Source: a virus | Virus record (IMG/VR): IMGVR_UViG_3300028393_000200 | Coordinates: 1-34,452 of that record | DNA: 34,452 bases | Strand: one strand, 5' to 3' | Shown here: positions 1 to 34,452 of the stretch, one piece after another | How the letters are laid out: every line of letters starts with the position of its first letter | Numbering within the stretch: position 1 is the first letter of the stretch | Notes under the pieces: generated by a model | Seen by the model: the letters and a program-made list of their open reading frames with translations, nothing else | Database searches by the model: none | Told to the model about the DNA's origin: nothing | Program-made: the position numbers and the translations under genes

Positions 1-388
<388 letters not shown>

Positions 389-392
<4 letters not shown>

Positions 393-577
393 AGCATCAA
401 ACCTTTAATTTCTTCTTCGGTTAAACCTAGTTTTATTAGTTTGTCTATTGCAGATTGTTTATGGTTATAGAAATCAGGAACCTCTTCTTGACTAACTATG
501 TTATTTAAAGGATGCGGATGTTCTGGTGAACATTCTATGCAGTAGCCACCAACTCCGTAAGTAATATTAATTGCCAT
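389..577 (-). CDS. Small conserved-looking protein between two fibre genes
   Basis: This 62-aa protein has an unknown role. It opens with [12 protein letters not shown], contains a Cys/His-containing segment ([12 protein letters not shown]) and ends with a Leu/Glu-rich stretch ([15 protein letters not shown]) that could be an amphipathic helix. Its start overlaps the upstream fibre stop as TAATG at 575-579, and its stop overlaps the next fibre start as ATGA. Translation of the three genes is therefore probably coupled. The position between two collagen-like fibre genes suggests a fibre-associated or chaperone-like protein, but this is inference only. Confidence 0.7.
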
Positions 578-1728
578 TATGACATCCTTAAAAGTATTGC
601 TGGGTATGCACTGTTATATGTAGTGCTATAAGTACTTCCCCAAGTAGAAGGTAATGCTCCAGTTACTCCTGTTTGATAGTAACCTGTGCTAACGTGTCCA
701 AAACCATAAGGGTCATTAGTAGTACCAACAAAAGGGTTGTAATTTCCACTGGTTATTACAGTAAGAGCATTGGCACCTTGAGCGCATGCTGCAACCCATA
801 CTTGACCAGATAATGTTTGGGAAATAGTAATTCCTTGGAGGCCAGTAGTACTCATACTAACTGTGCCATAGTCTGCTAGTAATGCACCAGGTAATCCATT
901 GTTATCTAAATAAATACCTAATCTCATTGCAGAACCAGTACCTAAAGCATAAGCAGCAATGCTATTAAAGGTAGTTGCATTTCCAACATAGAAAGGAGTA
1001 ACATATAAATTATTTTGAGTTACAGTATTATTGCCACCCGTGCCAGTATAGTTACCAAAATGCCAAGAGTTTGTAATCTTACCACGTCTAAACTGTAAAT
1101 TGTCATAGCGCAAGTTATTCCAAGCAGTTGAACCATCACCAGTTTTTGAGTAACCAGTATCAGTTTCAAAACCTGTTTCACCTGCTGCTAGTGTTGGGTT
1201 TGAACTTGTCCAGTTAGCAGCAGTATCTCTACGAAGTTGGATATTGGTATCTCTAGTTACCGTTCCACCACTTACAGATGTTAGAGATGCTTGGCTTATA
1301 TCTGCCCATAAAATTCCAGTATCTGCTGGTGCCGTGGTTTGGGAAACTATTCCTCGAGCACCAGTCATGCCTGTGGCACCTGTGTTACCTGTTGCTCCTG
1401 TCGCACCAGTTGCTCCAGTGGCACCAGTAGCACCAATTGGTCCAGTTAGGCCCGTGGCTCCTGTGGCTCCTGTCGCTCCCGTAAGGCCTGTGCTACCCGT
1501 AGCACCCGTGTTGCCTGTTGCACCAGTTACACCAGTCATACCAGTAGCCCCTGTTGCCCCTACATTGCCAGGAGTACCCTGTGGACCCTGGTCATTAGAT
1601 AGAACAACAGTAGTCTCAGGGGTTGTGACCTGCTCAACAATTACATTGATAGCCTCAGTGTCTGGGCTGATATTGACAGATATGTTATTGCTGTCAATAG
1701 GTTCAATAATTACAACTGTCTCACTCAT
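577..1728 (-). CDS. Collagen-like tail fibre with Mtd-N-like domain
   Basis: This 383-aa protein is probably a tail fibre or receptor-binding protein. Residues 1-46 form a Val/Ile/Thr-rich N-terminal head. Residues 48-126 are Gly-X-Y triplets, mostly GATG-type. Residues about 160-207 ([40 protein letters not shown]) match the N-terminal domain of phage major tropism determinant proteins, a small beta domain common in fibres. The remaining 175 residues are Gly/Ser/Thr-rich and probably form the beta-structured receptor-binding tip. The start at 1728 overlaps the stop of the upstream 113-aa protein. The DNA repeats closely resemble those of the truncated fibre gene at the left edge, so recombination between the two is possible. 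Confidence 0.88.
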
Positions 1729-2066
1729 GAAGTCACCGCAGGTGTAACTACAAACTTCCCTTCAAGAAGACGAGTCACAACTGTACCTGAATTTAGCACA
1801 AAGTCATAAACATAACGGCCTGCTTCAAGTGCTGCTGTCTGAGTGCTTGACAATGTAACTGCAACAGTACCAGCAGTACCACCAAGTACAATCTTTCCAT
1901 TAGCATTAGTTGCAGTAACTGTTGTGGTACTAGCACCAACGAATGGGCGCACTGTCATGGTTGCTGTATAGTTGGTTAGATTCCAGACAGTATCACCAGA
2001 TTTAATTGTAAATTGAAATGTAAATGTTGCACCTTGTTCGCATACCAGATTATGTTTTGCACTCAT
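1725..2066 (-). CDS. Phage virion beta-sandwich protein
   Basis: This 113-aa protein starts [20 protein letters not shown] and contains [14 protein letters not shown], a pattern seen in small phage proteins with an immunoglobulin-like or baseplate-type beta-sandwich. The rest alternates short beta strands ([29 protein letters not shown]). No catalytic motif is visible. Its start overlaps the upstream stop and its stop overlaps the fibre start by 4 nt, so it is translated with the fibre operon. A role in attaching fibres to the tail or capsid is inferred from family resemblance and position. Confidence 0.72.
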
Positions 2067-2335
2067 TACATATTCACCTTTCTTAAGGCCGCGGCTGGTC
2101 CAAGTCCAGTTGTTCCAGCAATAGCATTACATGCACCTTGAAGGTCCTTCCATCGTGAGATAGGAAGTCCAGCATAGATATTACAAGCACCAGTAGCAGC
2201 AAGACCAGTAGTTCCAGCAAGTTTATTTGCTGCACCTTCATCGTCTAGCCATTGTGTCTTTGGGGGAAGTGTACCACCAAATGCGAGGCGGTTGAGTTCC
2301 TCAATTAATGTACTTCCTTCTCTGCCTGTTGCCAT
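2066..2335 (-). CDS. Small virion-associated protein of unknown function
   Basis: This 89-aa protein carries an internal imperfect repeat: two segments around NKLAGTTGLAATGACN and NAIAGTTGLGPAAALR share an A-GTTGL core about 35 residues apart. No enzymatic motif is seen. It sits between the glycosyltransferase and the beta-sandwich protein with overlapping or near-overlapping ends, so it is co-translated with the tail-fibre genes. A minor virion component is the most likely role, inferred from context. Confidence 0.7.
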   Translation of the reverse strand: MATGREGSTLIEELNRLAFGGTLPPKTQWLDDEGAANKLAGTTGLAATGACNIYAGLPISRWKDLQGACNAIAGTTGLGPAAALRKVNM

Positions 2336-2346
2336 TGCTGACCTCT

Positions 2347-3072
2347 CTACTTCATATAGTCTGGAGTAATCAACTTACTCTTTGGCTTCTTAGGTTCTTC
2401 TTGAGCACCCATAAAAGCATTGTAATAATTAATATCAAACGAAAATCGTTTCATATGTGGAACTGTTGCACCTGTGTGTGCAAACAGTGGAACATCTGCC
2501 TTATCACATAGTGCAAAGAAATATATATCCTCACCCAGGAAGTTCTTGCCATGTCCAATGTCTGAGAACAATGGACCATCTGCAACAACGGCCCTAATTC
2601 TTTCCACGACACTTCTATGCATTAGGACATATCCCATGCCAGCTGCACCTACCTGTATTAGTTCGTTCTTAGGCAGTGGATGAATTCGCTTGACACCAAT
2701 TTGATTTTCATTTACTACAAAATCAAACAATGTTGGCATTGGAACCATTAAAGTTTCTTCTGGTGTATCTGTTGTAAAGTAAACTCCTGTTAAGATTGGA
2801 CGCTTTTCAACATCTTTATTATCCCAGAGAAGTTTAAAGGTATCTACACCAATTACAACATCTGAGTCAACCCATAGAAGCCAATCAGATTTATTACCAT
2901 CATACCAATGATTAATTATTCGCTCACGTTGTCGAGCAATTTGATTGCCCTGACTGCGCAAGGTTCCAACAACATCAACCTCAGAATGAAGCATAACATC
3001 TGTAACGCCTTGCATAAACTTTCCATCAACCATACCATTATCGCACCAGGCGATTGTTAATTTGTCGTTCAT
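2347..3072 (-). CDS. Glycosyltransferase-like protein (GT-A fold)
   Basis: This 241-aa protein is probably a nucleotide-sugar-dependent glycosyltransferase. The acidic WVDSDV motif (D69-x-D71) is the metal/nucleotide-sugar-binding DxD signature of GT-A enzymes. It is preceded by a helix with the basic run NQIARQRERIINHW, as in phage glycosyltransferases that scan for a change in the visible field. A second feature is ILTGVYFTTDTPEE. The ATG at 3070-3072 is chosen over an in-frame GTG nine bases upstream because AAAGGTGG lies at proper distance in front of it. In the structural block such enzymes usually decorate capsid or fibre proteins; the sugar and target are unknown. Confidence 0.72.
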   Translation of the reverse strand: MNDKLTIAWCDNGMVDGKFMQGVTDVMLHSEVDVVGTLRSQGNQIARQRERIINHWYDGNKSDWLLWVDSDVVIGVDTFKLLWDNKDVEKRPILTGVYFTTDTPEETLMVPMPTLFDFVVNENQIGVKRIHPLPKNELIQVGAAGMGYVLMHRSVVERIRAVVADGPLFSDIGHGKNFLGEDIYFFALCDKADVPLFAHTGATVPHMKRFSFDINYYNAFMGAQEEPKKPKSKLITPDYMK

Positions 3073-3086
3073 TGTCCCCACCTTTA

Positions 3087-3374
3087 CTATTTCTTTTTAT
3101 TACGAGCAGATATTGCTGCTGCTTTTTTCTTAGCATCAGCTTTTGAACTAGCACCCCATGCTTGAAGCGACAACAACAAACGTGTTGGCTCACCATTAGG
3201 CTTGCGTTCTGGTCCTGGAGCTCCACCCATACGTGCTAGGAAAGATGCTCTACGAGGATTGTCCCCAGATTTAACTGGAGGCTTGAGGGTTCCACCTTTG
3301 TAAGATGCTCTACCCTTTGCATTGAGTCCACCCGTAGGTGACTTACCTTCTTTGCGTGTCCATGCCTCAGTCAT
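3087..3374 (-). CDS. Small basic protein, DUF6321-like
   Basis: This 95-aa Lys/Arg-rich protein has the pattern WTRKEGKSPTGGLNAKGRAS, then PPVKSGDNPRRASFLARMGG and WGASSKADAKKKA. This resembles the short phage/environmental family annotated as DUF6321. The family has no established function, and its basic charge suggests nucleic-acid binding. The gene begins a run of five very small basic or unknown genes between the glycosyltransferase and the capsid gene. Assignment to the family is by eye. Confidence 0.75.
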   Translation of the reverse strand: MTEAWTRKEGKSPTGGLNAKGRASYKGGTLKPPVKSGDNPRRASFLARMGGAPGPERKPNGEPTRLLLSLQAWGASSKADAKKKAAAISARNKKK

Positions 3375-3379
3375 TTGTT

Positions 3380-3562
3380 TTACTTCATTCGTGTATCTGG
3401 TTGTGTTGGCCCAACTGATGTAACTGGTCCACGTGTTAGCGGTGGACGTACCATTGCTGCAGCAGGGTTTCCCTTTGTGCCAGGCTTGTGTTGTGGGTCG
3501 ACAGCCTTATAATCTTTTGCTTGGCTGCGTGTCTTAAGTCCAGTAATATTTACGATTGGCAT
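3380..3562 (-). CDS. Small basic protein of unknown function
   Basis: This 60-aa protein (MPIVNITGLKTRSQAKDYKA at the start) is rich in Lys, Pro and Thr, with no recognisable motif. Its ATG shares a base with the upstream TAA (TAATG at 3560-3564), which supports coupled translation with the DUF6496-like gene. It is probably a minor virion or DNA-associated protein, judged only by charge and neighbours. Confidence 0.65.
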   Translation of the reverse strand: MPIVNITGLKTRSQAKDYKAVDPQHKPGTKGNPAAAMVRPPLTRGPVTSVGPTQPDTRMK

Positions 3563-3720
3563 TATTTCTTCTTCACTTTCTTTGCTTCCGATAGGGCTAT
3601 AGCGATTGCTTGCTTAGGGTTCTTGACAATCTTACCACCCTTACCAGAGTGGAGAGTGCCAGCCTTAAACTCATGCATGACCTTTGCGGTCTTCTTTGCT
3701 GCTTTAGTTTGCTTCTTCAT
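3562..3720 (-). CDS. DUF6496-like small basic protein
   Basis: This 52-aa protein is short enough to be missed by many gene callers. It begins MKKQTKAAKKTAKVMHEFKA and continues GTLHSGKGGKIVKNPKQAIA then IALSEAKKVKKK. The core (MHEFK, LHSG, NPKQAIAIALSEA) matches the small family annotated as DUF6496, found in phages and bacteria, function unknown. Its stop overlaps the next start as TAATG and its start overlaps the upstream stop as ATGA (3717-3720). These overlaps strongly support it as a real gene. Confidence 0.78.
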   Translation of the reverse strand: MKKQTKAAKKTAKVMHEFKAGTLHSGKGGKIVKNPKQAIAIALSEAKKVKKK

Positions 3721-3941
3721 TTCTTAATCTGATTTCCTTTGGTATCATAACGACGGCCTTGGAGTCCAGCTCCTAGAACCTGACCAAATTCCTTGCGTGT
3801 TTTAGCAGCAAGAGCATTTGCCTTAGCGTCGGTCCCTGGTCCTGATGTGTTGCTCATTTCAATTTGAGACCTATATGATTGATAGGCATCATTAATTTCA
3901 TTAGCAAAGTTTTGTAGGTAGTTGGCTTTTTTAGCAGCCAT
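3717..3941 (-). CDS. Small unknown protein of the virion operon
   Basis: This 74-aa protein (MAAKKANYLQNFANEINDAY at the start) is predicted largely helical, with a Lys-rich end (GRRYDTKGNQIKK). No family is recognised with confidence. It overlaps its downstream neighbour by 4 nt (ATGA) and lies 1 nt from the gene upstream, so it belongs to the same translational string. The position next to the capsid genes suggests a minor virion or head-completion role, which is speculative. Confidence 0.65.
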   Translation of the reverse strand: MAAKKANYLQNFANEINDAYQSYRSQIEMSNTSGPGTDAKANALAAKTRKEFGQVLGAGLQGRRYDTKGNQIKK

Positions 3942-3942
3942 G

Positions 3943-4095
3943 TCACTTCTTCTTCTTTGCTACAGACTTCTTAGCAGACTTCTTGACGACATCCTTGATG
4001 CCCATCTTCTTTTCCATTGCTGCCATCTTTGAGCCTTCGCCCTTTTCGTGCTTCTTCATTGCTGACTTTGATGCGTACATTTCCATTTTAGCCAT
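3943..4095 (-). CDS. Very small Lys/Met-rich protein
   Basis: This 50-aa protein starts at the ATG at 4093-4095 (MAKMEMYASKSAMKKHEKGE). It is dominated by Lys, Met and Ala and ends in a Lys run (KKSVAKKKK). The ATG shares a base with the upstream TAA (TAATG), and the TGA at 3943-3945 falls 1 nt before the next start, so the gene fits the operon exactly. The composition resembles small DNA-condensing or capsid-internal basic proteins, but no function can be assigned. Confidence 0.68.
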   Translation of the reverse strand: MAKMEMYASKSAMKKHEKGEGSKMAAMEKKMGIKDVVKKSAKKSVAKKKK

Positions 4096-4523
4096 TATAC
4101 TGCTCCTATTTCTTTGAGTACTTCGGTTGATGATTTAGTTATATCTTTAGCCTTAGGCATAGTCTCAGCATTGTAAGCCTTACCCAAAGTTTCAGATGCC
4201 GTATAAGCTGATTCAATATCAGCCATGCGTGTACCTGCTGGCTGCATGCCTTGTGAGCGTGCATCCCTATATGCTTTCAGTTCTGCATTCCATTTCTTAT
4301 CTGGAATATCTCGTGTTGCATCTCCTGGATTTAATTGAAGACCCTTGGCCTTACAGCCAAAACAATCCTCGCCACACTGAGTATGGTCAACTGAAATCTC
4401 TTCATACTCAAATGGTTTATCAGAAGTTATATCGCATAGTACGCAACCCCAAAGGCTTGCTTCAAAATTATGTTCTGCAGTAAAGCCCCACTCAAGAACT
4501 TTACTAATGTGCTGGTGTCCCAT
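4095..4523 (-). CDS. Putative zinc-binding phage protein
   Basis: This 142-aa protein has a metal-site-like N-terminal half: H3 and H5 near the start, then GCVLCD, DHTQCGEDCFGCKAKG. These Cys pairs (CxxC, CxxxCxxC) could bind one or two zinc ions. The C-terminal half is charged, Ala-rich and probably helical (AELKAYRDARSQG, KDITKSSTEVLKEIGAV). The CFGCK-GLQLNPGDA segment recalls conserved uncharacterised proteins of environmental phages. It lies between a protein that may be a head component and the tiny basic genes. The function is unknown. Confidence 0.7.
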   Translation of the reverse strand: MGHQHISKVLEWGFTAEHNFEASLWGCVLCDITSDKPFEYEEISVDHTQCGEDCFGCKAKGLQLNPGDATRDIPDKKWNAELKAYRDARSQGMQPAGTRMADIESAYTASETLGKAYNAETMPKAKDITKSSTEVLKEIGAV

Positions 4524-4531
4524 TTGTATTC

Positions 4532-4804
4532 CTATTCCACTACGAAGTTAGCTTCAGTTACTCCAACGCCACCAGCAATCAATGCTGCCTTAGTTGCTTC
4601 ACTTACTCCACGTGTTACATATCCTCCACGATATACTTCATCGTAGTTGTTTAAGTCTGAATCCACAGAGTATCGAATCTGTGAATAGACTCCACCAGAT
4701 TTAACAATGGTTATTCCTTTGCGCAGTTTTGCGAAGTAGAACAAGCGGTGCTTTCCTGATGGACCTTCTAGCACATATGGTGTGCTGAATTTATAAGTTG
4801 CCAT
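4532..4804 (-). CDS. Small virion protein next to capsid gene
   Basis: This 90-aa protein has alternating hydrophobic and charged segments typical of beta structure (MATYKFSTPYVLEGPSGKHR, YFAKLRKGITIV). It is preceded by a GGAGAA ribosome-binding site (4808-4813 region). It is the first gene after the major capsid protein and is separated from it by a small hairpin. A capsid decoration or head-tail joining role is plausible from position, but no family is recognised. Confidence 0.68.
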   Translation of the reverse strand: MATYKFSTPYVLEGPSGKHRLFYFAKLRKGITIVKSGGVYSQIRYSVDSDLNNYDEVYRGGYVTRGVSEATKAALIAGGVGVTEANFVVE

Positions 4805-4831
4805 TGTTCTCCTTAATGAACTTACTGATGA

Positions 4832-4849
4832 GGCTAGGTTTCCCTAGCC
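4832..4849 (-). terminator. Hairpin downstream of major capsid gene
   Basis: GGCTAGG (4832-4838), loop TTTC, CCTAGCC (4843-4849): a perfect 7-bp stem in the 60-bp gap after the capsid stop. No U-run follows on the minus strand, so it is more likely an mRNA-stabilising or partially attenuating hairpin than a full terminator. Confidence 0.5.
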
Positions 4850-4864
4850 CCACCCGTCAATCAA

Positions 4865-5821
4865 TTATGAAGCGATTGATGAACCTGATTCGATTCGGTA
4901 TAGTGCTTCTTCACGGTAGCGTGCAAAGCCTAGTACGCCGTACCAACCCATTGGGCGGTGACGCATCAACTTGTCAACTACTGGTCCGATTACTACGTGT
5001 GGCTCTTCTGCAACTGCCTCTGCCAATGCTTGCTGTCCAGCAATAATTGTGCGGTAGTTACGAGCAGATGATGCACCGTCAGTAGCATTGTACAGACGTG
5101 GTGACTCTACGAAGTATGCACCTTCGTATGTACCGATTTCGCCTGCCCAGATGCGGTCCTGTGCAGAACCGTACTGGTTTGGTAGCAACCAACCTGATGA
5201 ACCAGTCTCAGCACGAAGGTCGTGTGAAACTTCTGGGTGGATACCAGCCCAGTATAGTGAGCCCTTGCGAGCGATTGTCTTACCAGCGCGTAGCTTGGCA
5301 ACTGCCTTGCGTACGTTAGCTGAAGATAGTGTAGCAGCAGCTGTTACAGTTGCTGTTGATGTTGCTGTTGAACCTGAGTAGATTACGTTTGTTCCGCTGC
5401 GCAATGCTGTCATTGCAACAGAGTCAATAGAATCTGCAAGGTTGAACGCGATAATGTTAGCAATTGCTGGGTCTACATCAGCTAGGCTGAATAGTTCCAA
5501 CGCACGTGTTACAAGAACAGAGTTACCGTACTCGTTAAGAGTAATAGTAACTGATGTTGGTGTAGACAGTGCTACTGCATCTGGGTCAGTATCTTCTGTC
5601 AGAGCAGATGTTGCTGGTGATAGGTCAACGTAACGTTGTAGAACAACTGTTGAACCTGGGATAGACTGGTTAGTAGGACGCTTATCTGCGACAGAACGAA
5701 TTAGGGGTTCTGCACGGAGGGCGAATTCTAGAAGACGGTCATACGCCTTCTGTACTAGACCAGCACTTCCAAGTGTACCTCCGAGTGAGGACGAACCTGT
5801 GGTTGTGTAGGCATTAGCCAT
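4865..5821 (-). CDS. Major capsid protein, N4-gp56 type
   Basis: This 318-aa protein is the shell subunit. The stretch LVQKAYDRLLEFALRAEPLI, followed by SVADKRPTNQSIPGSTVVLQ and RYVDLSPATSALTEDTDPDA, is characteristic of the N4-gp56 family of HK97-fold capsid proteins. Also typical are an Ala/Val/Thr-rich middle, the KLRAGKTIARKG loop and a C-terminal segment on LMRHRPMGWYGVLGFARYRE. The length is in the usual range. A strong ribosome-binding site (GGAGGTGA, 6 nt before the ATG at 5819-5821) fits high expression. The upstream neighbour is the scaffold gene, the normal order in this family. Hairpins lie before the scaffold and after this gene. Confidence 0.93.
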   Translation of the reverse strand: MANAYTTTGSSSLGGTLGSAGLVQKAYDRLLEFALRAEPLIRSVADKRPTNQSIPGSTVVLQRYVDLSPATSALTEDTDPDAVALSTPTSVTITLNEYGNSVLVTRALELFSLADVDPAIANIIAFNLADSIDSVAMTALRSGTNVIYSGSTATSTATVTAAATLSSANVRKAVAKLRAGKTIARKGSLYWAGIHPEVSHDLRAETGSSGWLLPNQYGSAQDRIWAGEIGTYEGAYFVESPRLYNATDGASSARNYRTIIAGQQALAEAVAEEPHVVIGPVVDKLMRHRPMGWYGVLGFARYREEALYRIESGSSIAS

Positions 5822-5848
5822 TTATGTCACCTCCAAGTGACTAGGAAA

Positions 5849-6328
5849 CTATGATTTTTGTGAGTAAAGAATTGAGATTAACTCTTCTGCAGATTCTGCA
5901 TTGTTGAGTCTCATCTCTAAGTTCTCGCCTCGGTCAGGTGTTGTAGCACCTTGAGTGACACTGTCCTGGTTGCGTAATGCAGCTCGGTCAATATCACTTA
6001 CTGCTGGTGCATCTTCAGACTTCGTAAGCCCGAACAAATCTCCGTTATCTTCTAGCCAATTATTAACTGACTCTTCAGATACATCGTCTATGTCCTTGAG
6101 GATTAATCGAACTGCCTTAGGATTTACACCCTTCTTTTCTAGGACTTCTTTGACTGTACGCTCACGCTGCTGCTTGGATAATCCTTCGAGCTGGTCTGTG
6201 AGTTCTTTGATACGCTTCTCATCTGCACGCTTGGCCTTACGCAACTTTTTAAGTAAATCGCTTCCGTCCATAGGTGTGTCATCGATTGTATCTTCGTCTT
6301 CGTCTTCGTCCCAGTAGTTGTTGCTCAT
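5849..6328 (-). CDS. Capsid scaffolding protein
   Basis: This 159-aa acidic protein has a very acidic head (NYWDEDEDEDTIDD) followed by a Lys/Glu/Arg-rich coiled-coil region at about residues 25-70 (LLKKLRKAKRADEKRIKELT) and a helical tail. This composition and its place immediately before the capsid gene are typical of scaffold proteins that guide prohead assembly. The ATG at 6326-6328 (MSNNYWDEDED) is preferred over one 33 bases upstream because GGGTGG precedes it at the right spacing and the extra residues look non-coding. Confidence 0.85.
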   Translation of the reverse strand: MSNNYWDEDEDEDTIDDTPMDGSDLLKKLRKAKRADEKRIKELTDQLEGLSKQQRERTVKEVLEKKGVNPKAVRLILKDIDDVSEESVNNWLEDNGDLFGLTKSEDAPAVSDIDRAALRNQDSVTQGATTPDRGENLEMRLNNAESAEELISILYSQKS

Positions 6329-6370
6329 AGCAACCACCCTTCTATTCGTTGTTAGTCGCAAGCCTCAGTA

Positions 6371-6430
6371 TCTAGTCGGGGAACTAGACTGGCTCTTGCT
6401 ATCGGTCTTATACGCTGACGGGGCCGATAG
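6371..6430 (-). promoter_or_regulatory. Two hairpins before scaffold-capsid genes
   Basis: The 123-bp gap before the scaffold gene holds two perfect inverted repeats: TCTAGT (6371-6376)/ACTAGA (6383-6388), with a 6-nt loop, and CTATCGG (6399-6405)/CCGATAG (6424-6430), with an 18-nt loop. No clear U-run or TTGACA/TATAAT pair is present. They may be RNA-processing or stabilising elements that raise capsid mRNA above that of the upstream genes. Confidence 0.45.
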
Positions 6431-6451
6431 GTCCGTTCAGGATTCTATTTG

Positions 6452-7627
6452 TTAAATGATACCTGCTGTTGAACTCTTCTTTAGGTATCCGCTTGAGAAT
6501 GTTCCAGGAGCGGTTCCTGCGCTGCCAGAGAATCTTGCATTCTCTAGAGCATATAGGTCTAACTTCTTGCGTTCTTCAGATGCTAGTCCCTGGATTCTTG
6601 CCTTCTCTGCTTCTACCTGTCCATACTGTGGTAGACCCTTAGAGATAGAACTTAAGAACTCAGTCTGTGGAAGCTCTCTAGCAATTGCTCGATAGTCAAC
6701 ATTAGCCTGGGCTGCATCTTCACCTGAACGCATTGCTGCTTCTGTTCCGATGGTACCACCCATTACATTTGAGTATCTATCTGATTGGATAGATGTTGCT
6801 GCTTCGAATGCCTGGAGTCCCTGCTTAAGAGCAGCTCCACCAATCTCAGCAGAAGTAATCTTCTTCTCAAGTGCAGGCAATTGGTTCTTAGGGTCAAGCA
6901 TTGCTGCGACCAAATCACCTGTAGATAGTGATGAACCAAACTTCTTTAATGCATCAAGTACATTTGAATCAGCATTAAGAACTCTATTGTAAGCCATTGT
7001 TACTCTAGCCGTTACCTCATCTGGTGCTAGTTCATTGCCAATTAGCGTAGCGTACTGAGATGTATTTGCAAATCGACCAAGGTCATATGCCTTGAATATC
7101 TTTGCATATGCTTGCTCGTTAGCAAAGTAATCTTTTTCAGATAGAGGCGCTTTACCTGCAGCTATCAGTGTGGCATTGCCAGAGAAACGTTCTAGGTATG
7201 ACTTGTTGTAACGTGGGTCGCTACGAAGCAATGTTAACATATCAGTTGATGAAATGTCTGGATAGTCTGAACGAATCTGTGCTAATGTATCTGCAAGACC
7301 AGTAATCTTATATACACCAAGACCAGCAACCATTGATGCATATACTGGGTCTTCTGATGCTGAACGTGGATTCTTCTCAGCATCTATAATCTCGTAACTT
7401 CCATCGCTATAGATTATAGTTGTGCTTCCATCAGCATTCTTAATTTCATTTGTCTTTATCTTAGTTGGCTGTTCCCCTGGAACTTGAAACTCGGAACCAG
7501 TTTGGATTCCTGCCATTGGGTAATCTACATTAGATACCTGATTAGTTACGCTAGAACCTACTGTTCCACCATAGCCAACCTCAGGTGCAGCATAGTAGTC
7601 AGGCATATCTCTATCTAGTCTTGCCAT
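6452..7627 (-). CDS. Internal virion protein candidate (391 aa)
   Basis: This 391-aa protein has an unknown family. The N-terminal 80 residues are low in helix (many Gly, Thr and Tyr) and contain a short beta-hairpin-like NADGSTTIIYSDGSYEIID. The rest is helical with Ala/Leu-rich stretches. The C-terminus is Gly/Ser-rich (NARFSGSAGTAPGTFSSGYL). Its stop precedes the scaffold region and it follows two other proteins of similar character without gaps. In short-tailed phages such a set of large helical proteins between portal and capsid genes often forms ejection/internal core proteins; that role is inferred here. Confidence 0.72.
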   Translation of the reverse strand: MARLDRDMPDYYAAPEVGYGGTVGSSVTNQVSNVDYPMAGIQTGSEFQVPGEQPTKIKTNEIKNADGSTTIIYSDGSYEIIDAEKNPRSASEDPVYASMVAGLGVYKITGLADTLAQIRSDYPDISSTDMLTLLRSDPRYNKSYLERFSGNATLIAAGKAPLSEKDYFANEQAYAKIFKAYDLGRFANTSQYATLIGNELAPDEVTARVTMAYNRVLNADSNVLDALKKFGSSLSTGDLVAAMLDPKNQLPALEKKITSAEIGGAALKQGLQAFEAATSIQSDRYSNVMGGTIGTEAAMRSGEDAAQANVDYRAIARELPQTEFLSSISKGLPQYGQVEAEKARIQGLASEERKKLDLYALENARFSGSAGTAPGTFSSGYLKKSSTAGII

Positions 7628-8904
7628 TATAGATTAACTCCAAACGATTGAGCCATATACCTTAGGTCGCTCTTAACTGTATCTTTATAGAACTGTGTAT
7701 CTTTAATACCTGGCTTCTTCCACTGTGCCTTCTCCCAATCAAGAACTGGAATAGCAGTCTGCCCTGCTGCTACATCATATAGGTCTGTAGGTACTGGGGC
7801 CTTACCGTAAATCTTTTCATATGATTGTGCATATGGTGACATCAACGTAGATACCTTAGTACCCTTTAGAATCTGTTCTTTCCATGCTGGGAACTGAGTC
7901 GCTGCTTGAACTTGAATATTATCAAGAGTATTCTGTAATGCTTGGTCGCTACGAATTCCCTTGACTGCTTCAGAGTAAATCATTTTATCTGAGGCTGGGA
8001 TGCCATTGTCTGCATGAGATGCACGAATCTGGCGCACTACTGCACCCAATGAGCCCTGCTCAAGAGCCATATCATCTGCTGTATCAGGTGTAGTCTTTGC
8101 TGCATTGTACCGCTTGGTTGCGTCTGCCTGGACATATTTAAGGAAAATGTCTTCCTTTTCTTGCAGACTAAATGCAAAGCCTTTGGCACCAGCAGCTTTT
8201 TCAGCCTTGTTAATCTCGGCTGCGTAAGCAGATGCTGTCTTCTTATCTGGCATTACATTGAACAAGTCAAGATACTTGGTTGTCATATCAGAGATTAAAG
8301 CATCTGGATTAGTTACTGCAATAGTTTTAGCTGTGCCAGTTATCTTACCAAAAGTCTGATTTGCTAGATTAGGATTCTGCAAGAAACGTGAGATTGTCTG
8401 GCTATATGTCTCACCAACTTGGTCAGCCTGTTTCATCATTGTGCCTAGTGCAGAATAATCTGCTGGACGCAATGTAACTGCAGCGCCCATGTTCTTTACC
8501 CAGTCAGCAGTTGGTGCTTGACCATTAGCATAAAGATTCGGAATAGAACCTAATGCAACAAGAAGGTTAGCTTTCTGTTGATTAGTCATTGTAGCTGGAA
8601 CTGTGTATGGAGAATCTGTTGTGTAAGTAACCTTATTGTATACTGGCACACCAGTAACTGGAAGCTGTCCTACAATCTGAGGTGGGCGACTAGTTGTCTG
8701 ACCAGTCATTACCTGTGTTCCTAATGGGATACCACTAATGCTAGTACCAGTTGAACTTCCTACAGGTACTTGACCTGCAGCAGCTGCTTCTTGCTTTGCA
8801 ATTTCTGCTGCAGTTTTTCCCTTAGTCTTGTTTTTATTAGAAGGGATTGCACCTGTCTTGGAACCACTCTTACTTGCTTGTCCCTGTTGGCCTGATACTG
8901 CCAT
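7627..8904 (-). CDS. Internal virion protein candidate (425 aa)
   Basis: This 425-aa protein has an N-terminal Gly/Ser/Lys/Gln-rich, probably disordered tail of about 100 residues (SGQQGQASKSGSKTGAIPSN). A predicted helical body follows from about residue 120 to the end. No catalytic motif is seen. It is packed between the 1635-aa and 391-aa proteins with gaps of only a few bases, so the three are co-translated. The most likely role is a component of the DNA-ejection apparatus or internal core, inferred from context; a tail-adaptor role cannot be excluded. Confidence 0.72.
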   Translation of the reverse strand: MAVSGQQGQASKSGSKTGAIPSNKNKTKGKTAAEIAKQEAAAAGQVPVGSSTGTSISGIPLGTQVMTGQTTSRPPQIVGQLPVTGVPVYNKVTYTTDSPYTVPATMTNQQKANLLVALGSIPNLYANGQAPTADWVKNMGAAVTLRPADYSALGTMMKQADQVGETYSQTISRFLQNPNLANQTFGKITGTAKTIAVTNPDALISDMTTKYLDLFNVMPDKKTASAYAAEINKAEKAAGAKGFAFSLQEKEDIFLKYVQADATKRYNAAKTTPDTADDMALEQGSLGAVVRQIRASHADNGIPASDKMIYSEAVKGIRSDQALQNTLDNIQVQAATQFPAWKEQILKGTKVSTLMSPYAQSYEKIYGKAPVPTDLYDVAAGQTAIPVLDWEKAQWKKPGIKDTQFYKDTVKSDLRYMAQSFGVNL

Positions 8905-8907
8905 TGA

Positions 8908-11900
8908 TTACCCTTCCAATTCTTTCTTGAAGACTCCATAGAAAAGCTTCTGGAAGTCTGGATACTTAGTCATTAGTCGTAGTGCTTCATTAGATAACCA
9001 TGCACGCTGTGATTCAGATGCCTTGTTAGCAAGACTCTTCATACCACTAGCAGCAATTGCCTGGTCACGTAAGTCTAGATATGCACGTGCTGCAATCAAT
9101 GCACTTGAATCAGAAAGCTTAGGGTCTTCAGATGCTAGACGAATCTGTGCAAATGAACGCTCTTTCCACTGTGTATCGAACTGTGGTTGCACACGACCTG
9201 ATAGGTTATATGACTTAGTTAGCGCATCCTTGGCTTCTTGGTACTGTGATGATGACCAACCCTCACCCACGGAACGGGTCATTAGACGGTCCATAGAGGC
9301 CGCATAAAGGACGTTGACTGCTTTGTCCATTACTTCCTTAGCAGACATCTTAGCAAAGGCTCCACGCTCCTTCTGATATTGGAACAATACCTTTGATAGT
9401 TCTCCATTAGGATAGAGATAGCCGTAGATATCTCCATACTTCTGGACAACTGATGGGTCATTCTTAATCATATTATACGTAGGAAGGTTAGTTGGTTCAT
9501 AACCTGTGGTAGACTTAATGATAGCAAAGACTTGTTCTGGTCCATATGTATCTAAGAAATCAACATATGCCTTGTTCTTATCTCCGCCAGCATTGACTTC
9601 CATATTCTTAAAGTTAGCCCATAGTGCAGTTGCTAGAACTGTGTCACCATTACTGTTCTTTGCTAGTGCTTCAGGTCGTAGAGCAAATGGGATTGGTGTT
9701 AGTGCGCCAAATAAACCACGCCACATTGTAAAGTACTGTGCTAAATTATGACCGTCTTGTGTCAGGCGAGCCTGGTCAGCTGGGTTTAATAAGTCGTACT
9801 CTCCACTAGATGCAAGGTATCCCATTGATGGGGCAAAGGCTGCAGCAAATGATGACTCAACACCAAATACTCCACCAAGTGCACGCACCCAGTTAGATGA
9901 TAGTAGTGGTCCTTCTAGAAGACCAGCATTACGCACATCAGGCGTACCGTACGGGAACGCAATCTTAAAGATATCTTCTTCCAGTTGTGTTGGAAGCAAC
10001 TTAAGAGGGTTCTTATTCATAGCATCTAATGCGGCAACTGACCAGAGTAAACCAAATCCTGCACCAGGTAGGAATGTTCCAGCACCTAGTGCGAAGTTAA
10101 ATGACTGTGGTGCAGCAGAGAATGCGTATGGTCCAGATACTCTAACATCTGAACCTCCTGGAACTATACCTTGAAGTATGTTCAATGCACTGCTTGCAAG
10201 GGGAACAAAGAACTTACGCTCTCCAGTCTGTGGGTCTCCGAAGAAGAATCCCTGATTTGGGTCATAGTAATCATTAGCATCTGTCAACTCATATAGAGCT
10301 GATGACTCAGGTGTCGATAGCCAATTACCAATCTTCCCAACCTTATAAATTTCTCCAGGGTTATCAAGTGCAATCTTACCCCATGCCTTCATGGTGTCTT
10401 CCCATGCTTGACCAAATGGTGCTATCAAACGCAGTTGATGCCATAGCAAGTTACGCTTTGAAGCATCGTAGAATAGATTCTCTACTGACTTATTAGCGTA
10501 TTTAGCAGCAAACTGGTGTGCCTCGTCTAATGTTAATGGACCTTTACCATCGGCTGCATCTAATGCTTTCCAGGCTTTATGCTCTTTACCGATATTCTTT
10601 CCAGTAACTGGATTGCGTAGTGATGATAATGACTTAGGCGCAGATGCGCGAAGTTCCTTTAGAGCCTTAGAGTTGAGGGAACCAGATAGATTATGGATTG
10701 CATCCCAGTATGACTGACGCCATTCAGGTCCCATAGTGGTTGTTTTTTCAACTCTAACAGCAAAATCAAAAAAACCTTGTGATACTTTATTGACAATGCT
10801 TGGCTTTAATATACCAGATGCTGCGACTGCAGTCTTTGGTACTGTCATAAGGATGTTATCCCAGTTGCCAGTATCAGCAAAGTTCTTCTCTAATGCACGA
10901 GTAAACTCTTTATGCAAGTCAATCTTTACAAACTTACCCTTAAGTCCTTCTTTTTGTGCTTTAAGCGTGGCTTCTGCAATCATCTTGCCAGTAGGAATCT
11001 TAACTACTTCATTGCCAATCTTAACTTCACCTTTGAGTAAAAGCTCCTTGATAAGGTTGGAACCAGACCCACGGCCTGCCATTTCCTCAATACGAGCAAG
11101 CACAGATACCTGCTCACCCTTATCATTGATTCCCTTGAATAGGAAATCCATCAAACCGTTCTCAGTTGTTGCCCAGTTCTTGAACTCGTCTGACTTAGAT
11201 GCAACAAACTTATCAAGAGTCTTGCGACCTTCACCCTTTAGGAAGTACTTTACTGTATCAAGTTCTTTACCTGGCTTGGTTGCAATAACTTTCTGTACAA
11301 ACGCTGAGTTATGCAGGATGCGAACCTGGCTCGAGAAGCCTGACCACCAGTTAGGGTGTCCAAATACTTCTTTAGTGTAGCCAAGAGACTTGACTAACTT
11401 GCTCATCTCGCCATCGCCACCCATGCCTGACATGGCATCAGACATGAAAGCAACATAGTCATTACCAAGTTCGGCTGCAAGGGCCTCAGATGCAAACTCT
11501 TCTTCTGATGAAGACATCTTAAATGATTTTCCGTACACATCATTCTTGACTGTGTCAAGTTGGTTCAATAACTGCTTCCATTTAGGACCACCAGGACGAC
11601 CAATCCACATAGCCATAGCTGAAAGTGGGTGATTTAGGAATGAGATATGACCTGTACCGAAGACACGAATCTGTTCTTCAATAATATTTCGGCTAATATA
11701 CGCAGGGCGTACAAGAACTGACTTTTTCCATAGGCTATTAATATCAGATAATGCACTCTCTGCATTAACAAGTCCTTTTCCAAACTTAATACCAGCAAAT
11801 TTTTTGGAAGTATTAATAAAATCCATCATTGCCTTGGCATCAGGTACGAATACAAAAGAGTTTAGTAATTCTGAGTCTAAATGCGCACTATGAAGATTTA

Positions 11901-13815
11901 CTTTTTCTCCACCAATTACAGCAAATGTAATATCTGCACCCTTGGCATGCTGTTCCGCCCAGTATGAGGACATATTTAAACGTTCAGTCTCGAATACTCG
12001 AGTTGCTTCTTTCCATCTTGCAAGCTCTTCGCCACTAAACTGTGGTGCATACTTCTCAAAAACTGTATTGAATAACTTTGATGTTGCGGTCATACCAGCT
12101 TTTGCTTTATCGGGTGCTGTAGCAATCTCAGTTAGAATGTTATCTAGCGTAGCCTTGTCGAGTTTCATATAACGACCGACATTGTTTACCGCTGCAAGTA
12201 GTTCATCTTTGTTGTCAAGGTGGATAAGTGTGCCACCAGATTGTGGTAGAAGTGCACCATACTTACGACCAAATGCATGAATCTCATTTGCTGCCGCAAG
12301 AATTTTTTCTTGCAATGGCATGCGAGTTAATGCTCGACCAGCTGCCCCACGTACTGCATTCATTGCACGAATGCGGTCACCCTTAGGTAGAACGACATCT
12401 AGTGAGTCAGCAAATGCATTACCAAGATAGTTTTGTTTTGCACTCTGTGATGCTTCTCTTAAGAAGCGTCCAGTCTTTGTACCAGTCTCAAGCGCACGCT
12501 GTAGTGGCTCTCCATCTGCAATGAATGGCGCTATGGTACGCAGTACTTCTTCACGAGTATTGGCTTTAGCAAGAGCAACAGCTTCATCAGCTGTAAACTT
12601 TCCCTTAGCCATCTTCTGAATTTTTAACCAGTCGTTCTCATTTGCAATGGCGTCAATAATATGTGAGCCTTTTTCGCCAGAAATAAATGTTGAGATGCCC
12701 TGATAGTCGATGCTCATGTTCTTGAATTCATCTTGAACTTTAGCTAGACGCTGAAAATTTTTAAGGTATGCCTCTGTATACTTATCCTTTTGAATGGCAG
12801 TCTTAGCACCACGGACAGCAGCAATAGATGCATCTGTCTTTTCCTTTAGAGTCTTTAGTTGCGACTCAAGGATACTGTATTCCTTTGCGGCCTTGGCTGC
12901 TTTGATTCCAGTAGTTGATTCAGATACTAACTTTGCAGCATCACGTGCTTTAGAAACTTGCGAGTATGCAAGGAATGGGTCTGTTGCTACAGATAATCCA
13001 ATTTCACCTATGGCATCAATGACGCGTGCATAACCTGACTCAGGATGTCCGCCAATTAATACATATGCTGCTGGGTCAAATATAGAATATGGACGGTAGT
13101 ATGTCTGTCCATTTTGCTTGAACGCAACTTTGGCAAGATTCATCTGCTCTTTACGAGCAGCTGCTGCTGCGCCTGTTTCTTCATTAGGAAAGAACCCAGT
13201 GCCAAGGTCAACCTTACCAGTTTGGACTTGTTGCTTAAGAACTTGAAAAGCAGTTATCTGTCCAGGTAATTCTTTTACAATCTTAGGAATTGTTTCTTTA
13301 GCAATTTCTCCTGGCTTAGCGCCACCCCATTGCCATGCATTTCCCTGGTCTTGAATCTTATTCCATTCGCTTACAAGCGAACGTGCAGGTGCTGATAGAG
13401 TTTCAACAATTGCATTACCTACAACTGCTGCTCCCTTACTCAATCCCTTGATGCCAGACCATAGAGCACCGATTGGTGTAGCATTGAATCTATCAGTTGA
13501 TAGTTTGTTGCTTGCAATTACAGAATCAGTCTTACGCTTATCCTGTGTCATCTTGTCAATTTGTGCAAGAGTTGTTAGGATAGGATTAGATGCGAGTGTA
13601 CCTTGCTTGGCAAGTCCAGTGATTAGACCAGCTGATGCTTCAGGGTTCTGAGCAAACATTCTGCGTGCTTCATATCCTTGCGGACCAGTGATAAGTGACA
13701 TGCTTTTTTGCAGGTCAGTATAGTCAGCTTGGTCTTGCGTTGTAATACGCTCTTGGACACCAGCCATAATCGGCAAGCCATTAGCATCTAGTTTTACCTT
13801 AGGTAATGATGCCAT
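8908..13815 (-). CDS. Very large internal virion / ejection protein candidate (1635 aa)
   Basis: At 1635 aa this is the largest gene in the window, about 14% of its length. It is mostly helical with long charged stretches (for example at residues 310-380, KAAKEYSILESQLKTLKEKT) and several Ala/Gly-rich hydrophobic segments. One lies near residues 1220-1260 (FNFALGAGTFLPGAGFGLLW). No catalytic motif is recognised by eye. A tape-measure protein would normally be flanked by tail-tube and tail-chaperone genes, which are absent. Its place between portal and scaffold fits the giant internal proteins ejected by short-tailed phages. The calls on type and function are inferences. Confidence 0.8.
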   Translation of the reverse strand: MASLPKVKLDANGLPIMAGVQERITTQDQADYTDLQKSMSLITGPQGYEARRMFAQNPEASAGLITGLAKQGTLASNPILTTLAQIDKMTQDKRKTDSVIASNKLSTDRFNATPIGALWSGIKGLSKGAAVVGNAIVETLSAPARSLVSEWNKIQDQGNAWQWGGAKPGEIAKETIPKIVKELPGQITAFQVLKQQVQTGKVDLGTGFFPNEETGAAAAARKEQMNLAKVAFKQNGQTYYRPYSIFDPAAYVLIGGHPESGYARVIDAIGEIGLSVATDPFLAYSQVSKARDAAKLVSESTTGIKAAKAAKEYSILESQLKTLKEKTDASIAAVRGAKTAIQKDKYTEAYLKNFQRLAKVQDEFKNMSIDYQGISTFISGEKGSHIIDAIANENDWLKIQKMAKGKFTADEAVALAKANTREEVLRTIAPFIADGEPLQRALETGTKTGRFLREASQSAKQNYLGNAFADSLDVVLPKGDRIRAMNAVRGAAGRALTRMPLQEKILAAANEIHAFGRKYGALLPQSGGTLIHLDNKDELLAAVNNVGRYMKLDKATLDNILTEIATAPDKAKAGMTATSKLFNTVFEKYAPQFSGEELARWKEATRVFETERLNMSSYWAEQHAKGADITFAVIGGEKVNLHSAHLDSELLNSFVFVPDAKAMMDFINTSKKFAGIKFGKGLVNAESALSDINSLWKKSVLVRPAYISRNIIEEQIRVFGTGHISFLNHPLSAMAMWIGRPGGPKWKQLLNQLDTVKNDVYGKSFKMSSSEEEFASEALAAELGNDYVAFMSDAMSGMGGDGEMSKLVKSLGYTKEVFGHPNWWSGFSSQVRILHNSAFVQKVIATKPGKELDTVKYFLKGEGRKTLDKFVASKSDEFKNWATTENGLMDFLFKGINDKGEQVSVLARIEEMAGRGSGSNLIKELLLKGEVKIGNEVVKIPTGKMIAEATLKAQKEGLKGKFVKIDLHKEFTRALEKNFADTGNWDNILMTVPKTAVAASGILKPSIVNKVSQGFFDFAVRVEKTTTMGPEWRQSYWDAIHNLSGSLNSKALKELRASAPKSLSSLRNPVTGKNIGKEHKAWKALDAADGKGPLTLDEAHQFAAKYANKSVENLFYDASKRNLLWHQLRLIAPFGQAWEDTMKAWGKIALDNPGEIYKVGKIGNWLSTPESSALYELTDANDYYDPNQGFFFGDPQTGERKFFVPLASSALNILQGIVPGGSDVRVSGPYAFSAAPQSFNFALGAGTFLPGAGFGLLWSVAALDAMNKNPLKLLPTQLEEDIFKIAFPYGTPDVRNAGLLEGPLLSSNWVRALGGVFGVESSFAAAFAPSMGYLASSGEYDLLNPADQARLTQDGHNLAQYFTMWRGLFGALTPIPFALRPEALAKNSNGDTVLATALWANFKNMEVNAGGDKNKAYVDFLDTYGPEQVFAIIKSTTGYEPTNLPTYNMIKNDPSVVQKYGDIYGYLYPNGELSKVLFQYQKERGAFAKMSAKEVMDKAVNVLYAASMDRLMTRSVGEGWSSSQYQEAKDALTKSYNLSGRVQPQFDTQWKERSFAQIRLASEDPKLSDSSALIAARAYLDLRDQAIAASGMKSLANKASESQRAWLSNEALRLMTKYPDFQKLFYGVFKKELEG

Positions 13816-13817
13816 AT

Positions 13818-14285
13818 TTACATACGTCCCTGGTTAGAAAGACCTTCCAAGACAAAACGCAAATCCTGATTTGTTGGGTCTTGCATGTATAGAGCCTGTA
13901 CAATTTGAATTGGATTCTCAGCCTGTGGCGTAGCCATGGCAGGAAGATTTAATATTGATGAGTCAGGTCCTGGTCCTGAGTCTGAACCATATGTTAATAC
14001 TTGGTCAGGTCGCTGTGTTGGCTCATTAAGTCCAGTAATGGCAGGAAGTGATGCCATTCCACCAGCAGATGATTGTGCAGCAACTGCTGCAGTAGGGTCA
14101 CCAGCTAGTGGTGCTGCAGTTTGGTTAGCCATGTTCTGTCCACCTTGACCATAACCTAGTCCAGGCATATATTTTGGAGCTTGTGTTCCGCTCTGACCAT
14201 TGCCACCTGTAGCAGAAATATTTGCTGGATTATTTTGAGGTGCAGTTGGGCGCATACCGCCGCTGTTCCCTGGTGTTCCTGCCAT
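13818..14285 (-). CDS. Gly/Pro/Gln-rich low-complexity virion protein
   Basis: This 155-aa protein is dominated by Gly, Pro, Ala, Asn and Gln in its first 110 residues (MAGTPGNSGGMRPTAPQNNP and PGLGYGQGGQNMANQTAAPL), so this part is probably disordered. A C-terminal 45-residue segment (ENPIQIVQALYMQDPTNQDL) appears helical. It lies between the Ntn hydrolase and the giant protein in the structural operon. A linker, minor scaffold or head-internal role is possible; no family is recognised. Confidence 0.7.
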   Translation of the reverse strand: MAGTPGNSGGMRPTAPQNNPANISATGGNGQSGTQAPKYMPGLGYGQGGQNMANQTAAPLAGDPTAAVAAQSSAGGMASLPAITGLNEPTQRPDQVLTYGSDSGPGPDSSILNLPAMATPQAENPIQIVQALYMQDPTNQDLRFVLEGLSNQGRM

Positions 14286-14293
14286 GATTCCTC

Positions 14294-14839
14294 CTACTTA
14301 ACGTATTGTTCAAAAACATGAAATGGAGCTGCTGTTCCATTATTATTAATTGCTGCAACTTCCATTGCTTCTATCGCACCGACTCCTGCGTATAATGCAC
14401 CAAGTGCATAATCTCCGCCAGAGCCGATTCCATACAAACCATCTTTGTTCATAGCAACTGAAAAGTCGCTATCAATCTCAAATATCTTTCCATTGATTCC
14501 AACAAGAAGACTTAGTTCAAACTTGCTGCTATCATCATCTGATGACTTAGTGAATTCAATGCCAGCCTCAGTCAAGGTTGTCTTCAATGATGGCGCTACT
14601 TTATTAATTACAAACTCATAAAGATTTTGTTTTGCTTTTGTTGTTACTAATGGAGGCGTCCACCCATGGAGTACCACTTGCAAAGCACGATAGTCACCAG
14701 CACCACCGATAACATAATTCCCATTTTGTATTGCCTTTACCATATTAGGATGGTTATAAACCTTACCATCTGCAACTACGCGGGAATCACTTACTATGAC
14801 ACAACCTTCTGTGCTTTCTACACCTATGATTGTTGTCAT
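14294..14839 (-). CDS. Proteasome-beta/HslV-like Ntn-hydrolase peptidase
   Basis: This 181-aa protein is close to HslV in length. It begins MTTIIGVESTEGCVIVSDSR. Removal of Met would expose Thr1, the N-terminal nucleophile of proteasome-type peptidases. Counting from that Thr, Asp17 is in place in SDSR, and Lys34 (NMVK) aligns with Lys33 of HslV after a one-residue gap. The C-terminal half has GIGSGGDYALGALYAG, which matches the GSGG-x-YA segment of HslV and the proteasome. All three catalytic residues are therefore present. It sits directly after the portal gene, where many phages place the prohead maturation protease, and no other protease is visible. AGGGGACA before the ATG is a good ribosome-binding site. 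The substrate is unknown; another possibility is action on host protein turnover. Confidence 0.85.
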   Translation of the reverse strand: MTTIIGVESTEGCVIVSDSRVVADGKVYNHPNMVKAIQNGNYVIGGAGDYRALQVVLHGWTPPLVTTKAKQNLYEFVINKVAPSLKTTLTEAGIEFTKSSDDDSSKFELSLLVGINGKIFEIDSDFSVAMNKDGLYGIGSGGDYALGALYAGVGAIEAMEVAAINNNGTAAPFHVFEQYVK

Positions 14840-14853
14840 TGTCCCCTACTAAC

Positions 14854-16653
14854 CTATGCTCTAGTTACTGTTCTTACGCTTGAGTTTGCTTTTCCACTAC
14901 CGCTTAGCGATGAAATTAATGATGTTATATCTCGTTGTGGTCCAAACGGAGCTCCTGGAGTTGGTGGCTGTGCTCCTTGGTCAGGGGAAGCGCCTCCTAC
15001 TGGAGCAGCAGCGGGAGCAGGGGACGGTTGCTCAACCGTAGATTGCGCCCCAGTAGGAGGAACTGGTTGCTGCGGAGTGAATGTGGCTTCAATTGCGTCT
15101 TCTAGAGCTTGGCCCTTTTGACGTGCCTTGATAACCGCAGCAATTTTATTTACCATCTCCGACGGGTCTTGTCCCTGTGTTGCCATCGCTGGAATAGCCT
15201 GAGCCATTGCAGTAATACCACCGAGTAATGCTGAACGCATATCCTCAATTTCAATTTTCTCAAGTTCTTGAGTTACATTGACAGTGAATGGAAGTTCTCT
15301 CATAGCCATGTCACGGCTGATTAACTTACCACCTAGTGCTTGTAGCATGAAGATAAGTCCCTGTGCTGGGTTAAGACCAGCTAGCATACCATAACGAACA
15401 TCAGCTGAGTAATCAGCCTTGATATCTTTTGATGGCTTGTATGTGATTTCGTAAGGAGAGCCTGAATCTACACCACGAATAGTCTTCTCTTCTGGGTAAA
15501 TCTTCTCATCAACTTCGAAACAAACCTGAATTACATCGCGTAATGCTGATGCAAAGATTGCTTGTGCTGACTTGACCTGTGTATCAAAGGCTCCCATAAG
15601 AGCCTGTACGCCTTGGCCAGTAACAATAGATGCATTGATGTTACCTGTACGTCCCTCAGGATAACGAGCACCAACGCGAAGTTCTTGGTTAAGAAGATTC
15701 TGTTCTGTGAATGCACCTTGTGGTAGAGTAAGTTCTACACGGCGTACACCAGCAGGGTTAGCTGTACGAATAACAGCATCTCCACCAAGTTGTAGTTCCT
15801 GCACATCTTGTGGAAGAACGATAGGAGCCTGTACTGATTTCTCAGCAGCCTCCATTGCAAGCAACGCGAAGCGGTTGCGTAGCAATTGAATACCTAGTAC
15901 GTCATCAAACTGTCCGCGTAGTTCGCCATCGATAGATGGCTTACGTGCGATTACAACCATCATCTTACCTAGCGGATTTACCGCATGAGATAGAAGAAGG
16001 TTGTCCTTTGATGGGATGTAGATTAGTGATTGGTCTTTGTCGTAGTAGCGAATCATTTCAATCTGATGATTGAGGTCTTGCTTAAAGCCAGATGGCCCTA
16101 GTAGCTGACGCTCATACTCAGGAAACTGGGAAACAAGTTCGCCCAATGTCAACATGTACCGTTTTGCAAATGCCACACAACGTCCGTAGCGGTCAAACTC
16201 TGGGTAAGCCCCAATAGGATTTTCTACGCGGATACGTGGCAGTTTTGCTTCTTCGTCGAATTCAATAATGAAAGGGACGAAACCATATGTGATGTACCAG
16301 TCTGCACCTGAGTACATGTGTACTGCTAGGTCAGAGTGTTGGAAATAGTTTGATGCGATGCGTGTGCGCTTATCGGCAAAGTTGCGAGCGCGGTCGTTGA
16401 CTGCATTTGCTGCGGAGCAGTTTACTGCAGGTAGCGGAGCCATAACTTCAGACAAGTCGCGTGCGACGATATCAATAAAGTTTGCTACTACGTTTGCATC
16501 TACGCCCTGTGGGAAGAAGTCAGGGTATACTTCAGCAATCTTTCCCTTGCGTACTGCAAGGACGTCAAGGTTGCGGGCATCACGTTCGTGGTTGCGCAGA
16601 CGTAGCGAGGCAACGCGTGCTGCTACTTGCTCCATTGATAATGCCATTGTCAT
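14854..16653 (-). CDS. Portal protein
   Basis: This protein of about 599 aa forms the dodecameric DNA entry and exit ring. It follows the terminase directly (TAG-G-ATG at 16651-16657). It has an acidic/aromatic segment (GADWYITYGFVPFIIEFDEE), a central stem-like region (FALLAMEAAEKSVQAPIVLP) and the helical segment VQALMGAFDTQVKSAQAIFA. The C-terminal 90 residues are Pro/Ala/Gly/Gln-rich, an extended tail. Size and gene order match phage portals. Start codons at 16651-16653 and 16645-16647 (ATG-ACA-ATG) are both possible; AGGA lies 5 nt before the second. A start further upstream, at 16695, would overlap the terminase by 41 bp and is less likely. Confidence 0.85.
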   Translation of the reverse strand: MTMALSMEQVAARVASLRLRNHERDARNLDVLAVRKGKIAEVYPDFFPQGVDANVVANFIDIVARDLSEVMAPLPAVNCSAANAVNDRARNFADKRTRIASNYFQHSDLAVHMYSGADWYITYGFVPFIIEFDEEAKLPRIRVENPIGAYPEFDRYGRCVAFAKRYMLTLGELVSQFPEYERQLLGPSGFKQDLNHQIEMIRYYDKDQSLIYIPSKDNLLLSHAVNPLGKMMVVIARKPSIDGELRGQFDDVLGIQLLRNRFALLAMEAAEKSVQAPIVLPQDVQELQLGGDAVIRTANPAGVRRVELTLPQGAFTEQNLLNQELRVGARYPEGRTGNINASIVTGQGVQALMGAFDTQVKSAQAIFASALRDVIQVCFEVDEKIYPEEKTIRGVDSGSPYEITYKPSKDIKADYSADVRYGMLAGLNPAQGLIFMLQALGGKLISRDMAMRELPFTVNVTQELEKIEIEDMRSALLGGITAMAQAIPAMATQGQDPSEMVNKIAAVIKARQKGQALEDAIEATFTPQQPVPPTGAQSTVEQPSPAPAAAPVGGASPDQGAQPPTPGAPFGPQRDITSLISSLSGSGKANSSVRTVTRA

Positions 16654-16654
16654 C

Positions 16655-18523
16655 CTAACCGTATTGCTCTGCCCATTGAGAGGCAAAGGCTTCATCTAAT
16701 TGTACTGAGCCACGCTGTGACTTCTGATAGCGTGTGGCCCATCTATTGTTTTGGTACTGACCAACTCGTGATGATTGTTGCATCAGTTCACGAACACGAA
16801 TGACAGCAAACCATAATGCCATCACGCAGTCTGTTGGGTTCTTTGTATCTGGTTTCCAAGTAATCAACTGTTGAGTCAGGGACTTAAGTCCTTCTGAACC
16901 TTCATTACTTGGCATCTCTATAATGTTGTTATCTTGGAAGCGACCATCACGGGTGCTTCCAAATAGGCTAGCCATAGAAGCTACACCGAAAGATACGTCC
17001 CACTTATTTTTGCCAGTGAAGTGTGAATTTAACTGGCAACCGTACGAAGCCAAGAAGTTCCGCAGGTCATCATCCATAGCATAGTACTTCTGATGTGCGT
17101 TGATTTCGACTCTGAACTCTTGAGGTTTGTATTTCTCTACCCACTCATGAATAAGAGCTGTTTCTTTTTGAGGAGTAGGGTCAACCATGTTGACACAATC
17201 TAAAACATATACCTTGCCATCGGCTCGGTTGTAAGTAACGGCCACGAATGCTGAACGTCCAGATACAGCAGGGTCAAAACCAATGACAGTGTATGTAGAC
17301 TCTATGTGTCGCGGGTGTCCTGGAGTATCCGATTTAAGCGGTCCGCGCTTTCGCATACCGTTAACACATCCTGCAACGACTGTTGGCGAGAATATAGAAT
17401 CTTCTTGGACGTCTTCTTGTTGGTAGACCATAGCCCAGACAGATGGCGCAACTTCAGAGCGTCTCGTAAAGAGAGAGGGTCCATCCCATTTCGGATAAAG
17501 TCCATCGGCATCAGGCTCGTCAATCTCATTCTCTTGCTGTGTTGTCTTAGGCCAGAGAGTTTTCCAGTTGTCTGGCTTCTCGTCAAACTCTAACACAGCG
17601 GGCTGGGAAAAGTAAGTAAAGGGTGACTTGCCGCCAGTCCACTGGTCAGGGTCACGAATCATTTTATATAGGTCAATTGGTGATACGCGTGTGCCTACAA
17701 CCAAAAGCTTACCGTGTCTACCTAGACGAGTGATAACTTCCTTCTGCAGCCATTCAATCTGCTTTTCCCACTCATGGGCGTTGGAACCCATCACTACGTC
17801 ATCAAGGATAATCAGGTCGGCACGTGCTCCGTAAATCTGAGACCCAAAGCCTAGGGCTTGAACGGTTGGGTCTTTCTCTCCAGAGTCTCGACCTGTTCCC
17901 AGGTAAATCATATCAGCTGACCATTGAGTCGCATCTGCCTTATAACCACCACTAGGGCCGAAGGCCACCTGTAGTTTTGTATAGGCTGGGTGTGAAAGTC
18001 TTGTCTTGATAGCACCAAGGAACTTGCGTGCCATACCCTGGGTCTTAGAGACTACAATGACTCGGGCATTAGGGTTTGTTACAATTTTGTAGACGACATA
18101 GTTAGTCGTGATGACCGTAGACTTGGCATGCTCAGGTGGCACGTTAATCAGTACACGGTTGGCAGCCCCAGGTTCGTAGGTCATAGAGGGGTGAATCCAT
18201 CTAGGTTCTTTGCCGTCAATCAAATCTACCCAGTCGAGGTGGTGTTCAAAAAGCTTAGTGTCTAGGAACTGCTCAGAGAAGTCAGGAAATGATATGTCCT
18301 TGATGTCCTTCAGGTCGGCCTTAACGCCCTTACCTTCTAGGCGGGCCTTCTCAGCCCGTTCTTTAAACTCAGGTTCATTCATTGTCCATTGGCGGTAAGT
18401 AACCTCATTACGGCCTACAGCGTTCATAGCGGCCGTTATAGTCGAACCCTCGGCCAGGGTCAGGAGTACCCGCTCTTGGGCTTCCTTCTTGGAGATATCT
18501 ACCTTACCAGGCTTGCGTCCCAT
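16655..18523 (-). CDS. terL: Terminase large subunit with N-terminal HTH region
   Basis: This 622-aa protein is the ATP-driven DNA packaging motor and nuclease. Walker A is PPEHAKST (129-136), Walker B LIILDD (237-242), and the coupling motif LLVVGTR is at about 273-279. The nuclease domain opens with IGFDPAVSG (first Asp at about 417), followed by EFRVEINAHQKYY and a late PTDCVMALWFA. Residues 15-65 (RVLLTLAEGSTITAAMNAVG, VTYRQWTMNEPEFKERAEKA) form a helix-turn-helix typical of small terminase subunits, so DNA recognition may be fused to the motor. No separate small terminase is seen. The gene starts the structural block beside the 955-bp control region. Confidence 0.95.
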   Translation of the reverse strand: MGRKPGKVDISKKEAQERVLLTLAEGSTITAAMNAVGRNEVTYRQWTMNEPEFKERAEKARLEGKGVKADLKDIKDISFPDFSEQFLDTKLFEHHLDWVDLIDGKEPRWIHPSMTYEPGAANRVLINVPPEHAKSTVITTNYVVYKIVTNPNARVIVVSKTQGMARKFLGAIKTRLSHPAYTKLQVAFGPSGGYKADATQWSADMIYLGTGRDSGEKDPTVQALGFGSQIYGARADLIILDDVVMGSNAHEWEKQIEWLQKEVITRLGRHGKLLVVGTRVSPIDLYKMIRDPDQWTGGKSPFTYFSQPAVLEFDEKPDNWKTLWPKTTQQENEIDEPDADGLYPKWDGPSLFTRRSEVAPSVWAMVYQQEDVQEDSIFSPTVVAGCVNGMRKRGPLKSDTPGHPRHIESTYTVIGFDPAVSGRSAFVAVTYNRADGKVYVLDCVNMVDPTPQKETALIHEWVEKYKPQEFRVEINAHQKYYAMDDDLRNFLASYGCQLNSHFTGKNKWDVSFGVASMASLFGSTRDGRFQDNNIIEMPSNEGSEGLKSLTQQLITWKPDTKNPTDCVMALWFAVIRVRELMQQSSRVGQYQNNRWATRYQKSQRGSVQLDEAFASQWAEQYG

Positions 18524-18585
18524 CAGTTATATCCCCTTATAAACCCATATTAAACACCCGTCAGTAAACGGATATAACTATCCCA

Positions 18586-18663
18586 TTATATATATTATAT
18601 TATATATTATATAAGTCGCGGAGCCTTAAGCGGAGCGACTCTGTTATGTATTTATATACATAA
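18586..18663. repeat. AT-rich palindromic element X (partner of 30301-30366)
   Basis: An alternating TA stretch ends in ATTATATAAG (18606-18615). It is followed by AGTCGC (18614-18619)/GCGACT (18635-18640) flanking a central CTTAAG (18625-18630). A second perfect repeat, TTATGTAT (18644-18651)/ATACATAA (18656-18663), follows. The same architecture, ATTATATAAG plus a hairpin centred on CTTAAG plus an AT palindrome, recurs at 30301-30366 in the other divergent region. Confidence 0.6.
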
Positions 18664-18733
18664 TAGATAACCTGTTCAATGTACTAAAACCGAACAGCTG
18701 ATTTAAATATATTTTTATTATATAGGGCGATAT

Positions 18734-18772
18734 ATATAAAAGCCCTGGTCACAGGGCATATGGGCCCCATAT
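18734..18772 (-). terminator. Minus-strand intrinsic terminator upstream of terminase
   Basis: Read on the minus strand, CCCATAT/ATATGGG (18758-18772, 1-nt spacer) is followed by a GCCCTG/CAGGGC stem (18742-18757, 4-nt loop). TTTTATATAT comes next. A GC-rich hairpin followed by a T-run is the intrinsic terminator form. It would stop leftward antisense transcripts from the early region before they reach the terminase gene, so the structural promoter should lie left of it. Confidence 0.6.
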
Positions 18773-18841
18773 AACAGAAAATTATTACGGGAGACATAAT
18801 ATGTTACGGGGCCCCAAGTTAAAACACTCTGGGCTCAAATA

Positions 18842-18881
18842 GACTTATCGACTTGTCAATTTATCGACTTATCTACTTATC
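18842..18881 (+). repeat. Tandem octamer (iteron-like) repeat
   Basis: Five adjoining 8-bp units are present: GACTTATC, GACTTGTC, AATTTATC, GACTTATC, TACTTATC, followed by a diverged start (GACAAGG) of a sixth. The consensus is GACTTATC. Short tandem repeats in an AT-rich intergenic region commonly bind an initiator or repressor protein; which one, if any, is unknown. Confidence 0.7.
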
Positions 18882-19003
18882 GACAAGGTATTGTCTCTCT
18901 ATTATGGGTAGACAGATAGGGTATTAAATGTCTAAGTATAATTAAAGAGTTTATTCTTGGACAGACTATCCCCCATGTGTCCAATTATCCCCCCCAATTA
19001 TTA

Positions 19004-19019
19004 TGTGAGAGACATCACA
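19004..19019. promoter_or_regulatory. CRP/GlxR-type operator 1
   Basis: TGTGA-GAGACA-TCACA is a perfect match to the TGTGA-N6-TCACA operator of the CRP family. It ends 10 bp before the -35 box of promoter P1, the same spacing as operator 3 to P2. The centre would be about 53.5 bp upstream of the expected start site. Confidence 0.75.
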
Positions 19020-19029
19020 CTATTATCTA

Positions 19030-19058
19030 TTGACAAGCGAGAGAGAGTGAGTTACACT
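19030..19058 (+). promoter_or_regulatory. Promoter P1
   Basis: TTGACA (19030-19035), 17-bp spacer, TACACT (19053-19058), facing the early plus-strand genes. Operator 1 lies 10 bp upstream and operator 2 is about 22 bp past the expected start. Confidence 0.7.
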
Positions 19059-19079
19059 ACGCGACTTCCAAAATAGGGG

Positions 19080-19095
19080 TGTGACGTACATCACA
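19080..19095. promoter_or_regulatory. CRP/GlxR-type operator 2
   Basis: TGTGACGTACATCACA: a perfect palindrome half-pair with central TA, so it also fits the actinobacterial GlxR form TGTGANNTANNTCACA. It lies downstream of P1 and 7 bp before operator 3, so it could repress P1 or cooperate with operator 3. Confidence 0.78.
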
Positions 19096-19102
19096 ATTAG
19101 AG

Positions 19103-19118
19103 TGTGACCGACATCACA
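19103..19118. promoter_or_regulatory. CRP/GlxR-type operator 3
   Basis: TGTGACCGACATCACA, with the same ACATCACA right half as the other two. It ends 10 bp before the -35 box of promoter P2. Confidence 0.75.
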
Positions 19119-19128
19119 TGGTTTCGAC

Positions 19129-19157
19129 TTGACACGCCTAGTCTTATGGGGTATTGT
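19129..19157 (+). promoter_or_regulatory. Promoter P2
   Basis: TTGACA (19129-19134), 17-bp spacer, TATTGT (19152-19157). A hairpin GAGAG/CTCTC (19176-19190) lies just downstream of the expected start. Confidence 0.68.
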
Positions 19158-19226
19158 TCTCCTTGTCATCAGATAGAGAGTGTCCCTCTCAACAGATAAC
19201 ACGACACGCCGAGAGTCTTACAGGAC

Positions 19227-19255
19227 TTGACAAGTGTCCGAGAGTCTGATAAAGT
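19227..19255 (+). promoter_or_regulatory. Promoter P3
   Basis: TTGACA (19227-19232), 17-bp spacer, TAAAGT (19250-19255). The expected transcript soon meets a hairpin TAGGGA/TCCCTA (19280-19294, 3-nt loop). Confidence 0.7.
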
Positions 19256-19296
19256 ACTCTCAACAAGTTAGAACCCCGATAGGGAGCGTCCCTAAC

Positions 19297-19325
19297 TTGA
19301 CAAGTCAATAGAGTTTAGATAGTCT
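19297..19325 (+). promoter_or_regulatory. Promoter P4
   Basis: TTGACA (19297-19302), 17-bp spacer, TAGTCT (19320-19325). The -10 box overlaps the left arm of the 11-bp inverted repeat at 19313-19379, so a transcript from P4 would lack that arm while one from P1-P3 would contain it. Confidence 0.6.
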
Positions 19326-19379
19326 CCACTAGTTACTAGTAGCAGCAGGTCGCCTGTGGTAACAGGACACTATCTAAAC
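19313..19379 (+). other. Branched inverted-repeat element (possible structured leader RNA)
   Basis: GTTTAGATAGT (19313-19323) pairs perfectly over 11 bp with ACTATCTAAAC (19369-19379). Inside lie two smaller stems: ACTAG/CTAGT (19328-19340, 3-nt loop) and CCTGT/ACAGG (19353-19366, 4-nt loop). The result is a closed three-way-like fold of 67 nt. It does not have tRNA arm lengths. It may be an RNA control element in transcripts from P1-P3, or a DNA operator. Confidence 0.5.
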
Positions 19380-19384
19380 CTAAC

Positions 19385-19413
19385 TTGACAAGTCCGTAGC
19401 GATAGGCTAAACT
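19385..19413 (+). promoter_or_regulatory. Promoter P5
   Basis: TTGACA (19385-19390), 17-bp spacer, TAAACT (19408-19413). It is the closest promoter to the first early gene (start 19479). Its -10 lies inside repeat element A (19397-19428). Confidence 0.7.
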
Positions 19414-19428
19414 AGGTGCAAGTCCTAG
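19397..19428 (+). repeat. Repeat element A (second copy at 19800-19830)
   Basis: The sequence TAGCGATAGGCTA is followed by a hairpin CTAGG-7nt-CCTAG (19412-19428). The copy at 19800-19830 shares the 13-bp leader exactly and has a comparable hairpin TAGG-7nt-CCTA. Copy A overlaps promoter P5. Confidence 0.6.
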
Positions 19429-19478
19429 ACGGACACTAGACTAGAGAGATACTCTAGCCTAAGCATGAGAGGCACGAC

Positions 19479-19784
19479 ATGACCTACAACCCTTACGGGG
19501 GTTTAGGTAGTATCGTAGTCACGCCACGCAAGGTTCACGCGTCTGATAGACGCTTGGGCACTATCGGGGCACGACTAACCGACACTAAGCATGGTAAAGC
19601 CGTACGCATTAAGCGTACACGCACACGCCACGCCGTCACGACCAACCGACCTAAGGTTGAGCGCGTACTACCGACCCTTAGCGAACAAGAACAAGAACGC
19701 CTAGCGCGCGAACTTGCACTAGCAGAACGCGAACGCGAGTTCCGCGCCACGCTCCCAAGCGTACACATAGACGCGAACGACTAA
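19479..19784 (+). CDS. Small basic early protein of unknown function
   Basis: This 101-aa Arg-rich protein (MTYNPYGGLGSIVVTPRKVH at the start) has a middle strongly basic segment (AVRIKRTRTRHAVTTNRPKV) and a Glu/Arg-rich, coiled-coil-like end (LSEQEQERLARELALAERER). It is the first gene after the tandem promoters and has AGAGG before its ATG. The base composition is more CpG-rich than the structural block. First-expressed small basic proteins often bind host factors or nucleic acid, but no family is recognised. Confidence 0.7.
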   Translation: MTYNPYGGLGSIVVTPRKVHASDRRLGTIGARLTDTKHGKAVRIKRTRTRHAVTTNRPKVERVLPTLSEQEQERLARELALAEREREFRATLPSVHIDAND

Positions 19785-19799
19785 GAATTACGCCACGCC

Positions 19800-19830
19800 T
19801 AGCGATAGGCTACATAGGTTCACGACCTAG
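19800..19830 (+). repeat. Repeat element B
   Basis: Second copy of the TAGCGATAGGCTA leader plus a 7-nt-loop hairpin (TAGG 19815-19818, CCTA 19826-19829). It lies between the first early gene and promoter P6. Unlike copy A it has no good -35 box, so it may be a decayed promoter copy or an RNA element. Confidence 0.55.
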
Positions 19831-19841
19831 CGTGGCACGAC

Positions 19842-19870
19842 TTGACAACACCGTCAAGTCATGATAAGAT
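19842..19870 (+). promoter_or_regulatory. Promoter P6
   Basis: TTGACA (19842-19847), 17-bp spacer, TAAGAT (19865-19870). The expected start near 19877 leaves only about 5 nt before the GTG of the zinc-ribbon gene. Confidence 0.7.
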
Positions 19871-19881
19871 AGGGGTACTTA

Positions 19882-19980
19882 GTGACTAGCGAAAGCGACC
19901 CACGCAAAGACAGGTTTTGGACTTGTCCTAAGTGTGGCAGACTTAATCTAGGCGCATGGTGTCCCTGTGAGAGAGGTTAG
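19882..19980 (+). CDS. Tiny zinc-ribbon protein
   Basis: This 32-aa protein starts at GTG (19882-19884). It has FWTCPKCGRLNLGAWCPCER, with two CxxC/CxC knuckles (CPKC and CPC) that would hold one zinc ion. It is very short, but the cysteine spacing is regular, promoter P6 lies directly upstream, and the next gene follows within 3 nt. It is probably a nucleic-acid or protein-binding ribbon. The start codon choice is uncertain. Confidence 0.55.
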   Translation: MTSESDPRKDRFWTCPKCGRLNLGAWCPCERG

Positions 19981-19982
19981 AC

Positions 19983-20123
19983 ATGGTACTTTCAATGGGT
20001 GACATGCTCGCGCTACTAATAGCCTTAGTATCGGTGAACATGGTACTATTGGTAGCGTTCCGTAGGGTGTACGTCTTAGAACGTAGACTACGCCGATACG
20101 AGGGCTACTATGACGCACGATAA
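19983..20123 (+). CDS. Small single-span membrane protein
   Basis: This 46-aa protein (MVLSMGDMLALLIALVSVNM, then VLLVAF) has one hydrophobic segment of about 20 residues (9-26), followed by a strongly basic tail (RRVYVLERRLRRYEGYYDAR). The positive charge after the segment predicts the N-terminus outside and the tail in the cytoplasm. Its stop overlaps the next gene's start by 14 bp. Such proteins often act in superinfection exclusion or lysis control; the role here is unknown. Confidence 0.6.
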   Translation: MVLSMGDMLALLIALVSVNMVLLVAFRRVYVLERRLRRYEGYYDAR

Positions 20124-20298
20124 CCTACTATTGAACCTTACACAACGTGAGGTCGAGGTAATCCGCATGGCACTTAGAGTGCAAGAGGATACCCATAAGC
20201 GCAACGATTTCACTCACCTATTGGTAGAGGTACAAGACTTGCGCTCCAAGATTGCAGACATGATTATTGACAACGCACGTGAATTGACAAGGGCATAA
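20110..20298 (+). CDS. Small helical protein of unknown function
   Basis: This 62-aa protein has two probable helices (LNLTQREVEVIRMALRVQED and LLVEVQDLRSKIADMIIDNA) joined by a charged loop (THKRNDF). It is reminiscent of short coiled-coil phage proteins. It overlaps the membrane-protein gene upstream. The last 15 nt contain the -35 box of promoter P7, so the gene and the next promoter share bases. Confidence 0.65.
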   Translation: MTHDNLLLNLTQREVEVIRMALRVQEDTHKRNDFTHLLVEVQDLRSKIADMIIDNARELTRA

Positions 20299-20312
20299 CA
20301 CTATGCTATACT
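20284..20312 (+). promoter_or_regulatory. Promoter P7 before amidoligase
   Basis: TTGACA (20284-20289), 17-bp spacer, TATACT (20307-20312); the closest to consensus of the early promoters. It directs the amidoligase-amidotransferase genes; GAGGGGGTGA serves as ribosome-binding site before the ATG at 20346. Confidence 0.75.
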
Positions 20313-20345
20313 ACAACTACAAGATGACGAGAGGGGGTGAGATAC

Positions 20346-21635
20346 ATGGAAAATGATGACAACACTAGAGAGTGTACGACTTGCTCTAGTACGATAGATG
20401 ACGGTGACGAGATAGTCATGAACGAGCACGCTTACTGCACAGATTGTGTGTTTGTATGTGAGGATTGTAGTGACGTCAGAGATAGCGAACAGCGCATAAG
20501 CGTTGGCGTTATGAGTTACTGTGAGGATTGTGCTAGTTACTGTCAGCGTTGCGAGGACGGCATGGATAATGACTCTAGTCGTACCGTAGATAGAAACGAG
20601 TCATGGTGTGAGTATTGTTACGAGAATTACAGTTACTATTGCGACTCGTGCAACGAGTCGTACTCAGGTGACTGTACCTATGTACAGGATACGCCATACT
20701 GTGAGCGTTGCTACGAGGACGAGTGTTACTGGTGCGAGGATTGCGACGAGTCATACCCTAATGACAATCGTTGCGACTGTAACGACGGTGAGGGCAGAAA
20801 TGGTTGCTGTCGTGGTAGCCGTACAAGCGGTACTATCCACGACTACTCATGCAAGCCTAGCCCTATCTTCAAGGGTAGTAACAAGCATGGTATGTATCTT
20901 GGCTTCGAGTTAGAGACAGAGACTCAAGCGGTAGAGGGTGCTGCTCGGTTTGCTTCCGCAAACCTAGATGGTGTAGCATACCTCAAGCATGATGGTAGTA
21001 TCGGTAGTGGGTTCGAGATTGTAACTCACCCACATACTCACACAGAATACAGAGAGAACAGTAAGTTACTATGGAATACCATAGATAAACTACGCACAGA
21101 CTATGGTGCTAGGTCATGGGATACAGATACCTGTGGCTTACACATACACCTAAGCCGTAGCGGTTTCAGTAGTGGCGCACACCTTCACAGGTTCATAGCC
21201 CTAGTGTACCACAATGCACCACAGATGATGAAGTTTGCTGGTCGTAAGACTAGGTTCGCTAGGTTCAATGATGTGTACACCTTTGATGAGTACGACAGAC
21301 CTGTGTTCTCAATCAAGCACAAGACAGGTAACCCAAGCAGGGTTAGTAGCGAACGGTATTCAGCGGTGAACACACAGAATACTAACACAATAGAATTGCG
21401 CTTCTTTAGAGGCACAATGAATACAAGCGGTGTGCTAAGTGCCCTAGATTTAGCACAGGCTATGGTAGAATACACTAGGGAACTACGACTAGATGATGTC
21501 AAACTTGGCATGCTATCTTGGGACTGGTTCGCTGACTATGTAGCGTCCAACAATGGACTCTACCCCGACCTATACTCTAGGCTGGACAAGATAGAGGCAA
21601 CAGACATACACAACAAGATACAAGCAGACGCATAG
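20346..21635 (+). CDS. Amidoligase-family enzyme with N-terminal zinc ribbons
   Basis: This 429-aa protein probably joins a carboxylate to an amine with ATP, like other COOH-NH2 amidoligases of the glutamine-synthetase-like fold. The catalytic half shows YLGFELETE (184-192), KHDGSIGSGFEIVTHP (214-229) and CGLHIHLS (263-270). These are the acidic and His signatures of the Amidoligase_2 family. Residues 10-155 contain about 24 cysteines in CxxC pairs, a string of zinc ribbons that may dock substrate or nucleic acid. The ATG at 20346 is chosen because GAGGGGGTGA precedes it. The next gene encodes a class II glutamine amidotransferase, the usual partner of phage amidoligases, which would supply ammonia. 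The product is unknown. Confidence 0.88.
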   Translation: MENDDNTRECTTCSSTIDDGDEIVMNEHAYCTDCVFVCEDCSDVRDSEQRISVGVMSYCEDCASYCQRCEDGMDNDSSRTVDRNESWCEYCYENYSYYCDSCNESYSGDCTYVQDTPYCERCYEDECYWCEDCDESYPNDNRCDCNDGEGRNGCCRGSRTSGTIHDYSCKPSPIFKGSNKHGMYLGFELETETQAVEGAARFASANLDGVAYLKHDGSIGSGFEIVTHPHTHTEYRENSKLLWNTIDKLRTDYGARSWDTDTCGLHIHLSRSGFSSGAHLHRFIALVYHNAPQMMKFAGRKTRFARFNDVYTFDEYDRPVFSIKHKTGNPSRVSSERYSAVNTQNTNTIELRFFRGTMNTSGVLSALDLAQAMVEYTRELRLDDVKLGMLSWDWFADYVASNNGLYPDLYSRLDKIEATDIHNKIQADA

Positions 21636-21647
21636 GGAGATGATACA

Positions 21648-22463
21648 ATGTGCTTACTAATTGTGTGCGAGCCAAACTCCACACCTAATAAGGCAGACTT
21701 ACACGCTGGTGCGTGTAGTAATCCACACGGATTTGGATTTGCTATACACGCTGGCGATAAGATAATCTCTGAGCGTAGTATGTCTGCCAAGAAATCTATT
21801 GCACGCTTCTTGGAATTGCGCAAGCAATACCCTGAAGGCTACGCCATGTGGCACGCACGATACGCCACACATGGTGTTAAGAACGAGCAGAACTGTCACC
21901 CATTCGTGGTTGGTGGTGATGAGCGTACTTACCTAGCACACAACGGTGTGCTTGACATAAGTATCGGCAAGTCTGACAAGCGTAGTGATACGCGTGTCTT
22001 CGCTGAGGACACACTACCTAGAATTGGTGGCGTGTCTGCACTTGATGATGATAATGTATGGATAATGGCTGAGACTTGGGCTAAGGGTAGCAAGATTGCT
22101 ATCCTAACATGTGACCCAGCAGCCAAGCACCCTATGTATCTACTCAATGAGTCGTCTGGTTCATGGGACAACGACGGTATCTGGTGGAGTAATCAGAGCC
22201 ACAAGCGTAGTACCTACGCGATACCAACAAAGACCCAAGCCAAGGACTATGATGACAAACTGTGGGACTACGCAGTAGAGGTAGACTTAGAACTCTGCCC
22301 CTTCTGCGAGTCAGCAACAGATGTAACAGACAACCCATACTATTGCAACCTTTGCCAGTCATGCTATGACTGTGGTATAATGATAGATGATTGTCTGTGC
22401 TATACACCCAACAAAAACTGGCAAAGCATACGAAGCCTTGCCCATTTACAATACGACTACTAA
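21648..22463 (+). CDS. Class II glutamine amidotransferase-like protein
   Basis: This 271-aa protein would release ammonia from glutamine using an N-terminal Cys. It begins MCLLIVCEPN, so Cys2 becomes Cys1 after Met removal. The family signatures are NPHGFGFAI, MWHARYATHG followed by NCHPF, and YLAHNGVL. The C-terminal 60 residues hold a cysteine-rich zinc ribbon (LCPFCES, CNLCQSCYDCG, DDCLC). It lies 12 bp after the amidoligase, with GGGAG before its ATG, so the two form an operon and probably a complex. Small ammonia transfer from this protein to the amidoligase is the inferred function. Confidence 0.88.
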   Translation: MCLLIVCEPNSTPNKADLHAGACSNPHGFGFAIHAGDKIISERSMSAKKSIARFLELRKQYPEGYAMWHARYATHGVKNEQNCHPFVVGGDERTYLAHNGVLDISIGKSDKRSDTRVFAEDTLPRIGGVSALDDDNVWIMAETWAKGSKIAILTCDPAAKHPMYLLNESSGSWDNDGIWWSNQSHKRSTYAIPTKTQAKDYDDKLWDYAVEVDLELCPFCESATDVTDNPYYCNLCQSCYDCGIMIDDCLCYTPNKNWQSIRSLAHLQYDY

Positions 22464-22481
22464 GAGAGGCACTACAAACAA

Positions 22482-22748
22482 ATGACTACAACCCAAACAA
22501 TCCTTGGTCTTGCTGAGGAATTACGCATTATCGCTGACGAGATTTCGTACAACGCGTTCGACTCATCAAGCGACTACCCTAAGCGTGGCACTATCGTGAA
22601 GGCACTACCTACACAAGCACGCTTCAAGCCTAAGTCTATGTGGGTATCACTAGGCAACGGCACATACCAGCACCTTACTGGTAGCAAGCGACTGGTCACT
22701 ACACATGACCGACTTGACGGCTACACAGAAGTAGTGTTCGAAGCGTAA
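22482..22748 (+). CDS. Small early protein of unknown function
   Basis: This 88-aa protein begins with a helix (TILGLAEELRIIADEISYNA). A beta-rich part follows (GTIVKALPTQARFKPKSMWV, GNGTYQHLTGSK, YTEVVFEA). No family is recognised. It follows the amidotransferase in the same operon, so it may belong to that modification module or simply be a passenger early gene. Confidence 0.65.
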   Translation: MTTTQTILGLAEELRIIADEISYNAFDSSSDYPKRGTIVKALPTQARFKPKSMWVSLGNGTYQHLTGSKRLVTTHDRLDGYTEVVFEA

Positions 22749-22806
22749 CAATATCACCTGAGTATGTGTATAAACTACTCACTAACATTAAGAGAGAGGA
22801 TAGACA

Positions 22807-22971
22807 ATGAACATTGTATGGAAAGCAGAGTTATCAAGGGAGATGATGTCTCATCTATCACTTGACAAACAGAACGAACTTATGAGAACATTAAGTGAGC
22901 AGGTAGATTTTATTGCTGCTGCTTACGAAGTAGGAAAGGAGTTCAAGCATGAGCTACGAGCCACCACTTGA
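22807..22971 (+). CDS. Very small early protein
   Basis: This 54-aa helical, mildly acidic protein has Met/Leu-rich content (SREMMSHLSLDKQNELMRTL). AGAGAGGA lies at good distance before the ATG. Its 3' end overlaps the next gene by 23 bp. The function is unknown. Confidence 0.6.
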   Translation: MNIVWKAELSREMMSHLSLDKQNELMRTLSEQVDFIAAAYEVGKEFKHELRATT

Positions 22972-23083
22972 TGATGACATAGCACTAGGCAACGACGAAC
23001 TATGTGATGATTGCGGTAACCTTATGAGCGAGGATACCTGCGGTGAACCTGATGTAATGTACGAAGAATACTTCGAGAGTTAG
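22949..23083 (+). CDS. Tiny acidic cysteine-containing protein
   Basis: This 44-aa protein is very acidic (14 Asp/Glu) and has CDDC and a later Cys (SEDTCGEPD). The three cysteines could hold a metal, but one short of a complete ribbon. An AGGAAAGGAG site precedes the ATG within the upstream gene. The function is unknown; acidic tiny proteins sometimes mimic DNA. Confidence 0.58.
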   Translation: MSYEPPLDDDIALGNDELCDDCGNLMSEDTCGEPDVMYEEYFES

Positions 23084-23091
23084 GATTAACA

Positions 23092-23364
23092 ATGCAAGGT
23101 CTATGTAATGGTGATGTGAACCCTGACTTGTGGTTCTCTAAAACACTACACAATACAATACGAGCAGTAACTATCTGCTCTTACTGTCCAGTTACAGAAG
23201 CGTGCAAGGTCGAGGGCATGAAGCCTGAGAACATAGACTATGGAGTATGGGGTGGCACGCTATCAGGTGAGCGACTACTAGAAGCAGGCGAACCTATTGA
23301 CACACTAGACAGGGCACAAGCATTAGCCCTTGTCACTAAAGTTAGAGATAGGATTAGCCAATGA
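23092..23364 (+). CDS. WhiB-family iron-sulfur transcription regulator
   Basis: This 90-aa protein has the four cysteines of the family: C5, C29, C32 and C38 (LCNG...ICSYCPVTEACK). These hold a [4Fe-4S] cluster. The DYGVWGGTLSGER turn matches the G[VI]WGG motif that contacts the primary sigma factor's C-terminal domain. Length and order of motifs are normal. WhiB proteins occur in actinobacteria and their phages, and phage copies such as that of mycobacteriophage TM4 alter host gene expression. This one lies in the early block and is translated just before the muralytic gene (ATGA overlap). It probably binds the host sigma factor. Confidence 0.92.
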   Translation: MQGLCNGDVNPDLWFSKTLHNTIRAVTICSYCPVTEACKVEGMKPENIDYGVWGGTLSGERLLEAGEPIDTLDRAQALALVTKVRDRISQ

Positions 23365-23753
23365 AGACACTAAGTTTCTTGCTGCTTGTATTAGCAGTAT
23401 TCTTTGTATCAGACAACTCAACACAAAGCACGAACACAACAGACAAAGTCGTGCAAGTTACTTGGAGTAAGTCAGATAGCAAGGCATACGCTAGAGATAA
23501 ACTCAGCGAGTGGCAAGATAAACAGTGGGCTTGCCTCAACAGTTTATGGGGGAAAGAGTCAGCGTGGAAGCCTGATGCTTACAATAGCGTCAAGGTTATG
23601 GGGAAGCACGCAGGCGGTATCCCTCAACTGTTGGGGCTTGACCCTGCTACACCAGCACCACGACAGATAGAGCGTGGGTTGGATTATATATACTACAGAT
23701 ACGGTACGCCATGCAAAGCATGGTCATACTTTACAAAGAGAGGTAACTACTAA
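23361..23753 (+). CDS. Secreted lytic-transglycosylase-like protein
   Basis: This 130-aa protein has an N-terminal hydrophobic signal segment (MKTLSFLLLVLAVFF, residues 1-16). After a linker, the muralytic domain covers 45-130. WACLNSLWGKESAW carries the probable catalytic Glu66, followed by AGGIPQLLGL and QIERGLDYIYYRYGTPCKAW. These are marks of small soluble-transglycosylase-like domains found at the C-terminus of actinobacterial and phage cell-wall enzymes. The gene overlaps WhiB and is in the early block, away from the lysis cassette. A role in superinfection exclusion or in secretion-dependent lysis is therefore as likely as lysis proper. Confidence 0.82.
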   Translation: MKTLSFLLLVLAVFFVSDNSTQSTNTTDKVVQVTWSKSDSKAYARDKLSEWQDKQWACLNSLWGKESAWKPDAYNSVKVMGKHAGGIPQLLGLDPATPAPRQIERGLDYIYYRYGTPCKAWSYFTKRGNY

Positions 23754-23965
23754 TGAGAGAGACAGACGAGTACAAGGTACTATGTATGGCATGTGATAGA
23801 CCAATCAAAGGTGAGTCACTAATCGTACCAGTACCAGCAAAGGGCAACAGACCAGCTAAGCAGCACATGTTCCATGTGTCAGGACAGGCATGCTCTGATG
23901 CAGCACCAAGCAACAACATTATTTATTCTCGACACGAAGCACATAGAGGTGTTAAAGTTGGCTAA
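23753..23965 (+). CDS. Small zinc-finger-like protein
   Basis: This 70-aa protein has CMACDRPIKG and, later, HMFHVSGQAC, a possible C-x2-C/H-C metal site. Its start shares bases with the upstream stop (TAATG). No family is recognised; a nucleic-acid or protein-binding function is guessed from the metal site only. Confidence 0.6.
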   Translation: MRETDEYKVLCMACDRPIKGESLIVPVPAKGNRPAKQHMFHVSGQACSDAAPSNNIIYSRHEAHRGVKVG

Positions 23966-24182
23966 GCATGTGACTGAGATGAAGCCTGACTATACGCAGG
24001 CTATGGACATACGCGGTGAACCTACTATCGTATGTCCTTGTGGCTGTGAGATATGGAACCTCAAGACTATGTTCGATGATGATGGTGAGATTGGTATGTA
24101 TTTCCTTGACATGGAATGTGCTGAGTGTGGTACACTAGCAACAGCACCAACACCTATAGACACGGAGGAAAGTTATGAGTGA
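23958..24182 (+). CDS. Small zinc-ribbon protein
   Basis: This protein of about 74 aa has two cysteine knuckles: CPCGC (near residue 27) and CAECG (near 57). Between them lies EIWNLKTMFDDDGEIG. Together they form a typical zinc-ribbon pair. The start is uncertain: the TTG at 23958-23960 gives MAKHVTEMKPD, overlaps the upstream stop and has AGAGGTG in front; a GTG or ATG slightly downstream is possible. The frame is open further upstream, but that part overlaps the neighbour and looks non-coding. Confidence 0.6.
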   Translation: MAKHVTEMKPDYTQAMDIRGEPTIVCPCGCEIWNLKTMFDDDGEIGMYFLDMECAECGTLATAPTPIDTEESYE

Positions 24183-24354
24183 GTTCTTACATGAGATAGT
24201 AAGAGAAAGAAACTTTAATCAAGATGCAATGGAATCAGTAAACACTTGGGTTGACCCATGGGATATACCTATCCCATATGCATTAAACATGCAAGGTAAT
24301 CTTATCGATGATATTATTCAGCGTGATAATAGAGAAAGAGATAACAATGGCTAG
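24175..24354 (+). CDS. Small unknown protein
   Basis: This 59-aa protein is acidic and helical at both ends (SEFLHEIVRERNFNQDAMES, LIDDIIQRDNRERDNNG), with a middle VDPWDIPIPYALNM segment. The upstream sequence GGAGGAA is a strong ribosome-binding site, and both ends overlap neighbours by 8 nt. The function is unknown. Confidence 0.62.
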   Translation: MSEFLHEIVRERNFNQDAMESVNTWVDPWDIPIPYALNMQGNLIDDIIQRDNRERDNNG

Positions 24355-24523
24355 TTATGAATACAAATGTGATGCTGACTCATCAGTCATCACTGTTACT
24401 AGAGGCATGACAGAGGATGAGATTGTCCCTTACTGTGACACATGCAATGAACCAATGTCCAGACTATACAGTGCGCCACCAGTTAAGTTCAATGGTGTTG
24501 GCTTCTATTCAACAGGAGGTTAA
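24347..24523 (+). CDS. FmdB-like zinc-ribbon protein
   Basis: This 58-aa protein begins MASYEYKCDAD and has CDTCNEPMSRLYSAPPVKFN, then GFYSTGG. It is related to the short FmdB-type regulatory zinc ribbons, which start with a similar YEYxC and end with a conserved GxGFYxT segment. The first knuckle is reduced to one Cys. The ATG at 24347 is preferred to an upstream one because the family begins at this Met. The exact role is unknown. Confidence 0.72.
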   Translation: MASYEYKCDADSSVITVTRGMTEDEIVPYCDTCNEPMSRLYSAPPVKFNGVGFYSTGG

Positions 24524-24524
24524 G

Positions 24525-24698
24525 ATGGATTGCCTATGTAATAATGGCGGTTGCTCCGCCTGTGAACCAACCAATGATGAACTTCAATTTGCTAGCATGA
24601 AAGAGATTGAAGAGTTCTATGACATACATAGTGAAGACTTGTATGTTGACCCAGCAGAGTTAGACCTAGAAGACATTGAGGATTTCCTTGATGAGTAG
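24525..24698 (+). CDS. Tiny acidic zinc-binding-like protein
   Basis: This 57-aa protein has a Cys cluster at the N-terminus (MDCLCNNGGCSACEP) and an acidic tail (DLEDIEDFLDE). It has the strongest ribosome-binding site in the area (AGGAGGT, 5 nt before the ATG), which decides this start over longer frames. Four cysteines within 11 residues could bind zinc or a cluster. The function is unknown. Confidence 0.66.
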   Translation: MDCLCNNGGCSACEPTNDELQFASMKEIEEFYDIHSEDLYVDPAELDLEDIEDFLDE

Positions 24699-24816
24699 AT
24701 ATAAAGCAACTAAGTTCTCGGTTGTCTTTTTAATTATAGCATTGCTAGGAGGAACAGGAATTTATCTATCCCTGTTCTTCCTAGCGATGATACTTCTAGT
24801 CGGTAACTTCCTCTGA
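24691..24816 (+). CDS. Small two-span membrane protein
   Basis: This 41-aa protein (MSRYKATKFSVVFLIIALLG then GTGIYLSLFFLAMILLVGNF) has a basic N-terminus and two hydrophobic segments (9-22 and 24-41) around a Gly-Gly-Thr-Gly turn. It overlaps the upstream stop by 8 nt. Its end overlaps the convergent sigma-like gene by 21 bp. A holin-like or membrane-modulating role is possible, but no family is recognised. Confidence 0.58.
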   Translation: MSRYKATKFSVVFLIIALLGGTGIYLSLFFLAMILLVGNFL

Positions 24817-25476
24817 AAGAGTGGCTCCCTCTGTCGATGTACTCTCTTTGTCGACAGAGGTTGAGTCCTCATCTCTGAATGGTTTATACCCACCCATCTT
24901 CCCAATCATACGATTGAGCGCACGCTTGGTACGCATACGAGCAGCATCTTCAGTACCTAATTGCAGTATGTTTGCAATCTCTTTATAATCCATTGACTCA
25001 GCATAGCGTAGAAAGATTATACGCCTGTCATCTTTAGCTAACTTCCAATAACCCCAGTCAACTTCAATCATCATTGCCATTAGGTTACCGCCTTCAGATG
25101 GTGCTGATGTGCCACCTCCACCACCCATATTCAATTGCGGTGTGATAGTTATGTCTTGTCGTAACACAGCAGGCAAGATTGCTTCAACAACCTCAGGTGC
25201 ATAGTAAAATAAATCAGATACCTCATAGCCTAGTGACTTGGCTTTCCAACGCTGACAATAATCCAACGCTTGATTGCGCAATGAACGATACAATAAGTTC
25301 TTTGCATCTCGCTTGCCTATTGCTTCCCAATCATCTAACTTATTAGGGTGCTCAGCAAACCATTCATACAATGACTGCTTGATATCATCATACTCTACCA
25401 TGCTATACTTGCGATGGTACTCTGATGCTACTGCTATTACAATATAATCCCAAGGTTCAATGCGTTGCCAGTTCAT
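24796..25476 (-). CDS. Sigma-factor-like regulator
   Basis: This 226-aa protein resembles a small sigma-70-type factor. Residues about 20-85 are helical with YDDIKQSLYEWFAEHPNKLD and LYRSLRNQALDYCQRWKAKS, recalling sigma region 2. Residues about 145-195 (KDDRRIIFLRYAESMDYKEI, ANILQLGTEDAARMRTKRAL, NRMIG) form the region-4 helix-turn-helix that reads -35 boxes. Between them is a Gly-rich linker (LNMGGGGGTSAP). The tail is Ser/Thr/Glu-rich. It is the last gene of the minus-strand replication block and overlaps the nuclease gene by 20 bp. A switch to late transcription is a natural guess. Confidence 0.78.
   Translation of the reverse strand: MNWQRIEPWDYIVIAVASEYHRKYSMVEYDDIKQSLYEWFAEHPNKLDDWEAIGKRDAKNLLYRSLRNQALDYCQRWKAKSLGYEVSDLFYYAPEVVEAILPAVLRQDITITPQLNMGGGGGTSAPSEGGNLMAMMIEVDWGYWKLAKDDRRIIFLRYAESMDYKEIANILQLGTEDAARMRTKRALNRMIGKMGGYKPFRDEDSTSVDKESTSTEGATLSEEVTD
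24828..24860. terminator. Inverted repeat at the convergent junction
   Basis: CCTCTGTCGA (24828-24837) and TCGACAGAGG (24851-24860) form a perfect 10-bp stem with a 13-nt loop. It lies where the plus-strand early block meets the minus-strand replication block. There is no U-run on either side. It also codes for the Ser/Thr-rich end of the sigma-like protein. Transcription stop or RNA stabilisation is inferred. Confidence 0.45.
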
Positions 25477-25867
25477 CTGCCATTGCTTTCTTATATAGTC
25501 TTGTCGCGGACATTAAATCATCTACAGTAATTAGGTATCCCTTACTAATGTTTGGTGGGATGTTACACGTAATATCACGGCCAAACTCTTTCACCGCATA
25601 GCGTAACGCATCTGTCGGTACAATCAACGTACTTTCTTCTAACACAAATGCCCAGTATGCTGCCTCAGTTACACCTAATCCTGATGGTGCCCAATCCTCA
25701 ATCTTCTTGAAGTAACATTCAGTTTCAATGTATAGATTGTTTGTCTTGGCCCACTTGCGGTCACGCTTGACTTCTACTGTGCGTCCACCAGTAAGCAACT
25801 CATCTACTAACTGCTCACCCTTGCGCCCGTATCCAAAATCTAAATCGAATGAAGATTTATTAGTCAT
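25457..25867 (-). CDS. PD-(D/E)XK nuclease-like protein
   Basis: This 136-aa protein has an N-terminal pattern FDLDFGYGRKGEQLVDELLT, then TVEVKRDRKW and LYIETEC. The E-x-K of VEVK and the acidic ETE that follows fit the active site of PD-(D/E)XK nucleases, as in phage resolvase- or exonuclease-like proteins. Its end overlaps the sigma-like gene by 20 bp and its start overlaps the next gene by 8 bp. A structure-specific DNA cleavage role in replication or recombination is inferred. Confidence 0.75.
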   Translation of the reverse strand: MTNKSSFDLDFGYGRKGEQLVDELLTGGRTVEVKRDRKWAKTNNLYIETECYFKKIEDWAPSGLGVTEAAYWAFVLEESTLIVPTDALRYAVKEFGRDITCNIPPNISKGYLITVDDLMSATRLYKKAMADELATH

Positions 25868-26246
25868 TGTCCCATTGCTTTCGTAGAACTAGCAACCCAA
25901 TGATTGCATAGTTAGCCATATCCTTGAATGAATCTTCTAAGGATTCGTGCTCAGGGTTTGCACCACTGTCAATCAGGTTATTGATTCGTGCTAACTTATC
26001 ATGCATTCGTACGCGCAAGCCATTGATTGCACCGCCAGGTGCTTGCGATATATTCTTAGGACCATAGTCTTTATGCTTACTCAACAACAAGTCAGAGAGT
26101 TCTTTGATTGTGTTGCTCAAGTGCACTTCTATATGGACTTCGCGTACAATAGAGGTATCGCTAAGGTTATCTTTAGCTGACCGTCTACCTTCTGATACGA
26201 CTCTATCTTCAATCCCAGTCCTGATACGTATTGGATAATCTGCCAT
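25860..26246 (-). CDS. DUF1599 / Nmad1-like protein
   Basis: This 128-aa helical protein has LLLSKHKDYGPKNISQAPGG, GLRVRMHDKLARINNLI, SLEDSFKDMANYAIIGLLVL. It matches the all-alpha DUF1599 family, also called nucleotide modification-associated domain 1. That family is often found near phage base-modification or nucleotide-metabolism genes. The conserved Lys-x-x-x-Tyr-Gly, Asp-Lys and Glu-Asp-x-x-x-Asp positions are present. No base-modification enzyme is visible in the window, so the role is open. Confidence 0.8.
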   Translation of the reverse strand: MADYPIRIRTGIEDRVVSEGRRSAKDNLSDTSIVREVHIEVHLSNTIKELSDLLLSKHKDYGPKNISQAPGGAINGLRVRMHDKLARINNLIDSGANPEHESLEDSFKDMANYAIIGLLVLRKQWDND

Positions 26247-26252
26247 ATCTCC

Positions 26253-26591
26253 TCATTCTCCATCTTCAAGTAAGTGTTTGAGTTCGTCATCAATCCCTGC
26301 CATACTAGTGCCAACAATCATATCTTCAATCACATCAACTATCACATCAGGTTCTGTCTCTGCCATGAATAGAGTCATGAATGTATCCTGTGTTATCTTC
26401 TCAATTAATTCAGGTTCATTAGAATGTTTATACATACATTTAAGTAATGACCCTACCATTAAACGATAACCATTAGGTAAGATTAATGCTGGGTCAAACT
26501 CTTCATCATCTTCTAACAAGTGGTCAACTGCTTCGAATACATCTTCAAATGTCTGACCACATTGTGGGCAAGGGTGTATCTTATTCTTCAT
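26253..26591 (-). CDS. Acidic zinc-finger protein of unknown function
   Basis: This 112-aa protein begins with a CPQCGQTFEDVFEAVDH segment, a C-x2-C...H zinc-finger-like site, and continues with acidic helices (ELIEKITQDTFMTLFMAETE, DELKHLLEDGE). Its start overlaps the TOPRIM gene by 11 bp. Acidic helical proteins in replication blocks can act as DNA mimics or adaptors; the role is unknown. Confidence 0.68.
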   Translation of the reverse strand: MKNKIHPCPQCGQTFEDVFEAVDHLLEDDEEFDPALILPNGYRLMVGSLLKCMYKHSNEPELIEKITQDTFMTLFMAETEPDVIVDVIEDMIVGTSMAGIDDELKHLLEDGE

Positions 26592-27210
26592 TAGTTAGTC
26601 CCATCTTTTCTTTGATGAACTGTGCACCATATTTAGTATAGGCTGAGTTAACATCTTCTCCATCTCCGAAGGAGACAGTTGTTACTGGAAGTTCTCTTGC
26701 CAAACTGTTTGCGAACTCACGCCCTGGGGCATCACCATCAGCAAAGACAAAGACTCTTTCAAAGTCTGCAAGTAATCTTGTATAATGTTTCTTCCAACTG
26801 TTAGCACCAGGAACTCCAACACATGGAACACCAATCAAGCGGGACATAGTAAGGGTATCTAACTCTCCCTCGCATATCCCAATCCAATCACCAGCACGTT
26901 CAATGTCAAGTACATTATACATACGAGTATCACTACCAACCATGCCCATATACTTTGGTTCAACAGCAGGGTTAAGAGAACGGAAACGCAAGTCAACAAC
27001 ACCAGTCTTTGTAATGTACGGTATACTGAGTCGTCCAGTATACTGTTCATGTCCTGGCTCAGGCTCCGCGACTACGCCTAATCGTGCCAACCGTGCCACT
27101 TCCATTGTGATACCCCTGCTTCGAAGGTAGTCTTCGGCCAGATGAATACTTTCCTGATACTTCTTTGATGCTATGCCCAAGAGTTCCTTCTGCGAACTTT
27201 GCTGCTTCAT
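26581..27210 (-). CDS. Primase TOPRIM catalytic domain (second half of split primase)
   Basis: This protein of about 209 aa is the catalytic half of a DnaG-like primase. The N-terminal part (HLAEDYLRSRGITMEVARLA, GRLSIPYITKTGVVDLRFRS) matches the region between zinc and TOPRIM domains of DnaG primases. The TOPRIM core is WIGICEGELDTLTMSRL (metal-binding Glu), then GVPGANSWKKH and VFVFADGDAPGREFAN, where DGD is the second acidic motif. The ATG at 27208-27210 (MKQQSSQKEL) is chosen as the start; the frame is open further upstream. It overlaps the CHC2 gene by about 150 bp in a frame offset by +1, which looks like one primase split in two. RNA primers for replication are the probable product. 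Confidence 0.85.
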   Translation of the reverse strand: MKQQSSQKELLGIASKKYQESIHLAEDYLRSRGITMEVARLARLGVVAEPEPGHEQYTGRLSIPYITKTGVVDLRFRSLNPAVEPKYMGMVGSDTRMYNVLDIERAGDWIGICEGELDTLTMSRLIGVPCVGVPGANSWKKHYTRLLADFERVFVFADGDAPGREFANSLARELPVTTVSFGDGEDVNSAYTKYGAQFIKEKMGLTNEE

Positions 27211-27424
27211 GTATGTCGCACCTTTCCTGTTGTGCAATAATCTGTAAACTATTTCCTTGTACACCACACGCGAAACAAACAAAAAGATTGTTATCTAAGT
27301 TAGCTGTACCTGATTGATGGCTGTCCCCATGGAATGGACACTTAAGGTTTGCTTGTCCATGGTCACGAAGAATACTAGCACCGTAGTGTTCAAGCACTGA
27401 CTTGATGCTAGGTAAATCATTCAC
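27059..27424 (-). CDS. Primase CHC2 zinc-binding domain (first half of split primase)
   Basis: This 121-aa protein has the DnaG zinc-binding domain: LKCPFHGDSHQSGTANLDNN, FVCFACGVQGNSLQIIAQQE. The four metal ligands are Cys29, His32 (CPFH) and the CFAC pair. The domain ends near residue 75 (HEAAKFAEG). The last 45 residues (KYSSGRRLPSKQGYHNGSGT) have no family resemblance and overlap the TOPRIM gene in another frame, so they may be a translation past the point where the real primase changes frame. It begins within the nuclease gene by an 8-bp overlap. See the finding on the split. Confidence 0.82.
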   Translation of the reverse strand: MNDLPSIKSVLEHYGASILRDHGQANLKCPFHGDSHQSGTANLDNNLFVCFACGVQGNSLQIIAQQERCDIHEAAKFAEGTLGHSIKEVSGKYSSGRRLPSKQGYHNGSGTVGTIRRSRGA

Positions 27425-27785
27425 CGAATATATCCCCTAATCTAAATACCAAGTAGGCGTCCGCAATGGCTTTGCCTCTCGCTTTAATGATGAGCGCAGG
27501 TGTAATCTGGTCTCTCGATAATCCTCGGGCTTCAGCATAATGCGTTGCTTCCAACTGCGCTTCTCTGGTCCAACCACTGAGGTCGACTTTGTTTCCTGCA
27601 CCTGGGGCTTTTGCTTCAATGACTCCAATCGAGCCAAGGAAATCCGAAGAGACAACAATATCTCCTTCATCTCGTGCACCTGTTCTTGCAAGTCGTTCAG
27701 CGTTGTATCCATTTGTGCGAAAGTAATTTCGTAAGTCTGTTTCAAAGGTTGCTCCTCTAGCCTTATGGCTTTTTCTAGTTGTCAT
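27417..27785 (-). CDS. Holliday-junction-resolvase-like nuclease
   Basis: This 122-aa protein has KARGATFETDLRNYFRTNGY, RLARTGARDEGDIVV and VIEAKAPG. The Glu, Asp and E-x-K signature, with GD before the beta strand and EAK after it, is that of PD-(D/E)XK resolvases of the Hjc/VRR type. The length is right for a single-domain enzyme. It lies between primase and helicase, so it may process branched DNA during replication, recombination or before packaging. The end overlaps the CHC2 gene by 8 bp. Confidence 0.8.
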   Translation of the reverse strand: MTTRKSHKARGATFETDLRNYFRTNGYNAERLARTGARDEGDIVVSSDFLGSIGVIEAKAPGAGNKVDLSGWTREAQLEATHYAEARGLSRDQITPALIIKARGKAIADAYLVFRLGDIFGE

Positions 27786-27787
27786 AT

Positions 27788-28570
27788 CTACACATTCTCT
27801 GGTATGTCGTCGATGAACATATACTCTGGATTAAAGGCTACCCATGTCATGAGTCCTCCTCCTGCATCAGCTCTACCGTATCTATTCTTAACAGGTGCAA
27901 CACCCATAGAAGTACCAACAACGCCGAGGGTACATATAAGAGCAGGAAGTTGAGCAACCTTGCCCTGAATAGCGGAGCGCGGTTGACACGGGCTGCCTGG
28001 GACAGCCTCCGAAGTGTGGTGTAGTACAACCACTGCAGCATTAGTCGCTCTCGCAAGATACTTTAACTCCTTCATTACTGCTCGCATAGATGCGAACTCT
28101 TCGCCACCATCGGTGGCTACGTCCATTAAATTATCTACTACAATAAGAGTTGGTGGGCAACCCCATAGTTCTTCGAATGCTTGCACCTCTTCATCAATAT
28201 CCTGAAGTGTTGGTGCTGATTCAAATGACCATACAATATGTGAACCCTTAGCAAGTGTTGCCTTAGTCCAGCCATGGTCCACATTCATTAATGCTTCTAC
28301 ATCTGATTGAGACTTACCTGAAATCATTGAGGCTAATCGCATAGCCATAGTGTGTGCGTTGGTATCTGCTGAAACATAAAGTGTGGGGACTTTCATTTTC
28401 AAAGCAAGTGCTAGTGCTAGTGTTGACTTACCTACTCCAGGCGCAGCGGCGAACATCGAAACCTCAGAACGCCTGATGATAATCTTGTTACTTTCGAATG
28501 CCTTAAAGCAACTAGGGAGCGGTTCTCCACCAATACTGGAACGACCAACTGAGCGGACAAGTGTACGCAT
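27788..28570 (-). CDS. DnaB/RecA-like replicative helicase ATPase
   Basis: This 260-aa protein contains a RecA-fold ATPase. Walker A is APGVGKST (43-50); the Walker B Asp is in TLIVVDNLMD (about 146). Other DnaB/RepA-like features are PTLYVSADTN, VVVLHHTSEA and a late LMTWVAFNPE. There is no DnaB-type N-terminal domain, so it resembles the small AAA_25-type helicases of phages. It is adjacent to the primase and nuclease genes and likely unwinds DNA at the fork. The start at 28568-28570 is ATG; the next gene upstream lies beyond a hairpin. Confidence 0.88.
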   Translation of the reverse strand: MRTLVRSVGRSSIGGEPLPSCFKAFESNKIIIRRSEVSMFAAAPGVGKSTLALALALKMKVPTLYVSADTNAHTMAMRLASMISGKSQSDVEALMNVDHGWTKATLAKGSHIVWSFESAPTLQDIDEEVQAFEELWGCPPTLIVVDNLMDVATDGGEEFASMRAVMKELKYLARATNAAVVVLHHTSEAVPGSPCQPRSAIQGKVAQLPALICTLGVVGTSMGVAPVKNRYGRADAGGGLMTWVAFNPEYMFIDDIPENV

Positions 28571-28596
28571 TCTTCATCATTCCCTTCTTTATAGAA

Positions 28597-28639
28597 AGAA
28601 CGCAGCCACTTCTGTGGTACGTTTCGGTAGCTGCGTTCT
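28597..28639 (-). terminator. Intergenic hairpin before helicase gene
   Basis: AGAACGCAGC (28597-28606) pairs with GCTGCGTTCT (28630-28639) as a perfect 10-bp stem. It encloses CCAC/GTGG (28606-28617). Read on the minus strand it is followed by TTCTAT, so it looks like a weak terminator or attenuator between the putative ssDNA-binding protein and the helicase. Confidence 0.6.
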
Positions 28640-28652
28640 CTCATCTATTTAA

Positions 28653-28994
28653 TTAAAACGGTGCGTCTGTCATTGCCTTGCGGACATCTACATTGAAGTG
28701 CTTAAGTGTCTTACCACCACCACGGTCTTCAATAGATATAAACTTAACAGCAAGATAGTCACCCTGTTCAGGGCGCTTATCTGCCAGTGCCATCTTCAAT
28801 CGAACCTGGCCTGCTGTTAGCGTACGCTCACCTTCATTGGTATGAAGTACAATCTTTGGTGCAATAGTACCATCGTCCCATGTCTGAAGACCGACACTTA
28901 GTACTGTTCCTTCTACTGAGTCACCGATGCTTTTGAAATTAACATAGGCCCCACTTGATTCATTCTTGAACTCAGGATTATCCCAGATGCTCAT
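28653..28994 (-). CDS. Possible ssDNA-binding (OB-fold) protein
   Basis: This 113-aa protein has the beta-rich layout SIGDSVEGTVLSVGLQTWDD, APKIVLHTNEGERTLTAGQV and YLAVKFISIEDRGGGKTLKH, suggestive of an OB-fold. Similar small proteins in phage replication blocks serve as single-stranded DNA-binding proteins, but the identity is by layout and position only. It lies 13 bp from the next gene and precedes the helicase, separated by a hairpin that could set their ratio. Confidence 0.6.
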   Translation of the reverse strand: MSIWDNPEFKNESSGAYVNFKSIGDSVEGTVLSVGLQTWDDGTIAPKIVLHTNEGERTLTAGQVRLKMALADKRPEQGDYLAVKFISIEDRGGGKTLKHFNVDVRKAMTDAPF

Positions 28995-29007
28995 TGTTTC
29001 CCTCTCG

Positions 29008-29424
29008 CTAGTTTACTGGCTTGCATTGGTCAGGTGTTCCCTGAGGAGTTGGGCATGCCCAGAAAGCGTAAGGCTTTCCAGTGTTCTTGCTCACTCCCTG
29101 TCGGAAGATTCGTGCTCCGTGGATGCACGTTGGGCTCGCTGTCCCTGATGGTGTTACTGCGCTTGGTGGAGGTGTAAGTAACGGAGCCTGCACCTGGGGT
29201 GGAGCGGAGTAAGTGGATGGCGCTGTGCCTAGAGTTGAAGGCGTGGTCCCCAAAGGGGCTGCATTGTAAGCACCAACAACCAATCGTTGTACGGCTGCTA
29301 CTTGCGTTGAGTAATCACCGATGCCTTCTAGTAAAACGCTGAGTTCATCAGCAGTGTTAGCACGGATATTAATCATATCCCCAGCAGGTGTCTTGTATGA
29401 TACTTGCAGTTTCCATTCTTCCAT
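29008..29424 (-). CDS. Possible DNA-binding protein with C-terminal zinc site
   Basis: This 138-aa protein has three parts. Residues 1-55 are helical/beta (LQVSYKTPAGDMINIRANTA). Residues 56-98 form a Pro/Thr/Ser-rich linker. Residues 99-138 form a metal site: CIHGARIFRQGVSKNTGKPY followed by FWACPTPQGTPDQC. This Cys-x-His...Cys...Cys pattern occurs in phage DNA-binding proteins. It sits between the two replication genes and the exonuclease, so a role in recombination or single-strand binding is plausible. Confidence 0.65.
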   Translation of the reverse strand: MEEWKLQVSYKTPAGDMINIRANTADELSVLLEGIGDYSTQVAAVQRLVVGAYNAAPLGTTPSTLGTAPSTYSAPPQVQAPLLTPPPSAVTPSGTASPTCIHGARIFRQGVSKNTGKPYAFWACPTPQGTPDQCKPVN

Positions 29425-29427
29425 TTG

Positions 29428-30033
29428 TTATCCTATCTTCGTTGAGAACTGACAGTGTGCTGTTAGTCCACATTTGTATTGGCAGTTGTTTGTGTTAGGT
29501 AAAAAGATTCCAGCCTTGCGTGCTTTATCAAAACCTGATACAAGATACTCAAGCTTATCTTCAGTGTACTGTTCAAGGCTTACTAATGGTGATACCCCAT
29601 GCTGGCGTGCCATCCAATAAGTCCCCCACTTAATATCGATTCCATAGGTCTTTAACAAACCTATCTTATAGAATCCGAGTTGCAGTGTATTGGTTGGTGT
29701 TTGCTGAGAGGTCTTCAAGTCGACGATGACTAACTCGCCATTGACTTCAAACACTCTGTCAAGAATCATCTTGACTGGCACGCCAGCAAACTGAGGTAAC
29801 ATCGCTAACTCGATTGCTGGTATACCATCTGGAGTCTTCCAGATTTTCCAGTCAGGGTTAGCCTTGCGCCAGTCGATATAAGCTTGCACCCATCGAGGAC
29901 CAGCATCTTGCCAGAAAGCAACGTTCTCTTTATCTGGGTTTGCCTTGGTTGCCCTGCCTCCAACACGTGCGTTGGTTAGGTCAGTGTCACCAAGTTCCTT
30001 AGCCCAGGCCTTCTCCCATAATTCATTCTGCAT
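29428..30033 (-). CDS. Cas4/RecB-like PD-(D/E)XK exonuclease, C-terminal part
   Basis: This 201-aa protein carries the core of a RecB-type nuclease. Asp92 lies in KMILDRVFEV, and D105-x-K107 in VIVDLKTSQ, followed by the QLGFYKIGL helix. Three cysteines near the end (C184, C188, C194) resemble the iron-sulfur ligands of Cas4/AddB nucleases. The His motif and fourth Cys expected at the N-terminus lie in the preceding 64-aa frame (30023-30217), which overlaps this one by 11 bp in a different frame. The start at ATG 30031-30033 (MQNELWEKAW) is the best internal choice. The enzyme is probably a 5'-to-3' or end-processing exonuclease used in replication or recombination. Confidence 0.83.
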   Translation of the reverse strand: MQNELWEKAWAKELGDTDLTNARVGGRATKANPDKENVAFWQDAGPRWVQAYIDWRKANPDWKIWKTPDGIPAIELAMLPQFAGVPVKMILDRVFEVNGELVIVDLKTSQQTPTNTLQLGFYKIGLLKTYGIDIKWGTYWMARQHGVSPLVSLEQYTEDKLEYLVSGFDKARKAGIFLPNTNNCQYKCGLTAHCQFSTKIG

Positions 30034-30217
30034 TTTCAAAGTCCCACATTTCTGTTGCTGTGTGGAAGGCACTGCCCCCTACTGACCAGACTGATGGAGC
30101 CTCAGGTACCTGTAGCAATCGCCCAAGGTAGTACTGATATCCACAGTCAACATAGGTGCTGAACGCTGAGTAACTCACGTGTTCAGGTAGTTCGTAATCT
30201 CCAAGTTGTATGCTCAT
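30023..30217 (-). CDS. Cas4/RecB-like exonuclease, N-terminal part
   Basis: This 64-aa frame begins MSIQLGDYELPEHVSYSAFS and includes TYVDCGYQYYLGRLL and VGGSAFHTATEMWD. The YSAFSTY-x-DC...YY segment and the GxxFH motif are the opening of RecB/Cas4-type nucleases. C25 would be the first iron-sulfur ligand and H52 the first catalytic-site residue. It stops at TGA (30023-30025), and the rest of the enzyme continues in the +1 frame from 30033. The start lies at the expected transcription start of a consensus promoter (30224-30253), so the message is probably leaderless. Confidence 0.82.
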   Translation of the reverse strand: MSIQLGDYELPEHVSYSAFSTYVDCGYQYYLGRLLQVPEAPSVWSVGGSAFHTATEMWDFENAE

Positions 30218-30223
30218 GTCCAG

Positions 30224-30253
30224 ATTATAGACATATTAGTGTCATGTTGTCAA
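30224..30253 (-). promoter_or_regulatory. Leaderless promoter for replication block
   Basis: On the minus strand: TTGACA (30253-30248), 18-bp spacer, TATAAT (30229-30224), both perfect. Transcription starting 7 nt after the -10 box would begin at the A of the ATG at 30217. Leaderless messages of this kind are common in actinobacteria. It would drive the exonuclease, single-strand-binding, helicase, primase and sigma-like genes. Confidence 0.85.
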
Positions 30254-30266
30254 GCTTTTTTTACAC

Positions 30267-30294
30267 TTGACAAAGTCAGCTTCCTGTGTATAAT
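30267..30294 (+). promoter_or_regulatory. Promoter P8, divergent
   Basis: TTGACA (30267-30272), 16-bp spacer, TATAAT (30289-30294), both perfect. It faces the tiny gene at 30377 and starts 13 bp from the -35 box of the leftward promoter. Confidence 0.85.
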
Positions 30295-30300
30295 TGATAT

Positions 30301-30366
30301 TAATATATTATATAAGAAGCCCTTAAGGGGCTTCTATATAGTATATAATAATATATATTATATAGG
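30301..30366. repeat. AT-rich palindromic element Y (partner of 18586-18663)
   Basis: ATTATATAAG (30307-30316) is followed by AGAAGCCC (30315-30322)/GGGCTTCT (30328-30335), an 8-bp hairpin around CTTAAG (30322-30327). An AT palindromic tract extends to 30366. It forms most of the 5' leader of the 30377 gene and shares a 14-nt identity plus layout with element X in the main control region. Confidence 0.6.
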
Positions 30367-30376
30367 AGAATAAACT

Positions 30377-30529
30377 ATGTTGCAAGCTTTTACTGCAGTA
30401 CTACTAGCACTTGCTGTTCACGATGTATTCTATGAACTGATTAGCAGATACCAGAACTACAAATTTAAGAAACATATGAAGGACTTCCATGACTATCTCG
30501 AAGACTGGGAAGCAGACGACGAGATTTAA
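30377..30529 (+). CDS. Tiny membrane-associated protein with own promoter
   Basis: This 50-aa protein (MLQAFTAVLLALAVHDVFYE at the start) has a hydrophobic N-terminal segment of about 14 residues, a Tyr/Lys-rich middle (QNYKFKKHMKDFHDYL) and an acidic tail (EDWEADDEI). It is a monocistronic unit: perfect promoter P8, a structured 76-nt leader, AGGAGA before the ATG and a strong terminator after the stop. This set-up suggests expression early and in quantity. No family is recognised; it may act on a host membrane process. Confidence 0.68.
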   Translation: MLQAFTAVLLALAVHDVFYELISRYQNYKFKKHMKDFHDYLEDWEADDEI

Positions 30530-30540
30530 GGCATAACAAA

Positions 30541-30590
30541 AGACCCCCCAACCTAGGGTGATTACCTTAGGAAGGGGGGTTTCTTGTCTC
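30541..30590. terminator. Bidirectional intrinsic terminator
   Basis: CCCCCC (30544-30549) pairs with GGGGGG (30574-30579), with further pairing inside (CCTAGG region against CCTTAGG). TTTCTT follows on the plus strand and TCTTTTGTT on the minus strand. It ends both the 30377 gene and the leftward lysis/tail operon. Confidence 0.82.
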
Positions 30591-30620
30591 TATGGGCCTG
30601 CTAGGGCCCTTTAAAGGGTA

Positions 30621-30779
30621 TTAAATCTTAGGCTTACTCTGCACAGTTCCAGCAGTGAAGGCTGTGATAACTGCTAGGATTGACCCTGAGTCCACTGCAA
30701 ACTTCAATGCACTCCATGTTACCAGTGCTGCTGTGACGGCAGTCACAACTGACTTCCAGTCTTTAAAATCTACCTTCAT
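30621..30779 (-). CDS. Holin-like small membrane protein
   Basis: This 52-aa protein (MKVDFKDWKSVVTAVTAALV, TWSALKFAVDSGSILAVITA, FTAGTVQSKPKI) has two hydrophobic segments (about 11-27 and 33-44) with a basic end. It is directly coupled to the endolysin stop (TAATG at 30777-30781). Small two-span proteins next to an endolysin are usually holins or antiholins. It is too short to be found by standard gene-length cut-offs. Confidence 0.72.
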   Translation of the reverse strand: MKVDFKDWKSVVTAVTAALVTWSALKFAVDSGSILAVITAFTAGTVQSKPKI

Positions 30780-31279
30780 TATTTACTCCATTTCGGTCTG
30801 CCAAATCCCACAACATGGGCTGTGAGTTTGCGCTTGTTGGTTTTCTTGTATGCTCTGATACGTACTGCAACTTCTCCACCATTGGCTTGTGAGCCTTTGG
30901 CTTTCTTCTCTGGTGATGTATTGCCTTCGATAGTGGTAAGGGTACCATCAAGGTTATCTTTAAGTACAATCCCTACATGTTCAACTGCAGCACCACCCTC
31001 GACAAAATCAAAGAAGACTATATCGCCAGGTTTAGGAGAGGCTGTCTCAGCATTACTCCATGCACCCGTACCTTGGAATGCGGCAACCCCACCTGGTGTC
31101 CATACTACGTTAGGCATTGACTTAAACCCAGCCTGTGATGCACACCACATTACAAATGAACCACACCATGGTTGCCCATCATGCTTAGTAAACTTGCCAT
31201 ACTTGGTATGATTGTTACCTTCTTCGATAGTCCCAACCTCTGCCTGTGCAACCTCAAGGAACTTATCTACTGTTGTCAT
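30779..31279 (-). CDS. CHAP-domain endolysin
   Basis: This 166-aa protein is a cell-wall hydrolase. The CHAP catalytic Cys39 is in GQPWCGSFVMWCASQAG, His101 in AAVEHVGIVL, and the third residue in the TIEGNTS segment (Glu118/Asn120). The segments KPGDIVFFDF and VVGFGRPKW are also typical. There is no signal peptide, so a holin is needed for access. No cell-wall-binding domain is present beyond the CHAP fold. It lies between two small membrane-protein genes, a normal lysis cassette. Confidence 0.92.
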   Translation of the reverse strand: MTTVDKFLEVAQAEVGTIEEGNNHTKYGKFTKHDGQPWCGSFVMWCASQAGFKSMPNVVWTPGGVAAFQGTGAWSNAETASPKPGDIVFFDFVEGGAAVEHVGIVLKDNLDGTLTTIEGNTSPEKKAKGSQANGGEVAVRIRAYKKTNKRKLTAHVVGFGRPKWSK

Positions 31280-31479
31280 TTTCTAACTAACTCCATTACT
31301 AAATCATGTAGAGTTTCAACCTTTGTTTCAAGGCGAACTACTGAATCTTTAAGACTTGAACCACCATTAGGCTTAAGTTCGTATAGGTAATGCTTAACCA
31401 ACCATCTCACACCACCACTGAAAGCGGTAGCAATTGCTATGATGGATACGATTAGTCCCGCCCAATTTGCTGGTGTCAT
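31276..31479 (-). CDS. Membrane-anchored lysis protein (holin or spanin-like)
   Basis: This 67-aa protein has an N-terminal transmembrane segment (ANWAGLIVSIIAIATAFSGG, about 4-24). A charged region and a coiled-coil-like end (SLKDSVVRLETKVETLHDLV) follow. It overlaps the endolysin start by 4 bp. One span plus a coiled coil recalls class III/DUF2746-type phage holins. With the 52-aa protein on the other side of the endolysin, the pair could be a holin and antiholin. Confidence 0.72.
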   Translation of the reverse strand: MTPANWAGLIVSIIAIATAFSGGVRWLVKHYLYELKPNGGSSLKDSVVRLETKVETLHDLVMELVRK

Positions 31480-31497
31480 TTGTTGCGCTCCTAGGAG

Positions 31498-33696
31498 TTA
31501 TAGTGTTCGGATTGTGAGTAGTAATATTCCACCGAAGCCAGAGAATCTTTTATCGGATGGTGTTCTATTGATGAACTGCATTGATTCAATTAGACCTGAG
31601 TATGCTTCTCCAGTTCTAAAGTCTTCAACAAGTACTGTATCACCAGCACTTTCTGTTTTTTCTAATTCAAGTAACTTATCATAGGCTGCATTTTCGTAGC
31701 CAACTTGTACCCCGTATGAGTCTAACTCTCTATCAAAGCATGCCAATGGATACTGGATAAGGCGTTGACGTGGGATTGCTGGCAATGCTTTTAATTGGTA
31801 GCCTCTGAATACGGGTCCTTTAGTAACATCAGATACTGAGCGTGCTAGAGTAAACTTAAATGATAGAGATTCTTGGGCACCAACAGGATAAGGAATACCA
31901 ACCTCTGATGTAGTACTACCCTCTGAGAAGTTTCCAACTGTATATTCAGCACCTAAGGAATCAACAGACTTGATAGTCAACCCACCAGTAGAGGTATCAA
32001 CACGTGGCTTTAGTGTTTTAAATACCTTGCTCTCAAGTGTATTGTAACGTATTTTACCTGTAGTTAGGTAGCCACTACTCATAAGACTTGCTGAATTCTC
32101 ACGGTACACATGGCCATTAGTTGAGTTCGCATATGCTGTGGAGAATGCTAGGTCATCTGTCCCACTAAGGAATGCAACGCCAGTTGTCTGGTGTACTGTA
32201 TCCCCGTTAGGGTAGTAAAGGTCATTAGCCCATACAAATCTTAGAGATTCAATCTCTGCTGTTAGGTCAATACGAATCAAACCTGGCTCTCCATCAACAG
32301 ATGTAGCACACCATACAAATCTATCTCGTGCTGCAAAGTCATAGCATGGTTGGCTAGTCTCTACAATTAGTGGACCATAACCAATAGAACCATCAGCAGA
32401 TATGTTTGCTGCACGAATACCCTTATCAGTACCAATCATCAAGTAATCTAGGTAGTAGAAAATCTTAAAGATTCGCTCACCAACTGGCATCTCAGCTGCA
32501 GTAATTGCAGATGTAATTGTTGACGGCATCTCACCAGTAGATGTTGATAGTGTAAACTTTTGAATTGTTGATTGGATTCCATTATAACCAGCTACATAGA
32601 TTGCTGTGCCTGATGCGGCAATAGATGTATACACGTGTGTTGATGCTGGGTGTGTATACAATGCCGTAGGCATTGATGTCTGTGCTGGTGAGAATTGATA
32701 GACTACATTGTTTGCAGCCATGACAATACGGTCTTTAACATATTCCATGGTAGCATTAGTTACAGTATTACCTGTATCTTGGAACATCTGAGTATCTGAT
32801 GTTGACTTGCTTCCAGTTAATGCTTTTTTATAAACAGTTAATCTTTGATTACCACCAACAGGTCTATTAGTAATCCAATATGCAGTTGTTCCATCATCGC
32901 ATATTGCATGCACTGGGTTATCTGCTCCAGAGTTGTAGTCAATAAAGTGTGTAATTGTACTAGATGCTGTACCGTTAGGTGTAACAGCAGTAGATGTAAC
33001 ATTTGATGCTGTCTTAGCATATGAAAATGTCGTACTAGTTACAGCGGTAATTTCAAATGTGCCATTGAATGTAGCGTCGACACCTGAGATATCAACCATA
33101 GTTCCAATTGCATACTTATGTGCTACGCTTGTTGTAAGTGTTGCAACATTAGATGCCAATGCTTTATTTGTAATCGAGTATGTGATAGGGTTATATACTT
33201 TATCAACATCATACTCATCATGCAATAGGATAGCAGGAATTGAGTTGAACTTGATAGAGCGAACAAACTGAAATGGTCGGTCATTGCTAGCAATAGCACC
33301 AGTAGTTATATGGTTTTCAATACAAGAGTTTAGTAATGTAACCTTGCCCTTGTTCCATACATCGACACCCTTTGCATCGGCAAATCGGTAACTGATATTC
33401 TCGCCAGCTGATGGGTCATAGTAGTTAATGCCATCACCATTATGGAAAGATGACTGAGCGCGTACCCACCAACCAGTAATAGACTGTTCACCTGGTTCAT
33501 TAGTTTGGTCAATCTGCTGCTTACGATACTGAGCAGTTTCTCTACGATATGGGAACTCATCGCTAGTCATTAAGAAGAAAGGTTGACCGCTGATAGCAAT
33601 ATCATAGGACTCAGCGTTACGAGTGTAAGCTGTTGTTGAGCTTGGGTTACTGAGTGCAAAAGGAATCTTTTCCGTGATATCGTAATCTATTGCCAT
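31498..33696 (-). CDS. Large tail protein with beta-propeller-like repeats
   Basis: This 732-aa protein is predicted mostly beta-stranded. From about residue 255 it shows repeated segments of the form DGTTAYWITN, DRIVMAANNVVYQF, GTAIYVAGYNG, LMIGTDKGIRAA and DRFVWCATSVDG, which look like propeller blades. Residues about 175-245 (NKALASNVATLTTSVAHKYA, FNGTFEITAV, FSYAKTASNVTSTAV) are an inserted Ig-like phage domain. The C-terminal part ends in a beta-rich FSGFGGILLLTIRTL. GGGAGAG precedes the ATG. It lies between the lysis cassette and the zinc protein, and is probably a tail hub, nozzle or spike component. Confidence 0.8.
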   Translation of the reverse strand: MAIDYDITEKIPFALSNPSSTTAYTRNAESYDIAISGQPFFLMTSDEFPYRRETAQYRKQQIDQTNEPGEQSITGWWVRAQSSFHNGDGINYYDPSAGENISYRFADAKGVDVWNKGKVTLLNSCIENHITTGAIASNDRPFQFVRSIKFNSIPAILLHDEYDVDKVYNPITYSITNKALASNVATLTTSVAHKYAIGTMVDISGVDATFNGTFEITAVTSTTFSYAKTASNVTSTAVTPNGTASSTITHFIDYNSGADNPVHAICDDGTTAYWITNRPVGGNQRLTVYKKALTGSKSTSDTQMFQDTGNTVTNATMEYVKDRIVMAANNVVYQFSPAQTSMPTALYTHPASTHVYTSIAASGTAIYVAGYNGIQSTIQKFTLSTSTGEMPSTITSAITAAEMPVGERIFKIFYYLDYLMIGTDKGIRAANISADGSIGYGPLIVETSQPCYDFAARDRFVWCATSVDGEPGLIRIDLTAEIESLRFVWANDLYYPNGDTVHQTTGVAFLSGTDDLAFSTAYANSTNGHVYRENSASLMSSGYLTTGKIRYNTLESKVFKTLKPRVDTSTGGLTIKSVDSLGAEYTVGNFSEGSTTSEVGIPYPVGAQESLSFKFTLARSVSDVTKGPVFRGYQLKALPAIPRQRLIQYPLACFDRELDSYGVQVGYENAAYDKLLELEKTESAGDTVLVEDFRTGEAYSGLIESMQFINRTPSDKRFSGFGGILLLTIRTL

Positions 33697-33708
33697 TGCT
33701 CTCCCTAA

Positions 33709-33903
33709 TTACCATTTACCTAGTGGACATGTTGCTGGTTCTAATTTAGTTTTCATATACATGAAGCAACCACATTCCTTACAAGTAGAGGTTAACTCTA
33801 CAAGTTGAGGGCATGCTTTGCAGATATCAAATCTGCGCTCTGCTTCTTCTTTTGTTGCCCTTGGCGTTCCATTAATCATGTCCCAAGGTTTTACATCACC
33901 CAT
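33709..33903 (-). CDS. DUF6171-like zinc-binding protein
   Basis: This 64-aa protein begins at the ATG at 33901-33903 (MGDVKPWDMINGTPRATKEE). It has ICKACPQLVELTSTCKECGC then FMYMKTKLEPATCPLGKW. This CxxC...CxxCxC...C pattern is that of a small family annotated as DUF6171, frequent in marine phages. The start overlaps the upstream stop (TAATG). The function is unknown, probably binding zinc. Confidence 0.78.
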   Translation of the reverse strand: MGDVKPWDMINGTPRATKEEAERRFDICKACPQLVELTSTCKECGCFMYMKTKLEPATCPLGKW

Positions 33904-34313
33904 TAGCAAGGAACTTGTGGTGTACCTGGATACCCACCTGTTGAGCATGCAGTGTACGATACACATGGTTCGCCACCGCTCACATCGCTACTAGAGGTGA
34001 AGTGCCCACCAGTATTTGTTGTGCAGTACCAAGTCTGTGATGTACCACATGATTGACTTTCGGTTTCTGTTGTGCTGCTAGTTTCAGTGTAAGAAGAACA
34101 ATCAGATGCTGTACATGTACGAGTTCCAGTAACTGTACGTGTACGTGATTGAGTGCCACCAGAACATGGTGAGTAACCTGACCAATCACCGTATGTATAA
34201 CTCCATGCACCACATGTAGGTGTACAAGTTGGTGGTGATGGGGGTGTTACTGGTGGAGGCGCTGCAACAACTGTATAAGATGCGGATATTACTCCGTATA
34301 ATAAATTCAACAT
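33903..34313 (-). CDS. Cys-rich protein with thrombospondin-type-1-like repeat
   Basis: This 136-aa protein has a hydrophobic start (MLNLLYGVISASYTVVAAPP), a Pro-rich linker and a cysteine-rich body with 10 Cys. Residues about 36-90 (WSYTYGDWSGYSPCSGGTQS then RTRTVTGTRTCT) have the W-x-x-W...C-S-x-G...R-T-R pattern of thrombospondin type 1 repeats. These are protein- or glycan-binding modules that are rare in phages. Both ends share bases with neighbour start/stop codons (TAATG). It is probably an exposed virion adhesin, inferred from domain type and place in the tail block. Confidence 0.72.
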   Translation of the reverse strand: MLNLLYGVISASYTVVAAPPPVTPPSPPTCTPTCGAWSYTYGDWSGYSPCSGGTQSRTRTVTGTRTCTASDCSSYTETSSTTETESQSCGTSQTWYCTTNTGGHFTSSSDVSGGEPCVSYTACSTGGYPGTPQVPC

Positions 34314-34452
34314 TAGGCTGACAAGTCTCCAGTAGCAATAAATGTATTAGTTGCAGTGCAGATAATTGCTGTTACAGAATTCTGAGCACGGAAAACAAGA
34401 CCAGGAGTTGCAGAGATTGTAACGCCTGAACCTGCAACAAGTGAAGTTGCGC
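34313..34452 (-). CDS. C-terminal fragment of a virion protein, cut by right edge
   Basis: The last 46 codons of a minus-strand gene whose start is beyond the window. The visible end (SLVAGSGVTISATPGLVFRA, QNSVTAIICTATNTFIATGD, LSA) is beta-rich, as in the C-terminal domain of phage fibre or collagen-like proteins. The stop shares bases with the next start (TAATG at 34311-34315). It may be the tip of the truncated collagen-like fibre at the left edge. Confidence 0.65.
   Translation of the reverse strand, partial: ATSLVAGSGVTISATPGLVFRAQNSVTAIICTATNTFIATGDLSA

Follow-up and report, generated by a model that had tools for sequence, protein, structure and literature searches.

The question raised by this locus is what a proteasome-like protein does for a phage when its gene stands in the late gene row, directly behind the gene of the portal protein. 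The window, that is, the whole stretch of 34,452 nucleotides analysed here (positions 1 to 34,452 of IMG/VR virus record IMGVR_UViG_3300028393_000200), carries on its minus strand a late row in the order terminase, portal, protease, g155, 1635-aa protein, two further proteins, scaffold and capsid. The row begins with the terminase large subunit TerL (16655..18523, phrog_38, E=9.7e-64) and the portal protein (14854..16695, phrog_104, E=3.7e-30). The protease gene (14294..14839, 181 aa, ATG start) starts 14 nt after the portal gene, and the strong Shine-Dalgarno sequence of g155 (TAGGAGG) overlaps its end, showing that it is read within the late row. Downstream follow g155 (13818..14285, phrog_8200, function unknown), the gene of the 1635-aa late protein (8908..13815), a separate scaffold gene (5849..6361, phrog_7813, weak match to scaffold families) and the gene of the major capsid protein (4865..5821, phrog_1357, E=1.6e-78), all on the minus strand. 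The first-pass annotation, which had been made from the sequence, placed the protease gene between portal and internal virion genes. The portal side of this description stood, while the "internal virion" label had been given to the 1635-aa gene, whose best family match has E=0.013, on its size and position only.

A WhiB gene is present in the window and its nearest cultured relatives are phages E7 and F5 of Ca. Planktophila (PMC10202952), which together place it among the freshwater actinophages. Four TTGACA-type promoter-like sites, approximately 98-160 nt apart, lie between the divergent gene arms at 19030-19413 (plus strand), and one of them falls inside a 21-nt repeat (19291, 19379). A tail-fibre-like protein with collagen-like Gly-X-Y repeats is encoded at 577-1728 (minus strand). 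At 20337-22463 (plus strand), a zinc-finger-rich protein with an Amidoligase_2 domain (E=1.7e-6) is encoded beside a protein with Cys2 that resembles class II glutamine amidotransferases (GATase_6, E=7.4e-8). The latter is a second Ntn-type hydrolase of the same phage, and the two may form an amide-modifying pair.

Fold and active site of the protein

The protein is a proteasome-like (Ntn) protein, with homology far beyond chance. In profile searches it was matched over residues 1-177 by PHROG 1040, "peptidase HslV family" (E=3.5e-27). The Pfam Proteasome family (PF00227) gave E=3.6e-4 and 20.7 bits for the single protein, just under the gathering cut-off of 22.4, and reached E<=0.01 in 49 of the 58 aligned homologues, the best value being 5.2e-13. 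The AlphaFold monomer model (pLDDT 92.8, pTM 0.89) was built from an alignment that took in bacterial homologues. A PDB profile search with a phage-only alignment also finds the beta-proteobacterial proteasome homologue BPH (2.3e-10) and HslV (5e-10), and the BPH/HslV match is thus independent of the bacterial sequences. The proposed structural comparison with HslV and the 20S beta subunit was run; both are among the best Foldseek matches of the model in the PDB, which were BPH (2.6e-10, TM 0.77) first, then HslV, Anbu and 20S beta.

The alpha-beta-beta-alpha sandwich of the proteasome-like superfamily, with its core strands and helices H1-H4, was found in the model and by Foldseek. Both helix pairs of H1-H4 are predicted, H2 being modelled at residues 73-91, and no H5 helix or extra domain is seen in the AlphaFold model. 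A loop of some 17 residues (92-108, 14516..14566, minus strand), acidic and negatively charged overall, joins helix H2 to the next strand at the position of the BPH pore loop; HslV has no long loop there. With the HslV equivalog TIGR03692 the protein scored 28.4 bits, well short of the cut-off of 157.75, and the bacterial 20S beta model TIGR03690 showed weak or no similarity to the single proteins, the HslV models scoring higher. In the tree, the slot protein, as the protein encoded between portal and the g155-type gene is called here, did not group with bacterial BPH-type proteins.

The catalytic residues are those of an N-terminal threonine hydrolase. Threonine directly follows the initiator methionine (codon 14834..14836 behind the ATG at 14839-14837), and in the slot genes that were read first the frame is closed by a stop 2-6 codons before the start; from these two observations it follows that there is no propeptide. 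Of the 58 homologues, 45 have Thr and 13 have Ser at residue 2, counting Met, thus one of the two in 58/58, and every viral homologue has Thr. D18 (14786..14788) and K35 (14735..14737), likewise counting Met, are invariant in all 58 and correspond to Asp17 of HslV and, with a one-residue insertion, to its Lys33. The oxyanion glycine (Gly47) is kept in 55 of the 58 homologues and in the window protein, so that the Thr1/Ser1, Asp17, Lys33 triad and the Gly47 oxyanion position that define the superfamily are all found, and GSGGDYA occupies residues 139-145. The first-pass annotation's reading of a proteasome/HslV-type N-terminal threonine hydrolase keeping Thr1, Asp17, a Lys at the position of Lys33 and GSGGxYA was accordingly confirmed in family, fold and residues. 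Median pairwise dN/dS was 0.14 for the protease and 0.12 for the portal, indicating purifying selection, although these values are only rough, many pairs being close to saturation at synonymous sites. The protein is thus a small and probably active relative of the cutting subunit of the proteasome.

The slot behind the portal gene

Relatives of the protein are encoded in at least 570 IMG/VR stretches, and the slot between portal and the g155-type gene is occupied in hundreds of IMG/VR contigs as well as in the cultured Planktophila phages E7 and F5. The portal gene lies just upstream in all viral slot loci fetched except L090, whose sequence begins only 32 bases before the gene. Inversely, a portal-centred survey took in 65 close portal relatives that had 600 nt or more of sequence downstream, and it found the protease within those 600 nt in 61. 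The remaining four carry a small acidic ORF of 79-86 aa directly behind the portal and leave no room for a remnant. This ORF was considered as a substitute for the protease and rejected, since in other phages the 86-aa type occurs together with the protease, directly behind it; a small acidic ORF separates the protease gene from g155 in some relatives. In locus L143 an HNH-type endonuclease-like ORF, recognised by eye, was seen between the portal and the protease gene (L143:2204-2500), and it could drive exchange at the slot.

Identity to the window's counterpart spans 27-100% for the slot proteins and 66-100% for the portals of these loci, most of the portals falling at 80-89%; slot proteins drop to 28% where portals remain above 80%. 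The two identities were uncorrelated (r=-0.08, a merely descriptive value because the loci were picked by similarity to the slot protein or the portal). In the tree the slot proteins form three supported clades among other phage homologues. Behind g155, the close relatives encode at least three families of 1500-1870-aa proteins with no mutual similarity detectable by BLAST, and these mix freely with the types of slot protein; families 6 and 7 of the large protein are also found where the protease is missing. Processing of the large late protein by the protease was rejected, as the types of the two are not paired.

Such wide divergence and exchange within one fixed slot resemble an arms race, and the protein might act in counter-defence or host takeover, either by degrading or blocking a host protein or by entering or mimicking the beta ring of the host proteasome. 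The hosts are actinobacteria, judging from the WhiB gene and from E7 and F5, which infect Planktophila (PMC10202952). The literature searched gave no information on the proteasome content of Nanopelagicales. Against this explanation, no host protein, proteasome or defence system was linked to the protease in this analysis, bacterial 20S beta (TIGR03690) is matched weakly or not at all, HslV models scoring higher, and a late position is odd for early takeover; it is regarded as rather unlikely. In a further reading, also given little weight, freshwater actinophages would reserve a dedicated late-gene slot for self-compartmentalising proteases that can replace one another and that clear away a host or defence protein, the variants matching host strains. 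If true, a phage proteasome-like enzyme would for the first time have a defined role.

In other phages the neighbourhood is different. The homologues of Pumpernickel, DSL-LC01, D'Alembert, J2-1, 166E36-1 and VpV262 have metabolic, DNA or small unknown genes around them, outside the head modules, and are found close to ThyX and tRNAs, WhiB, DNA methylases, PhoH and ribonucleotide reductase, or middle genes. Their position bears on whether the protein belongs to the virion. Ejected proteins are often encoded between the portal and large late proteins, and the window gene has just this place, which would suit a cargo packaged in the head, ejected with the DNA and acting at entry. Since no export or virion signal was seen and the homologues elsewhere lie in non-structural regions, such a cargo role is considered very improbable.

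A near-identical head without the gene

The first-pass annotation had noted that no conventional prohead protease is visible and had considered the enzyme as a capsid maturation protease or as a modifier of the actinobacterial proteasome. The first observation held, as no known prohead protease was detected among the window ORFs scanned. No support was found for an action on the host proteasome, and capsid maturation was abandoned as leading reading after the portal-centred survey and the inspection of one operon lacking the gene. In this relative (G001, locus L222) the whole row from TerL to capsid is present and colinear with the window, with identities of 84% for TerL, 87% for portal, 45% for g155, 36% for the large protein, 78% for scaffold and 92% for capsid. 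No protease homologue was found in its 30.5 kb record of an approximately 39 kb genome, about a quarter of which is missing and may hold a copy. Near-identical portal, scaffold and capsid proteins are thus encoded without the protease, and a role in head maturation is not supported. With the limit given by the missing quarter, this row is the strongest evidence against such a role.

During assembly, a prohead or virion maturation protease would cut the large late protein or one of the head proteins scaffold, portal and capsid. It would be needed for the head that it accompanies, and its substrate would carry a delta domain or a fused scaffold. In the window, the capsid protein has no N-terminal delta domain and the scaffold is encoded by a separate gene, and three further portal loci besides G001 lack the protease. 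The late operon position directly behind the portal in nearly all relatives and the lack of any other protease among the window ORFs scanned favour maturation, whereas the independent variation of slot type and large late protein (families 6 and 7 doing without the protease) and the location of relatives in other phages outside head modules add to the evidence against it. Taken together, these observations make maturation quite unlikely. The capsid protein itself varies in length among the relatives, being about 400 aa in E7/F5 (loci L046 and L047) and in G005/G006 compared to 318 aa in the window, the additional residues being inserted near position 258 of the shorter form.

It is therefore probable that the gene encodes an optional protease acting in the infected cell and not a capsid-maturing enzyme. 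The product would be a catalytically competent, propeptide-free threonine peptidase of group I on the BPH/HslV side, made late from the row shared with terminase, portal and capsid, and the gene would be an exchangeable accessory outside head maturation. Working like BPH, its subunits might form a small compartment that needs no AAA+ unfoldase of its own and, at a late stage of infection, cleave peptides or unfolded substrates derived from the host or the phage. A self-contained late peptidase is favoured because the acidic loop is BPH-like and no unfoldase was detected among the window ORFs scanned, where no HslU-type ATPase was found and the sole AAA ORF is a DnaB-like helicase. This BPH-like, unfoldase-independent accessory peptidase of late infection, without part in head maturation, is given about an even chance of being correct. 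For a gene that is only accessory, the adjacency to the portal in 61/65 loci is unexpected, and it counts against this reading unless the benefit of the position lies in late expression.

A proteasome fold can also serve chemistry other than general proteolysis, for instance that of a specific amidase or of a connectase-like ligase or transpeptidase acting on one partner. The proteasome-like family includes the ligase connectase (PMC8665760), purifying selection goes together with wide divergence between slot variants, and the Amidoligase_2 and class II glutaminase pair of the window indicates that amide chemistry occurs in this phage. The model, however, has no connectase-type S3/S4 helical insertion, and its nearest structures are BPH and HslV; this explanation is deemed unlikely.

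Comparison with known systems

BPH (PDB 5ovs/5ovt/5ovu) is the best match by both structure and sequence profile, and it shares with the window protein the acidic loop and the lack of a known unfoldase. The long acidic pore loop of BPH goes with the apparent absence of an unfoldase partner (PMC8665760). BPH differs in being cellular, in having only 19-24% identity to the window protein, and in forming a double-ring complex according to published work, where the window protein is represented by a monomer model. HslV (ClpQ) is likewise a compact group I subunit with T1, D17, K33 and GSGG; it differs in having no acidic loop and in its partner HslU, of which none was found among the window ORFs scanned in this possibly incomplete record.

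Phage proteins of this kind are already known, being present in PHROGs and UniProt/BFVD and described in PMC8665760; the first-pass annotation's word "unusual" is thus to be qualified, and the new aspect is the context of the gene. PHROG 1040 members, e.g. VpV262 ORF47 and WJZ48484 of Actinomycetia phage DSL-LC01, have the same family, fold and Thr1/Asp/Lys. In the other phages inspected they lie outside the head gene cluster, unlike that of the window. Fuchs, Alva and Lupas (2021) described the group I phage families PPH, AAH and CPH, which similarly are phage-borne proteasome-like proteins without propeptide (PMC8665760). Identity with PPH was ruled out by length and helix H2, PPH having about 140 aa and no H2 and the window protein 181 aa with H2; AAH and CPH were set beside the window protein by the published text alone, which reports no actinobacteria-specific phage with AAH (PMC8665760). 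The same study catalogued these phage proteins without function and found "no genomic contexts suggestive of a specific function" (PMC8665760); no function for the phage proteasome-like family was found in the literature searched.

The closest cultured systems are the Planktophila phages LanE43AprE7 and LanE43AprF5 (OX376640, OX376641; PMC10202952), whose public records are without annotation. They have the same gene order and a slot protein 57-60% identical to that of the window, and were cultured with their host. One lineage offers a context that is stable, natural cases with and without the gene on almost the same head, and two phages that are in culture together with their host, and the role of a phage proteasome-like protein therefore becomes directly testable.
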